In this document: positions 1 through 39,348 of the stretch, piece after piece
How the letters are laid out: the number at the start of each line of letters is the position of its first letter
How positions within the stretch are numbered: the first letter of the stretch is position 1
IMG/VR virus record: IMGVR_UViG_3300043409_001596
Span: 1 to 39,348 of that record
DNA from: a virus
Direction: 5' to 3' (one strand)
Length of the DNA stretch: 39,348 bases
Position numbers and translations under genes: made by a program
Notes under the pieces: model-generated
The model's input: only the letters and a program-made list of their open reading frames with translations
Databases searched by the model: none
What the model was told of the DNA's origin: nothing

Positions 1-391
1 CCAGGCCATCGGCTAAGGCCCGCAACTTGGCAAGTTGAACGGCCTGCCTTTGGATTGTCTGAACATCGCGGGCGGATGCGTGGATGTGCGATTGCGTCCG
101 CTCTTGAAGACGTTCGAGGAGTTCGGTGATGCCGTGCTCAAGATTACTGATTCTATCCTCATAATTCTGCTCTTTGATCTCCTGTGCCTTTTCTGGATTG
201 CATCTCTCGCATCCGTCTCCGACGAGTCGGGTTGACAAGGAACACTGGCATACCTCACTCTTTGCCTTCGCGGCATTAAGCTCGCGCTCTAGTTGGCGGG
301 CGTGATCAAGCATAAAGTTATAAATAGCAGACTCCTGACATGCCGACAATAACCCGTCATTGAGTTGGTCTGTTCGTGGTGTTGGTGTCAT
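1..391 (-). CDS. Small coiled-coil protein with TPRTD N-terminus (partial, C-terminus off window)
   Basis: The frame opens at the ATG at 391 and runs off the left edge, giving about 130 visible residues. The protein begins MTPTPRTD and then carries an ARQLEREL motif near residue 32, a possible zinc knuckle (C-x-C...C-x2-C, around residues 49-64) and a long glutamine- and glutamate-rich helical region likely to form a coiled coil. An AAAGGA stretch six bases upstream of the ATG is a reasonable ribosome binding site, unusual for this window. Its start overlaps the stop of the upstream gene in an ATGA arrangement, so translation is probably coupled. It is a paralogue of the gene at 388-636: both share the TPRTD start and the ARQLERE motif. 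I do not know its function; the family appears to me as small accessory proteins in phages and prophages. Confidence 0.75.
   Translation of the reverse strand, partial: MTPTPRTDQLNDGLLSACQESAIYNFMLDHARQLERELNAAKAKSEVCQCSLSTRLVGDGCERCNPEKAQEIKEQNYEDRISNLEHGITELLERLQERTQSHIHASARDVQTIQRQAVQLAKLRALADGL
280..302. repeat. 23-bp direct repeat copy 1 (encodes ARQLERE)
   Basis: Positions 280-302 are identical to positions 531-553. Both copies encode the ARQLERE motif of the two adjacent paralogous minus-strand genes. A second near-identical stretch (22 of 23 bases) covers the two N-termini at 369-391 and 614-636. This is most simply explained by duplication of one gene followed by divergence outside the conserved motifs. 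Confidence 0.9.
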
Positions 392-636
392 GGTTTTCCT
401 TTCACTTTAGCGATGGCTGCCTTAGCTTTCATCAACGCTGCATTTTGGTTACGGGCTTCTATTGTCGGCATTACAGCTATACCGCCGTTTGCTGCCACCA
501 TTGATTCCAAAGCCTCCAGCAACTCGGCATGCTCGCGCTCTAGTTGGCGGGCGAAGTCCGCAGAGATATAAACAGCAGGCCATCCGGGTTCGTTAGGTTC
601 TCCGCATTCTGCGTCTGTTCGTGGTGTTTGTGTCAT
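388..636 (-). CDS. Small TPRTD/ARQLERE protein, paralogue of the left-edge gene
   Basis: This 82-residue protein starts MTQTPRTD and contains FARQLEREH near residue 28, followed by an alanine-rich helical C-terminus ending in lysines. I chose the ATG at 636 because a GAGGA sequence lies six bases upstream; longer starts have no such support. The stop overlaps the next start (ATGA at 391-388). DNA encoding the ARQLERE motif is identical over 23 bases to the neighbouring paralogue, which suggests a recent duplication or gene conversion. Function unknown. Confidence 0.75.
   Translation of the reverse strand: MTQTPRTDAECGEPNEPGWPAVYISADFARQLEREHAELLEALESMVAANGGIAVMPTIEARNQNAALMKAKAAIAKVKGKP
531..553. 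repeat. 23-bp direct repeat copy 2 (encodes ARQLERE)
   Basis: Second copy of the 23-base repeat at 280-302, lying inside the 82-residue paralogue at 388-636. The identity is at the nucleotide level including third codon positions, so it is not only protein-level conservation. Confidence 0.9.
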
Positions 637-650
637 AGCATTTCCTCTGG

Positions 651-971
651 TTATGCGGTGTAAATTTTGCTGCGCACTGGCTGCCACTTGGCGGCCTTGC
701 GTTCCTCGGCCGTCATGGGGCCTAGAGCCGACGCCAACTGGGCCATGTGCTCGTCGGTCAAGGAGTGTCCCAGGTGTAATAAATTACTCAAGCGGCTGTC
801 CGGCCACCCAAGCCGGCGGCGGATCGTTCCTCCATCCAAATAATTAGCCTGCATGGTATCTTTGACGCGCTGGGTAAAGGCCTGCACGGCCTCCCGCCTA
901 GCCAGACTGGCTTTGGCTTCGGCTGTTCTGGCTTTAGTGACGGCGGATATGAGTTTGGTTATGGTGGTCAT
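651..971 (-). CDS. Putative helix-turn-helix DNA-binding protein
   Basis: The 106-residue protein starts MTTITKL at the ATG at 971, which overlaps the upstream HNH gene stop in ATGA form; this overlap decides the start over a longer in-frame option at 1010. The N-terminus is a lysine/alanine-rich helix. Residues about 50-80 (TIRRRLGWPDSRLSNLL followed by LTDEHMAQLASALG) have the spacing of a Cro/CI-like helix-turn-helix, with a first helix, a turn at GWPD and a recognition helix. It could be a small phage repressor or anti-repressor type regulator, but it might also be a structural HTH of unknown target. It sits in a tight early-type operon. The domain assignment is inference from pattern only. 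Confidence 0.55.
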   Translation of the reverse strand: MTTITKLISAVTKARTAEAKASLARREAVQAFTQRVKDTMQANYLDGGTIRRRLGWPDSRLSNLLHLGHSLTDEHMAQLASALGPMTAEERKAAKWQPVRSKIYTA

Positions 972-1354
972 GTTGTCGGTATATCGGTTAGCAGTTGTTC
1001 GGGTTTCCATGGGGTAGGAAAGTCAGGCGGGCGGATGACGCCGCGGTACTCAGGCTGGAGCCAGCCTAGTTCATAGGCCAGATCGGGGAGTTCATGGGTG
1101 CAAGCATGGCAAAGTCGGCAAAGTAGCACCACACGAAACAGATTCTCGCGCCCCCTGCCATAAGGATGATGAGGCTCTAGGCCTGCCTTGTGCCCGCACT
1201 TAGCGCAGGCCCGCTTGCCCTTCCATCCATCCACCATCGCGTGGTATCGCGCCAACCGGGCGGCCTGCTTGCCAGAGGCATGGGCCAGCCGTGCGCCGGG
1301 CTTAGACTTGAGCGGCGTCTTGCGCTTGAGTGGGCTGCGTTTCACGGGTGGCAT
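968..1354 (-). CDS. HNH endonuclease
   Basis: The 128-residue protein starts with a basic tail (MPPVKRSPLKRKTPLK) and carries a compact HNH nuclease fold: a CAKCG knuckle near residue 50, the HH pair followed by PYGRGREN, then VVLLCRLCHACTH, giving the two zinc CxxC pairs and the catalytic histidine. HNH proteins of this size in phages cut or nick DNA, often next to terminase or in early accessory clusters. I prefer the ATG at 1354; a longer frame back to 1459 adds a proline-rich segment that lies over the upstream gene and looks like out-of-frame coding. It overlaps that gene by 53 bases and the downstream HTH gene by ATGA. Confidence 0.8.
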   Translation of the reverse strand: MPPVKRSPLKRKTPLKSKPGARLAHASGKQAARLARYHAMVDGWKGKRACAKCGHKAGLEPHHPYGRGRENLFRVVLLCRLCHACTHELPDLAYELGWLQPEYRGVIRPPDFPTPWKPEQLLTDIPTT

Positions 1355-1490
1355 TAGTTGTGGTTTGCGCGTCGGCCTTAGCTTTGGCGGAGCATGATTT
1401 GGCTGGGCACGGCGTAAGCAAGCCGGTGCCGGCGTTGGCCACTCGGACGCCTTGGCCAAGGCAGGCTGGGCAGGTTTTTGGGGTGTTCAT
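1302..1490 (-). CDS. Small zinc-knuckle protein (DnaJ-type CxxCxGxG)
   Basis: The 62-residue protein starts MNTPKTCPACLGQG. The CxxCxGxG pattern and a second C-x4-C near residue 30 form a single DnaJ-like or zinc-ribbon knuckle, followed by a threonine/alanine/glutamine-rich tail with no fold that I can see. The ATG at 1490 overlaps the stop of the upstream gene (ATGA). Small phage proteins with one such knuckle are common, and their roles are mostly unknown; binding of nucleic acid or host protein is possible. Confidence 0.6.
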   Translation of the reverse strand: MNTPKTCPACLGQGVRVANAGTGLLTPCPAKSCSAKAKADAQTTTNATRETQPTQAQDAAQV

Positions 1491-1732
1491 GCTACTGGGA
1501 CGATATATGTTATCTCCGGCACCATTCCTGTGCATGTCTCACGATCTCCGAAGTGCGGTTCCAAATTGAGGTTGAATGTGGGCAAGACAAAAAGCCTGCA
1601 ACGTCGGCCGTGTCCACGTTTGAGAGGGAATTCGTCTGCGTAAAGCATGCGCCAACCGCTGGGTACAAGGCTTTCGTCAGCCTTTTGAGGATTATGCAGA
1701 GGACTTAGCCTATATGGGTGCTTTTTTTTCAT
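1487..1732 (-). CDS. Hypothetical protein, 81 residues
   Basis: The frame starts MKKKHPYRLSPL at the ATG at 1732. It has a short segment SLVPSGWRMLYADEFPLKRG that resembles the loosely conserved 'GWRLL..GE' type of small phage protein, and a C-terminus ending in ITYIVPVA. No catalytic motif is visible. The start is directly preceded by a GACACC tandem motif that recurs in front of other genes in this window. The stop overlaps the next start (ATGA at 1490). Function unknown. Confidence 0.65.
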   Translation of the reverse strand: MKKKHPYRLSPLHNPQKADESLVPSGWRMLYADEFPLKRGHGRRCRLFVLPTFNLNLEPHFGDRETCTGMVPEITYIVPVA

Positions 1733-1750
1733 AGTGTGGTGTCGGGTGTC
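1733..1750 (-). promoter_or_regulatory. GACACC tandem leader motif (copy A)
   Basis: Reading on the minus strand, GACACCCGACACCACACT lies immediately before the ATG at 1732. Closely similar elements precede the starts at 12208, 18830 and 5543. It is not SD-like. It could be a translation-initiation element, an operator or a conserved promoter-proximal leader; the sequence alone does not decide. Confidence 0.45.
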
Positions 1751-1766
1751 AGGTCTAAATGCTAAA

Positions 1767-2156
1767 TCAGAATTCCATTTTTTGCCAACCATCTTTTGTT
1801 TTGAAGACTGCAAAAACTCGGAATGGGTAAAGTTCAGCAACAAGCTTCAGCTTTATTTTTGCATCCTCCTCGATCCATGGCGCGGCTTCTTTTTCGCCTG
1901 ATTTGCGGGTCTTTTTAGTGGTCCCTTTGGTGTCGTGCAATTCCATGACACCGTCTTTAGCCATCACAAAAAAGTCAGGTGTAAAAAATGTGTTGTCGGC
2001 CAGTTTCAATTTGATGCCTTCAAACTTGTGGCCGTCGATCTCGCCAGCCCTCAAAAGCAGGCCAAGATAGGCGTCATAAGCCGCCTCTGTCTTGTTCATC
2101 TCGCCCGGTTTGCGGCGGGCATGTTTGGCGAAGCGATTAAATTTGCGTAAAAACAT
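1767..2156 (-). CDS. DUF1064-like PD-(D/E)xK nuclease
   Basis: The 129-residue protein matches the layout of the DUF1064 phage family: an N-terminal helix with a conserved glutamate (KTEAAYDAYLGLLLRAGEI), a substrate strand, TPDFFV with the aspartate expected of a PD-D/E-x-K core, and MELHDTKG supplying E-x-x-D-x-K. A following WIEEDAKIKLKLVAELYPF helix completes the fold. Such proteins are thought to be small DNA nucleases, possibly resolvase- or RusA-like in role. The start at 2156 is the first good ATG, and a shorter start at 2099 (MNKTEAAY) is also possible. It is divergent from the recombination/replication operon on the plus strand. Confidence 0.65.
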   Translation of the reverse strand: MFLRKFNRFAKHARRKPGEMNKTEAAYDAYLGLLLRAGEIDGHKFEGIKLKLADNTFFTPDFFVMAKDGVMELHDTKGTTKKTRKSGEKEAAPWIEEDAKIKLKLVAELYPFRVFAVFKTKDGWQKMEF

Positions 2157-2217
2157 TTGCAAACCATATCCGGCCAATTATCATTGCGCAACCGTAAAAC
2201 AACAACGGCCAGACAAC
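2157..2217. promoter_or_regulatory. Divergent promoter region between the two early gene blocks
   Basis: This 61-base gap separates the starts of the minus-strand nuclease operon and the plus-strand OB-fold operon, so both promoters should be here. On the plus strand, TTGCAA (2157-2162) is followed after 16 bases by TATCAT (2179-2184). On the minus strand, TTGTTG and GATAAT are spaced by 17 bases. Both pairs are imperfect sigma-70-like boxes, so the location is well supported by gene orientation but the exact elements are weak. Confidence 0.45.
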
Positions 2218-3036
2218 ATGACTATTACACCACTAAGCGCCCTTGCCTTGCTACCAGCAGGCACCAACCTCGAGTGCATCGAAATCCAACTAACCAAAGT
2301 TGATGATGCTCCATCAGCCTTTGGCCAAGGCACCAAACAAGGCAGTTATGCCACCGACGCCGGTGGAGCTAAGGCCACCGTCCAGTTCATTGACTTTGAG
2401 CCTCTTGATCGGGCTTGGGTCGGTCCATGGATGCAGATTGTGTCCCACAAGACCGGCAAAGGCGACTTTACCGGCATTGAGGTGGATGAATACAACGGCA
2501 AGAAACGCATCCGCATTCGCGGCAACGACCAGCACGGAAACCCTCGGGTGACAATCAACTGGTTGGAAACCATCCCAGTCGCCGTCGCTCCTGTTGTGGC
2601 CCAACCTGTCCGCCAAGGTCCGCCGGCTCACCGGACTGACATTGTGTATGATAACCAGCCGCAGCAACCCGCTCGCCCGTCTATGGCACCTCCACCACGC
2701 CAAGCAGGCCCGCCTCCACAGGCGGCAAAGCAAGCTCCACCACCGCCGGCACAGCCAAGCCATCCAAGGCCGCCAGCAGGCCCTCACGGGGCAACAGTGG
2801 GCATGGCGGTCAAGGAAGCCTTCACGGCACTGATCAAAGGTGTGGCCGCTTCGACCATTCCTGATGAGCTCCGCAACCCGACGTTCTGGCAGGATGTGCA
2901 TCAGGCCGCGAGCGAAATGCTCCACGTCTGCAAGGCATTGGAATCTGGCGACATCGCGCCGTCTATTGTTACCGCTTCAGTGCCTGATTATCAAGCCGAA
3001 GAGGCCGCCGCAGCCAACGAACAATGGAATGCGTAA
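2218..3036 (+). CDS. Putative OB-fold single-stranded DNA-binding protein
   Basis: The 272-residue protein has three parts. Residues about 1-120 are beta-rich, with VQFIDFEPLDRAWVGPWMQI followed by GIEVDEYNGKKRIRIRG, which resembles the strand pattern of an OB-fold. Residues about 125-190 are a proline/glutamine/alanine-rich linker. The last 80 residues are helical and contain TIPDELRNPTFWQDVHQAASEML. It heads an operon with a winged-helix protein, an SMC-like ATPase and a helicase, which fits an ssDNA-binding role in replication or recombination, but no diagnostic SSB signature is present. The ATG at 2218 is the start because the upstream part of the frame lies over the divergent gene. No SD is visible. 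Confidence 0.5.
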   Translation: MTITPLSALALLPAGTNLECIEIQLTKVDDAPSAFGQGTKQGSYATDAGGAKATVQFIDFEPLDRAWVGPWMQIVSHKTGKGDFTGIEVDEYNGKKRIRIRGNDQHGNPRVTINWLETIPVAVAPVVAQPVRQGPPAHRTDIVYDNQPQQPARPSMAPPPRQAGPPPQAAKQAPPPPAQPSHPRPPAGPHGATVGMAVKEAFTALIKGVAASTIPDELRNPTFWQDVHQAASEMLHVCKALESGDIAPSIVTASVPDYQAEEAAAANEQWNA

Positions 3037-3040
3037 TCCT

Positions 3041-3451
3041 ATGATTGACCTTGTCCTATCATCCGAAACAGGTGCCCGACCTCCGAAGCCAGCCAGCCGC
3101 CAATCCAGCCTTAGCCGGTTGGCGTTGGCGGCATTGGCTGAGCATGGCCAGATGACTAAACCTGAGCTTGTAGCGGCCATTGCTGCACGCCAAACCTATC
3201 AAGGCAAGCACTCCTATGCGTGCAACATATACATGCGTCTGGCTGCCCTTGTGGCCGCTGGGCTCATCGAGGCCCGCCGCATGGACTGCACCACATGGCT
3301 TAGTCTGCCAGGTGTTAAGCCTAGCAAGCGAGGTCGCCGGCATACAGTGCAAGGGCATGCCGTAGTCAGGCGCGGCAAAGCCAAGTTTTCGGCACCTTCT
3401 GCCGATCTCCCTGCTTATTCCGGTCCTGCCACTCTGACGTTTATCAAATAA
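3041..3451 (+). CDS. Winged-helix DNA-binding protein
   Basis: The 136-residue protein has a short disordered N-terminus, then LSRLALAALAEHGQMTKPELVAAI and MRLAALVAAGLIEARRM, which together match a winged helix-turn-helix (helix, turn, recognition helix, wing). The C-terminus is basic (KRGRRH). It begins four bases after the OB-fold gene. It may regulate this operon or act as an accessory DNA-binding factor; the sequence does not decide. The longer overlapping frame from 2840 is out of frame with the OB gene and is not used. Confidence 0.55.
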   Translation: MIDLVLSSETGARPPKPASRQSSLSRLALAALAEHGQMTKPELVAAIAARQTYQGKHSYACNIYMRLAALVAAGLIEARRMDCTTWLSLPGVKPSKRGRRHTVQGHAVVRRGKAKFSAPSADLPAYSGPATLTFIK

Positions 3452-3476
3452 TCCACTCACCTTCTTCTTTTATCTC

Positions 3477-5486
3477 ATGAAAAAATCATTTATATCTTCA
3501 GTCTCCTTATCTTCCTTTGCTGGCCGCACTCGCAGCCATACTTTTACCGCCGGCGTAAACCTCATTATTGGGGTTAACGGTGCTGGCAAAACCACAATAT
3601 CAAACGCCATCAATTTTGTGTTGTCCGGCAAGGTGCCTGGCCTGCCAAAGACCAATGGCGGCATCATGGACAATCTTGGATCCGGCCTGAAAATGACGGC
3701 AAGCCTTGATATTGATGGAGTCTCCTATGATCGCAGCCTGAAACGCTCTGGCAGCGGTGTGAAAGGCGAATCCAAGATGCCAGCGCCAGCCAATTTGGTG
3801 CCGCCTGTCATGCTTGATCTGGAGCCGTTTCTGGCGGCTTCTCCTAAAGTCCGCGCCGGCATGATTTTGGGAGCCTGCGGCGACGACGTGCCCGCCAAGC
3901 TCCGCGCCCTCCTGGCTGAGACAGGGTTGGAAAAACTCACAGGCTCAATTCCACACCAAGACGGCGTGCAAGACTGGCTGGCCTGCATTGAAGACCTCGC
4001 CAAGGCCACAGCCTCCGGCTACACTCGGTCGATTGCCGAAATGCGCGGGACATTGGCAGGACTCGAAATTCTGGACACATCCGCCACAGCGCCTAGCGGC
4101 CCACCACTCTCTGAACTCCGCACCAATGTCTCCCGACTTGAACGCGAGATTGCAACCCTCACAGGAGAGGCCAACGCCATTGCTAGCCGGCCAACTCCCG
4201 TCCAGCCAATAGGCGAGCAACCAAACGGCACGGCAGAGGCATTCGAGGCCCAGCTAGCCGAGGCCCAAGCCAAGCTCCGCACTGCCCAAGCCGACCTTGC
4301 CACAGCCCAAGCACAACAACGTGCATTGACCATTCATCTTGATAGCAGGAGAGGGCTTGACACCAAATTAACCAAAGCCAAAGCTGCTTATCAAATCGTG
4401 GCGGATGGGTGGGAGCCGTTGGACGAGGCAAAGTTCAAGGCTGACATTGACGAGTTGCTGATTCAGTCCGACCGCCTGCAAACCAAGCTCAACGCCGCCA
4501 ACAACGACGAGCTAACTGGCAAAGGCACCTGCCCTTGCTGTGGAGCTTTGGCCGTCCACTGGAACCGCCAAGCCGCCGAGGAGTCAGACGTTGCAGGCTG
4601 GGAGGAGGCAATGAAGCAAAATACCGCCCGCCTAGCCACTTTGCGCGACCTTATGCGCCAAGCCGACGCCGTCTCCCGCGCTTCCGAAGCTGTTAATATT
4701 GCGAAGCAGGCCGTGGCAGATCACATTGCTACCTACCCGGACCCCCTTGAAATCGGCATTGAAGATTTGCAAGACAATTTAATTGATCTCACTGAAATTG
4801 CTGATGCGTTGGCCGTCGAGGCCCGCCGGGCTAGGGCTTGGGATGGCTACTTGTTGTCACACTTGCAGCACTCCAAGGGCCAAGAGCGTTTGGCCGATAT
4901 CAACATTGAACTCGGTCACCGTCAATCTGAGCTCGCCAGCGCCTTTGCAACTCTTGCCGACGCCGAAACCGGTCATGCTGCACAAGCTAAAGCCGAAGCC
5001 TGCGCGGCAACCCGTAAACAAGCCGAAGATCGGTTGGTGGAACTTGAGGCTGATGAAACAGAGTTTAAATCCGCCCGCCTAGCTTGGCAGGCTGGCGTGG
5101 CTGGGATCATGGATGCCGCTTTGCGCGAAGTCTTGAAGGTTTGCGAGGTGTTCACCGCCGACCTATTCGTGTCACCTCTTACCGTCCACGATTTGGACAT
5201 TGGGTGCTACGAGCATGGAGTATGGGTCAAGTTCGATGTCCTGCGTGGCTCCGATAAACGCATGGCCATTGCCGCAATTCAATGTGCCCTAGCCATCCGC
5301 CATTCAGGATTCCGGTTCGTCTGCATTGACGAGTTTGGCACGGTGGATCCAACGCGCAAACCTGCGTTCTTGGCCAATTTGGTTGCCGCTTGCGAAGCTG
5401 GATTGGTTGATCAGGTAATGGTTTTCGACAACCGGGATATTGATGGAGTGCCAGAAGCTGTGAATACAATTCATCTTGCTTTTTAA
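3477..5486 (+). CDS. Rad50/SMC-like recombination ATPase with zinc hook
   Basis: The 669-residue protein is an ABC-type SMC ATPase. Walker A GVNGAGKT is at residues 32-39. Long coiled-coil arms flank a CPCC zinc-hook motif at residues 352-355, and Walker B FVCIDEFG is at residues 614-621. The length is close to phage gp46-like and SbcC-like proteins. These normally work with an Mre11/gp47-type nuclease to process DNA ends; no such partner lies next to it. It is followed 56 bases later by a UvrD-type helicase, so end processing or recombination-dependent replication is the likely role. The leader before the ATG is pyrimidine-rich with no SD. Confidence 0.85.
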   Translation: MKKSFISSVSLSSFAGRTRSHTFTAGVNLIIGVNGAGKTTISNAINFVLSGKVPGLPKTNGGIMDNLGSGLKMTASLDIDGVSYDRSLKRSGSGVKGESKMPAPANLVPPVMLDLEPFLAASPKVRAGMILGACGDDVPAKLRALLAETGLEKLTGSIPHQDGVQDWLACIEDLAKATASGYTRSIAEMRGTLAGLEILDTSATAPSGPPLSELRTNVSRLEREIATLTGEANAIASRPTPVQPIGEQPNGTAEAFEAQLAEAQAKLRTAQADLATAQAQQRALTIHLDSRRGLDTKLTKAKAAYQIVADGWEPLDEAKFKADIDELLIQSDRLQTKLNAANNDELTGKGTCPCCGALAVHWNRQAAEESDVAGWEEAMKQNTARLATLRDLMRQADAVSRASEAVNIAKQAVADHIATYPDPLEIGIEDLQDNLIDLTEIADALAVEARRARAWDGYLLSHLQHSKGQERLADINIELGHRQSELASAFATLADAETGHAAQAKAEACAATRKQAEDRLVELEADETEFKSARLAWQAGVAGIMDAALREVLKVCEVFTADLFVSPLTVHDLDIGCYEHGVWVKFDVLRGSDKRMAIAAIQCALAIRHSGFRFVCIDEFGTVDPTRKPAFLANLVAACEAGLVDQVMVFDNRDIDGVPEAVNTIHLAF

Positions 5487-5529
5487 GTTATTCAGTATTA
5501 GTAGTGGGGCGCGTCACTTCAACGCGCAA

Positions 5530-5542
5530 GACATCCGACACC
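5530..5542 (+). promoter_or_regulatory. GACACC tandem leader motif (copy D)
   Basis: GACATCCGACACC lies directly before the helicase ATG at 5543, with no spacer. It matches the minus-strand leaders at 1733-1750, 12209-12228 and 18831-18844, so the element is strand-independent and tied to gene starts. Confidence 0.45.
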
Positions 5543-7009
5543 ATGAAAACGCCCTCCCAAGAACAGGCCGCCTGCATCGCCAGCCCCGCCCCCCGCCTCC
5601 TCATCAAAGCCGGGGCAGGATCGGGCAAATCCTTCGTCCTTGTCCACCGCATCGCCCAAGCCATCGCCAACGGGGCCGACCCGGCCAAGGTCATCGCCAT
5701 CTCGTTCACGGTGCAGGCTGGCCGCATTTTGGCCGACAGACTGGCTGTCTTGGGCATTGCCGGCCTTCGCCATGTAGGCACAATCCATGCCTTGTGCTTG
5801 GCTGAATCACACAAGTTTCCTACCTGGGGCATGCGCCGGCCTTTGATCATTGATGAGGATATGCAGGATGAGATGATCAATGCGGAACTGACTCGTTTAC
5901 GCCTCAACAAAGCGGTGCCAGTCCGCGATGTGGCCGCGACTCTGGCGGTGTTTGCTGCCGACAAGGCCAAGCCATCCATTTCCAACCGAGCTTATGCGCC
6001 GGCTAAGGCCGTGCGTCGAGCTATGGTCGCCGCAGGCCAGTCCAGTATGGACCTGTTACTTGGTGAGGCCGTGGCTTATCTGCCGGGTTGTTTGGGCAAA
6101 TTGGATGCATTGTTTTGGGATGAGTTTCAGGATACCGCCGCCGGCGACTACGCTTTGCTCGAACAGATTGAGGCCAAGTCAAAGACTGTGGTTGGCGATG
6201 AAATACAGTCTATTTTTGGTTTTCGTGGCTCTAGCCCTGACTACTTTCGCCACCTTGCCGCCAGCCAAGACTGGCAGCAACTCACGCTTGCCGATAATTA
6301 TCGGAGCAACGCAGCCATCGTGGACGCCGCCAACCGTCTGACCGCCGGGCAGGCTGGAGCAATCACCATGCGCCACATTCGCCGAGACGACTGGACGCCG
6401 CCCACCATCGGCAACTACGCCACCGAGGCCGCCGAGATTGACGCCATCCGCGAATGGCTAACAACCCGCCCCACAGGCTCCCGCGCTATCCTCTGCCGCC
6501 ACAACGCCTTGGCCGACCGCTTGCGTTTAGCCTTAGCCGACGCCCTGCCACCCTGCCCAGCTTTGGCCATTGATCCAGTCATGATCCGGCGGGCTATGGC
6601 AGCTATCCAGTGGGCAGATAGAAGTGCGGCCGATTGGTTGAGAGAGTCTCACGACTTGCTGCCCTACATCAACCATTTCGCCGGCCTTGTGTCCTCTACT
6701 CGGCGAGAAGCCCTGCTGCCAGCCATGGCCGAGGCCTTAGCTCAGGCGGAAGCTCAAGCAGTCTATGATTTCGGTGGACTGTATATCGGCACGGTGCATG
6801 GTGCCAAAGGATTGGAGTGGGACCATGTTCTGGTCGCCGGCGTGGAACAAACGTCATGGCCATGCACGGCTGAAATAATGCGTTTGTTTTACACTGCCAT
6901 TACTCGCGCCCGTGATAGTCTGAACATCACTTGTGCCCGACAAAGGCCTAGCTTTTATGGCAAAGGCTGGACGGATAGCGAAATGGCCAGTATTGTGGCC
7001 AAACTATAA
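5543..7009 (+). CDS. UvrD/Rep-type SF1 helicase (compact)
   Basis: The 488-residue protein has the SF1A helicase motifs in order. The Q-type motif is PSQEQAA near residue 4, Walker A is AGAGSGKS at 23-30, and DEFQDT is at 193-198. They are followed by a NYRS box, TVHGAKGLEWDHV near the C-terminus, and YTAITRARDSL as motif VI. It is 3'-5' UvrD/Rep/PcrA-like in type but shorter than the usual 650-720 residues, with reduced accessory subdomains. It would unwind DNA for replication or recombination with the adjacent SMC-like ATPase. The ATG at 5543 is directly preceded by the GACACC leader; an earlier in-frame start at 5504 has no support. Confidence 0.85.
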   Translation: MKTPSQEQAACIASPAPRLLIKAGAGSGKSFVLVHRIAQAIANGADPAKVIAISFTVQAGRILADRLAVLGIAGLRHVGTIHALCLAESHKFPTWGMRRPLIIDEDMQDEMINAELTRLRLNKAVPVRDVAATLAVFAADKAKPSISNRAYAPAKAVRRAMVAAGQSSMDLLLGEAVAYLPGCLGKLDALFWDEFQDTAAGDYALLEQIEAKSKTVVGDEIQSIFGFRGSSPDYFRHLAASQDWQQLTLADNYRSNAAIVDAANRLTAGQAGAITMRHIRRDDWTPPTIGNYATEAAEIDAIREWLTTRPTGSRAILCRHNALADRLRLALADALPPCPALAIDPVMIRRAMAAIQWADRSAADWLRESHDLLPYINHFAGLVSSTRREALLPAMAEALAQAEAQAVYDFGGLYIGTVHGAKGLEWDHVLVAGVEQTSWPCTAEIMRLFYTAITRARDSLNITCARQRPSFYGKGWTDSEMASIVAKL

Positions 7010-7015
7010 TTTGCC

Positions 7016-7243
7016 ATGTCACTACACCGACCACGCTTAACCGTTGGGGCTTATCAAGCCAGTCTCCGCGACATTGCCCCAAGAATCACCCCCGATCTCC
7101 AGTTGGCCCTTGCCAACGGTGCATTAAGCTTGGCGGATTTAGCCGCCAAGTCTGGCCATGGATTTCCGGCCGTTGCCGCTGCGGTGCGAAGTAATCCAAG
7201 CACTTTCACTGAAAGGCAGGGATTAGTGCGGTTGAGTATATAA
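7016..7243 (+). CDS. Small hypothetical protein, possible HTH
   Basis: The 75-residue protein starts six bases after the helicase. Residues about 33-65 (LANGALSLADLAAKSGHGFPAVAAAVRSNP) have a helix-turn-helix-like spacing, with LADLAAKSG as a possible first helix and turn, but the match is weak. It is the last gene of the DNA-transaction module before a 90-base gap. Function unknown. Confidence 0.5.
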   Translation: MSLHRPRLTVGAYQASLRDIAPRITPDLQLALANGALSLADLAAKSGHGFPAVAAAVRSNPSTFTERQGLVRLSI

Positions 7244-7333
7244 GTGCATGCTCACTGTCAAAAGCCCAATCAACCAAGTCGTGCAAGCTGAAAAAGGCTT
7301 GCCCACATTCGGCGGGCGGGGTATAGCTCCTTA
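7244..7333 (+). other. Intergenic gap before the tail genes, with a small hairpin
   Basis: This 90-base region separates the DNA-transaction genes from the structural genes on the plus strand. It holds a perfect six-pair hairpin (GCAAGC and GCTTGC with an eight-base loop, about 7282-7301) that lacks a U tract, and a second weak GC-rich stem just after. It may contain the promoter for the adaptor gene or a processing site, but no clear promoter is visible. Confidence 0.35.
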
Positions 7334-8260
7334 ATGGCTATTGTCGCAGAAATTACCAACGCATTACTCGGCATGGCCGGGCTGGAGGCGGTCAGCCACG
7401 GGCCTGCTGGCCTCGAAGAACGAATCATCCAAGATATCAATCGCGGCCTTGAGCATGTCGGGGAATCGAACCCCAACATCTTTTATCAGACCCGCCCTGA
7501 GCAGGCCGAGGTTGTTAGGCCGCCGGCCACGGTGTCTGTTACATGCACTCAATACTCAAAAGCCGTCACTTTTACATCGGGTTATGTCTCTACCTGGATG
7601 CCAGGCTGCGCAATCTTGATCAACGGTGACAGCACTCTGAACCGCATCGAGGACGAATCCAGTCCAACTGCTCCGGCCTTGGCTGAACCGTTTATGGGAG
7701 CCAGCGGCACTTACTCGGCTACCGTGTACCACGATTGGGTCATGATGCCGACCAGTGTGCGCCAAGTAATGGATCCTGTGTCTTTGGATAAGGTGACCAT
7801 GATGCAACCTGCGCAAGGCGCTGCGGATTTGCTGCTTGGCTGGATGAATTACAGCCAAAACTATGATCGTCGCTATGCGGGGTTGGTGCTTGCTCTGCAA
7901 AAGCAAATTCAATTGCCGGCACGGTACTGGCCTTACGCCCAGATGGTGTTGGGCACGCTTCGAGGCGGCCTCATGCTGGACACATTGCCTGGCGAGTCGC
8001 ACAAGCTTGTCTACAACGCCAGAAAGCTTGTCTTTGCCCCAGTCACATCCCTTGCCGACACTCGCACCACACTGATGCCACAAGGCAAAGACGTGGAAAT
8101 ACTTTTGCCGGTCGTGCGGTGGTTCTTTGCTAGTTACCAGTTTTGCTCTATTCCGAAGACCGAACTGGAAGCTGATTTCAGTCTGGCCATGACCAAAGCG
8201 TCCCAGTTGACCATTGGCGGAAATATTCAGAAACGCTATCGATACAACAATCAACGATGA
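7334..8260 (+). CDS. Putative head-tail adaptor protein
   Basis: The 308-residue protein begins with a helical region (MAIVAEITNALLGMAGLEAV), then residues about 60-130 are beta-rich with WMPGCAILINGDSTLNRIEDES. This is followed by YHDWVMMPTSVRQVMDPVSL and a helical C-terminus. The pattern of an N-terminal helical bundle with the inserted 'W..GC.I.I.GD..LN.I' strand unit resembles adaptor proteins that sit between portal and tail nozzle in podovirus-like phages. The next gene starts inside its stop (ATGA), which links it to the nozzle protein. I cannot exclude another head-tail connector role. Confidence 0.5.
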   Translation: MAIVAEITNALLGMAGLEAVSHGPAGLEERIIQDINRGLEHVGESNPNIFYQTRPEQAEVVRPPATVSVTCTQYSKAVTFTSGYVSTWMPGCAILINGDSTLNRIEDESSPTAPALAEPFMGASGTYSATVYHDWVMMPTSVRQVMDPVSLDKVTMMQPAQGAADLLLGWMNYSQNYDRRYAGLVLALQKQIQLPARYWPYAQMVLGTLRGGLMLDTLPGESHKLVYNARKLVFAPVTSLADTRTTLMPQGKDVEILLPVVRWFFASYQFCSIPKTELEADFSLAMTKASQLTIGGNIQKRYRYNNQR

Positions 8261-11244
8261 ACCAGTTGTACACTCACGATGTCCGCGAGTTCGGCGTCCT
8301 TGCTTCTTCCATTGAAACGACAGATATGGGCGGCCGGCTTACCCGCGCCATCAACACACTGCTGCGCCCAACTGGAGCCATTAAAGGTATTCCAAAATAC
8401 ACCCGTCTTTGGGCCACCTTTGCCGCGGAAACCGCTGCCACAAAAATCCGCAGCCTGCCCTTTGCCGGCTACCCGTCCGGCGTTGGCGTTGATGCGCCGG
8501 CTCGGGCGGCCAATAAAACGGTTTTGGTGCGCGTGTATCGACAAGGAAAAAACTTTTTACTGTTCTACGACCTCACTCAAAGTAAAGCCAGAGGGCTTTT
8601 CTACGGTGGCGACGACGGCAGTTTTACTTCCGGCGCTTACGACTTCAGCGCAGGCACTCCCACATGGGAAGTGTTGGCCGTGGGCTACGACGCCGATGCC
8701 AGATGGTATGGCAAGCGCACGGCGACCCAGCTTATGCTGAGCAACAACGCCAGCACAGACACGCCAGGCATCTTCCAGCTAGGCCGGACGGCCACGCCCG
8801 GAAAATGGCGCACAGCAGGCTCCAACGTCAAGCCAACTACGCCAGTCATTAGCCGAGCCACGCCAGCCGGGACAAGCAACGTGCAGGCTCGCTGGGAGTT
8901 GCCGGGCTCGGCAGGCTCGGCGGCTTTCAAGTTCCTGCCCGTGGTAGCGACCGACTACGTTTACAGCTACACGACCACAGGGACGTGCGTTGTCACGGAG
9001 GCAAGCAACACGCTGGCTGTGTCCGGCTTCTTGCCCAGCGAGGGTATGGCCGTCTTACTTGTCGCCACGGCGGCCCCCGGTGGCCTCAGTAACAACACGC
9101 TGTACTACTGCAAGAGCGTTTCCGGCACGACGGTCAGCCTGTCAGCCACGGCTGGCGGGGCGGCCATCGACATCACGACGGCAGGCACAAGTGTAGTACT
9201 CTACCAACTATTCGGTCATGGCTATTCCGACGCCCAGCCTATAACGGTCACGACCACGGGCACCTTGCCTGCGCCTTTGCTGGTAGCCACGACCTACTAC
9301 ATGCGGGACGTGGGCACGAACGTCTTTTTCTTCAAGCTGGCGGCCTCGGCAGGCGGAGCGGCCCTCAACATCACCACCGTAGGGACGGGCGCACAAAGCA
9401 TTGTCCCGACAGGGACGGCGGTTAGGGCGGGCACGGCCACGCTTACGTTCACGGCAGATGCCACCAACTTTCCTGGGTCTTCCGGCAATAGCCGAATCCG
9501 CGTTGCCATCCAGCAGTCGGCCTACGCTACATCGATCAGTTCCACCCTCTCCGGCACTGGCACGACGAGCAACCCGTACCTTTACACGATCATCACGGGC
9601 AGCACAGCCCCGGCAAACTCAACCGACGCCATTGTGGCCTACGTCACGGCGGATACCCGCGTGGTGGGCATCTTGGGGGCCAGCAAGTCCGCCGCCGACG
9701 CCACAAGCGATACCGGCAGTTATGGCCCGACCTTCTTATCCGGCGGCATAGGCTCGGGCACGTCTGATGGCCTGACTTCGCAGACTTGCACGGTGTACCT
9801 GCGCTACTTCGACTCCGGCACAGAACGGCTAGGCTATGAGGGCATTTCCTCCGACATTTCAAACGAGATCATCCTCGATGAGGCCACGCGCTCAGACATT
9901 CTTGTTACCATCACGCCAGACCCGACAGCCGAGGGCGGCCGGTTTGATTTGATCCGCGTTTATTTCCAATTCGGAGAAGGCACTGCGGCCGTGTGGAACT
10001 TGGTGGGTGAGGTCGCTAATACATCTGGCAGCAAAACATTGCAAGTTGGCACTAACACAGAGATCGGCACGGCAATGGCAGTAGATCAAAATCGACCACT
10101 GCCCTACAAGGATGTGGTTTCGGTCGGTGGCCAAACTTGGTTCGGTGGGGGCACCGATAATCCTGATTTATTGTACGTTTCAAAAACTGCCACAGACGAC
10201 GAGATCGCTCCCGAGGGGGCTAATGCTGAAAGCCCAGAGCTAATCACGATGGCGCGGCAAACGAGTCGGCTTAAAGTGACGGCCTTGTACACGGACGACT
10301 ACAGGTTGCACGTTCATACCAATAACGGGGTTATTTTGCTCAACCCGTCCGACCCAACGGCTGACAAGCATATTCCGCAAGTCACCGTGGGAGCTTTAAA
10401 TCCTGCGTGCATTACCGACTATGAGAATTCCAAGATTTTCTTCTTGGGGTCGGACTTGCAAATTTACGAATTTTCCGGCGCGCGATATGGACGGCGGAAC
10501 ATTGCCGCCAGTACAAAAGATGCCATCGAGTACATTCTGGATGTTGCCAACATTGATAAAATTGGCCAGCAACCAGATCGTGTGAATACCTGGGTTGATC
10601 TGCGGTCGGACATTTATTGGTACTCGTTGCCTGGGCAGGACAATACACTGACAAGCTTTGCCTTTGATTTCCAGAACAATGGTGTCGTAGGAGAATTTAC
10701 TTATCCCAAGGTGTTTTGTGTGGCCAAAATGGAAGCAGAACGCCCAGAAACAGTGTTTTGCGATGAAGATGGCAACTTGTTTTTCCAAGACAGTCGCGAG
10801 CAAAACGACAGCGGCGATGAACTGAGCGCAAGTGCTGCTTACACTCCACACGCTATTGCTACCCCTATCCCTGCGCAATATGCTGGCTATGGGTATGTGG
10901 ATCGAGGAGGTTACCGATATTACCAATCCGTGCAATCAGTCGTAGAAACAGGGTTTATTGACCTTGGGAAGTTAACCCAATTCAAGCAATTTACCGGGTT
11001 GTTGTTTTCCACCGTCAAAAACAGCCGCGCTTTTGTTGATATCGAATTGGTGAATAAGTCCGGGTTCAGTGTGTCTCGAACCGTCTCGGATTTGTACAGC
11101 ACCAACACTCAGCAACTGCGTAAAGTTATGGCTCAATTAGGAGGCGAGGCTGTAAAGATTCGCTTCACGATAACCGCAGCAGAACAAAGCCCATGGGTAA
11201 TCCGTAATTTATCCATGCTTTACAGAAGCGTCGGGCAACTTTGA
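8257..11244 (+). CDS. Large tail nozzle-like protein with fibre-type insertion
   Basis: The 995-residue protein has an N-terminal part (residues 1-220) and a C-terminal part (residues about 500-995) that resemble T7 gp12/P22 gp10-type nozzle proteins. Cues include WFGGGTDNPDLLYVSKTA, IFFLGSDLQIYEFSG and repeated strand units typical of a beta-propeller. Between them, residues about 230-390 hold two tandem units of the 'LP.GL...T.YY........FS..AGGAA.DI...GT' type found in tail fibres. These units are followed by another threonine/serine-rich segment up to residue 500. It overlaps the adaptor stop by four bases. It probably forms the tail tip or channel end and may contribute to receptor contact. 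A terminator follows. Confidence 0.6.
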   Translation: MNQLYTHDVREFGVLASSIETTDMGGRLTRAINTLLRPTGAIKGIPKYTRLWATFAAETAATKIRSLPFAGYPSGVGVDAPARAANKTVLVRVYRQGKNFLLFYDLTQSKARGLFYGGDDGSFTSGAYDFSAGTPTWEVLAVGYDADARWYGKRTATQLMLSNNASTDTPGIFQLGRTATPGKWRTAGSNVKPTTPVISRATPAGTSNVQARWELPGSAGSAAFKFLPVVATDYVYSYTTTGTCVVTEASNTLAVSGFLPSEGMAVLLVATAAPGGLSNNTLYYCKSVSGTTVSLSATAGGAAIDITTAGTSVVLYQLFGHGYSDAQPITVTTTGTLPAPLLVATTYYMRDVGTNVFFFKLAASAGGAALNITTVGTGAQSIVPTGTAVRAGTATLTFTADATNFPGSSGNSRIRVAIQQSAYATSISSTLSGTGTTSNPYLYTIITGSTAPANSTDAIVAYVTADTRVVGILGASKSAADATSDTGSYGPTFLSGGIGSGTSDGLTSQTCTVYLRYFDSGTERLGYEGISSDISNEIILDEATRSDILVTITPDPTAEGGRFDLIRVYFQFGEGTAAVWNLVGEVANTSGSKTLQVGTNTEIGTAMAVDQNRPLPYKDVVSVGGQTWFGGGTDNPDLLYVSKTATDDEIAPEGANAESPELITMARQTSRLKVTALYTDDYRLHVHTNNGVILLNPSDPTADKHIPQVTVGALNPACITDYENSKIFFLGSDLQIYEFSGARYGRRNIAASTKDAIEYILDVANIDKIGQQPDRVNTWVDLRSDIYWYSLPGQDNTLTSFAFDFQNNGVVGEFTYPKVFCVAKMEAERPETVFCDEDGNLFFQDSREQNDSGDELSASAAYTPHAIATPIPAQYAGYGYVDRGGYRYYQSVQSVVETGFIDLGKLTQFKQFTGLLFSTVKNSRAFVDIELVNKSGFSVSRTVSDLYSTNTQQLRKVMAQLGGEAVKIRFTITAAEQSPWVIRNLSMLYRSVGQL

Positions 11245-11250
11245 ACGTGC

Positions 11251-11285
11251 GCTGCACCGAACTGCGTCGGTGAGCTGTTTGTTCT
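11251..11285 (+). terminator. Rho-independent terminator of the plus-strand operon
   Basis: GCT, a one-base bulge and CACCGA (11251-11260) pair with TCGGTG and AGC (11267-11275) around the loop ACTGCG, followed by TGTTTGTTCT. The U-rich side is only on the plus strand, right after the nozzle gene, and it sits at the convergent end of the minus-strand gene at 11284. Confidence 0.65.
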
Positions 11286-11589
11286 AAAGAACTTCCTCGT
11301 TTGTGAAATGCGTCCATTCTCCTACTTGGCGCATACGGCCCTTTGGGTATTTGCAACCAAAAGCCTTCATGATCTTCAGCATGAACGGCAAGGGGCATGG
11401 GACGCGGACAGCAATGATGTCGGTGGGCAACGGAAGGGCATCTGCCATGCCTCGCTCGTATCCTGCTTGGTGCCCTTGCGCGTAGCCCTTTGCCCATTCC
11501 TCAGAGCCAAACGTAGCAGCACAACTCACACCAGCCGGACTGTTCGCTTTGGCGGTGTCCTTCGGTGTTTGATCGTCATTTGTGTTCAT
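11284..11589 (-). CDS. Hypothetical protein, 101 residues
   Basis: The frame starts MNTNDDQTPKDTAK at the ATG at 11589. A polar N-terminus is followed by a helical segment EEWAKGYAQGHQAGYERGMADAL, in which A/G-x3-G spacing suggests helix packing. A compact C-terminus then contains CKYPKGRMRQVGEWTHF. A longer version from 11763 would overlap the upstream gene in another frame and is not supported. It is convergent with the plus-strand nozzle gene. Function unknown. Confidence 0.6.
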   Translation of the reverse strand: MNTNDDQTPKDTAKANSPAGVSCAATFGSEEWAKGYAQGHQAGYERGMADALPLPTDIIAVRVPCPLPFMLKIMKAFGCKYPKGRMRQVGEWTHFTNEEVL

Positions 11590-11602
11590 GTGTGCTCTGC
11601 GT

Positions 11603-12208
11603 TCATCCAACCAAGAAGACTCTGCCGCCCCTATGCTCGAAATGCTCTGGCATGCCGGCCGCCGTAGCTCGCACTTGGGCCGGCGTGAGGCCGGTGGCTT
11701 TGGCGGCATCTGTGACTTTGAGGGCTCGTTGCGACAATGCAGAGGCAAGTAGGCGGACGGCATCGTCAGAATGCATCAAAGGCTTGTCAGGCACTCCTGA
11801 AAATGGCGGGTTGCCGTTTGCGTCGTAGAGGGCCTCGTTTGCGTCTCCAGCCGCGAACTTGTCGGCGACGGCCTTCATCTGTGCCTCCACCTCCGCCAGT
11901 GTGCTCACGCCAAAGCGAGCCTGTAGCTCATGGGCCATGCAATCCTCCGCTGTCGGGTGCAGGCTGCCGTCTTCGGCCTCGAAGTCCACGTCTGGCACCG
12001 GCCGCTTGGGTTGGTAGGCCGCCAAGTATGGCCCTGCCACCTTGTTCTGGTCATCCCACTCGGCGCGGGTCAAGATGCGGACGGGATAGCCCTTCTTTGG
12101 CCTTACGTCTGAGCGGGCTCGGCTGGGCAAGGTCTGGCCGTTGCTGGCGGCGATGGGGAAGGCTTGGCCGGGGTGTTGCGGAAAAGTTATCTGCCAACAA
12201 GTTTTCAT
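11603..12208 (-). CDS. Hypothetical protein with possible C-terminal winged helix
   Basis: The 201-residue protein starts MKTCWQITFPQHPGQ. A central acidic region (PVPDVDFEAEDGSLHPTAEDCMAH) leads to a long helix (STLAEVEAQMKAVADKF). The C-terminal 45 residues (LKVTDAAKATGLTPAQVRATAAG followed by EHRGGRVFLVG) look like a small winged helix-turn-helix. The ATG at 12208 is preceded directly by the GACACC leader and 80 bases downstream of a TATAAT box, which decides the start. Function unknown; a DNA-binding structural or regulatory role is possible. Confidence 0.6.
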   Translation of the reverse strand: MKTCWQITFPQHPGQAFPIAASNGQTLPSRARSDVRPKKGYPVRILTRAEWDDQNKVAGPYLAAYQPKRPVPDVDFEAEDGSLHPTAEDCMAHELQARFGVSTLAEVEAQMKAVADKFAAGDANEALYDANGNPPFSGVPDKPLMHSDDAVRLLASALSQRALKVTDAAKATGLTPAQVRATAAGMPEHFEHRGGRVFLVG

Positions 12209-12228
12209 ATAGTTTGGTGTCTGGTGTC
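12209..12228 (-). promoter_or_regulatory. GACACC tandem leader motif (copy B)
   Basis: On the minus strand, GACACCAGACACCAAACTAT lies directly before the ATG at 12208, nearly the same as copy A before the ATG at 1732 (16 of the 18 copy-A positions match). Both have two GACACC units one base apart, followed by A/C-rich bases and ACT just before the start. Confidence 0.5.
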
Positions 12229-12293
12229 CGCCGAACACTACATCTCTTTTTGGAGTTCAGCAAGAAGTCTTTGAATGGCCGCTCACATCTGTT

Positions 12294-12336
12294 ATTATAG
12301 CAACGCCGGATACCTTTTGCGAGGTGATCCGGCGTT
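12294..12336 (-). promoter_or_regulatory. Promoter with overlapping long inverted repeat
   Basis: A perfect minus-strand TATAAT occupies 12294-12299. Immediately upstream, AACGCCGGAT (12302-12311) and ATCCGGCGTT (12327-12336) form a perfect ten-base inverted repeat. The centre contains ACCT and AGGT that extend the stem by four pairs around a TTTGCG loop. The repeat therefore covers the spacer and the -35 area of the minus-strand promoter for the gene at 12208, like an operator. It also lies 22 bases before the divergent HNH gene and could act on both. A role as a transcribed hairpin or terminator is possible, but the U tract is only three bases. Confidence 0.55.
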
Positions 12337-12357
12337 TAACCCCAGACATATTGCGCT

Positions 12358-12996
12358 ATGAATGAAGTATCAGTTATGAATGCAGACATCTGCATTAAAG
12401 TCAACTTTACAGACAAAGAACGAAACCATTTTTGGGCTAAAGTCCACATATCAAATGGATGTTGGCTATGGCAAGGCGGGAAGCCAAAAAGAAGGTACGG
12501 CCAGTATTTTTTACGCCAAAAGCGTGTGGGAACTCATCGGGTAGCTTGGATGATGTCTCGGAATCGAGAAATACCTCCAGGTATGTTTATCTGCCACCAC
12601 TGCGATAATCCTCAGTGCGTCCGTCCAGACCATTTATTTCTTGGCTCAATCCAGGATAATTCCGATGATAAATGCAGAAAGGGAAGGCAGGCTAAAGGTG
12701 ATAGTCAAGGTTTGCGCAAACATCCAGGGGCGGCTGCACGCGGATTACGGCACGGCTGGCACACCCACCCTGAAAGCGTTCCTCGCGGCGATAATCACCA
12801 CTCAAGAAAACGTCCTGAAAGGATGGCTAGAGGTGTGAGGCATGGATTAGCCAAGTTCACCAATGATGACATAATAGAAATCAGGCGATTACGCAAAGAC
12901 GGGATGCTGTTACGCCTTATCGCTGAACGATTCAAATGCAGCCGTCCATGTATAGGATTCATTATTAAAGGCACAACTTGGGGTCATGTGATCTAA
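12358..12996 (+). CDS. HNH homing endonuclease
   Basis: The 212-residue protein is a typical free-standing phage HNH homing endonuclease. Residues 24-60 hold the FWAKVHISNGCWLWQGG and YGQYFLRQKRVGTHRVAW segments. The HNH core CHHCDNPQCVRPDHLFLG follows around residues 80-97, with SIQDNSDDK just after. The C-terminal region (LAKFTNDDIIEIRRLRKDGMLLRLIAERFKCSRPCI) is a DNA-binding helix-turn-helix of the NUMOD/IENR type. It is the only plus-strand gene between 11,284 and the right edge and lies between two minus-strand blocks, as expected for a mobile insertion. It cuts DNA at an intact cognate site to spread itself; it is not needed for phage growth. Confidence 0.88.
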   Translation: MNEVSVMNADICIKVNFTDKERNHFWAKVHISNGCWLWQGGKPKRRYGQYFLRQKRVGTHRVAWMMSRNREIPPGMFICHHCDNPQCVRPDHLFLGSIQDNSDDKCRKGRQAKGDSQGLRKHPGAAARGLRHGWHTHPESVPRGDNHHSRKRPERMARGVRHGLAKFTNDDIIEIRRLRKDGMLLRLIAERFKCSRPCIGFIIKGTTWGHVI

Positions 12997-12998
12997 TA

Positions 12999-13037
12999 AA
13001 TGAAAAGCCCGGCCTCACCGGAAGGCAAGGCTGGGCT
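12999..13037 (-). terminator. Terminator after the capsid-region operon
   Basis: On the minus strand the stem AGCCCAGCCT / AGGCCGGGCT (13028-13037 and 13006-13015, one mismatch) is followed by TTTTCATTTATT. It lies downstream of the minus-strand decoration gene, so it ends that transcript. The plus-strand HNH gene stops at 12996, just before it, and the plus-strand copy of the stem pairs with a G-U wobble but has only a weak U run. Confidence 0.65.
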
Positions 13038-13059
13038 GGCTGTATTTTGGCTTGGCAGT

Positions 13060-13602
13060 TTAGAGGGCGGCTTCAATCTTGGCAACGTCGCCGTCGGCAT
13101 CCATGAACCAGCCTTTCCATGCAGTCGCGGAGACGCATGTAAGGTAGCATGTGGAGTTGGCGGCAATGGCGGACTCGGCACTGGCACCTGTACCGCCGTT
13201 GATGGCGATGCTGGCAGGCGTGGAACTGCGAAGCTCGAAGCCGGTAGCACCAACGTCCACAACGATCTGTTTGCCTACCACAGGGGCGGGCAAGATGACG
13301 ATGTGGTTAGCGTCGGCACTGGTGACGGTAACGTGGCTGGAGGCCGCTGCGATAGCGGCACCACCAACGGTTGCCGTAACGGCTTCCACTACGTCTGATC
13401 GCGGGCCAATGATCGTGCCCGCATTAACGAGCGCATTCACGCCGCTGAAAAACTGGGCCAAGGTCATGTCGGCGCAGATCCGAGGATCGCCGGATGGCTT
13501 GGACGAGTCGTAAACAAAGACGCGGTGGTTGGTGGACAGGCTGGCCCCGAGAAGGGCTGGCAGGTCCGCCGGATTCGTGGGAATTGGGGTAATCTGGAGC
13601 AT
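13060..13602 (-). CDS. Putative capsid decoration or head-fibre protein
   Basis: The 180-residue protein starts MLQITPIPTNPADL. The N-terminal 70 residues are mixed, with SLSTNHRVFVYDSSKPSGDPR. The rest is a beta-rich, alanine/threonine/valine-rich domain with HVTVTSADANHIVILPAPVVGKQIVVD and SAIAANSTCYLTCVSATAWKGWF, a pattern like small phage beta-sandwich proteins. It lies directly after the major capsid gene, separated by a terminator, a usual place for decoration proteins. The start at the ATG at 13602 is chosen because the longer TTG option falls in the terminator stem. Function is inferred from position. Confidence 0.5.
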   Translation of the reverse strand: MLQITPIPTNPADLPALLGASLSTNHRVFVYDSSKPSGDPRICADMTLAQFFSGVNALVNAGTIIGPRSDVVEAVTATVGGAAIAAASSHVTVTSADANHIVILPAPVVGKQIVVDVGATGFELRSSTPASIAINGGTGASAESAIAANSTCYLTCVSATAWKGWFMDADGDVAKIEAAL

Positions 13603-13633
13603 TTGTGTAGATCGCTGCGGGTTTGGGTTTGCC

Positions 13634-13667
13634 AAAAAGGCCGCCTAGCAGGACAAGCTAGGCGGCC
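13634..13667 (-). terminator. Terminator after the major capsid gene
   Basis: On the minus strand, GGCCGCCTAGC (13657-13667) pairs perfectly over 11 bases with GCTAGGCGGCC (13639-13649) around a seven-base loop, followed by TTTTT (13634-13638). It lies between the capsid gene and the decoration gene. It would let the capsid gene be made in excess over the downstream gene, or act as a partial terminator. Confidence 0.8.
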
Positions 13668-13680
13668 TCTTGGCGGGACG

Positions 13681-15216
13681 TTAGCTCACTTCTGGCATGC
13701 CTGGGGCATTCCATGCGCCATAGACGACGATGTAGCCGTTCTTGATGAGGGCTGCATTTTTGTATGCTGTGGCACCCCAGACCATCTGGACACCGATACC
13801 GAAGCGGTTGGTGTAGTCGTTTTCTTGGGTGACTCGCTGGCCCATGGCGGTGCTGGCCTTGCCGTTGACGGTGCCGTAGCCACAATACACGGCATTGTTG
13901 CCGAGGAAGTAGCCGCAGACGTATGGCTGGCCCTTGCTGTTGCAGGGGATCATCAGGGAGCCGATTGGAATGACACCTTCTGTGAGGTAGGTGCTGGTCC
14001 ATGGAGCGGTTCCCCAAGTGATCGTTGAGCCGGTGAGCGTGGTGGCATAATCGACGGCGGTCGTGGAGCCAAGGCGCTCAAGACCTGTGTCGGAAATGGT
14101 CAGACCGTCGGTGGTCGTGTACTTGAAGAAGCTGAACTTGCCAGCGTCCGCACCCGAGCCGTTGATGACCATGAGGTACTTGGCGTCGGTGTTCGACGCG
14201 ATAAACGTCTGCTCAAACGCGGTGAATGGAGCACCGGGGAAGTAGCGGAAGTAGTCGTTTGCAGTTTTGGCGACGGCATTGGTGGTGAGCACCGAAGAAC
14301 CGTTGAAACCGCCACCGCTAAGAGCAGTGAGGGTAGTCGTGGTTGCTTTGGCGGCAATTGCCACGCCGAGGTAGGCACGGGGAGCACAGAAAGCACCCTG
14401 AGCCGCATCGGCTGCGGTGTTGGAGACAGCCCAGTTGTTGAGCATGACACCGTCATACTCAGGAAGGTTGCCGGCAAACAGGTAGTTGGTCGGGCCACGG
14501 GTGCCGGCGGTCGCCAGCAGGCTTTCCCAAGTCGAGTTTTCGCGAAGACCTTGGAACAGGTAGTCGTTGCCCTGGAAGAAGTACTTCAGGATGCGCTGGC
14601 CGTTTGGTCCGCGGGCGATTTCGATTTCCTGCATCTTGATGCCGTTGGCTTGGATTTTGGCCTGGCCGATGGTGGACTTGGTGACCACATCCGTCGAGGT
14701 CAGGGCGTTGATGCTGGCCTTGTTGCCGGCGTACAACGTGTTGTACGTTTCCTGACTGCCAAGCATGACGGCTTCGATGCAGTCGCACTTGAGGCGCTGC
14801 ACCCACTCGTTGAGGCCGCGGCGGGCGCTCTGGTCGAATGTGGTGCCGATGAACGTCAGGTCCTTGGTGGTGACGGTTTCGGCGACGGCGTGACGGTGAA
14901 GTCCGATGGTCAGAGTGAACTGACTGTATTTGCGGACTTCTTCAGCGCCAACCAGATTGGTGTTGCCCTGCACGCCCTTGCCACCGAGGCCAGCCTCAGA
15001 AGAGAAGACAATGGTGTTTCCGCGCACTTTGGAAGTGTCGAGCACTTCTTTGACGGGCCGAACAGAGCCAAGGCCGCCCATGAGTTCGGAGAATGGGTTG
15101 TAACGCTCGTTGTCAAACGCGATGCTTGACACCCAGAGAATCTGGCGGGCGTAGGTTGGGGATTGATCGACGAGTGCCTGGACTGTCTGAGCGTTGATTT
15201 CGGTATATGAGGCCAT
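13681..15216 (-). CDS. Major capsid protein (N4gp56 family type)
   Basis: The 511-residue protein fits the N4gp56-type HK97-fold capsid. Its hallmark segment is VRPVKEVLDTSKVRGNTIVF, followed by LGGKGVQGNTNLVGAEE and TIGLHRHAVAETV at residues about 60-115. A helical spine follows (SARRGLNEWVQRLKCDCIEA). The second half contains QEIEIARGPNGQRILKYFFQGNDYLFQGL, and the C-terminus is NGYIVVYGAWNAPGM. The length is larger than the usual 300-400 residues, with an extra middle domain. The ATG at 15216 follows a leader with an ACCACACTA stretch and no SD. The scaffold is upstream and a strong terminator is downstream, so this is a high-expression gene. Confidence 0.82.
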   Translation of the reverse strand: MASYTEINAQTVQALVDQSPTYARQILWVSSIAFDNERYNPFSELMGGLGSVRPVKEVLDTSKVRGNTIVFSSEAGLGGKGVQGNTNLVGAEEVRKYSQFTLTIGLHRHAVAETVTTKDLTFIGTTFDQSARRGLNEWVQRLKCDCIEAVMLGSQETYNTLYAGNKASINALTSTDVVTKSTIGQAKIQANGIKMQEIEIARGPNGQRILKYFFQGNDYLFQGLRENSTWESLLATAGTRGPTNYLFAGNLPEYDGVMLNNWAVSNTAADAAQGAFCAPRAYLGVAIAAKATTTTLTALSGGGFNGSSVLTTNAVAKTANDYFRYFPGAPFTAFEQTFIASNTDAKYLMVINGSGADAGKFSFFKYTTTDGLTISDTGLERLGSTTAVDYATTLTGSTITWGTAPWTSTYLTEGVIPIGSLMIPCNSKGQPYVCGYFLGNNAVYCGYGTVNGKASTAMGQRVTQENDYTNRFGIGVQMVWGATAYKNAALIKNGYIVVYGAWNAPGMPEVS

Positions 15217-15328
15217 TACGGTAGTGTGGTGGTGATTTGTGAACAGATTGAACCTCAAGGCTTCGTAGGCCTTGTTAATCTGTTGTCACGCCACACTGGC
15301 GTCGGCCCCTTACGGGGAACCGCTATCT
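15217..15328 (-). promoter_or_regulatory. Structured 112-base leader of the major capsid gene
   Basis: The gap between scaffold and capsid genes holds two stable hairpins. The first is nested: AACAGATT (15242-15249) with AATCTGTT (15277-15284) as outer stem and CAAGGC (15256-15261) with GCCTTG (15269-15274) as inner stem. The second is CCCC/GGGG closed on the minus strand by GTAA, a GNRA-type tetraloop, near 15305-15320. Neither has a U tract. They may stabilise or process the capsid mRNA, or control its translation. Confidence 0.45.
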
Positions 15329-16255
15329 CTAAGACATTCGGATATTACCCGAAGAATTTGAATTGCCAAGCACTGAATTAAACAGGCCGGCTAAACCGCC
15401 TTCTTTTGCTGCGGCCGCCCTAACCTGAGCCACGATGTCAGGCGTTGCCGATTGGCCAGGCACTGGGCGCTGGGCATTGGCATGACTGGACATTGCAGAG
15501 GCAGGAGCCGGAGCCCTTGCCGGCACAGGGCCTGGGGTGGGTTGCGGTTGGCTGACGGGTTGCGGGGCAGGCTTGGGAACTTGACCGGGTGCTTTTGCAC
15601 GAATCTGCGAGGCGATACGCACGGAAAGCTCAGCGACTGCGGTCGGCGTGCGACTGGCAAGCTCAGGGTTTGCCTCCAAAATGCTTTTTACCGAAATGGT
15701 GGCAGGATGATTGTCGTCAGCCAACTCGGGGAAGTTTTGAATCGCCAGAGTGATCGAATCGTCGGCGATCTCATCGAACGCACGCTCAGCATTAGCCTCC
15801 GCCTTCATCTTGGCTTGCATGGCATCGGACATCTCCGGCGTAAACTCAGCAATGCCCTCTGCGTTGCCTTGCAGGTCGGCGAGCGTTTGGGCGGCCTCTT
15901 GGGCAGCCAAAGCGATGGCGTTATAGTCTTCAAGACCTTGCGTGAAAAGGGGAGTGAGGTCAACGGGTTCGGGGACCGGCTGTGCCGGTTCATCTACAGC
16001 AGGGGCGGCCTCTGTGGGGGCGGCCGTGACAGCCGAATCAGGCTGGAGCTCATAAGTGCCTGGGTCGGTGGCTGGAATGGGACTGGCCGGATCTTGGCCG
16101 GCACTATCGTCTGGGTCGGGGAGCAGTGAGCCGGCCGGAGGGGAGACTTGTTTGGAGCCTGCTGAAAAAGCCGCGGCAAAGTCGGTTGGTGACTTATCCA
16201 AATTGCCATAAAGCATGGCGGAGGGATCGAAAGAGGCTTGGGCGTTGTCGGACAT
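15329..16255 (-). CDS. Putative scaffolding protein
   Basis: The 308-residue protein is acidic and low in hydrophobic residues. Residues 1-100 are proline/aspartate/alanine-rich and disordered. The centre (about 105-215) is helical, with SDAMQAKMKAEANAERAFDE and FPELADDNHPATISVKSIL. The next 60 residues are proline-rich, and the C-terminus is a helix with DIVAQVRAAAAKEGG, followed by a glycine/serine-rich end. A helical core, disordered flanks and a short C-terminal helix, immediately before the capsid gene, is the usual form of a scaffold. The start is preceded by an AATAACTACA leader. No protease is recognised nearby. Confidence 0.6.
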   Translation of the reverse strand: MSDNAQASFDPSAMLYGNLDKSPTDFAAAFSAGSKQVSPPAGSLLPDPDDSAGQDPASPIPATDPGTYELQPDSAVTAAPTEAAPAVDEPAQPVPEPVDLTPLFTQGLEDYNAIALAAQEAAQTLADLQGNAEGIAEFTPEMSDAMQAKMKAEANAERAFDEIADDSITLAIQNFPELADDNHPATISVKSILEANPELASRTPTAVAELSVRIASQIRAKAPGQVPKPAPQPVSQPQPTPGPVPARAPAPASAMSSHANAQRPVPGQSATPDIVAQVRAAAAKEGGLAGLFNSVLGNSNSSGNIRMS

Positions 16256-16266
16256 AGTGGTTTTAG

Positions 16267-16283
16267 TATTGTCTGTAGTTATT
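16267..16283 (-). promoter_or_regulatory. Conserved AATAACTACA leader before the scaffold gene
   Basis: On the minus strand, AATAACTACAGACAATA lies 11 bases before the ATG at 16255. The same 17-base element, with three or four substitutions, occurs before the starts at 25241 and 27650. It is A/C-rich and has no SD match. Confidence 0.5.
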
Positions 16284-16310
16284 GAATGGCAAGAGGAAGT
16301 TTTTGGCAGG

Positions 16311-16343
16311 AAAAGCCCGCTCAGCCAATGCCAAGCGGGCTTT
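16311..16343 (-). terminator. Strong terminator after the Acb2-like gene
   Basis: AAAGCCCGCT (16312-16321) and AGCGGGCTTT (16334-16343) form a perfect ten-base inverted repeat with a 12-base loop. On the minus strand it ends in TTTTCC, directly after the stop of the gene at 16350, so it separates the accessory island from the scaffold-capsid operon. The A and T flanks would let it work in both directions. Confidence 0.8.
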
Positions 16344-16349
16344 GTAGAC

Positions 16350-16661
16350 TTACATCTTCAACCCATCCGCCGTTGGCTCGATGACGAGCGAGGTCGGGTC
16401 TTTGCTGTGCGGGTATGGATTGGGCGTGTTCTGCGCCTTGAGATCCATGCCCAACCACATGATTGCTTCTTCGATTTTGGTGATAGCGAGGCTGCGTTCA
16501 CGCGATGATCGCACGGGATGGTCTGGCGCACGTTCTCCGGTGTAGCCTTTGTCACTGCCCTGCTTGAGGCGTTGGAGGCATTCGTCGAGGTCTTTGCGCC
16601 ATTGCTTCGTCTGGAAGACAAAAGCTTCCTGTTGGTTTGGGTTTGGTGTCGTGTTTTCCAT
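16350..16661 (-). CDS. Acb2/Tad1-type protein, putative anti-CBASS/anti-Thoeris sponge
   Basis: The 103-residue protein has an N-terminal helix (QTKQWRKDLDECLQRLKQG), a loop, and at residues 53-71 SRERSLAITKIEEAIMWLG. This is a close match to the hairpin signature of the Acb2/Tad1 family, in which a conserved S/T-x-A-x-T-K-L-E-E-A-x-M-W helix packs against a second helix. Known members form hexamers that sequester cyclic nucleotides or related signals from CBASS and Thoeris, so host immunity is not triggered. Known members are also often small and encoded among structural genes. The C-terminus (residues 80-103) is a polar tail. The start at 16661 is the first ATG. The name rests on the motif, and binding has not been shown. 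Confidence 0.68.
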   Translation of the reverse strand: MENTTPNPNQQEAFVFQTKQWRKDLDECLQRLKQGSDKGYTGERAPDHPVRSSRERSLAITKIEEAIMWLGMDLKAQNTPNPYPHSKDPTSLVIEPTADGLKM

Positions 16662-16711
16662 AGTAGTAATAGAGGTGTGCTTGGCAATGCCGGCCAAGCT
16701 CGGGCGTGAGG

Positions 16712-17380
16712 TCAGGCCTCAAAGACGGCGGCATGGCGGGCCAGGAACTCGGTCTTCTGATCCAAGGGCACCCCGGCGGCGTGGAGCACCTGGATACCCG
16801 GCTGCCAGTCCAGCCAGCCACGATGGCAAGCATGGGGCCAGAAGTTCATGGTATCAGGTAGAAACATCATATCCACGCCTGCCCTGTGCCAAGCGGCATT
16901 CAAAATGCTCTGTTCTGTCACGTCCTTTAAGGCCGGGCCAATGCCAGCCCGCATCTCGCCCATGAGCCGCCGGGCCAAGTCAAAGGCGGCCCGCACGGCT
17001 GGCACTCTTGGGTTGGCAATCAGAAAACCTGTGTTGCAGTAGCGGTCTGGCGGAAAGCCAAGGGTCAGGGCATCCGGCAGGCAGAACGAGTCCAAGGCCT
17101 GCCTAGAGGCGTCCCGAACGGCGGCCACGCCTGAGATATTGCGGAAGGGGGCGAGGTCGAGAGGCTTGATGAAAAGCGTGTCTGCATCGAAGAAGCAAAA
17201 GACGCGATCTCCGGCTATCTCGGGCAGGGCGTACTTCCAGTCATAGGAAGCGGGGTCGTCGGTAGTGAGGATGAGGGCGGGCGCTCCCGTGTATTTGCGG
17301 AAGCTGGCGGCGGCTTGGTGGGCCAAGGCCTCGTAGGGCTTGTTGCAGACTGTGATGCCGATGACGGGGGGAAGGTTCAT
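16712..17380 (-). CDS. Glycosyltransferase (GT-A type, GT8-like)
   Basis: The 222-residue protein starts with IGITVCNKPYEALAHQAAASF, a strand-helix typical of nucleotide-sugar binding. The DAD metal motif is at residues 65-67 (FFDADTLF). It continues with RYCNTGFLIANP near residue 118 and a DQKTEF-containing C-terminus. This is a GT-A fold, most like GT8-type retaining enzymes, though shorter. It would transfer a sugar from a nucleotide donor to an unknown acceptor; phage enzymes can act on virion proteins, DNA or host surface sugars. Its start overlaps the methyltransferase stop (ATGA), so the two enzymes are probably made together. Family and acceptor are inferred. Confidence 0.7.
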   Translation of the reverse strand: MNLPPVIGITVCNKPYEALAHQAAASFRKYTGAPALILTTDDPASYDWKYALPEIAGDRVFCFFDADTLFIKPLDLAPFRNISGVAAVRDASRQALDSFCLPDALTLGFPPDRYCNTGFLIANPRVPAVRAAFDLARRLMGEMRAGIGPALKDVTEQSILNAAWHRAGVDMMFLPDTMNFWPHACHRGWLDWQPGIQVLHAAGVPLDQKTEFLARHAAVFEA

Positions 17381-18579
17381 GTGCTGATGAGCAGGAAGCG
17401 TTGATCATTGATTGGCGAGCATCGAAGCTCTTTGCCGATAAACACCTCGCGAAACTTCTGCATCCACCACTCAACGGGCCTCTGCGTGCAGTGGGCGTTC
17501 TCGCCCGTCCCCAGCCTTTGGGCCGCCGGGCCGGTGTGGACCGTGATGGCCCAGATTTGGGCAAGGTTGTTCATTTGGCTCAGAATGCCAATAACCTCGT
17601 CTTCTGGGATGTGCTCCATGACCTCAAAGCACAAGCCTGCGCGATGGATGATGTCCGGCATTTTGTCGATGCCTGGAATGGCTGGGTCGTAGCGCGTAAC
17701 CTTGGCTTGAGGCCATAGCTTTTTCGCGTCCTGGGACTGCCCACATCCAAAGTCGATGACGTTTTCGCCGTCTTTGATGGGTGGCAGAGTGGCGAGTAGC
17801 TTTTTCTTGAAGCCTTCGGACATGCTGCCTGTCCCATACTTCTGGGAGGCGTGAAGCTCTTTATACAAGCCGACCTTGCTGCCTGCCGTGCTGGTGGCCT
17901 TGGCTGACCAGAGGCGGCGGGGATGAACGCCGAGTTCGATCAGGCACTTGCCCCAGGGCGTTGAGGCCTGGGCATTGACCAGCGTGTCTGCCCATGGCTC
18001 CAGAGGCTTGTCGAGCGTCAGGAGGCGGGCCATAACATAGAGTGGGACTGCATCTGCGGCGACTTCGGCGAAGCGCAAGGGGCGTTTTTCTGGATCAACG
18101 TCCTTCCACATCTCACGCCATGCCTTAATGCTCTCTCTGGCGACTCCTTTGAATTCCTGGCTACCTTCGAGGTACAGCGCATAGGTTAACAGTGCCATGA
18201 CTCGCATGAAGTTGGTCGCAATCCCTGGATGCAACTCAAGGTCGCCTGTGGGGAGTCGGTTATAAACCGCATCAGCAAAATCCATCCATCCAGGGATACC
18301 TTGGAGGATGTGCATGTAAATCTCTGCCGTACTCTGTGAGTACCACCAGCGAACAGCCATTCCAGGGCTTTCGATGTCGCCGATGTCTATGGGAAAGATT
18401 TTCTCTCGCCAGTCATGTGCCGTAATCTCGCCATCGGTTGCCCGGTAAGTCAGCCAGCACTTGGCGTGCGCCCGTTGCTCTGGCGTGAAGGCTTCCCCCA
18501 CATTGTTTAGAGCTTTCCATGCTATGGCGTATTGCTCGCCCTTGATAGTGGTCGAGTTTGGATTGAGTTCTTGGATCAT
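17377..18579 (-). CDS. SAM-dependent methyltransferase with large N-terminal domain
   Basis: The 400-residue protein has an uncharacterised N-terminal half (residues 1-260). It is rich in tryptophan and includes a helical repeat-like stretch (MRVMALLTYALYLEGSQEFKG). The second half is a class I methyltransferase: VIDFGCGQS at about 270-278 is motif I, YDPAIPG is the acidic turn after strand 2, and CFEVMEHIPEDEV near 316 is the motif IV region. The substrate is unknown. It is coupled to a glycosyltransferase downstream and an 84-residue gene upstream by ATGA overlaps, which suggests a sugar- or surface-modifying pathway. The ATG at 18579 is set by the upstream overlap. Confidence 0.7.
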   Translation of the reverse strand: MIQELNPNSTTIKGEQYAIAWKALNNVGEAFTPEQRAHAKCWLTYRATDGEITAHDWREKIFPIDIGDIESPGMAVRWWYSQSTAEIYMHILQGIPGWMDFADAVYNRLPTGDLELHPGIATNFMRVMALLTYALYLEGSQEFKGVARESIKAWREMWKDVDPEKRPLRFAEVAADAVPLYVMARLLTLDKPLEPWADTLVNAQASTPWGKCLIELGVHPRRLWSAKATSTAGSKVGLYKELHASQKYGTGSMSEGFKKKLLATLPPIKDGENVIDFGCGQSQDAKKLWPQAKVTRYDPAIPGIDKMPDIIHRAGLCFEVMEHIPEDEVIGILSQMNNLAQIWAITVHTGPAAQRLGTGENAHCTQRPVEWWMQKFREVFIGKELRCSPINDQRFLLIST

Positions 18580-18830
18580 AGAGAGTTTAAGCGTGAAACG
18601 GCCCACATACCCGGCACATCCAAGACAACAGTGCGAGAGCCCGCCACACGGCGAGCCTTGGACAAAAGCGTTTCGGCATTTGGCTCTTCAGAGTCTGGCA
18701 GGCCGATGCCACGCAGGAAGACTTGCCACATAGCGCGGGTGATGACGGTGGTGACATGATGGAAGTTTTGGCCATGGGCGGCCTTGGCAACTTGCCGGTG
18801 CAGTTCAAAGGCTACTCGCTCTTCAGTCAT
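18576..18830 (-). CDS. Hypothetical protein, first gene of the modification operon
   Basis: The 84-residue protein starts MTEERVAFELHRQVAKAAHG and is mostly helical, with SEEPNAETLLSKARRVAG and a short strand VVLDVP near the end. It has no motif that I recognise. It overlaps the methyltransferase start (ATGA). The start is directly preceded by the GACACC leader. Confidence 0.6.
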   Translation of the reverse strand: MTEERVAFELHRQVAKAAHGQNFHHVTTVITRAMWQVFLRGIGLPDSEEPNAETLLSKARRVAGSRTVVLDVPGMWAVSRLNSL

Positions 18831-18844
18831 GGTGGTCGGGTGTC
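18831..18844 (-). promoter_or_regulatory. GACACC tandem leader motif (copy C)
   Basis: On the minus strand, GACACCCGACCACC lies directly before the ATG at 18830. It is one base longer in the second unit than the others and has no spacer to the start, as in copy D. Confidence 0.4.
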
Positions 18845-18864
18845 GTGTTCATGGCCGGCTAATC

Positions 18865-18984
18865 CTATGGGCCTCCATGCCACTTGTCAATGATCATGAA
18901 AATGCCAATCACTGCCAGAACCATTCCGGCCATGATGGCCAAGCCTAGGCCATACCCTGAGAGCTCTTGAAAGGCTGTTGCCAT
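18865..18984 (-). CDS. Small membrane protein, 39 residues
   Basis: The frame starts ATGGCAACAGCC at 18984 and ends TAG at 18865. The protein has a short polar start (MATAFQELSGYG), one hydrophobic segment (LGLAIMAGMVLAVIGIFMII) and a charged DKWHGGP tail, so it is a single-pass membrane peptide. It begins six bases after the endolysin stop, in the lysis cassette, which makes a holin- or antiholin-like role plausible. Real translation is likely but not proven for so short a gene. Confidence 0.55.
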   Translation of the reverse strand: MATAFQELSGYGLGLAIMAGMVLAVIGIFMIIDKWHGGP

Positions 18985-18990
18985 GCAGTA

Positions 18991-19734
18991 TCAGGCTAGG
19001 CCGCAGAGTTTCAGGATGCTCGACGGATGCACGAACCCTTGAGTGCGCAATTCGCCCGGCCCGGCAATCGGCCGGATGCGGTTGGTGATCCAGTCGCCTT
19101 CGCGTTGGTTGCCACCGGAATCGAACGAGGTATTGGCCTCGACGGTGTCCATGTGCGGTGCGTGCGGTGTAACCACAATGCCGGCATGCCCGTTGTCTGT
19201 GCTGCCATGGCGGGCCAGCCAGATTGCGCCAGGCGCCGGCGTAGGCATCAGCAGGCCAAGCGGCTTAAAGGCGCGGACAGAAGTCATGCAGTGCGGAGAC
19301 ATGACTTTGCGAAATTTGGCGATCTGGTCTGGAGTCGCCCCGTATTGCTCAAGCCCTTTGGCGACCACAGCTTCGGCAAATGCCGCGCAGTAGGCCCAAC
19401 CCGCCTCCCAAGGCGACTGGCGCATTCCCGCAATGAGTTCAGCCACAAGTGCCGAGTCAGAACCTTTGGTGTCTGGGTTATCCCAGTTCTGGTTTGGCCG
19501 GACTTCCTGCAACCCACAGAAGCGTTTGGCCTGCGAGATAATGCACGCGGCCAGTTTCTCGGCTGGAGACTGAGCCAGTCCAGCCTGCGACGCTGGAATG
19601 ACTACCGTGGCAGGTTGCGCTTGGGTAGGCGGCAACAGCCGGTCGAGAGCACCGAGCGTTTTGTTCCCTGGCTCGCCATCAGTTTCCAGCTTGTTGCGGC
19701 GTTGGAATTCTTTGACAAAGTCGATGGGTGTCAT
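18991..19734 (-). CDS. Endolysin: CHAP-like peptidase with peptidoglycan-binding N-terminus
   Basis: The 247-residue protein begins with a short peptidoglycan-binding-like motif (VKEFQRRNKLETDGEPGNKTLGAL, residues 7-30), then a linker. The catalytic part carries AYCAAFAEAV with Cys116, GAIWLARHGSTDNGHAGIV with His183, and VEANTS with Asn201. This C-H-N order matches CHAP/NlpC-like cysteine peptidases, which cut peptide bridges or amide bonds in the cell wall. No signal peptide is visible, so it needs a holin for release. The start overlaps the upstream membrane peptide (ATGA). The catalytic assignment is by pattern. Confidence 0.75.
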   Translation of the reverse strand: MTPIDFVKEFQRRNKLETDGEPGNKTLGALDRLLPPTQAQPATVVIPASQAGLAQSPAEKLAACIISQAKRFCGLQEVRPNQNWDNPDTKGSDSALVAELIAGMRQSPWEAGWAYCAAFAEAVVAKGLEQYGATPDQIAKFRKVMSPHCMTSVRAFKPLGLLMPTPAPGAIWLARHGSTDNGHAGIVVTPHAPHMDTVEANTSFDSGGNQREGDWITNRIRPIAGPGELRTQGFVHPSSILKLCGLA

Positions 19735-19832
19735 GAGCGGAAGATAGCTAGGGGTATCATTATCGTGAGGAAAACGATGAAAGAGGTCATGCCCAAGGTG
19801 AGAGCAATTTGAGGAAGGATCTCGGCGAGCAT
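19731..19832 (-). CDS. Very small membrane peptide, 33 residues
   Basis: The frame starts ATGCTCGCCGAG at 19832 and stops in the ATGA overlap with the endolysin start. The peptide is a single hydrophobic helix (IALTLGMTSFIVFLTIMIPL) with polar ends, ending in IFRS. Tight coupling to the endolysin start supports real translation. A pinholin-like or regulatory lysis role is possible, but cannot be shown from the sequence. Confidence 0.55.
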   Translation of the reverse strand: MLAEILPQIALTLGMTSFIVFLTIMIPLAIFRS

Positions 19833-19844
19833 GGTGGCGATGGG

Positions 19845-20069
19845 TCAGGGTTTGAGTGCCTCGCGCACCCGGCGCTGATACTCGGCGTCAGAGTGCCACA
19901 CCTCGTCACTCTGCGACTGGTATCGCCCGAGTGACGTTTGAATCACCGTTCCCGCCTTCAGGCGCAGGAACGGGGGGGCATAAAGCGTCATGGAGTCGGC
20001 GACAGTAGGCGAGGGAGATGCGCAACTCGTCAGCAATGCGAGCATCAGTGGAAGTATTTTTTGCTTCAT
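19845..20069 (-). CDS. Putative o-spanin lipoprotein (Rz1-like)
   Basis: The 74-residue protein has a lipoprotein signal: a basic start, a hydrophobic run and the lipobox LTSC with Cys16. The mature part has proline-rich YAPPFLRLKAG followed by SDEVWHSDAEYQRR. It overlaps the gene at 19906-20175 in another frame, the nested Rz/Rz1 layout. With the i-spanin it would span the periplasm and disrupt the outer membrane, which implies a host with an outer membrane. Confidence 0.65.
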   Translation of the reverse strand: MKQKILPLMLALLTSCASPSPTVADSMTLYAPPFLRLKAGTVIQTSLGRYQSQSDEVWHSDAEYQRRVREALKP

Positions 20070-20175
20070 GAAAAATGATCTTTTTCGTGAGTCGCTCGAT
20101 GTGTTTGGTCACTTCCCATGCCAGCCATAACGGAAACGCACGGAGCGCAGCAGTGAGGGCGGCGAGCAGGTTCAT
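19906..20175 (-). CDS. Putative i-spanin (Rz-like)
   Basis: The 89-residue protein has an N-terminal hydrophobic segment (LLAALTAALRAFPLWLAW), a helical part with KHIERLTKKIIFHEAKN and a proline-rich C-terminus. It starts in the ATGA overlap with the holin-like gene, and 164 bases of it overlap the lipoprotein gene in a different frame. It is shorter than classical Rz, and the coiled coil is brief, so the label rests on gene arrangement plus the membrane segment. Confidence 0.5.
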   Translation of the reverse strand: MNLLAALTAALRAFPLWLAWEVTKHIERLTKKIIFHEAKNTSTDARIADELRISLAYCRRLHDALCPPVPAPEGGNGDSNVTRAIPVAE

Positions 20176-20396
20176 TGCTGAACTGCGTGGTTTTTGGCGA
20201 TATAGCTGAGAGCCTGTTCAGTGATAAAGGTGGCGGAACCAACGACCGCAGTCGTGATGATGAGCGTGAGGTCGGCATCAACACCTTGCTTGGCGAGGTA
20301 GCCACCCAAGGCTGCCGCTGCCAGCGTGGAGTACTTGAGGACTTGGCGGGTGATCCAGCCGGTGTTGGTGGCGACAAGTGTGTAGATAAGTTTCAT
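20172..20396 (-). CDS. Putative holin
   Basis: The 74-residue protein has a basic amphipathic start and two hydrophobic segments (STLAAAALGGYLAKQGV and LTLIITTAVVGSATFITEQAL) separated by a short acidic turn, a class II holin-like form. The C-terminus is charged (YIAKNHAVQQ). It lies between spanin and other lysis genes with tight overlaps. The holin label follows from size, topology and context; no sequence family can be named. Confidence 0.6.
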   Translation of the reverse strand: MKLIYTLVATNTGWITRQVLKYSTLAAAALGGYLAKQGVDADLTLIITTAVVGSATFITEQALSYIAKNHAVQQ

Positions 20397-20399
20397 GGA

Positions 20400-20705
20400 T
20401 CAGTGGGTTTCTTGTTCGGTTTCTACGCAGGGCGGAATGGATACAGTTTGCAGTGTGCTGGTCGGAGGTGTGGTCTTGCTGATATTCATGTGTCCCTTGA
20501 TGCGGGAAACATCAAGAGCAGTGCTGTCTGCCTTAGTTTTAACTTCGACTAAACTTGCAGCGGTTTCAGTAACTCGCCACTCCAATCTTGCACCCCATAG
20601 CACACCGCCACCAGCAGCAATCATGATCGATAGAGCAATCTTCCAGAGTTTTTCGACTCTACCTAATATTAAGTTACAATGATCAAGCAGTTCCACGGGA
20701 TTCAT
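20400..20705 (-). CDS. Single-pass membrane protein with coiled coil
   Basis: The 101-residue protein begins MNPVELLDHCNLILGRVEKLW, then one transmembrane segment (IALSIMIAAGGGVLWGAR), then a helical region ETAASLVEVKTKADSTALDVSRIKGHM likely to form a coiled coil. It could be a second holin or an i-spanin-like protein. It sits three bases upstream of the holin-like gene. The start lies just after the tail gene stop at 20709. Confidence 0.55.
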   Translation of the reverse strand: MNPVELLDHCNLILGRVEKLWKIALSIMIAAGGGVLWGARLEWRVTETAASLVEVKTKADSTALDVSRIKGHMNISKTTPPTSTLQTVSIPPCVETEQETH

Positions 20706-20708
20706 TTT

Positions 20709-21191
20709 TTATGCTAGGTCGAGAGTTTTTGATGCATCGAAAATCTGATCAATTTCGTCTGTGGTTTTTCCAACAGCAGATCCGATTGCGGCAACATAAG
20801 GATTATTGCGATAAACAGTCATTGATGTTGTCCACCAGATTTGAGCTTTGAGCCTTTCTGTAGCATCAGGTATGCCGTTGATCGCAGCGACAACAGACTG
20901 ATAGAGTCCAGCGTCGATTAAAGCGAGTCGAAGAGAACGCATGGAGACTGCAACAGGTAATGAAACTGGCTCAGGCTTTGGTGCAATCGTCCAGCTGTTC
21001 GTCACGGTTTGCGTGGTAGTGTTGACTGTCTGTGCAGGGACAAGAACCTCTGTTGCTTCGTCGAAGACTGGTTTGGCGGCATTGACTACCTGCATGATAA
21101 GGTATTCAGATGACAGTCCAACCACATCCTCGTCATCGTTGCGGGGATATGGTTGCAGTCGTTCGGTGAGTGTGTTGTATAGAAGTCTCAT
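20709..21191 (-). CDS. Hypothetical tail-associated protein
   Basis: The 160-residue protein has MRLLYNTLTERLQPYPRNDDEDVVGL at the start, a threonine-rich linker (VNTTTQTVTNSW) and a helical C-terminus with LRLALIDAGLYQSVVAAINGIPDATERLKAQIWW. The last part resembles the small C-terminal domains of XkdW- and tail-assembly-type proteins that follow fibre genes. It is coupled to the fibre-tip gene by ATGA. A tail-fibre assembly role is an inference from position. Confidence 0.5.
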   Translation of the reverse strand: MRLLYNTLTERLQPYPRNDDEDVVGLSSEYLIMQVVNAAKPVFDEATEVLVPAQTVNTTTQTVTNSWTIAPKPEPVSLPVAVSMRSLRLALIDAGLYQSVVAAINGIPDATERLKAQIWWTTSMTVYRNNPYVAAIGSAVGKTTDEIDQIFDASKTLDLA

Positions 21192-21844
21192 TGAGGTTTA
21201 AAACTGGCGATTGTTGCTGCGGCATCAACACTTCCCGACCAAGACCACTGCGGGTTCACGGCAGTAGCCGTTGTCTGTATTTTATAAGCCAATCCAAGTG
21301 AGAAATTGTTGCCTCCAACAAATGGTTCGGCCTCCGATAAGGTAAACCCATTATCTATTGAGCAACCTGTTGAGTTGCCAATGCCTACCGCAGCAACGAC
21401 CAGCGCGTTATTGACTGATGGTGTTAGTGATCCGGTGCTCAGTGAGGTTGCCGCATTCGTGAAACTACCATTCTCTGTGTCGTAAGGGGATGCGGATGCT
21501 CCTGAAAAGGCAAGAAAGGCAACTGCCGGATATGTTCCCGCATACCCATACGCGGTAACGGTGTGACCGCTACCAACTGAAGTCGGAACGCACCACCCTA
21601 TTCTGCTGCGAGCGTATGAAGAGGTACGGGCGGTGAGCATATTCCATGTATTGCCTTTACTGTCCGTAATAACAGAGGCTGGAACCGAAGCGTAATCCGC
21701 AAAAGCGACCACTAGCAACGTCGCCCCCGTGGTATCAATAGCACTAGTAGTAGCAGTAACGTAATTACCCGTACCAGATGCGCTGCCGATAAGGGCAAAT
21801 CCAGCACCGCCAGCAGCGAACAGATATGGGTTCACAACATTCAT
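21188..21844 (-). CDS. Putative tail-fibre tip or receptor-binding domain protein
   Basis: The 218-residue protein is all-beta in composition, with no charged clusters. GATLLVVAFADYAS, GNTWNMLTARTSSYARSRIGWCV and NNALVVAAVGIGNSTGCSI are jelly-roll-like strands. The sequence TIASFKPQ at the end is a typical last strand. It is coupled by ATGA to the fibre gene before it and the small protein after it. It may be the distal part of the receptor-binding apparatus or a chaperone-like partner. No known family can be named. Confidence 0.5.
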   Translation of the reverse strand: MNVVNPYLFAAGGAGFALIGSASGTGNYVTATTSAIDTTGATLLVVAFADYASVPASVITDSKGNTWNMLTARTSSYARSRIGWCVPTSVGSGHTVTAYGYAGTYPAVAFLAFSGASASPYDTENGSFTNAATSLSTGSLTPSVNNALVVAAVGIGNSTGCSIDNGFTLSEAEPFVGGNNFSLGLAYKIQTTATAVNPQWSWSGSVDAAATIASFKPQ

Positions 21845-22842
21845 GCGCGGGTTCCGAGAAGTGTCACTTTCAGCCCTGTGCCTTTGACTGTTGTGCCGAC
21901 TTGGTCGATGTCTATCGAGACGCGAGCACCTTTGGCTATCGACTGGGTGCCTCCAGAAACGCTTCCTGTAGCTGTGAAGGCACTCACGGAGATTGAAGCT
22001 ACAGCGGACAGCAGAGATGTGCCTGCTGGACTCTCTACATCAACGTCCAAGGTTGAGCCTGTTGGGGCTGTTGTGACACAGCACTCGACTGACGTTAGGT
22101 TGAAGGCAAAGGGTGCGTAAAATACTACTTTTTCGCCCGTTGTTAGCGCAGTTGTTTCATCAGAACAGGCATAGCCAAGATCGACGGGCAGCCCAACGAA
22201 GCTACCACCTGCACGATAAATGAGGTTGCCTTCGATAGTGACATTGCCCGCACTACTACGAGCCAAGGTTGTGTCTGATGCTGCACCAAGTTCAAGTGTC
22301 CCAACTCCGAGAGCGGTGCTAGTAGAGCTAGTGAGTCCAGCGATAGGCAATCCTGTGCATCCAGAAAGTGTGCCACTCGATGGTGTGCCAAGTGCTCCAC
22401 CATTGACGACAGGAGCACCTGCACTGTCAACATTGATAGCCAGAGCAGTGGCGACTCCCGTACCAAGTCCTGTGATTGACCCAACTGCTGGAGTGACTGT
22501 GGATGTGCTGACAGCGGTTACTAGACCCTTGGCATTGACCGTGACTGCTGCTGACTGAGTTGCGCTTCCGTAACTCCCAACATTGCTATTTACCGTTGCC
22601 AAAGTCAGTGCGCCTGTGCTGGCTACGGTAGCATCGCTAGACAAGGAGACTGGAGCGTAAGCTGTTCCTCCTGCGTTACCCACAAGTAACTGACCTGCTG
22701 TCGGTGCAGTGTTTGGAACAACTGCTGCCTGAGTCTGGGCGTGATTGGTGACATTGTTTAACGTCAGATTCGTTCTCATGGCTGCTTGGTCAGCAGATGC
22801 CATGAATGTATCTATGTCATTAGATGTGGTAAGATCAGCCAT
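21841..22842 (-). CDS. Tail fibre protein
   Basis: The 333-residue protein has an N-terminal helix (TSNDIDTFMASADQAAMRTNLTL), then a long threonine/serine/alanine/glycine-rich region with repeated short strands such as ATVASTGALTLATVNSNVGSYG. This pattern is typical of trimeric fibre shafts. The last 120 residues hold a beta-sandwich-like domain (GEKVVFYAPFAFNLTSVECCVT). It overlaps the downstream gene by ATGA and the upstream gene by one base (TAATG). Confidence 0.65.
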   Translation of the reverse strand: MADLTTSNDIDTFMASADQAAMRTNLTLNNVTNHAQTQAAVVPNTAPTAGQLLVGNAGGTAYAPVSLSSDATVASTGALTLATVNSNVGSYGSATQSAAVTVNAKGLVTAVSTSTVTPAVGSITGLGTGVATALAINVDSAGAPVVNGGALGTPSSGTLSGCTGLPIAGLTSSTSTALGVGTLELGAASDTTLARSSAGNVTIEGNLIYRAGGSFVGLPVDLGYACSDETTALTTGEKVVFYAPFAFNLTSVECCVTTAPTGSTLDVDVESPAGTSLLSAVASISVSAFTATGSVSGGTQSIAKGARVSIDIDQVGTTVKGTGLKVTLLGTRA

Positions 22843-23303
22843 TATGGTCGTATGTAAATGTCTGCGCCTCCAGGACGACGGTACCCGTCAATTCCATTTG
22901 GTCGTAAATAAGTGTTACTGCTAGGCGGAACAAATGCTGGAGAAAAAATAAGCTCGTTACTGTAGCCACTTTCTCTGGCCCCATGAGTGGCAATGACTTT
23001 GTATCCGTAATGCGGCCCGCTGCCGCCATCCCATACAACTGCTGAATCTCGGTATTCAAGAAGCGTCTCATTGTCGAGCAACGAGTAAGCGCCTGCACCA
23101 TACGGAGGAGGATTTTCCGCACGAAATATTTTATAGTTTGTGGCACTAGCAACTTCATTCCAATCAAGGTTTACTGCTACAATATAATATTCTTCTAAAT
23201 CTACTCCACCTCCTCCTTCTCCCCAGCCTGTTAGCACTGGAGGCGTTAACATACTTCTGCTGCCGCTATATCCAGCATTTAGTAATGTTAATGCATTTGC
23301 CAT
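22842..23303 (-). CDS. Structural protein with fibronectin III-like domain
   Basis: The 153-residue protein starts MANALTLLNAGYSGS and has an Fn3-like unit (YYIVAVNLDWNEVASATNYKIFRA followed by LEYRDSAVVWD and GYKVIATHGARESGYSNE). The C-terminal 30 residues have an RPNG/RRPGG tyrosine-rich tail. Fn3-type domains in phage tail proteins usually mediate weak carbohydrate or surface binding. Its first residues match those of the 45-residue gene at 24731. Confidence 0.6.
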   Translation of the reverse strand: MANALTLLNAGYSGSRSMLTPPVLTGWGEGGGGVDLEEYYIVAVNLDWNEVASATNYKIFRAENPPPYGAGAYSLLDNETLLEYRDSAVVWDGGSGPHYGYKVIATHGARESGYSNELIFSPAFVPPSSNTYLRPNGIDGYRRPGGADIYIRP

Positions 23304-23332
23304 TGTAATTAAACAAAGATAAAGTTTTTGGG

Positions 23333-23575
23333 TTACGCTAGAATTTCATGTTTTCGGTAAGGGGTAAGAATTCCAGTTTGGATTAGCAAGTCTAATCCGG
23401 CAACGAGTTCGGCAGAGTCTGAACGGATACGGTCAGCACCAAGGCCGACAGAACGCCAGTAGATGAGGTCAGCTAATTCGGATGAAAACAAACTCACGAC
23501 CTCTGATTGAGTGAGCTTAGTTTGAAGAAACTCTTTCGGCGAAAGTTGCCATTTAAAAGTGAATGAAGTAGTCAT
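23333..23575 (-). CDS. Small hypothetical tail-region protein
   Basis: The 80-residue protein starts MTTSFTFKWQLSPKEF and contains LTQSEVVSLFSSELADLIYWRSVG, with no recognisable motif. It lies two bases after the fibre gene stop at 23578. Its strand-helix content is consistent with a small structural or assembly protein. Function unknown. Confidence 0.55.
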   Translation of the reverse strand: MTTSFTFKWQLSPKEFLQTKLTQSEVVSLFSSELADLIYWRSVGLGADRIRSDSAELVAGLDLLIQTGILTPYRKHEILA

Positions 23576-23577
23576 GC

Positions 23578-24726
23578 TTAATATGCCGCGCAGGCTAGGG
23601 TTGTAGTTGGCGTGATGTCAGCAGCAGTGTATGAGCATCGACCCCATGTACCGGAGTTGGAGACACCTGTGTAAGTACACGCGACGAGATTGCACCCATC
23701 AGCGTAGTCGATAGCTCCGTTGGCACCGTTGGCACCTCCCATACCACCACCAGAACCACCAGATAGGTTGATTTGAGTGACACGAATTTGGCCTGATGGT
23801 CTGACTGCGCCTCCGCCACCACCGTTGTTATCAGCGGAACTACCACCTGCACTAAAGACGCTCAGTTTACTGTTGCTGCCTTCAATCGTATGAAGACCCC
23901 CTTGTCCACCGTCCTGCATCGTATCGGTTGCAGCACCACCGTTAGCGGTAATGGTTAGGTCTAAGTTCTGGATGTTTAGAGTTGTGTTATATCCTGCTGT
24001 TCCAGTGAGGCCAGAGGCGGGGGTGCCAGTAATGGACAGGGTGGTTAAATCCTGTCCAACACCGATAGCCTGCTTAAAATACGCTGATATGTCCGCAGTG
24101 ATCGCAATCACATGGCTATCTGCTCCAAACTTAATTACAAATGGGCTAAAAGCTGCATTGCCTGCGTCGTAAGCGGCCGTGCCTGAAGCGTATGGCTTCG
24201 AGGGATCTCCAACCGCTCCAGTGGCGTCATTGCCTCCGTTGGCTGTCGTCTCCACATAAAAAACTTTTGGGGTGGAGATCGTGCCACCAGCACTCGGTGT
24301 TGCCCAAGACGGCAGTCCTGAAGCCAGTGTCAGAACCTGACCATTTGAGCCTTTTGGCAAACGAGTGCCTGCTCCTGCCGTGCCACCGTAGATGATGTCA
24401 CCGCTTGCGGACATCGGGTTGGTGAAGGTCGAGTAGAGCGTGTCGAAGTAGGTCTTGAGCGTTGCTTTGATATTTTCCCAGGTGACCTTCTTGAGGACGT
24501 TGGACGCAGCGGAGTCGATCAACGGCATCGTGTCTGCATTGACTGGAGTCGTCTTTGGAGTTGCGCCGTGGATGGTTGATCCAACATTCCCAGCGTCTGT
24601 GACATCAGCACCTGCCTCAATTCCATCAAGTTTGGTCGTGTTGGCATCAACTTGCGTGAAAGATGCGTTGATGTTTGTCCGGCAATTAGCGCCTGACATT
24701 CCGTTAGTAATAGGTGTAAGAGCCAT
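23578..24726 (-). CDS. Tail fibre protein with collar-type repeat
   Basis: The 382-residue protein begins with an attachment-like part (LTPITNGMSGANCRTNINA). Then the familiar fibre motif TKLDGIEAGADVTDAGNVG appears at residues about 31-49, followed by KTTPVNADTMPLIDSAASN and ATLKTYFDTLYS. The rest is glycine/serine/threonine-rich and ends with a glycine-rich region (NNGGGGGAV, SGGSGGGMGGANG) and a short beta end. This is a long fibre shaft with a small tip. It lies four bases downstream of the 45-residue gene. Confidence 0.7.
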   Translation of the reverse strand: MALTPITNGMSGANCRTNINASFTQVDANTTKLDGIEAGADVTDAGNVGSTIHGATPKTTPVNADTMPLIDSAASNVLKKVTWENIKATLKTYFDTLYSTFTNPMSASGDIIYGGTAGAGTRLPKGSNGQVLTLASGLPSWATPSAGGTISTPKVFYVETTANGGNDATGAVGDPSKPYASGTAAYDAGNAAFSPFVIKFGADSHVIAITADISAYFKQAIGVGQDLTTLSITGTPASGLTGTAGYNTTLNIQNLDLTITANGGAATDTMQDGGQGGLHTIEGSNSKLSVFSAGGSSADNNGGGGGAVRPSGQIRVTQINLSGGSGGGMGGANGANGAIDYADGCNLVACTYTGVSNSGTWGRCSYTAADITPTTTLACAAY

Positions 24727-24730
24727 AATG

Positions 24731-24868
24731 TTAATCTATCCAAACTGCATTGTCTTTCCATTTGCCGTCATCATCCCAATGCCCGGTATGCAGAATCCAG
24801 TTTTCAGGAGGTGGTGGAATAACGCTCCCACTAACACCGCATCCTAAAAGTGTCAGTGCGTTAGCCAT
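24731..24868 (-). CDS. Small structural protein sharing MANALTLL N-terminus
   Basis: The 45-residue protein starts MANALTLLGCGVSGS and ends GKWKDNAVWID. The first 15 residues match those of the Fn3-like gene at 22842-23303 except three or four positions. The shared part may be a common docking peptide on the tail. A longer frame to 25039 overlaps the upstream gene and is not supported. Confidence 0.55.
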   Translation of the reverse strand: MANALTLLGCGVSGSVIPPPPENWILHTGHWDDDGKWKDNAVWID

Positions 24869-24875
24869 TATTGTT

Positions 24876-25241
24876 TTATCCTGGAATAGGTGCCCAAATG
24901 ACACGGATTGAAACGCTGGCCGTGCCTGTCGATGTGACGGTAAGCGCCTCGCCAGGCTGCGTGATAAAAAGAGGCGTTTGGTTGTCGGGACTGCCACGGT
25001 TGCTGCCACCAGAGGCAGCCGCATACTCGGGAGCGTCAATGGCCGTAGAGGCGGAATTGAATGTCACCACGGCATCGGCATCAGCGCGAATTTCGGCGTA
25101 GAACACGGCGATGCGCTTGCCAGTTACGGCGGCCACGATCTCTTCAGCGGTGTCAGGCGAGGTAACTGTCTCAAAAGCACGTTGCTTTTGGATGATGAGC
25201 CCACCCATGTAGTGGTAGTAGTTTTGGGGGTAGCGTTCCAT
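24876..25241 (-). CDS. Hypothetical structural protein
   Basis: The 121-residue protein starts MERYPQNYYHYMGG and has a long beta-rich part (KRIAVFYAEIRADADAVVTFNS, TPLFITQPGEALTVTSTGTASVSIRVIWAPI). It resembles small beta-sandwich head or tail proteins, with PGEAL/TVTSTGTASVSI as likely adjacent strands. The start follows the conserved CATAACTACA leader, shared with the portal and scaffold genes. Confidence 0.55.
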   Translation of the reverse strand: MERYPQNYYHYMGGLIIQKQRAFETVTSPDTAEEIVAAVTGKRIAVFYAEIRADADAVVTFNSASTAIDAPEYAAASGGSNRGSPDNQTPLFITQPGEALTVTSTGTASVSIRVIWAPIPG

Positions 25242-25258
25242 TATTGTGTGTAGTTATG
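25242..25258 (-). promoter_or_regulatory. Conserved CATAACTACA leader before the gene at 25241
   Basis: On the minus strand, CATAACTACACACAATA lies directly before the ATG. The TAA inside it is the stop of the upstream gene at 25254. The same element occurs before the portal and scaffold genes. Confidence 0.5.
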
Positions 25259-25574
25259 CGTTTTCGTCGCTTACTTGCAAGTCTTTTTGCCCGCCATGGC
25301 CGGCCTTTTCCTTGGCCGCTCGGCCTTGGCGCAAGACGACCAACTGACCAGAGACAAGTGTGGAGATTTCGTCGTAGATGATATGCTCGCGCAAGCAGTC
25401 GGCAATCACCTGTAAATTGCGTTCGCTGGCTGGCTTTCTGGCTTCGGCCTTGGCCTTGCGCAAAGCGCCTTCTGCATAGGATGCGTACGGCTTGACAACA
25501 ATTTTGCTGTAGGCTTCGTTTTGCTCCAGTTGCAGGAGGTATTCTTCGGCGAGGGATTCAAGTGGCTTCGACAT
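25254..25574 (-). CDS. Hypothetical protein next to portal
   Basis: The 106-residue protein is highly charged and helical (LESLAEEYLLQLEQNEAYSKIV, EGALRKAKAEARKPASERN, GRAAKEKAGHGG). It starts six bases after the portal stop. Small helical proteins next to portal genes may help assembly or connect the portal to other head proteins; no family can be named. Confidence 0.5.
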   Translation of the reverse strand: MSKPLESLAEEYLLQLEQNEAYSKIVVKPYASYAEGALRKAKAEARKPASERNLQVIADCLREHIIYDEISTLVSGQLVVLRQGRAAKEKAGHGGQKDLQVSDENA

Positions 25575-25580
25575 GGCGGA

Positions 25581-27650
25581 TTACCGGGTTGGAGGTTCTG
25601 CCGGCGGCTGGCTTGCTTGCGCCTCGATAGCAAGGGCCTCGGCTTGGGCTTGGGCCATCATGGCAGAGGCATTTTGGATGGCGGCGAGAGTGGTTTCGGG
25701 GCTAGCCTCTCCGATGCCCTTCAGGATATCGGTGTACTGTCTGGCCATAGCCTGCTGCATTGGCGGAGCCATCGCGGCGTATTGGTTGAGCACATTGATG
25801 ATGGCTTGGCCGGTTTCGACCATTTGCGAACTGTGCGACTTGGTCAGGCTGATTTCAAAGACGTTCGTCACGTCTTCTGGAAAGTTTTTGACCCAATCAA
25901 GCAGGATCATGGCCTTTTCTTGGCCGACCTGAGCGATGAGGGCGGCCATGCCCGCCTCGGTGTTGGTCATGGTGTAGAGCTCGATGTCGATGAAGTCATT
26001 CAGCATCGATGTGAGGCCTTCCACGATCTCCCCCTCTCGAGCTCGCAGGCTCTGGTTGCTGGTGTTTTCGAGGATCTTAGCCACGCCCAGTGTGTCTTGG
26101 CCAGGCACGTCGGCCACACTGGCGTCGGCTGGGCTGGTCAGGCCGGAGTTGCGCTCTGAGCACCCAATGAACCGATCCATTAAGGAGGAGAAAATCTCGA
26201 CATTGGCCGGTTCCACGCTTTTCACGGCCATCGCGTCGTCGGCGGTGAAGCCGGCGCGGAGTTGATACCCTTCCGAGTTGCGGAACTGGATGCCACCACC
26301 GTCGATGCCTTGTTGTGTGGCTAACGGGTTTTCAAACAGGACATTGCCAGAGGTGTTGGCATCGAACTCGATGCGGTTGAGCATCTTGTCCGAGACTTCA
26401 TGCCAAGTGTCGAGCAGTTCATAGTAGCCGCGGCCTGTCCAACGGTGCAGCTTAGGCCAGATGCGGTGGCAGGTATATGGGTGCGGCAATTCCTTGTCAG
26501 ACCATGGCAGAATGATCGATGCATATTCGTAATGCACCGGAATTTTGGCGTCCCAGTCGAGCAAGACGTAAATCGGCTCTGCATAACCGTCGCCATCGGC
26601 GTCGTAACGGATCCATGTCTCGACATAGACGCGGGTGCGGTAGCGTTTCAGGTCTTCGGTGGCCGGCCGCTGTACGTTCTCGTCTTCACCGTCTCGCACA
26701 CGGTTGAGGTTGGCGCGGACGGTGTAGGTGTTGTTGTCGGCCCCGCCGGTCAGGTTGCCGGTCTTGGCGAGGTCGTTGTACTCATCAAAGTTTTTCTTTT
26801 CGTGCGTCTCTGGCGCGTAGCTGATCAGCAGGTCGCCCGGATTGGCGGCAAAGACATGGCCTTTGAGGGGAGAAACGTCGATGTTTTCAGCATTGATGTG
26901 GCAGAAAAAGTCGCCGTAGTGAATGACTTTGTTGTCGGCGCCTGGCTCTTTGCTGATGCGCTGCATCACGACTTTGGGCTTGCTGATTTGCAACGGAGCA
27001 CCAGACGGCACCCAGATAAGCGGGTCGCGCTCCAAAACTTGGCGGTCTGGATAAGTTGGGTCGCTGATCCATTTGTCGGTCGCCAAAACGGGTTGGCCTT
27101 GGCTATCCTTGATCACTTTACCGTCAAGGGTTACGCTTTGGGTGATGACCGGCTTCATGAAAAAGGCCTCGCTAAGCCCGGCTCGCGTGACTTCTTGGCC
27201 TCTGATCAGGCTGCCTTGCTTGGCCTTTTTGCCAACCTCGTTGAGCTTTGTGAGCTTAGCCCGATGCTTGAGGCGTTGCATCAGGATATCAATCGCCGGA
27301 TTCTCGTCCTCTGATCCCTCGGCTGTAGGGCCAAAGAAGGCCGGAGTCGCCAAGAGGTCGTTGTCCATCTTGTCGCCATGCTGGTTTACAGGGGTCATCG
27401 GCAAGTTCAGGGAGAGGTTTGTCTCCCTGAAGAGCAGGCAATTGGCTTTGCGGTGCTCGAAGTCCTGTTCGTAGGCGAGTTGGTAGTTGTCCCAACGCCA
27501 TAAGAGTGAGCCAACCCGGTAATCGCGGCTGTTGGTCTGCACGCCCATGAGGTCGCGACAATTGTTCACCTCATTGATGACGTGCTCCACGAATGCTGTC
27601 TCGTCTGCGTCGTTTGCAAAGGTGAGGTGGGAGTTGATTAGGCGCTGCAT
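25581..27650 (-). CDS. Portal protein
   Basis: The 689-residue protein has the layout of large podovirus-type portals. An N-terminal helical part is followed by VETWIRYDADGDGYAEPIYVLL at about 345-366, YASIILPWSDKELPHPYT, and CHRIWPKLHRWTGRGYYELLDTWHEVSDKMLNRIEF. The last segment is the typical portal stem region with a conserved tryptophan and helix. Helical segments around residues 500-600 follow, and the last 50 residues are alanine/glutamine-rich. This is the dodecameric vertex through which DNA enters and leaves the capsid. The start follows the CATAACTACA leader, and the gene begins 17 bases after the stop of the polyvalent protein. Confidence 0.85.
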   Translation of the reverse strand: MQRLINSHLTFANDADETAFVEHVINEVNNCRDLMGVQTNSRDYRVGSLLWRWDNYQLAYEQDFEHRKANCLLFRETNLSLNLPMTPVNQHGDKMDNDLLATPAFFGPTAEGSEDENPAIDILMQRLKHRAKLTKLNEVGKKAKQGSLIRGQEVTRAGLSEAFFMKPVITQSVTLDGKVIKDSQGQPVLATDKWISDPTYPDRQVLERDPLIWVPSGAPLQISKPKVVMQRISKEPGADNKVIHYGDFFCHINAENIDVSPLKGHVFAANPGDLLISYAPETHEKKNFDEYNDLAKTGNLTGGADNNTYTVRANLNRVRDGEDENVQRPATEDLKRYRTRVYVETWIRYDADGDGYAEPIYVLLDWDAKIPVHYEYASIILPWSDKELPHPYTCHRIWPKLHRWTGRGYYELLDTWHEVSDKMLNRIEFDANTSGNVLFENPLATQQGIDGGGIQFRNSEGYQLRAGFTADDAMAVKSVEPANVEIFSSLMDRFIGCSERNSGLTSPADASVADVPGQDTLGVAKILENTSNQSLRAREGEIVEGLTSMLNDFIDIELYTMTNTEAGMAALIAQVGQEKAMILLDWVKNFPEDVTNVFEISLTKSHSSQMVETGQAIINVLNQYAAMAPPMQQAMARQYTDILKGIGEASPETTLAAIQNASAMMAQAQAEALAIEAQASQPPAEPPTR

Positions 27651-27654
27651 TCGA

Positions 27655-27671
27655 TGTTGTTTGTAGTTATG
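27655..27671 (-). promoter_or_regulatory. Conserved CATAACTACA leader before the portal gene
   Basis: On the minus strand, CATAACTACAAACAACA lies four bases before the portal ATG. Its TAA is the stop codon of the polyvalent gene. It matches the elements before the genes at 25241 and 16255, with most differences at two or three positions. Confidence 0.5.
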
Positions 27672-30600
27672 GCGTAGATGTTGGCTTGTGCAAGCCTATT
27701 GCGTGAGCCTGAGCTCGGGCGGCAGCCATGGCGTCTTCGCGGGCTTTTTTGAAGGCCGTAATGATGGATGGCGTTGGCTTGGATTTCTCGCTTGGCATAG
27801 CCTTGGCGGCTACCTGGGCAGCCTTGGCGGCATACAAGCGGCCGGCTAGTTCGGCGAACTGGCGGCGTTTGGCTGGATCCGTGATCGGCAGAGGCTTGGC
27901 TTTGCCGGGTGGGTCGGCGGTGTAGTCGTCGCGGTTAAGGGGTTGCGGACTCCAACGCTTAGTCGGGTTGAGGCGGTTGGCGCGGTAGAGTAAGGCGTCT
28001 GCCTGCGGGGTGACTTTGGTGTTGGCTTGGAATAGCAGCCTCGCCGGCGGCGTGAAAGCCTTGGTCAACCTCTCGCCTGTGGTGCTGATCTTGGGCTGGG
28101 CCGCAAAGATTGGCAGTTTGGGGGCCACGGCTGGATTTGGCAAGGCGGCATAACCTGAGCCAGCAGTGGTGCGCTCGCGAAGCACATCGTCCATATTGCG
28201 GAGGGGTTGCTTGATCAGGTTGGGGATGATGTTGTTCATCAGCATTTTGCTGCCTGCATTTTCGTCTGGGCTTTCCCGCTTTTCTTCCACGTCACGCACG
28301 AACTGCATGGCGTTTGCAAACCCTTGAAGGAAGGATTTGTCCTCAAGCGAGGACACAAGGCTCGACATCATGTAGGTCGTGTACAATGCATTTTCGCCCT
28401 GTGATTTGAGGCGCTTCACCTCTTGGTAGTTGCGATAAGCATCGATCCATGTGGTAAGCAGTGTGGCGGCCGGCTCGTAGCGTCCGAACGGAAGAGTGCC
28501 AAGCACTTTGCCATTGCCATCCTGCCACACGATGGAGTTCTCGCCGCCGTATTTGCGCAGGAATTGATCTGTCGCGCCACGGTCTTTTAGAGAGTGGGAC
28601 CGAGTGCCGACCAGCAAGACTTTTTTCTTGTCGTCGTCATCGTCACCTTCAAGCATTGAGGCCAGCGCCAGCCAGCCAAGGCCAGCCAATAGCGTTTCGG
28701 AGGCGTCTTTGATCTGCATGGCCTTTGGGTAGGACTTGATCATTGGCACGCCATTCTTGCCCATTGATCGCCAGCCAGCCATCGTCAGGCCGTAGAGCAA
28801 GCTGATGGCAGAGCCGCCGGCCTTCTTGATGCCTACGCGGACAATATTAGTTGGCGTGCGTTGGAACGGGAATATCCAGCGCATCAGACTGCCAACAATC
28901 TTGCGGGAGCGAATGCGCTTTTGCAGTTTTGCTGACTGCTCGTAGTCGCCTTTGGCTTCGGCCTCGGCAAGCTTTTGCTCGAGATCGCGAATGCCTTTGT
29001 AGCCGCCAAGCACAGTGTCCACGATCTCTGTGGCCATGTTTTCGTCTTGGAACAGCAACTCCTCGGCAGTCTTCATAACCTCGCCCCACACGGCGCTTGA
29101 TGTGTCGTTGATGGTGTTGGCTATCTCGGTGTCAATGAAGGTGGACCTTGCTTTGCCGGTAAGGCCTTGGGCCTTGGCGGCCACATGGGCGCGACGATAG
29201 GCCACGGCGGAGGCTTCGGCATACATGATGGCAGTCTTGAAGAAGGCATCGGTGAATCGCAGCACACGCCCTGGCAGGCGGTTGATGCGGCCCAGTTTGC
29301 CTCCCACGCTTGCGCGGATGTTGCCGACTTTGTCTAGGTCGCCATTTACAACATCAATCTCCATTGGTTCGCCCAAATATTTGTGGCGGATGGTGTCGCC
29401 CTCGGTCAGGAAGGTTTGGCGGGCCATGTCGAAGGCTGGGCCAATGCCCTGCCAGAAGCCTTTCAAGACGTGCTTGAACTCGCGGAACTGTGCGGAGTTT
29501 GGATCTTGGTAGGCAAGGTTGAGCGTGGCCTCGGCTAGGCGCTGGCCTGTGTAGTGCCATGCCACCTGGGCGGCGTTGCCTGTGATGTTGGCCACCTGAG
29601 TTTGAGGGCCGGAGAGGAGAGGCCAGTTGATCCAGTATTCGTACACCTTGTCAAAGGCGCTGGACTTGGCGGCGGTGAACTCGCGGGCAAAGGCGTAGTA
29701 GTTCGCCATGTCATCGGGGTCGAAGGGCACAAACACGCGAACGCGCTGGCCGCCGGGCGTCATCACCACCTTGGACATGAGCTTGCCGGAGTTGCGGGCC
29801 TTGGCCGATTGGAGGGCGTAGGCCATGACGCGGTTTACCTCGGCGGTAACTTGCCCCACGGTCTGGCGGGTGCCTTTAATGAGGGCTGACTGGGCGCTGA
29901 TGGCCTTGGGTGGGTTACTAAGTCCAACGGCCTTCTTAAGCTTGGCAAAGCCAGCCTTGATGAGGCCGCCAAAATCGGTGCCCGCCTTGACCTGCTCGGC
30001 CACGGCGGGGCGGATGATGGCGTTGGTGGCGTCGTTGATGAACTGGCCTACGTCGTCTTGGTTGAGGTTGAGGGCGTTGGCAATGTGCTCGTCGGAGAAG
30101 CCTCGGAAGGCGAGGCGCATGATGTTGTAGCCGTCGTTGTCTTTGCCTTTGTAGGCGTCGAGGCCTTCTTTGACGGCGGGGAGGTCAAGTATGGCGGAAT
30201 GGAGGGCCACACGGTCGGTGCCGGCGAGCATGAGGTCATCTTCAGTGACTCCGATGTTCTTGAGCACTGCCTGCTTGATCTTCTCGCTTTCGGCGTCGTC
30301 TTTCTCGAGTAACTCCTCTTTCGTTTCTTGGGCGCGGGCCGTCTTGAGCGCGGCCTCCACGTCTGCCCGGCGGCTGCCCCGTGCCTCGGCTAGCTCGGCC
30401 TCTAGGCTGGCGATGCGGCGGGCCTTGCCTGCGTCGGTAGGCAGGATGCGGAGGTTGCGGCGGACGGCCTCGCTTGGGCCAAATACGATGTCGATGGCCT
30501 TGGTCCAGCGTTCCTGGGGTGTCTCGAGCGGGTCGCGGCGGGCGCTCATGGCCTGAGCTAGGCGGGTGCCGGTGTCGAGGTAGTAGTTGCCCACCTTGTT

Positions 30601-33600
30601 TAAGAGGGTGCGGATGTTCTTGTCGCCAGTGAGGCGGGCCTCTCGGGTGAGGAACTGGAACGCCTGCCCGAGTACAGCCTGCTCGTCCACGTCGAGGAGT
30701 TTGCTTTCTTCGGCCATGTCGGCGGCCCATTGCACATACTTCTCAGGGTCGCTATCGAAGGTCTTCTTGGCCCACTCGCGGAGCTTGTCGAGTTGCACGG
30801 TTTCTGGTCCGCCTAGTTGGTCGCGGGCGGAGGTGAGTGCCTGATACACGGCACGGGCTTCGGGATACTCGAACTGTTTGGACAGGTTGCGGCCTGACAT
30901 CTTGCCGCTTGCCTGCACGGCGTCGATGGCGTCGGGGTCGTTGCGTAGTGCCTCCCTTGCGGCGGCCTCTTCTTCGGCGATGGCCTGTTGCTCGGCAATG
31001 AAAGCCTCCATGTCGGCATCGGTCTGGCCAGCTTCTTCAGGCTCGGGGGAAGCGGGTTCAACTGGGGGATTTAAGATGGCGTGAGCCTCGGCAGGCTTCA
31101 TCTTGTGAATCTGCTTTTTCGTATAGCCGCGGTCCAGTAACTGTTGGCGCATGTCTCGCGTGATCTGAGTTGGCACGCCGGCGTTTGGTGGAGCGCGAAG
31201 AATAGCCTGACTGGTTGAATCAACCCGCTCCGATTCGGCCAGCGACCGCACCAATTCCATCCCAGCGTCATCCCACGGCGTGACAATCGCACGGATAGTT
31301 GCATCGCCGCGCCGTTTGGCTTTTTCCAAGCGGTGGTTACCGTCACTGACCACCAACCCCGCTGATTTCTTGTCCGTGGAGAATAGCGCAGAAGCGTCCA
31401 CCATGATAGGTGCCGACATGTCTGGGATGGAAGCAATAGTCTTCTCATCGAACGCAGCGTTGCCGGGGCGCAGTTGGTCTAGAGGAACCTCCAGCATGTA
31501 AGCTCCGTGGGGGAAGGCATCGGTGTCAGACTCAAGCTCGCGCAGAAAAGCTGGGTTCTTGTCGGCGAGGAACTTAATGGCCTCCGCTTTTGCAGAAGCG
31601 ACGGGGTCGTCGCCACCCAACGAGAGACGTGGATTTTCCCGTGATGCCAACGCCGTGAGCGGCCCAAAGACAGCCCGTGTAAGGGCGGGCGGAATGCCGT
31701 TACCGATAACCTTTACCGCCAGTTCCTGCGACTCGGGGAGTTTGTAGGAATCAGGAAGTCCTGTCACCCGCGCCAGAACCCGTGGAGTGGCACGAAGTTG
31801 GCGGCCATCGGGGAGCAGGATGCGGTTCACCTCGGCGTTGGTAGCCTTGATGACGGGGGCCGGTTCGTTTGAGTAGGAGAACGGGAGGTTGTTAGCTGAT
31901 GCTGACCCACCCGCCAGAAATACTGGCTCCTTGGTGGAGAGCAAGTCCACCCCCATCAAGGCCATACGTTTGACGATGTAGCTGTCTCCCTCACCATCCT
32001 TGGCCTTCAACGGCACAGGACTTGAAGGGAGTTCGTCCACCAAGTCTTCCACTGCCGACCACCATGACTTGTAGGGTTTCCCAGCCTTGGGGCCGTGAGT
32101 TGGCTTGGGTGCGGGAGGCAGTCCTCCTTTGGCGACTGCCCGAATGAGGAACCGCTTGCGATGGGTAGGTGCTCCGTAGTCCGCTGCGTCATACACGCCC
32201 TGATCCCAGGTGTAGCCAAGATCGTCCAGTGTGTCGGTGATGATCTTTAGGGAAGAGCTTCCTTCGTAGGCTTTCACGTTTTCCAATGTGAACACTGCTG
32301 GACGGATGATTTTGAGAGCTTTAGCAGTTGCCTCGGCGGTAGTAACATCCGCGTCGTTCTCCCCCTTTGAGGCATGTGTGTTGACACCGGAGAACTGTTT
32401 GCACACTGGGCTGGCGTGGAAGTACTCCGCCCCTTTGAACTTGTTAAAGTTTATGGTGCGGATGTCCGCCGCATCAATGTGCTCGCCGTGGTTCTGGGCG
32501 TAAACTTCGGCAATATTTGCGTCGAACTCGACCGCGCCAAATCCGCGCACCAGACCTCGTAGACCGACTTCTAGGAGTCCGCCACCGCTGAAGAAGGAGA
32601 GGAGTGACGGGATTTTTGCATCTCCGCCATCTGTTGTAGAGCCTCCTCCGCTTCCTTCACCAGTGAATCTCTCATCCCATCCGTTGCGCCCAGGCTTGCC
32701 GTTAAGTAGGTAGCTTTGGATTGCGGCTCCGGTTGGTCTGTATTTGAGATATTCACTATGACTCAGATTAGCCTTTTTCATTGCGGCGGCAACCTGATCT
32801 TTTGTCGGACGAAAATTCTTGCCGTATCTCCCTGCGGCAAGCGTGGTGACTGCCGCCACTTTCTGGAACATATCCCCTAGTGACTGAAGCGTCTGCCCAG
32901 TGGTGAAGGTGTCGTCCACCAAAACGATGGTGCTCCCCTCGGGTGGTAGTTCTCCCGACCAGTTATGAACCGTGTGAGCTCGGTCGATGTTGCTCGCATC
33001 CGTGTTGTGGGCACTGGACACCTTCACTAGTTTCGTCCACACCTTGCCGCCGATCTTTCGGTTGAGTTCATTGGCCAGAGCAAGAGGAATCATGTTCATG
33101 GAATCTCCCTCTCGGCTAAGAACCGGGACAAACACCAATTTGTCCGTGTCTCCGCCGACCGCTTGGCGCACTTCCTTGATTGCTGCCGGCTTCAGGAAGT
33201 TTTCGACCAGGTTGAGAGCCTGACGAACACCTCCGTGGAACTTGGCTGAATTGAAATCCGGGTGCGATCTTAGCGCATGGACACTAGTGGAGGACGCTAC
33301 CTTTGCAGGAGACTCTTCTGCGTCTGCATCGAACCGGTTAAGAGTATCAGCCTCACTGTCGTTTAGAGGAGCACGAAGAATGGCCTGACTTGGCGGCACT
33401 GATTCGGCTTCGATGTCGAGCACTTTCCCGCGTTGCAGCATCCTACGCTCCTCCTCAGTCACTTGGTCGTTAAGACCGGCCTCGTCTGGCTCAATGTTGT
33501 AATACATCAGGCCTGTGCTCTTGGCCTCCGCCTCCGTCAGCCAAGTGCGGCCGTCCACGGTCTTCCAAGCGGCAGCTTCTGGCGAGGCTTGGCCGGGCGG

Positions 33601-36600
33601 CAGGCTGAGTGACGGCTTGCCTACTCCTCCTCTTCGGAGGATGGAAGTTGGCCGAACCACGGCGGCAGGATTCCTTCCGCCACCATTACCTCCAGATTGT
33701 CCACTGCCTCCTCTGGGATTAGGCCCCCTAGGCCCTCCACGTTGAGGAACAGTTCCTGAGTCATCGGTTCCTTCAGGCCCTCCAGGATGATCGAAGCCGA
33801 CCCCCATGGCTGCTGCCCAGGCTGTGTCTCCCAGTCCTTTACCATCTTTAATTGACCCTGCAATGTCCTTACCTTGGGGAAAGTCTTTGCTGGTTGTAGC
33901 AAGGGCAAAGATTTCTGCCCTTGCGGTTTCGATGTCGATGTCTCCATGGAAGTATCTGTTCCATATAGCACGCACTTTGTCAATATTACCCTTGGTCTTG
34001 AACTCTTTGGGGAAAAGAAGCCGAACGGCCTCCCATGTGATACTTTGAACCTCCCTAGGCAGCAGATCGAACACCACAGCGGCCCTTCTATAGGCTTCGG
34101 CATTGGCGGCATAAGTGCCCTTGATGCCGGCGATGCCGTCGTTTTTGACTCCACCGCCACCAAAGTTCTGCGTGACTTCCAGACTGGAGCCTGAATGTGG
34201 CATCCAGTGGATTGCTGCGATGGCATGCGTATCCATCGTGACGTGCCCGCTTTTGTTAGCAGGATCCACGATGTTATTGTAGAAACTGCGCACCTTGTGC
34301 TGATCGCCAAGAGCAATACTAATAACCTCATGCTCATCAGTGATGACGCGCCCCTTAATCGTCACTGACCGCTCCATGATGGAAATCGCTTTTTCAATGG
34401 TATTGTAACCACCCCAAGCCACCTTACTGAGCGTGACCTTGTCGTTATTGACCTGCATCGCCCCAGTCCGCCCATCTGGAGTCACAATTGGGTAAGCTGA
34501 AGAGTCTCTGACCTCGGACAAAATACGAATGAATCGAGCTTTGAGCTTTCTATCTTTGATCTGGCTCAGGGTTTTCCCCTCAAGATCCTTGAGCATAAGC
34601 TGTGCAGCTTTCAAGTTCTCGGCGGCCTTTTTGTTGTCCCAGTTCTCCCAGTACGTGTTGCCGTCATCATCCACCTTTTTGATCGCTCCATGCTGGTACA
34701 CGATACCTTCGGGGTTGGCGTCGGTAATCAACGATTCTCTAGTTGAAATAGTTGGTTCTGTGTCTCCTTTTTTGATGGATTCAACAGGCTGCGGCTCACC
34801 GCTGCGCATGATGAACTGCTTGGTCATCTCTGGGCTCCAGGCCGTCTCTTGGTCGTTTTTCCAAATGTTCATCATCCTCTGCGCAAGCGACACATTCATG
34901 AACCAGTCTTTTTGCGGGCTGAAGACAGCCAAAACGGCGCTAGCTTGCTCAATGGTGGCGTTGTATTGCTCCCCAAACTTTTGGGCGATGATGTTGGCAC
35001 CGTCATACCAAAGCCTGGCCACGTCGCGCAGGCGTTTTGGGAATAACTCAATGAGAGCCAACAGATTGGACTCCACTGCGGTGATGTAATCCTCATAAAT
35101 CTGGGCGGCCATATCCTCTGGAATGGCATTGCCGTCGAGTATCTCTGAAATGGCCTTGGACTGATAGTCGGCGGCCTTGGCGGCCTTGGCGTTGGCCTTG
35201 GCGAGGTTGGCATGCGCGACATCCTTGGCCTTGACGGCGCGGGCTGTCAGGTTTGCTGCAATGAACTCGTTCACCAATGAAGCCCTCACTTGAGCGGTCT
35301 TCATGCCTCTGAGCAAAGCAACCCGATCTTTGATGCCTTTCTGGGCGGCGGCTAAGGCGGCTTTGGCCTTTTTGACCTCTTCTTTGGCGGCAATGACCGG
35401 CGCGTCGGCCTTGGCCATGGCAGCGTGCAATGCCCGGTATTTTTTTGCAACAACCGGATACCTTGTGAGGATCAGGGCGTTCTGGCGGTAGGCCAAAGGA
35501 TTGTTTTTGCGCAGCCGGTCCAACTCTACGTTGTGGCCACTGTCGGTGCCTTCGCCGGTCTTGCTTGCCGTCGTGGGATTACTGGTGCCGACCGTTCTGC
35601 CGGCCTTGACCGAGTCTTGCACCTTTTTGACAAAGGCTTCATTGACCGCCTGTCCTACGCTGGCCTGGCTTGGTGGCGCATACAATTCCACACCTTTATC
35701 CGTCTCGCGAGACTTGATTGTGCTGAACAGGTCATCAAATGCCTTGGCCACGGGCTCGATCTCGTTGTCGAGCAAGTATGGGTAGCGGTTGGGGTTGCGG
35801 ACAAAGTCTTCAATGCGGACGACGTTGGCAAGGTAATCGTTCTGATACCCTTTTTGCTGCATCTTGTGGATGACATAGTTCTCAAAGGCGCGGGCGGCAC
35901 GCTCGATAGTGCTGCCCCAGTAGTCACGCTGGCCTTTGTCATTCATGCGGGCACGTTGTGCCATCGGTGAGGCGTCCAATGCTTTGACAACGGCCTCAAA
36001 TGCATCTTCGACTTCTGGCCGTACACCTTCTTGAAGCTTCCAGTCAGCTTCGTTGATGGATGAGGAGAACCCCTTTTTGATTTCATTCCACCTCTTGACC
36101 GACAAGGATTGGCCTGTTTTCTGGTTCACGTAACGAGTCGCGGGCTCGTTTGTGATATAGACGCCGGCTCTGTCTTTGATTGAGACTCCACGGGCTCGGC
36201 CAAAGTAATGGTCGAACGCATGGAACAACTCATGCGCCAATGTGCCTGCCCCACGCGTCTTGGTGAGGTTGATGACCAAACTGCCAGGCTCGTAGTGGGC
36301 CGACGCCCAGCCTTGGCCTCGAGAGCCAAATCCAAGGCCTATCTGGCCATTTAGCGACAGTGCTTTGGTCGGAATGTTGAGGATACTGGCCAAATCGTGA
36401 AGAGCGTCATACGCATCATTCATCATGCCTTGGCGTTCTGCGGCATTTTTACCTTGGCTGACCCAATTGCCAAACTCCACGCCGCGGAATCCAAACGCGT
36501 CGTTAAACATTTGTGATGTAGCATCTTTGCCTTTGCGCCAATCTTCGGCTGATCGTGGACGGTTCGTGTCTGTCCGCAAATCCGTCTCTTTGACGTTATC

Positions 36601-39348
36601 GCGCTCTTTTACGTCTTCCCATGCCTTCACAAGGTCGTCGTAATTGCTGTCGCGGTATGCTAATGCTTCTTTGGAATCTGCGAACGTCTTGAGCTTGCGA
36701 TAGTGCGGGTCACCTTTTTTATTGATTCCCCATGCGCCTGTCCGGCCACGCACCTCAAACTCAATCTTCGCGACGGGCTTGCCTTTTGCCAACTTGGCCT
36801 TCACGGCCTCCATGAGGTCATCAAGGTTATCTGCGCGGACTCGGTAGCCGTCCACATTCGCGTCGGCGTAAGGTGCGGGGATTTTCTTTGAACTGTCTGC
36901 GCCCTCACCAAAGCGATAAGCATTCGGGTAATTACGGACCTCTCCAACTCTGTCCCAATGCTCACGCGGAAGGCCTTGTAGGAATGCCACGCGGTCGGCC
37001 AACACGCCAAGGTTGTATTCCGGCCCGCGCATCATGGCGAGCATCTCTGGCACGCCTTTGTCTTCGGCAAAGCGCATCAATTGCTTCACCATCTTCACTT
37101 TTCCCACCCATGCGTTCAGCTTGTACCCTTGTTGAGGCTTGGACGGGATGACGGAGCGAAGCGTCGTCGCGTAGGCGGCAAGCTCGTCGTCTTCAATGCT
37201 GGCGATTTCTGACTTGGGCCAGATTTCGGAGAGAGTCTTGCCGGCGATCTCGTCGTCGGTAAGGGTTTGGTTGACGGTGGCCACTTTGTCTTTGCGGGCA
37301 CCCCCAAGCTTTTCGCCAAAGTCATCAATGCCCTCTTTGGCCGGACTGGTAGGCGCTGAAGCTGGGGCCGCTTTGGCCGGCGCAGTCGATGGGGCAGGCG
37401 TTGGGGCAGGCGTTGGCTGAGTCGTGACCGGTGGCGTCGGGCGGGCGGCTGTGGCCTTGGGCGAATAGGCGGCGGCACCATTCATGCGCATTGGCATGAT
37501 CACGAACGTTGCATTGCTTGTGTGCAGAGTAGCTGGACTAATGTCGTCGGCAATGCGCAGTTCTATTTGCTCATTGCCCAGATTGCGGGCCACACGAAGG
37601 ATCGTCTGAACATACTCTGGGTCGTAAGAGGCCAAGAATTTGGCGTTTGGCTGGATGTTGTGGACGTAGTCACCTCGCTCTACATCGCTAACAAATACGC
37701 CAAGACTGCCATCTGGATTGCGGTAGATGGAAACAGCCTTGGTGTAGGTGGACTCGCTCTTGTCGCTTGGCAGCACCTTGATGACGGCGCGGGCTTGGCT
37801 CATGATGCTGAACCAACGGCCGGTGTCGATGGTGTGAACCGGCACCTTTCTGTCTTCTGGGATGATCGCTTCGCCGTTGTAATTGCCTTTTTCAACAGGC
37901 CATGGCTGTGCGTTTCCTTTTTCGTCGTAACTGACGTTGTCGGCACCTTTGCCTCCGCCGTTTTCCTGCTCAACCCGGACAAGTATCCTGCCATTGGTAG
38001 CCCACAGATTGGTGCCGTCGCCTTTGACGGTCGTTAGGTTGTCCCGTGTCGTATCAGTCGAAACCATCGGATAGATGGCGGCCACCACATCGGCCGTGGT
38101 CTTTGGCTTTTTGATGGCTGGTACCGCCGTTGGAGATTGCGCCGTTGGCTTGGCGGGCATGTCGTCTTTGCTTTGGGTCGTGGGGAACTTGTCGGCCCTT
38201 TTCTGGAACAGGGCGAGCGCCCCTTTCTCATTCAGGATGGTAAATGTTCCGTCGCCAGGCACTTCGATGGTGATTGTGCCAACGGCTTCGCGCACCTTTG
38301 CGCTCAACTTTTTGACCTGACTCGACAGCTCTGCTGATTCGTCAGCCGTTAGCGGCCGGCGCTCTTGGTTGGCGAATTTGGCAGTGATTTCATCGATCTC
38401 ATTCAATGCGTCACGAACATCTTCCGGCATTTCAGACCGCCTTGGCGCGGCTTTTACGGCGGCGGCTACTTCAGTCAGCAAATACTTCTTCTGGCCCTTG
38501 GCGGCAACAGGATCGAATGGCGCGGCCTGCTTGGCAGGTTCCGGCATGGCCTCTTCTTTGGCGATGGCGGCGGCTTGTGGGGGCGTGACGTTTGACTCTG
38601 CCGTTATTTTGTTAAATGGGTCTTCTGATAGCGAGTATGGCCGCCATTGCATTGGGCGATCATACATAAACTCTCCCAAGTGCGTAGCTACTCCATCAGG
38701 ACCGATATAGGCGAAACTACTTTCCCTCATTGAGCCATCAAACTCTTCAATTAAATCAATAAATCTATCTTTTATGATTTTTGAAGCCTCTTCTAAACTT
38801 GATGCAGGCACTGCTTGGAGCGGGAATGCTATCGGATAAGTGTTTAACCCCCTGAGTTGGAAAGTGACTGTATTTGGAGGCGCGGCATATTGGCGGCCTG
38901 GGTATTTTTCACGGTCGAATAAATCTTTAGCTGTTGGAGGTGGCAACTTTTGTGGAACAGTCTGAACAAGTGCTTGGCTTGGTTTAACTTGCTCGCTTGG
39001 AGCATCGATAGAATCGAAAACTGCCTGCCAGTCGGGGCTTTCCTGCAAATCTGCGTTGAAGCCTGTCATCAAGCGCCAGAATGACCTGGCGTATTTCCGC
39101 AAAGATCCGTTAGGAGCCAGCTTGTCCAACCGGGCGGCAAGATCAATGGGCTCGGTAAGGCCAAGGTCAACGATGTTGCCGGCGGCCTTGAGCATGGCCT
39201 CACGGCGTTCTTTAGGCAGGGCCACTTGCTCGACTGGCTGCGTTGATGCCGGAGGAGTGCGAAGGATGCTGTTCTTGGAGTGTGCCGCCTCAGAATCTTG
39301 CCTCCGTTTTAACTCCTGCTGATACTCGGTTTCTGTTATTGGGTCGAT
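27667..39348 (-). CDS. Giant polyvalent protein (partial at N-terminus)
   Basis: The reading frame is open through the right edge, so at least 3,893 residues are encoded and the true start is outside; numbering here begins at the edge. Domains in order are as follows. A helical N-terminal segment spans about 41-115. A sliding-clamp-like region spans 417-622 and ends IMPMRM. An LPD1-type region with zincin motif HELFH is at 1039-1043. A DUF7178-like region carries SPQKDW at 1477. A phosphoribosyltransferase has VLVDDTFTTG at 2142, and a C5 cytosine methyltransferase spans about 2246-2570 with Cys2316. A ParB-like DGNHR motif is at 2669 and a helical motif at about 2729-2758. An LPD38-like C-terminal region contains SGPQTQVANITGN and PFQRTPTNIV. 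Such proteins are known to be ejected with phage DNA; the portal follows directly. Confidence 0.85.
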   Translation of the reverse strand: MDPITETEYQQELKRRQDSEAAHSKNSILRTPPASTQPVEQVALPKERREAMLKAAGNIVDLGLTEPIDLAARLDKLAPNGSLRKYARSFWRLMTGFNADLQESPDWQAVFDSIDAPSEQVKPSQALVQTVPQKLPPPTAKDLFDREKYPGRQYAAPPNTVTFQLRGLNTYPIAFPLQAVPASSLEEASKIIKDRFIDLIEEFDGSMRESSFAYIGPDGVATHLGEFMYDRPMQWRPYSLSEDPFNKITAESNVTPPQAAAIAKEEAMPEPAKQAAPFDPVAAKGQKKYLLTEVAAAVKAAPRRSEMPEDVRDALNEIDEITAKFANQERRPLTADESAELSSQVKKLSAKVREAVGTITIEVPGDGTFTILNEKGALALFQKRADKFPTTQSKDDMPAKPTAQSPTAVPAIKKPKTTADVVAAIYPMVSTDTTRDNLTTVKGDGTNLWATNGRILVRVEQENGGGKGADNVSYDEKGNAQPWPVEKGNYNGEAIIPEDRKVPVHTIDTGRWFSIMSQARAVIKVLPSDKSESTYTKAVSIYRNPDGSLGVFVSDVERGDYVHNIQPNAKFLASYDPEYVQTILRVARNLGNEQIELRIADDISPATLHTSNATFVIMPMRMNGAAAYSPKATAARPTPPVTTQPTPAPTPAPSTAPAKAAPASAPTSPAKEGIDDFGEKLGGARKDKVATVNQTLTDDEIAGKTLSEIWPKSEIASIEDDELAAYATTLRSVIPSKPQQGYKLNAWVGKVKMVKQLMRFAEDKGVPEMLAMMRGPEYNLGVLADRVAFLQGLPREHWDRVGEVRNYPNAYRFGEGADSSKKIPAPYADANVDGYRVRADNLDDLMEAVKAKLAKGKPVAKIEFEVRGRTGAWGINKKGDPHYRKLKTFADSKEALAYRDSNYDDLVKAWEDVKERDNVKETDLRTDTNRPRSAEDWRKGKDATSQMFNDAFGFRGVEFGNWVSQGKNAAERQGMMNDAYDALHDLASILNIPTKALSLNGQIGLGFGSRGQGWASAHYEPGSLVINLTKTRGAGTLAHELFHAFDHYFGRARGVSIKDRAGVYITNEPATRYVNQKTGQSLSVKRWNEIKKGFSSSINEADWKLQEGVRPEVEDAFEAVVKALDASPMAQRARMNDKGQRDYWGSTIERAARAFENYVIHKMQQKGYQNDYLANVVRIEDFVRNPNRYPYLLDNEIEPVAKAFDDLFSTIKSRETDKGVELYAPPSQASVGQAVNEAFVKKVQDSVKAGRTVGTSNPTTASKTGEGTDSGHNVELDRLRKNNPLAYRQNALILTRYPVVAKKYRALHAAMAKADAPVIAAKEEVKKAKAALAAAQKGIKDRVALLRGMKTAQVRASLVNEFIAANLTARAVKAKDVAHANLAKANAKAAKAADYQSKAISEILDGNAIPEDMAAQIYEDYITAVESNLLALIELFPKRLRDVARLWYDGANIIAQKFGEQYNATIEQASAVLAVFSPQKDWFMNVSLAQRMMNIWKNDQETAWSPEMTKQFIMRSGEPQPVESIKKGDTEPTISTRESLITDANPEGIVYQHGAIKKVDDDGNTYWENWDNKKAAENLKAAQLMLKDLEGKTLSQIKDRKLKARFIRILSEVRDSSAYPIVTPDGRTGAMQVNNDKVTLSKVAWGGYNTIEKAISIMERSVTIKGRVITDEHEVISIALGDQHKVRSFYNNIVDPANKSGHVTMDTHAIAAIHWMPHSGSSLEVTQNFGGGGVKNDGIAGIKGTYAANAEAYRRAAVVFDLLPREVQSITWEAVRLLFPKEFKTKGNIDKVRAIWNRYFHGDIDIETARAEIFALATTSKDFPQGKDIAGSIKDGKGLGDTAWAAAMGVGFDHPGGPEGTDDSGTVPQRGGPRGPNPRGGSGQSGGNGGGRNPAAVVRPTSILRRGGVGKPSLSLPPGQASPEAAAWKTVDGRTWLTEAEAKSTGLMYYNIEPDEAGLNDQVTEEERRMLQRGKVLDIEAESVPPSQAILRAPLNDSEADTLNRFDADAEESPAKVASSTSVHALRSHPDFNSAKFHGGVRQALNLVENFLKPAAIKEVRQAVGGDTDKLVFVPVLSREGDSMNMIPLALANELNRKIGGKVWTKLVKVSSAHNTDASNIDRAHTVHNWSGELPPEGSTIVLVDDTFTTGQTLQSLGDMFQKVAAVTTLAAGRYGKNFRPTKDQVAAAMKKANLSHSEYLKYRPTGAAIQSYLLNGKPGRNGWDERFTGEGSGGGSTTDGGDAKIPSLLSFFSGGGLLEVGLRGLVRGFGAVEFDANIAEVYAQNHGEHIDAADIRTINFNKFKGAEYFHASPVCKQFSGVNTHASKGENDADVTTAEATAKALKIIRPAVFTLENVKAYEGSSSLKIITDTLDDLGYTWDQGVYDAADYGAPTHRKRFLIRAVAKGGLPPAPKPTHGPKAGKPYKSWWSAVEDLVDELPSSPVPLKAKDGEGDSYIVKRMALMGVDLLSTKEPVFLAGGSASANNLPFSYSNEPAPVIKATNAEVNRILLPDGRQLRATPRVLARVTGLPDSYKLPESQELAVKVIGNGIPPALTRAVFGPLTALASRENPRLSLGGDDPVASAKAEAIKFLADKNPAFLRELESDTDAFPHGAYMLEVPLDQLRPGNAAFDEKTIASIPDMSAPIMVDASALFSTDKKSAGLVVSDGNHRLEKAKRRGDATIRAIVTPWDDAGMELVRSLAESERVDSTSQAILRAPPNAGVPTQITRDMRQQLLDRGYTKKQIHKMKPAEAHAILNPPVEPASPEPEEAGQTDADMEAFIAEQQAIAEEEAAAREALRNDPDAIDAVQASGKMSGRNLSKQFEYPEARAVYQALTSARDQLGGPETVQLDKLREWAKKTFDSDPEKYVQWAADMAEESKLLDVDEQAVLGQAFQFLTREARLTGDKNIRTLLNKVGNYYLDTGTRLAQAMSARRDPLETPQERWTKAIDIVFGPSEAVRRNLRILPTDAGKARRIASLEAELAEARGSRRADVEAALKTARAQETKEELLEKDDAESEKIKQAVLKNIGVTEDDLMLAGTDRVALHSAILDLPAVKEGLDAYKGKDNDGYNIMRLAFRGFSDEHIANALNLNQDDVGQFINDATNAIIRPAVAEQVKAGTDFGGLIKAGFAKLKKAVGLSNPPKAISAQSALIKGTRQTVGQVTAEVNRVMAYALQSAKARNSGKLMSKVVMTPGGQRVRVFVPFDPDDMANYYAFAREFTAAKSSAFDKVYEYWINWPLLSGPQTQVANITGNAAQVAWHYTGQRLAEATLNLAYQDPNSAQFREFKHVLKGFWQGIGPAFDMARQTFLTEGDTIRHKYLGEPMEIDVVNGDLDKVGNIRASVGGKLGRINRLPGRVLRFTDAFFKTAIMYAEASAVAYRRAHVAAKAQGLTGKARSTFIDTEIANTINDTSSAVWGEVMKTAEELLFQDENMATEIVDTVLGGYKGIRDLEQKLAEAEAKGDYEQSAKLQKRIRSRKIVGSLMRWIFPFQRTPTNIVRVGIKKAGGSAISLLYGLTMAGWRSMGKNGVPMIKSYPKAMQIKDASETLLAGLGWLALASMLEGDDDDDKKKVLLVGTRSHSLKDRGATDQFLRKYGGENSIVWQDGNGKVLGTLPFGRYEPAATLLTTWIDAYRNYQEVKRLKSQGENALYTTYMMSSLVSSLEDKSFLQGFANAMQFVRDVEEKRESPDENAGSKMLMNNIIPNLIKQPLRNMDDVLRERTTAGSGYAALPNPAVAPKLPIFAAQPKISTTGERLTKAFTPPARLLFQANTKVTPQADALLYRANRLNPTKRWSPQPLNRDDYTADPPGKAKPLPITDPAKRRQFAELAGRLYAAKAAQVAAKAMPSEKSKPTPSIITAFKKAREDAMAAARAQAHAIGLHKPTSTP

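What the first reader, a model, noticed from the sequence alone, without database searches (positions are those of the whole stretch)
16350..16661. Acb2/Tad1-like protein between the scaffold and a modification island
Residues 53-71 match the signature helix of the anti-CBASS/anti-Thoeris sponges (SLAITKIEEAIMWLG). The gene is short, single-copy, and followed by a strong terminator, so it may be expressed with the accessory island rather than the capsid. It implies that the host lineage carries CBASS or Thoeris.
Basis: partly seen in the sequence, partly recalled or inferred. Interest (0 to 1): 0.8.

Follow-up and report, generated by a model that had tools for sequence, protein, structure and literature searches.

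The report
Phage nucleotide-signal sponge, variant subfamily
A small phage gene encodes a relative of the proteins phages use to soak up bacterial alarm molecules; it belongs to a distinct branch with a different signal-binding end, and this single gene has moved between otherwise unrelated phages.

Summary
Window 16350-16661 (minus strand) is a 103-aa ORF that passes Pfam's cut-off for PF24729, the Acb2/Tad1 hairpin domain. A strong hairpin follows its stop codon. AlphaFold2 gives a two-helix hairpin whose core superposes on solved Tad1 at 1.2 Å over 50 residues.

First, this is not a canonical Acb2. More than 160 IMG/VR relatives form a branch that lacks the N-terminal I-K-G-Y motif, which carries the dinucleotide-binding tyrosine of Acb2, and has no Tad1 β-domain. 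It has instead a conserved C-terminal tail, NPYPxSKDPxxxxIEPTADGLKL. The hairpin residues are kept. I infer an oligomeric sponge whose trimer interface binds cyclic trinucleotides and whose tail shapes an unknown second pocket. Second, the gene is mobile cargo. In seven phage contexts with unrelated flanks it is 82-92% identical in DNA, homology ending close to the ORF ends, with dN/dS of 0.02-0.06. Carrier phages show no Shine-Dalgarno enrichment, unlike canonical Acb2 phages, so hosts are probably Bacteroidota-like.

CBASS or Thoeris in the host is not shown: none of eleven carrier assemblies had a CD-NTase (SMODS) hit above cut-off.

The parts
16350..16661 (-). Acb2/Tad1-hairpin sponge gene, 103 aa
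   Evidence: Pfam PF24729 above cut-off; 163 IMG/VR relatives in one profile scan; 63 of 65 relatives match the same Pfam family
16554..16640 (-). First hairpin helix (residues 8-36) with K19, R22, D26
   Evidence: AlphaFold2 model, pLDDT about 87-96; K19 and R22 invariant; K19 aligns with K26 of PaP2 Acb2
16428..16502 (-). Second hairpin helix (residues 54-78) with the RERS...TK..E..MWLGMDLK signature
   Evidence: pLDDT about 96-97 over most of it; superposes on CbTad1 7uav_C, 1.2 A over 50 residues, 30% identity; R54 aligns with R67 of PaP2 Acb2
16353..16424 (-). Subfamily-specific conserved C-terminal tail (residues 80-103, PNPYPHSKDPTSLVIEPTADGLKM)
   Evidence: Y83 invariant, P82 P84 S86 P89 T97 A98 D99 L101 at least 90%; absent from canonical Acb2
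16312..16343 (-). Terminator-like hairpin right after the stop codon, ahead of the scaffold-position ORF
   Evidence: RNA fold -24.2 kcal/mol, z -4.36

Best explanation
The gene makes a small all-helical protein of the Acb2/Tad1 hairpin family. I infer that it assembles into a hexamer, as Acb2 and Tad1 do, and sequesters nucleotide alarm signals made by host defences such as CBASS, so the effectors stay off and the phage can finish its cycle. The conserved hairpin (K19, R22, R54, E55, T61, K62, E65, W69) probably keeps the trimer-interface pocket that binds cyclic trinucleotides in Acb2 and Tad1. The side pocket for cyclic dinucleotides or gcADPR must differ, because the N-terminal I-K-G-Y motif of Acb2 and the beta-domain of Tad1 are missing; the conserved tail with invariant Y83 probably replaces them and sets a different second ligand. 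The gene is cargo exchanged alone between unrelated phages, probably ones that share hosts. Shown: family membership at domain level, hairpin fold prediction, conserved tail, lack of the canonical motif, single-gene transfer, purifying selection. Inferred: hexamer, ligands, target system, expression.
For: Pfam hit above cut-off and 63 of 65 relatives. Profile search of the PDB finds Tad1 8kbb at E 7e-6. The template-free model superposes on CbTad1 at 1.2 A, the highest identity in the list, and the only BFVD hit below 0.001 is a crAssphage protein named Acb2/Tad1 hairpin domain-containing. hhalign links the family to PaP2 Acb2 and T4 Vs.4 and pairs K19 with PaP2 K26 and R54 with R67. Homology confined to about the ORF among seven contexts with unrelated flanks, dN/dS 0.016-0.061, and one carrier among 295 genomes of one order fit a mobile viral anti-defence gene.
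Against: The aromatic residues that hold dinucleotides in T4 Acb2 (Y8, F82; PMC12657218) are not at the aligned positions. hhalign probabilities to canonical Acb2 are only 55-66%. Helical hairpins match many unrelated structures at equal or higher Z, so the fold alone proves little. No hexamer could be modelled and no binding is known for this branch. No CBASS cyclase was found in carrier assemblies, though those are partial and the viral contigs may be misbinned.
Confidence: 0.7

Rival explanations
1. It is a sponge for one narrow class only: cyclic trinucleotides in the trimer pocket, with no working dinucleotide or gcADPR pocket; the tail is structural.
For: Hairpin residues conserved while the canonical dinucleotide motif is absent.
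Against: The tail is as conserved as the hairpin, with an invariant tyrosine, which suggests a binding role.
Confidence: 0.3
2. It uses the hairpin only as an oligomerisation scaffold and does something else, such as binding a host protein or DNA through the conserved tail.
For: No ligand known for this branch; the hairpin fold is common; conserved short C-terminal tails can be docking peptides.
Against: Conservation covers the hairpin residues shared with both Acb2 and Tad1; single-gene spread and rarity in host genomes fit anti-defence.
Confidence: 0.2
3. It is a head-assembly accessory, since it sits beside the scaffold-position and capsid genes.
For: Position in the window.
Against: Near-identical copies lie in contexts with no shared neighbours. 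In the three carriers with a remotely related capsid gene the two genes lie about 15-44 kb apart. A strong hairpin separates it from the scaffold-position ORF.
Confidence: 0.03

Closest known systems
Tad1 (CbTad1 7uav, CmTad1 8kbb)
   Same: Second-helix signature (CmTad1 RENAMAITKLQECLMWLG against RERSLAITKIEEAIMWLG here) and hairpin geometry; profile E 7e-6, 1.2 A over 50 residues.
   Different: No N-terminal beta-domain; different conserved C-terminal tail; typical lengths 78-112 aa against 123-138 for the solved Tad1 chains.
Acb2 (PaP2 p26, 8h2j; T4 Vs.4, 7uq2)
   Same: Same Pfam hairpin family, similar size, all-helical; lysine in helix 1 and (in PaP2) arginine in helix 2 align.
   Different: Lacks the I-K-G-Y N-terminal motif and the R-A-x-x-x-P end; phages carrying it mostly lack Shine-Dalgarno signals.
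crAssphage ctcc615 protein A0A345BP16 and hypothetical proteins of Bacteroides phage BK735P4, Tenacibaculum phage Gundel_1 and phage cr111_1
   Same: Same branch, 44-51% identical over 83-99% of the query.
   Different: Found in unrelated phages; annotated as hypothetical or by the hairpin domain alone; none characterised in the papers I could read.

Membership tests
Acb2/Tad1 hairpin domain (PF24729) | Profile match above the curated cut-off | tested here: met
   29.8 bits against 27; 63 of 65 relatives match at E 0.01 or better
Acb2/Tad1 hairpin domain (PF24729) | Two-helix hairpin fold | tested here: met
   AlphaFold2 pLDDT 80 overall, about 96 in the hairpin; CbTad1 1.2 A over 50 residues
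Canonical Acb2 | N-terminal I-K-G-Y motif with the dinucleotide-binding tyrosine (Y11 PaP2, Y8 T4) | tested here: not met
   Tyrosine 97-100% conserved in canonical families, no counterpart in the query family
Canonical Acb2 | C-terminal aromatic stacking on the ligand (T4 F82) | tested here: not met
   The aligned residue is invariant K75; invariant Y83 may substitute, untested
Canonical Acb2 | Hexamer binding cyclic di- and trinucleotides | not testable with these tools
   No complex prediction or assay available
Tad1 | N-terminal four-strand beta-domain before the hairpin | tested here: not met
   Models have helices only; no room for it in most relatives, 78-112 aa
Tad1 | gcADPR sequestration | not testable with these tools
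   Needs a binding assay

The most novel reading that the evidence does not exclude
A third architecture of the hairpin sponges, found mainly in phages of hosts without Shine-Dalgarno signals, in which a conserved C-terminal tail builds a pocket for a nucleotide signal not bound by Acb2 or Tad1.
Probability: 0.3. Interest if true: 0.7.

Novelty: new variant of a known kind. Interest (0 to 1): 0.45.

Why it matters
Hairpin sponges have been characterised mainly from Pseudomonas, enterobacterial, Bacillus and Clostridium phages or prophages. A large uncharacterised branch in Bacteroidota-type phages, with a changed ligand end and clean single-gene transfer, points to nucleotide-signalling defences in gut and environmental bacteria and gives a ready set of proteins for finding their signals. 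The tail and Y83 make the ligand question directly testable.

Tried and rejected
Single-sequence phmmer against the PDB gave only weak Tad1 hits, E 0.07; profiles were needed. Foldseek against the PDB gave no hit below 0.001 with either model, and no Acb2 chain appeared in the second-look lists. NCBIfam and PADLOC have no model that matches it. The idea that a terminator is a family-wide feature was rejected: 36% of relatives have a strong downstream fold against 29% of random positions. A capsid link was rejected by context. Host lookup by tRNA failed, as there are none. The capsid protein has only one weak named phage relative. Papers with the Acb2 and Tad1 pocket mutants are not in the library, so pocket residues other than T4 Y8 and F82 rest on memory. 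A test of co-occurrence of sponge and CBASS across one bacterial order was not possible because only one of 295 genomes carried the sponge.

Full report
What is there. Window 16350-16661 (minus) encodes 103 aa starting at ATG. It passes Pfam's curated cut-off for PF24729, Acb2/Tad1 hairpin, and two PHROGs of unknown function match the second helix. The window is a 39,348-base IMG/VR virus record with one copy of the gene. Downstream lies a hairpin of -24.2 kcal/mol, then a 308-aa ORF in the scaffold position (no Pfam or PHROG hit) and the capsid gene (Phage_capsid_3; PHROG major head protein). Upstream lie an unassigned 222-aa ORF that reads like a glycosyltransferase and a methyltransferase-like ORF.

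Relatives. A scan with the single protein found 28 loci, and a profile scan found 163, of which 80 were kept. In named phages it occurs in Bacteroides phage BK735P4, Tenacibaculum phage Gundel_1 and crAss-like phages. In genome contigs it occurs mostly in Bacteroidales assemblies, but in only 1 of 295 genomes of one order, that one being the carrier assembly the search was centred on, so it is a viral gene rather than a host gene. 63 of 65 diverse members match PF24729.

A distinct branch. PaP2 p26 is identical to the crystallised Acb2 (8h2j), and T4 Vs.4 is 7uq2. Their relatives share an N-terminal I-K-G-Y motif with a tyrosine conserved at 97-100%. The query branch lacks it. It has instead invariant K19, R22, M68, W69, G71, M72, K75 and Y83 and a tail of 20 or so residues ending in TADGLKL. 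Profile comparison links the branches (E 1.2e-4 to PaP2, 5.6e-5 to T4, each for one comparison) and pairs K19 with PaP2 K26 and, to T4, with K23, and R54 with PaP2 R67. T4 F82, which stacks on dinucleotides (PMC12657218), aligns with K75. A global alignment to PaP2 puts Y83 opposite F93, a possible substitute. From memory, PaP2 K26 and R67 are ligand residues; this could not be checked because those papers are not held.

Fold. With 65 sequences the AlphaFold2 model reaches pLDDT 80, with the hairpin near 96. Its residues 20-80 fit CbTad1 at 1.2 Å over 50 residues and 30% identity; Z is 6.4, within the background for helical hairpins, so the weight lies on rmsd plus identity. The tail is predicted at low confidence, which could mean disorder without ligand or without the hexamer.

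Mobility. DNA similarity to the close relatives covers 287-313 bases, that is the ORF and almost nothing more. Between pairs of relatives it extends at most about 80 bases beyond (L002 with L008, L007 with L009). At protein level the flanks of seven contexts share nothing except one HNH domain between the window and L006. dN/dS is 0.016-0.061; dS near or above 1 in most pairs approaches saturation, so those ratios are rough. The pattern is repeated transfer of a single gene under strong purifying selection. In the three carriers with a remotely related capsid gene the sponge lies about 15-44 kb from it (positions), so it does not travel with capsid genes.

Hosts. None of 30 window ORFs has a Shine-Dalgarno-like motif, against 67% in the T4 stretch and 59% in PaP2. 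Across 80 carrier loci the frequency is 11% against 10% background, and directly before the sponge gene it is 17% against 16%, while canonical Acb2 genes have 64-68%. A few carriers (L189, L207) do show the motif. Hosts that do not use this signal, such as Bacteroidota and some other phyla, are therefore likely for most carriers (host taxa from general knowledge). None of eleven carrier assemblies had a CD-NTase (SMODS) above cut-off, and 18 of 295 genomes of the order did. SMODS misses many CD-NTases and the assemblies are partial, so this neither shows nor excludes CBASS. Thoeris genes were not searched for.

How it likely works. Acb2 and Tad1 are hexamers that bind trinucleotides at trimer interfaces and dinucleotides or gcADPR in side pockets; Tad1's pocket uses its C-terminal tail (PMC12043709). 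By analogy this protein should keep the trinucleotide site in the hairpin and use its own tail for a second site. That is inference.

Verdict. A genuine member of a known domain family and a new variant of it: same scaffold, different ligand end, different phage and host range. Function as a nucleotide-signal sponge is likely but unproven.

Noticed in passing
window 27667-39225 (-): A 3852-aa polyvalent protein with LPD1, LPD5, DUF7178 and a C5-cytosine DNA methylase domain.
   Followed up: no
window 3477-7009 (+): An SbcC-like AAA ATPase next to a UvrD helicase; the pair resembles Gabija gene order, but the hits also fit ordinary phage recombination genes.
   Followed up: no
window, all genes: No Shine-Dalgarno-like motif before any of 30 ORFs.
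   Followed up: partly
window 12358-12996 (+): HNH homing-type endonuclease; the only flanking similarity to another sponge-carrying phage (L006).
   Followed up: no
L002 5920-6363 and L008 5919-6363; L007 1042-1426 and L009 5949-6324: In two pairs of unrelated phages the shared DNA reaches about 40-80 bases beyond the sponge ORF, including part or all of a downstream hairpin, hinting at the size of the transferred unit.
   Followed up: no
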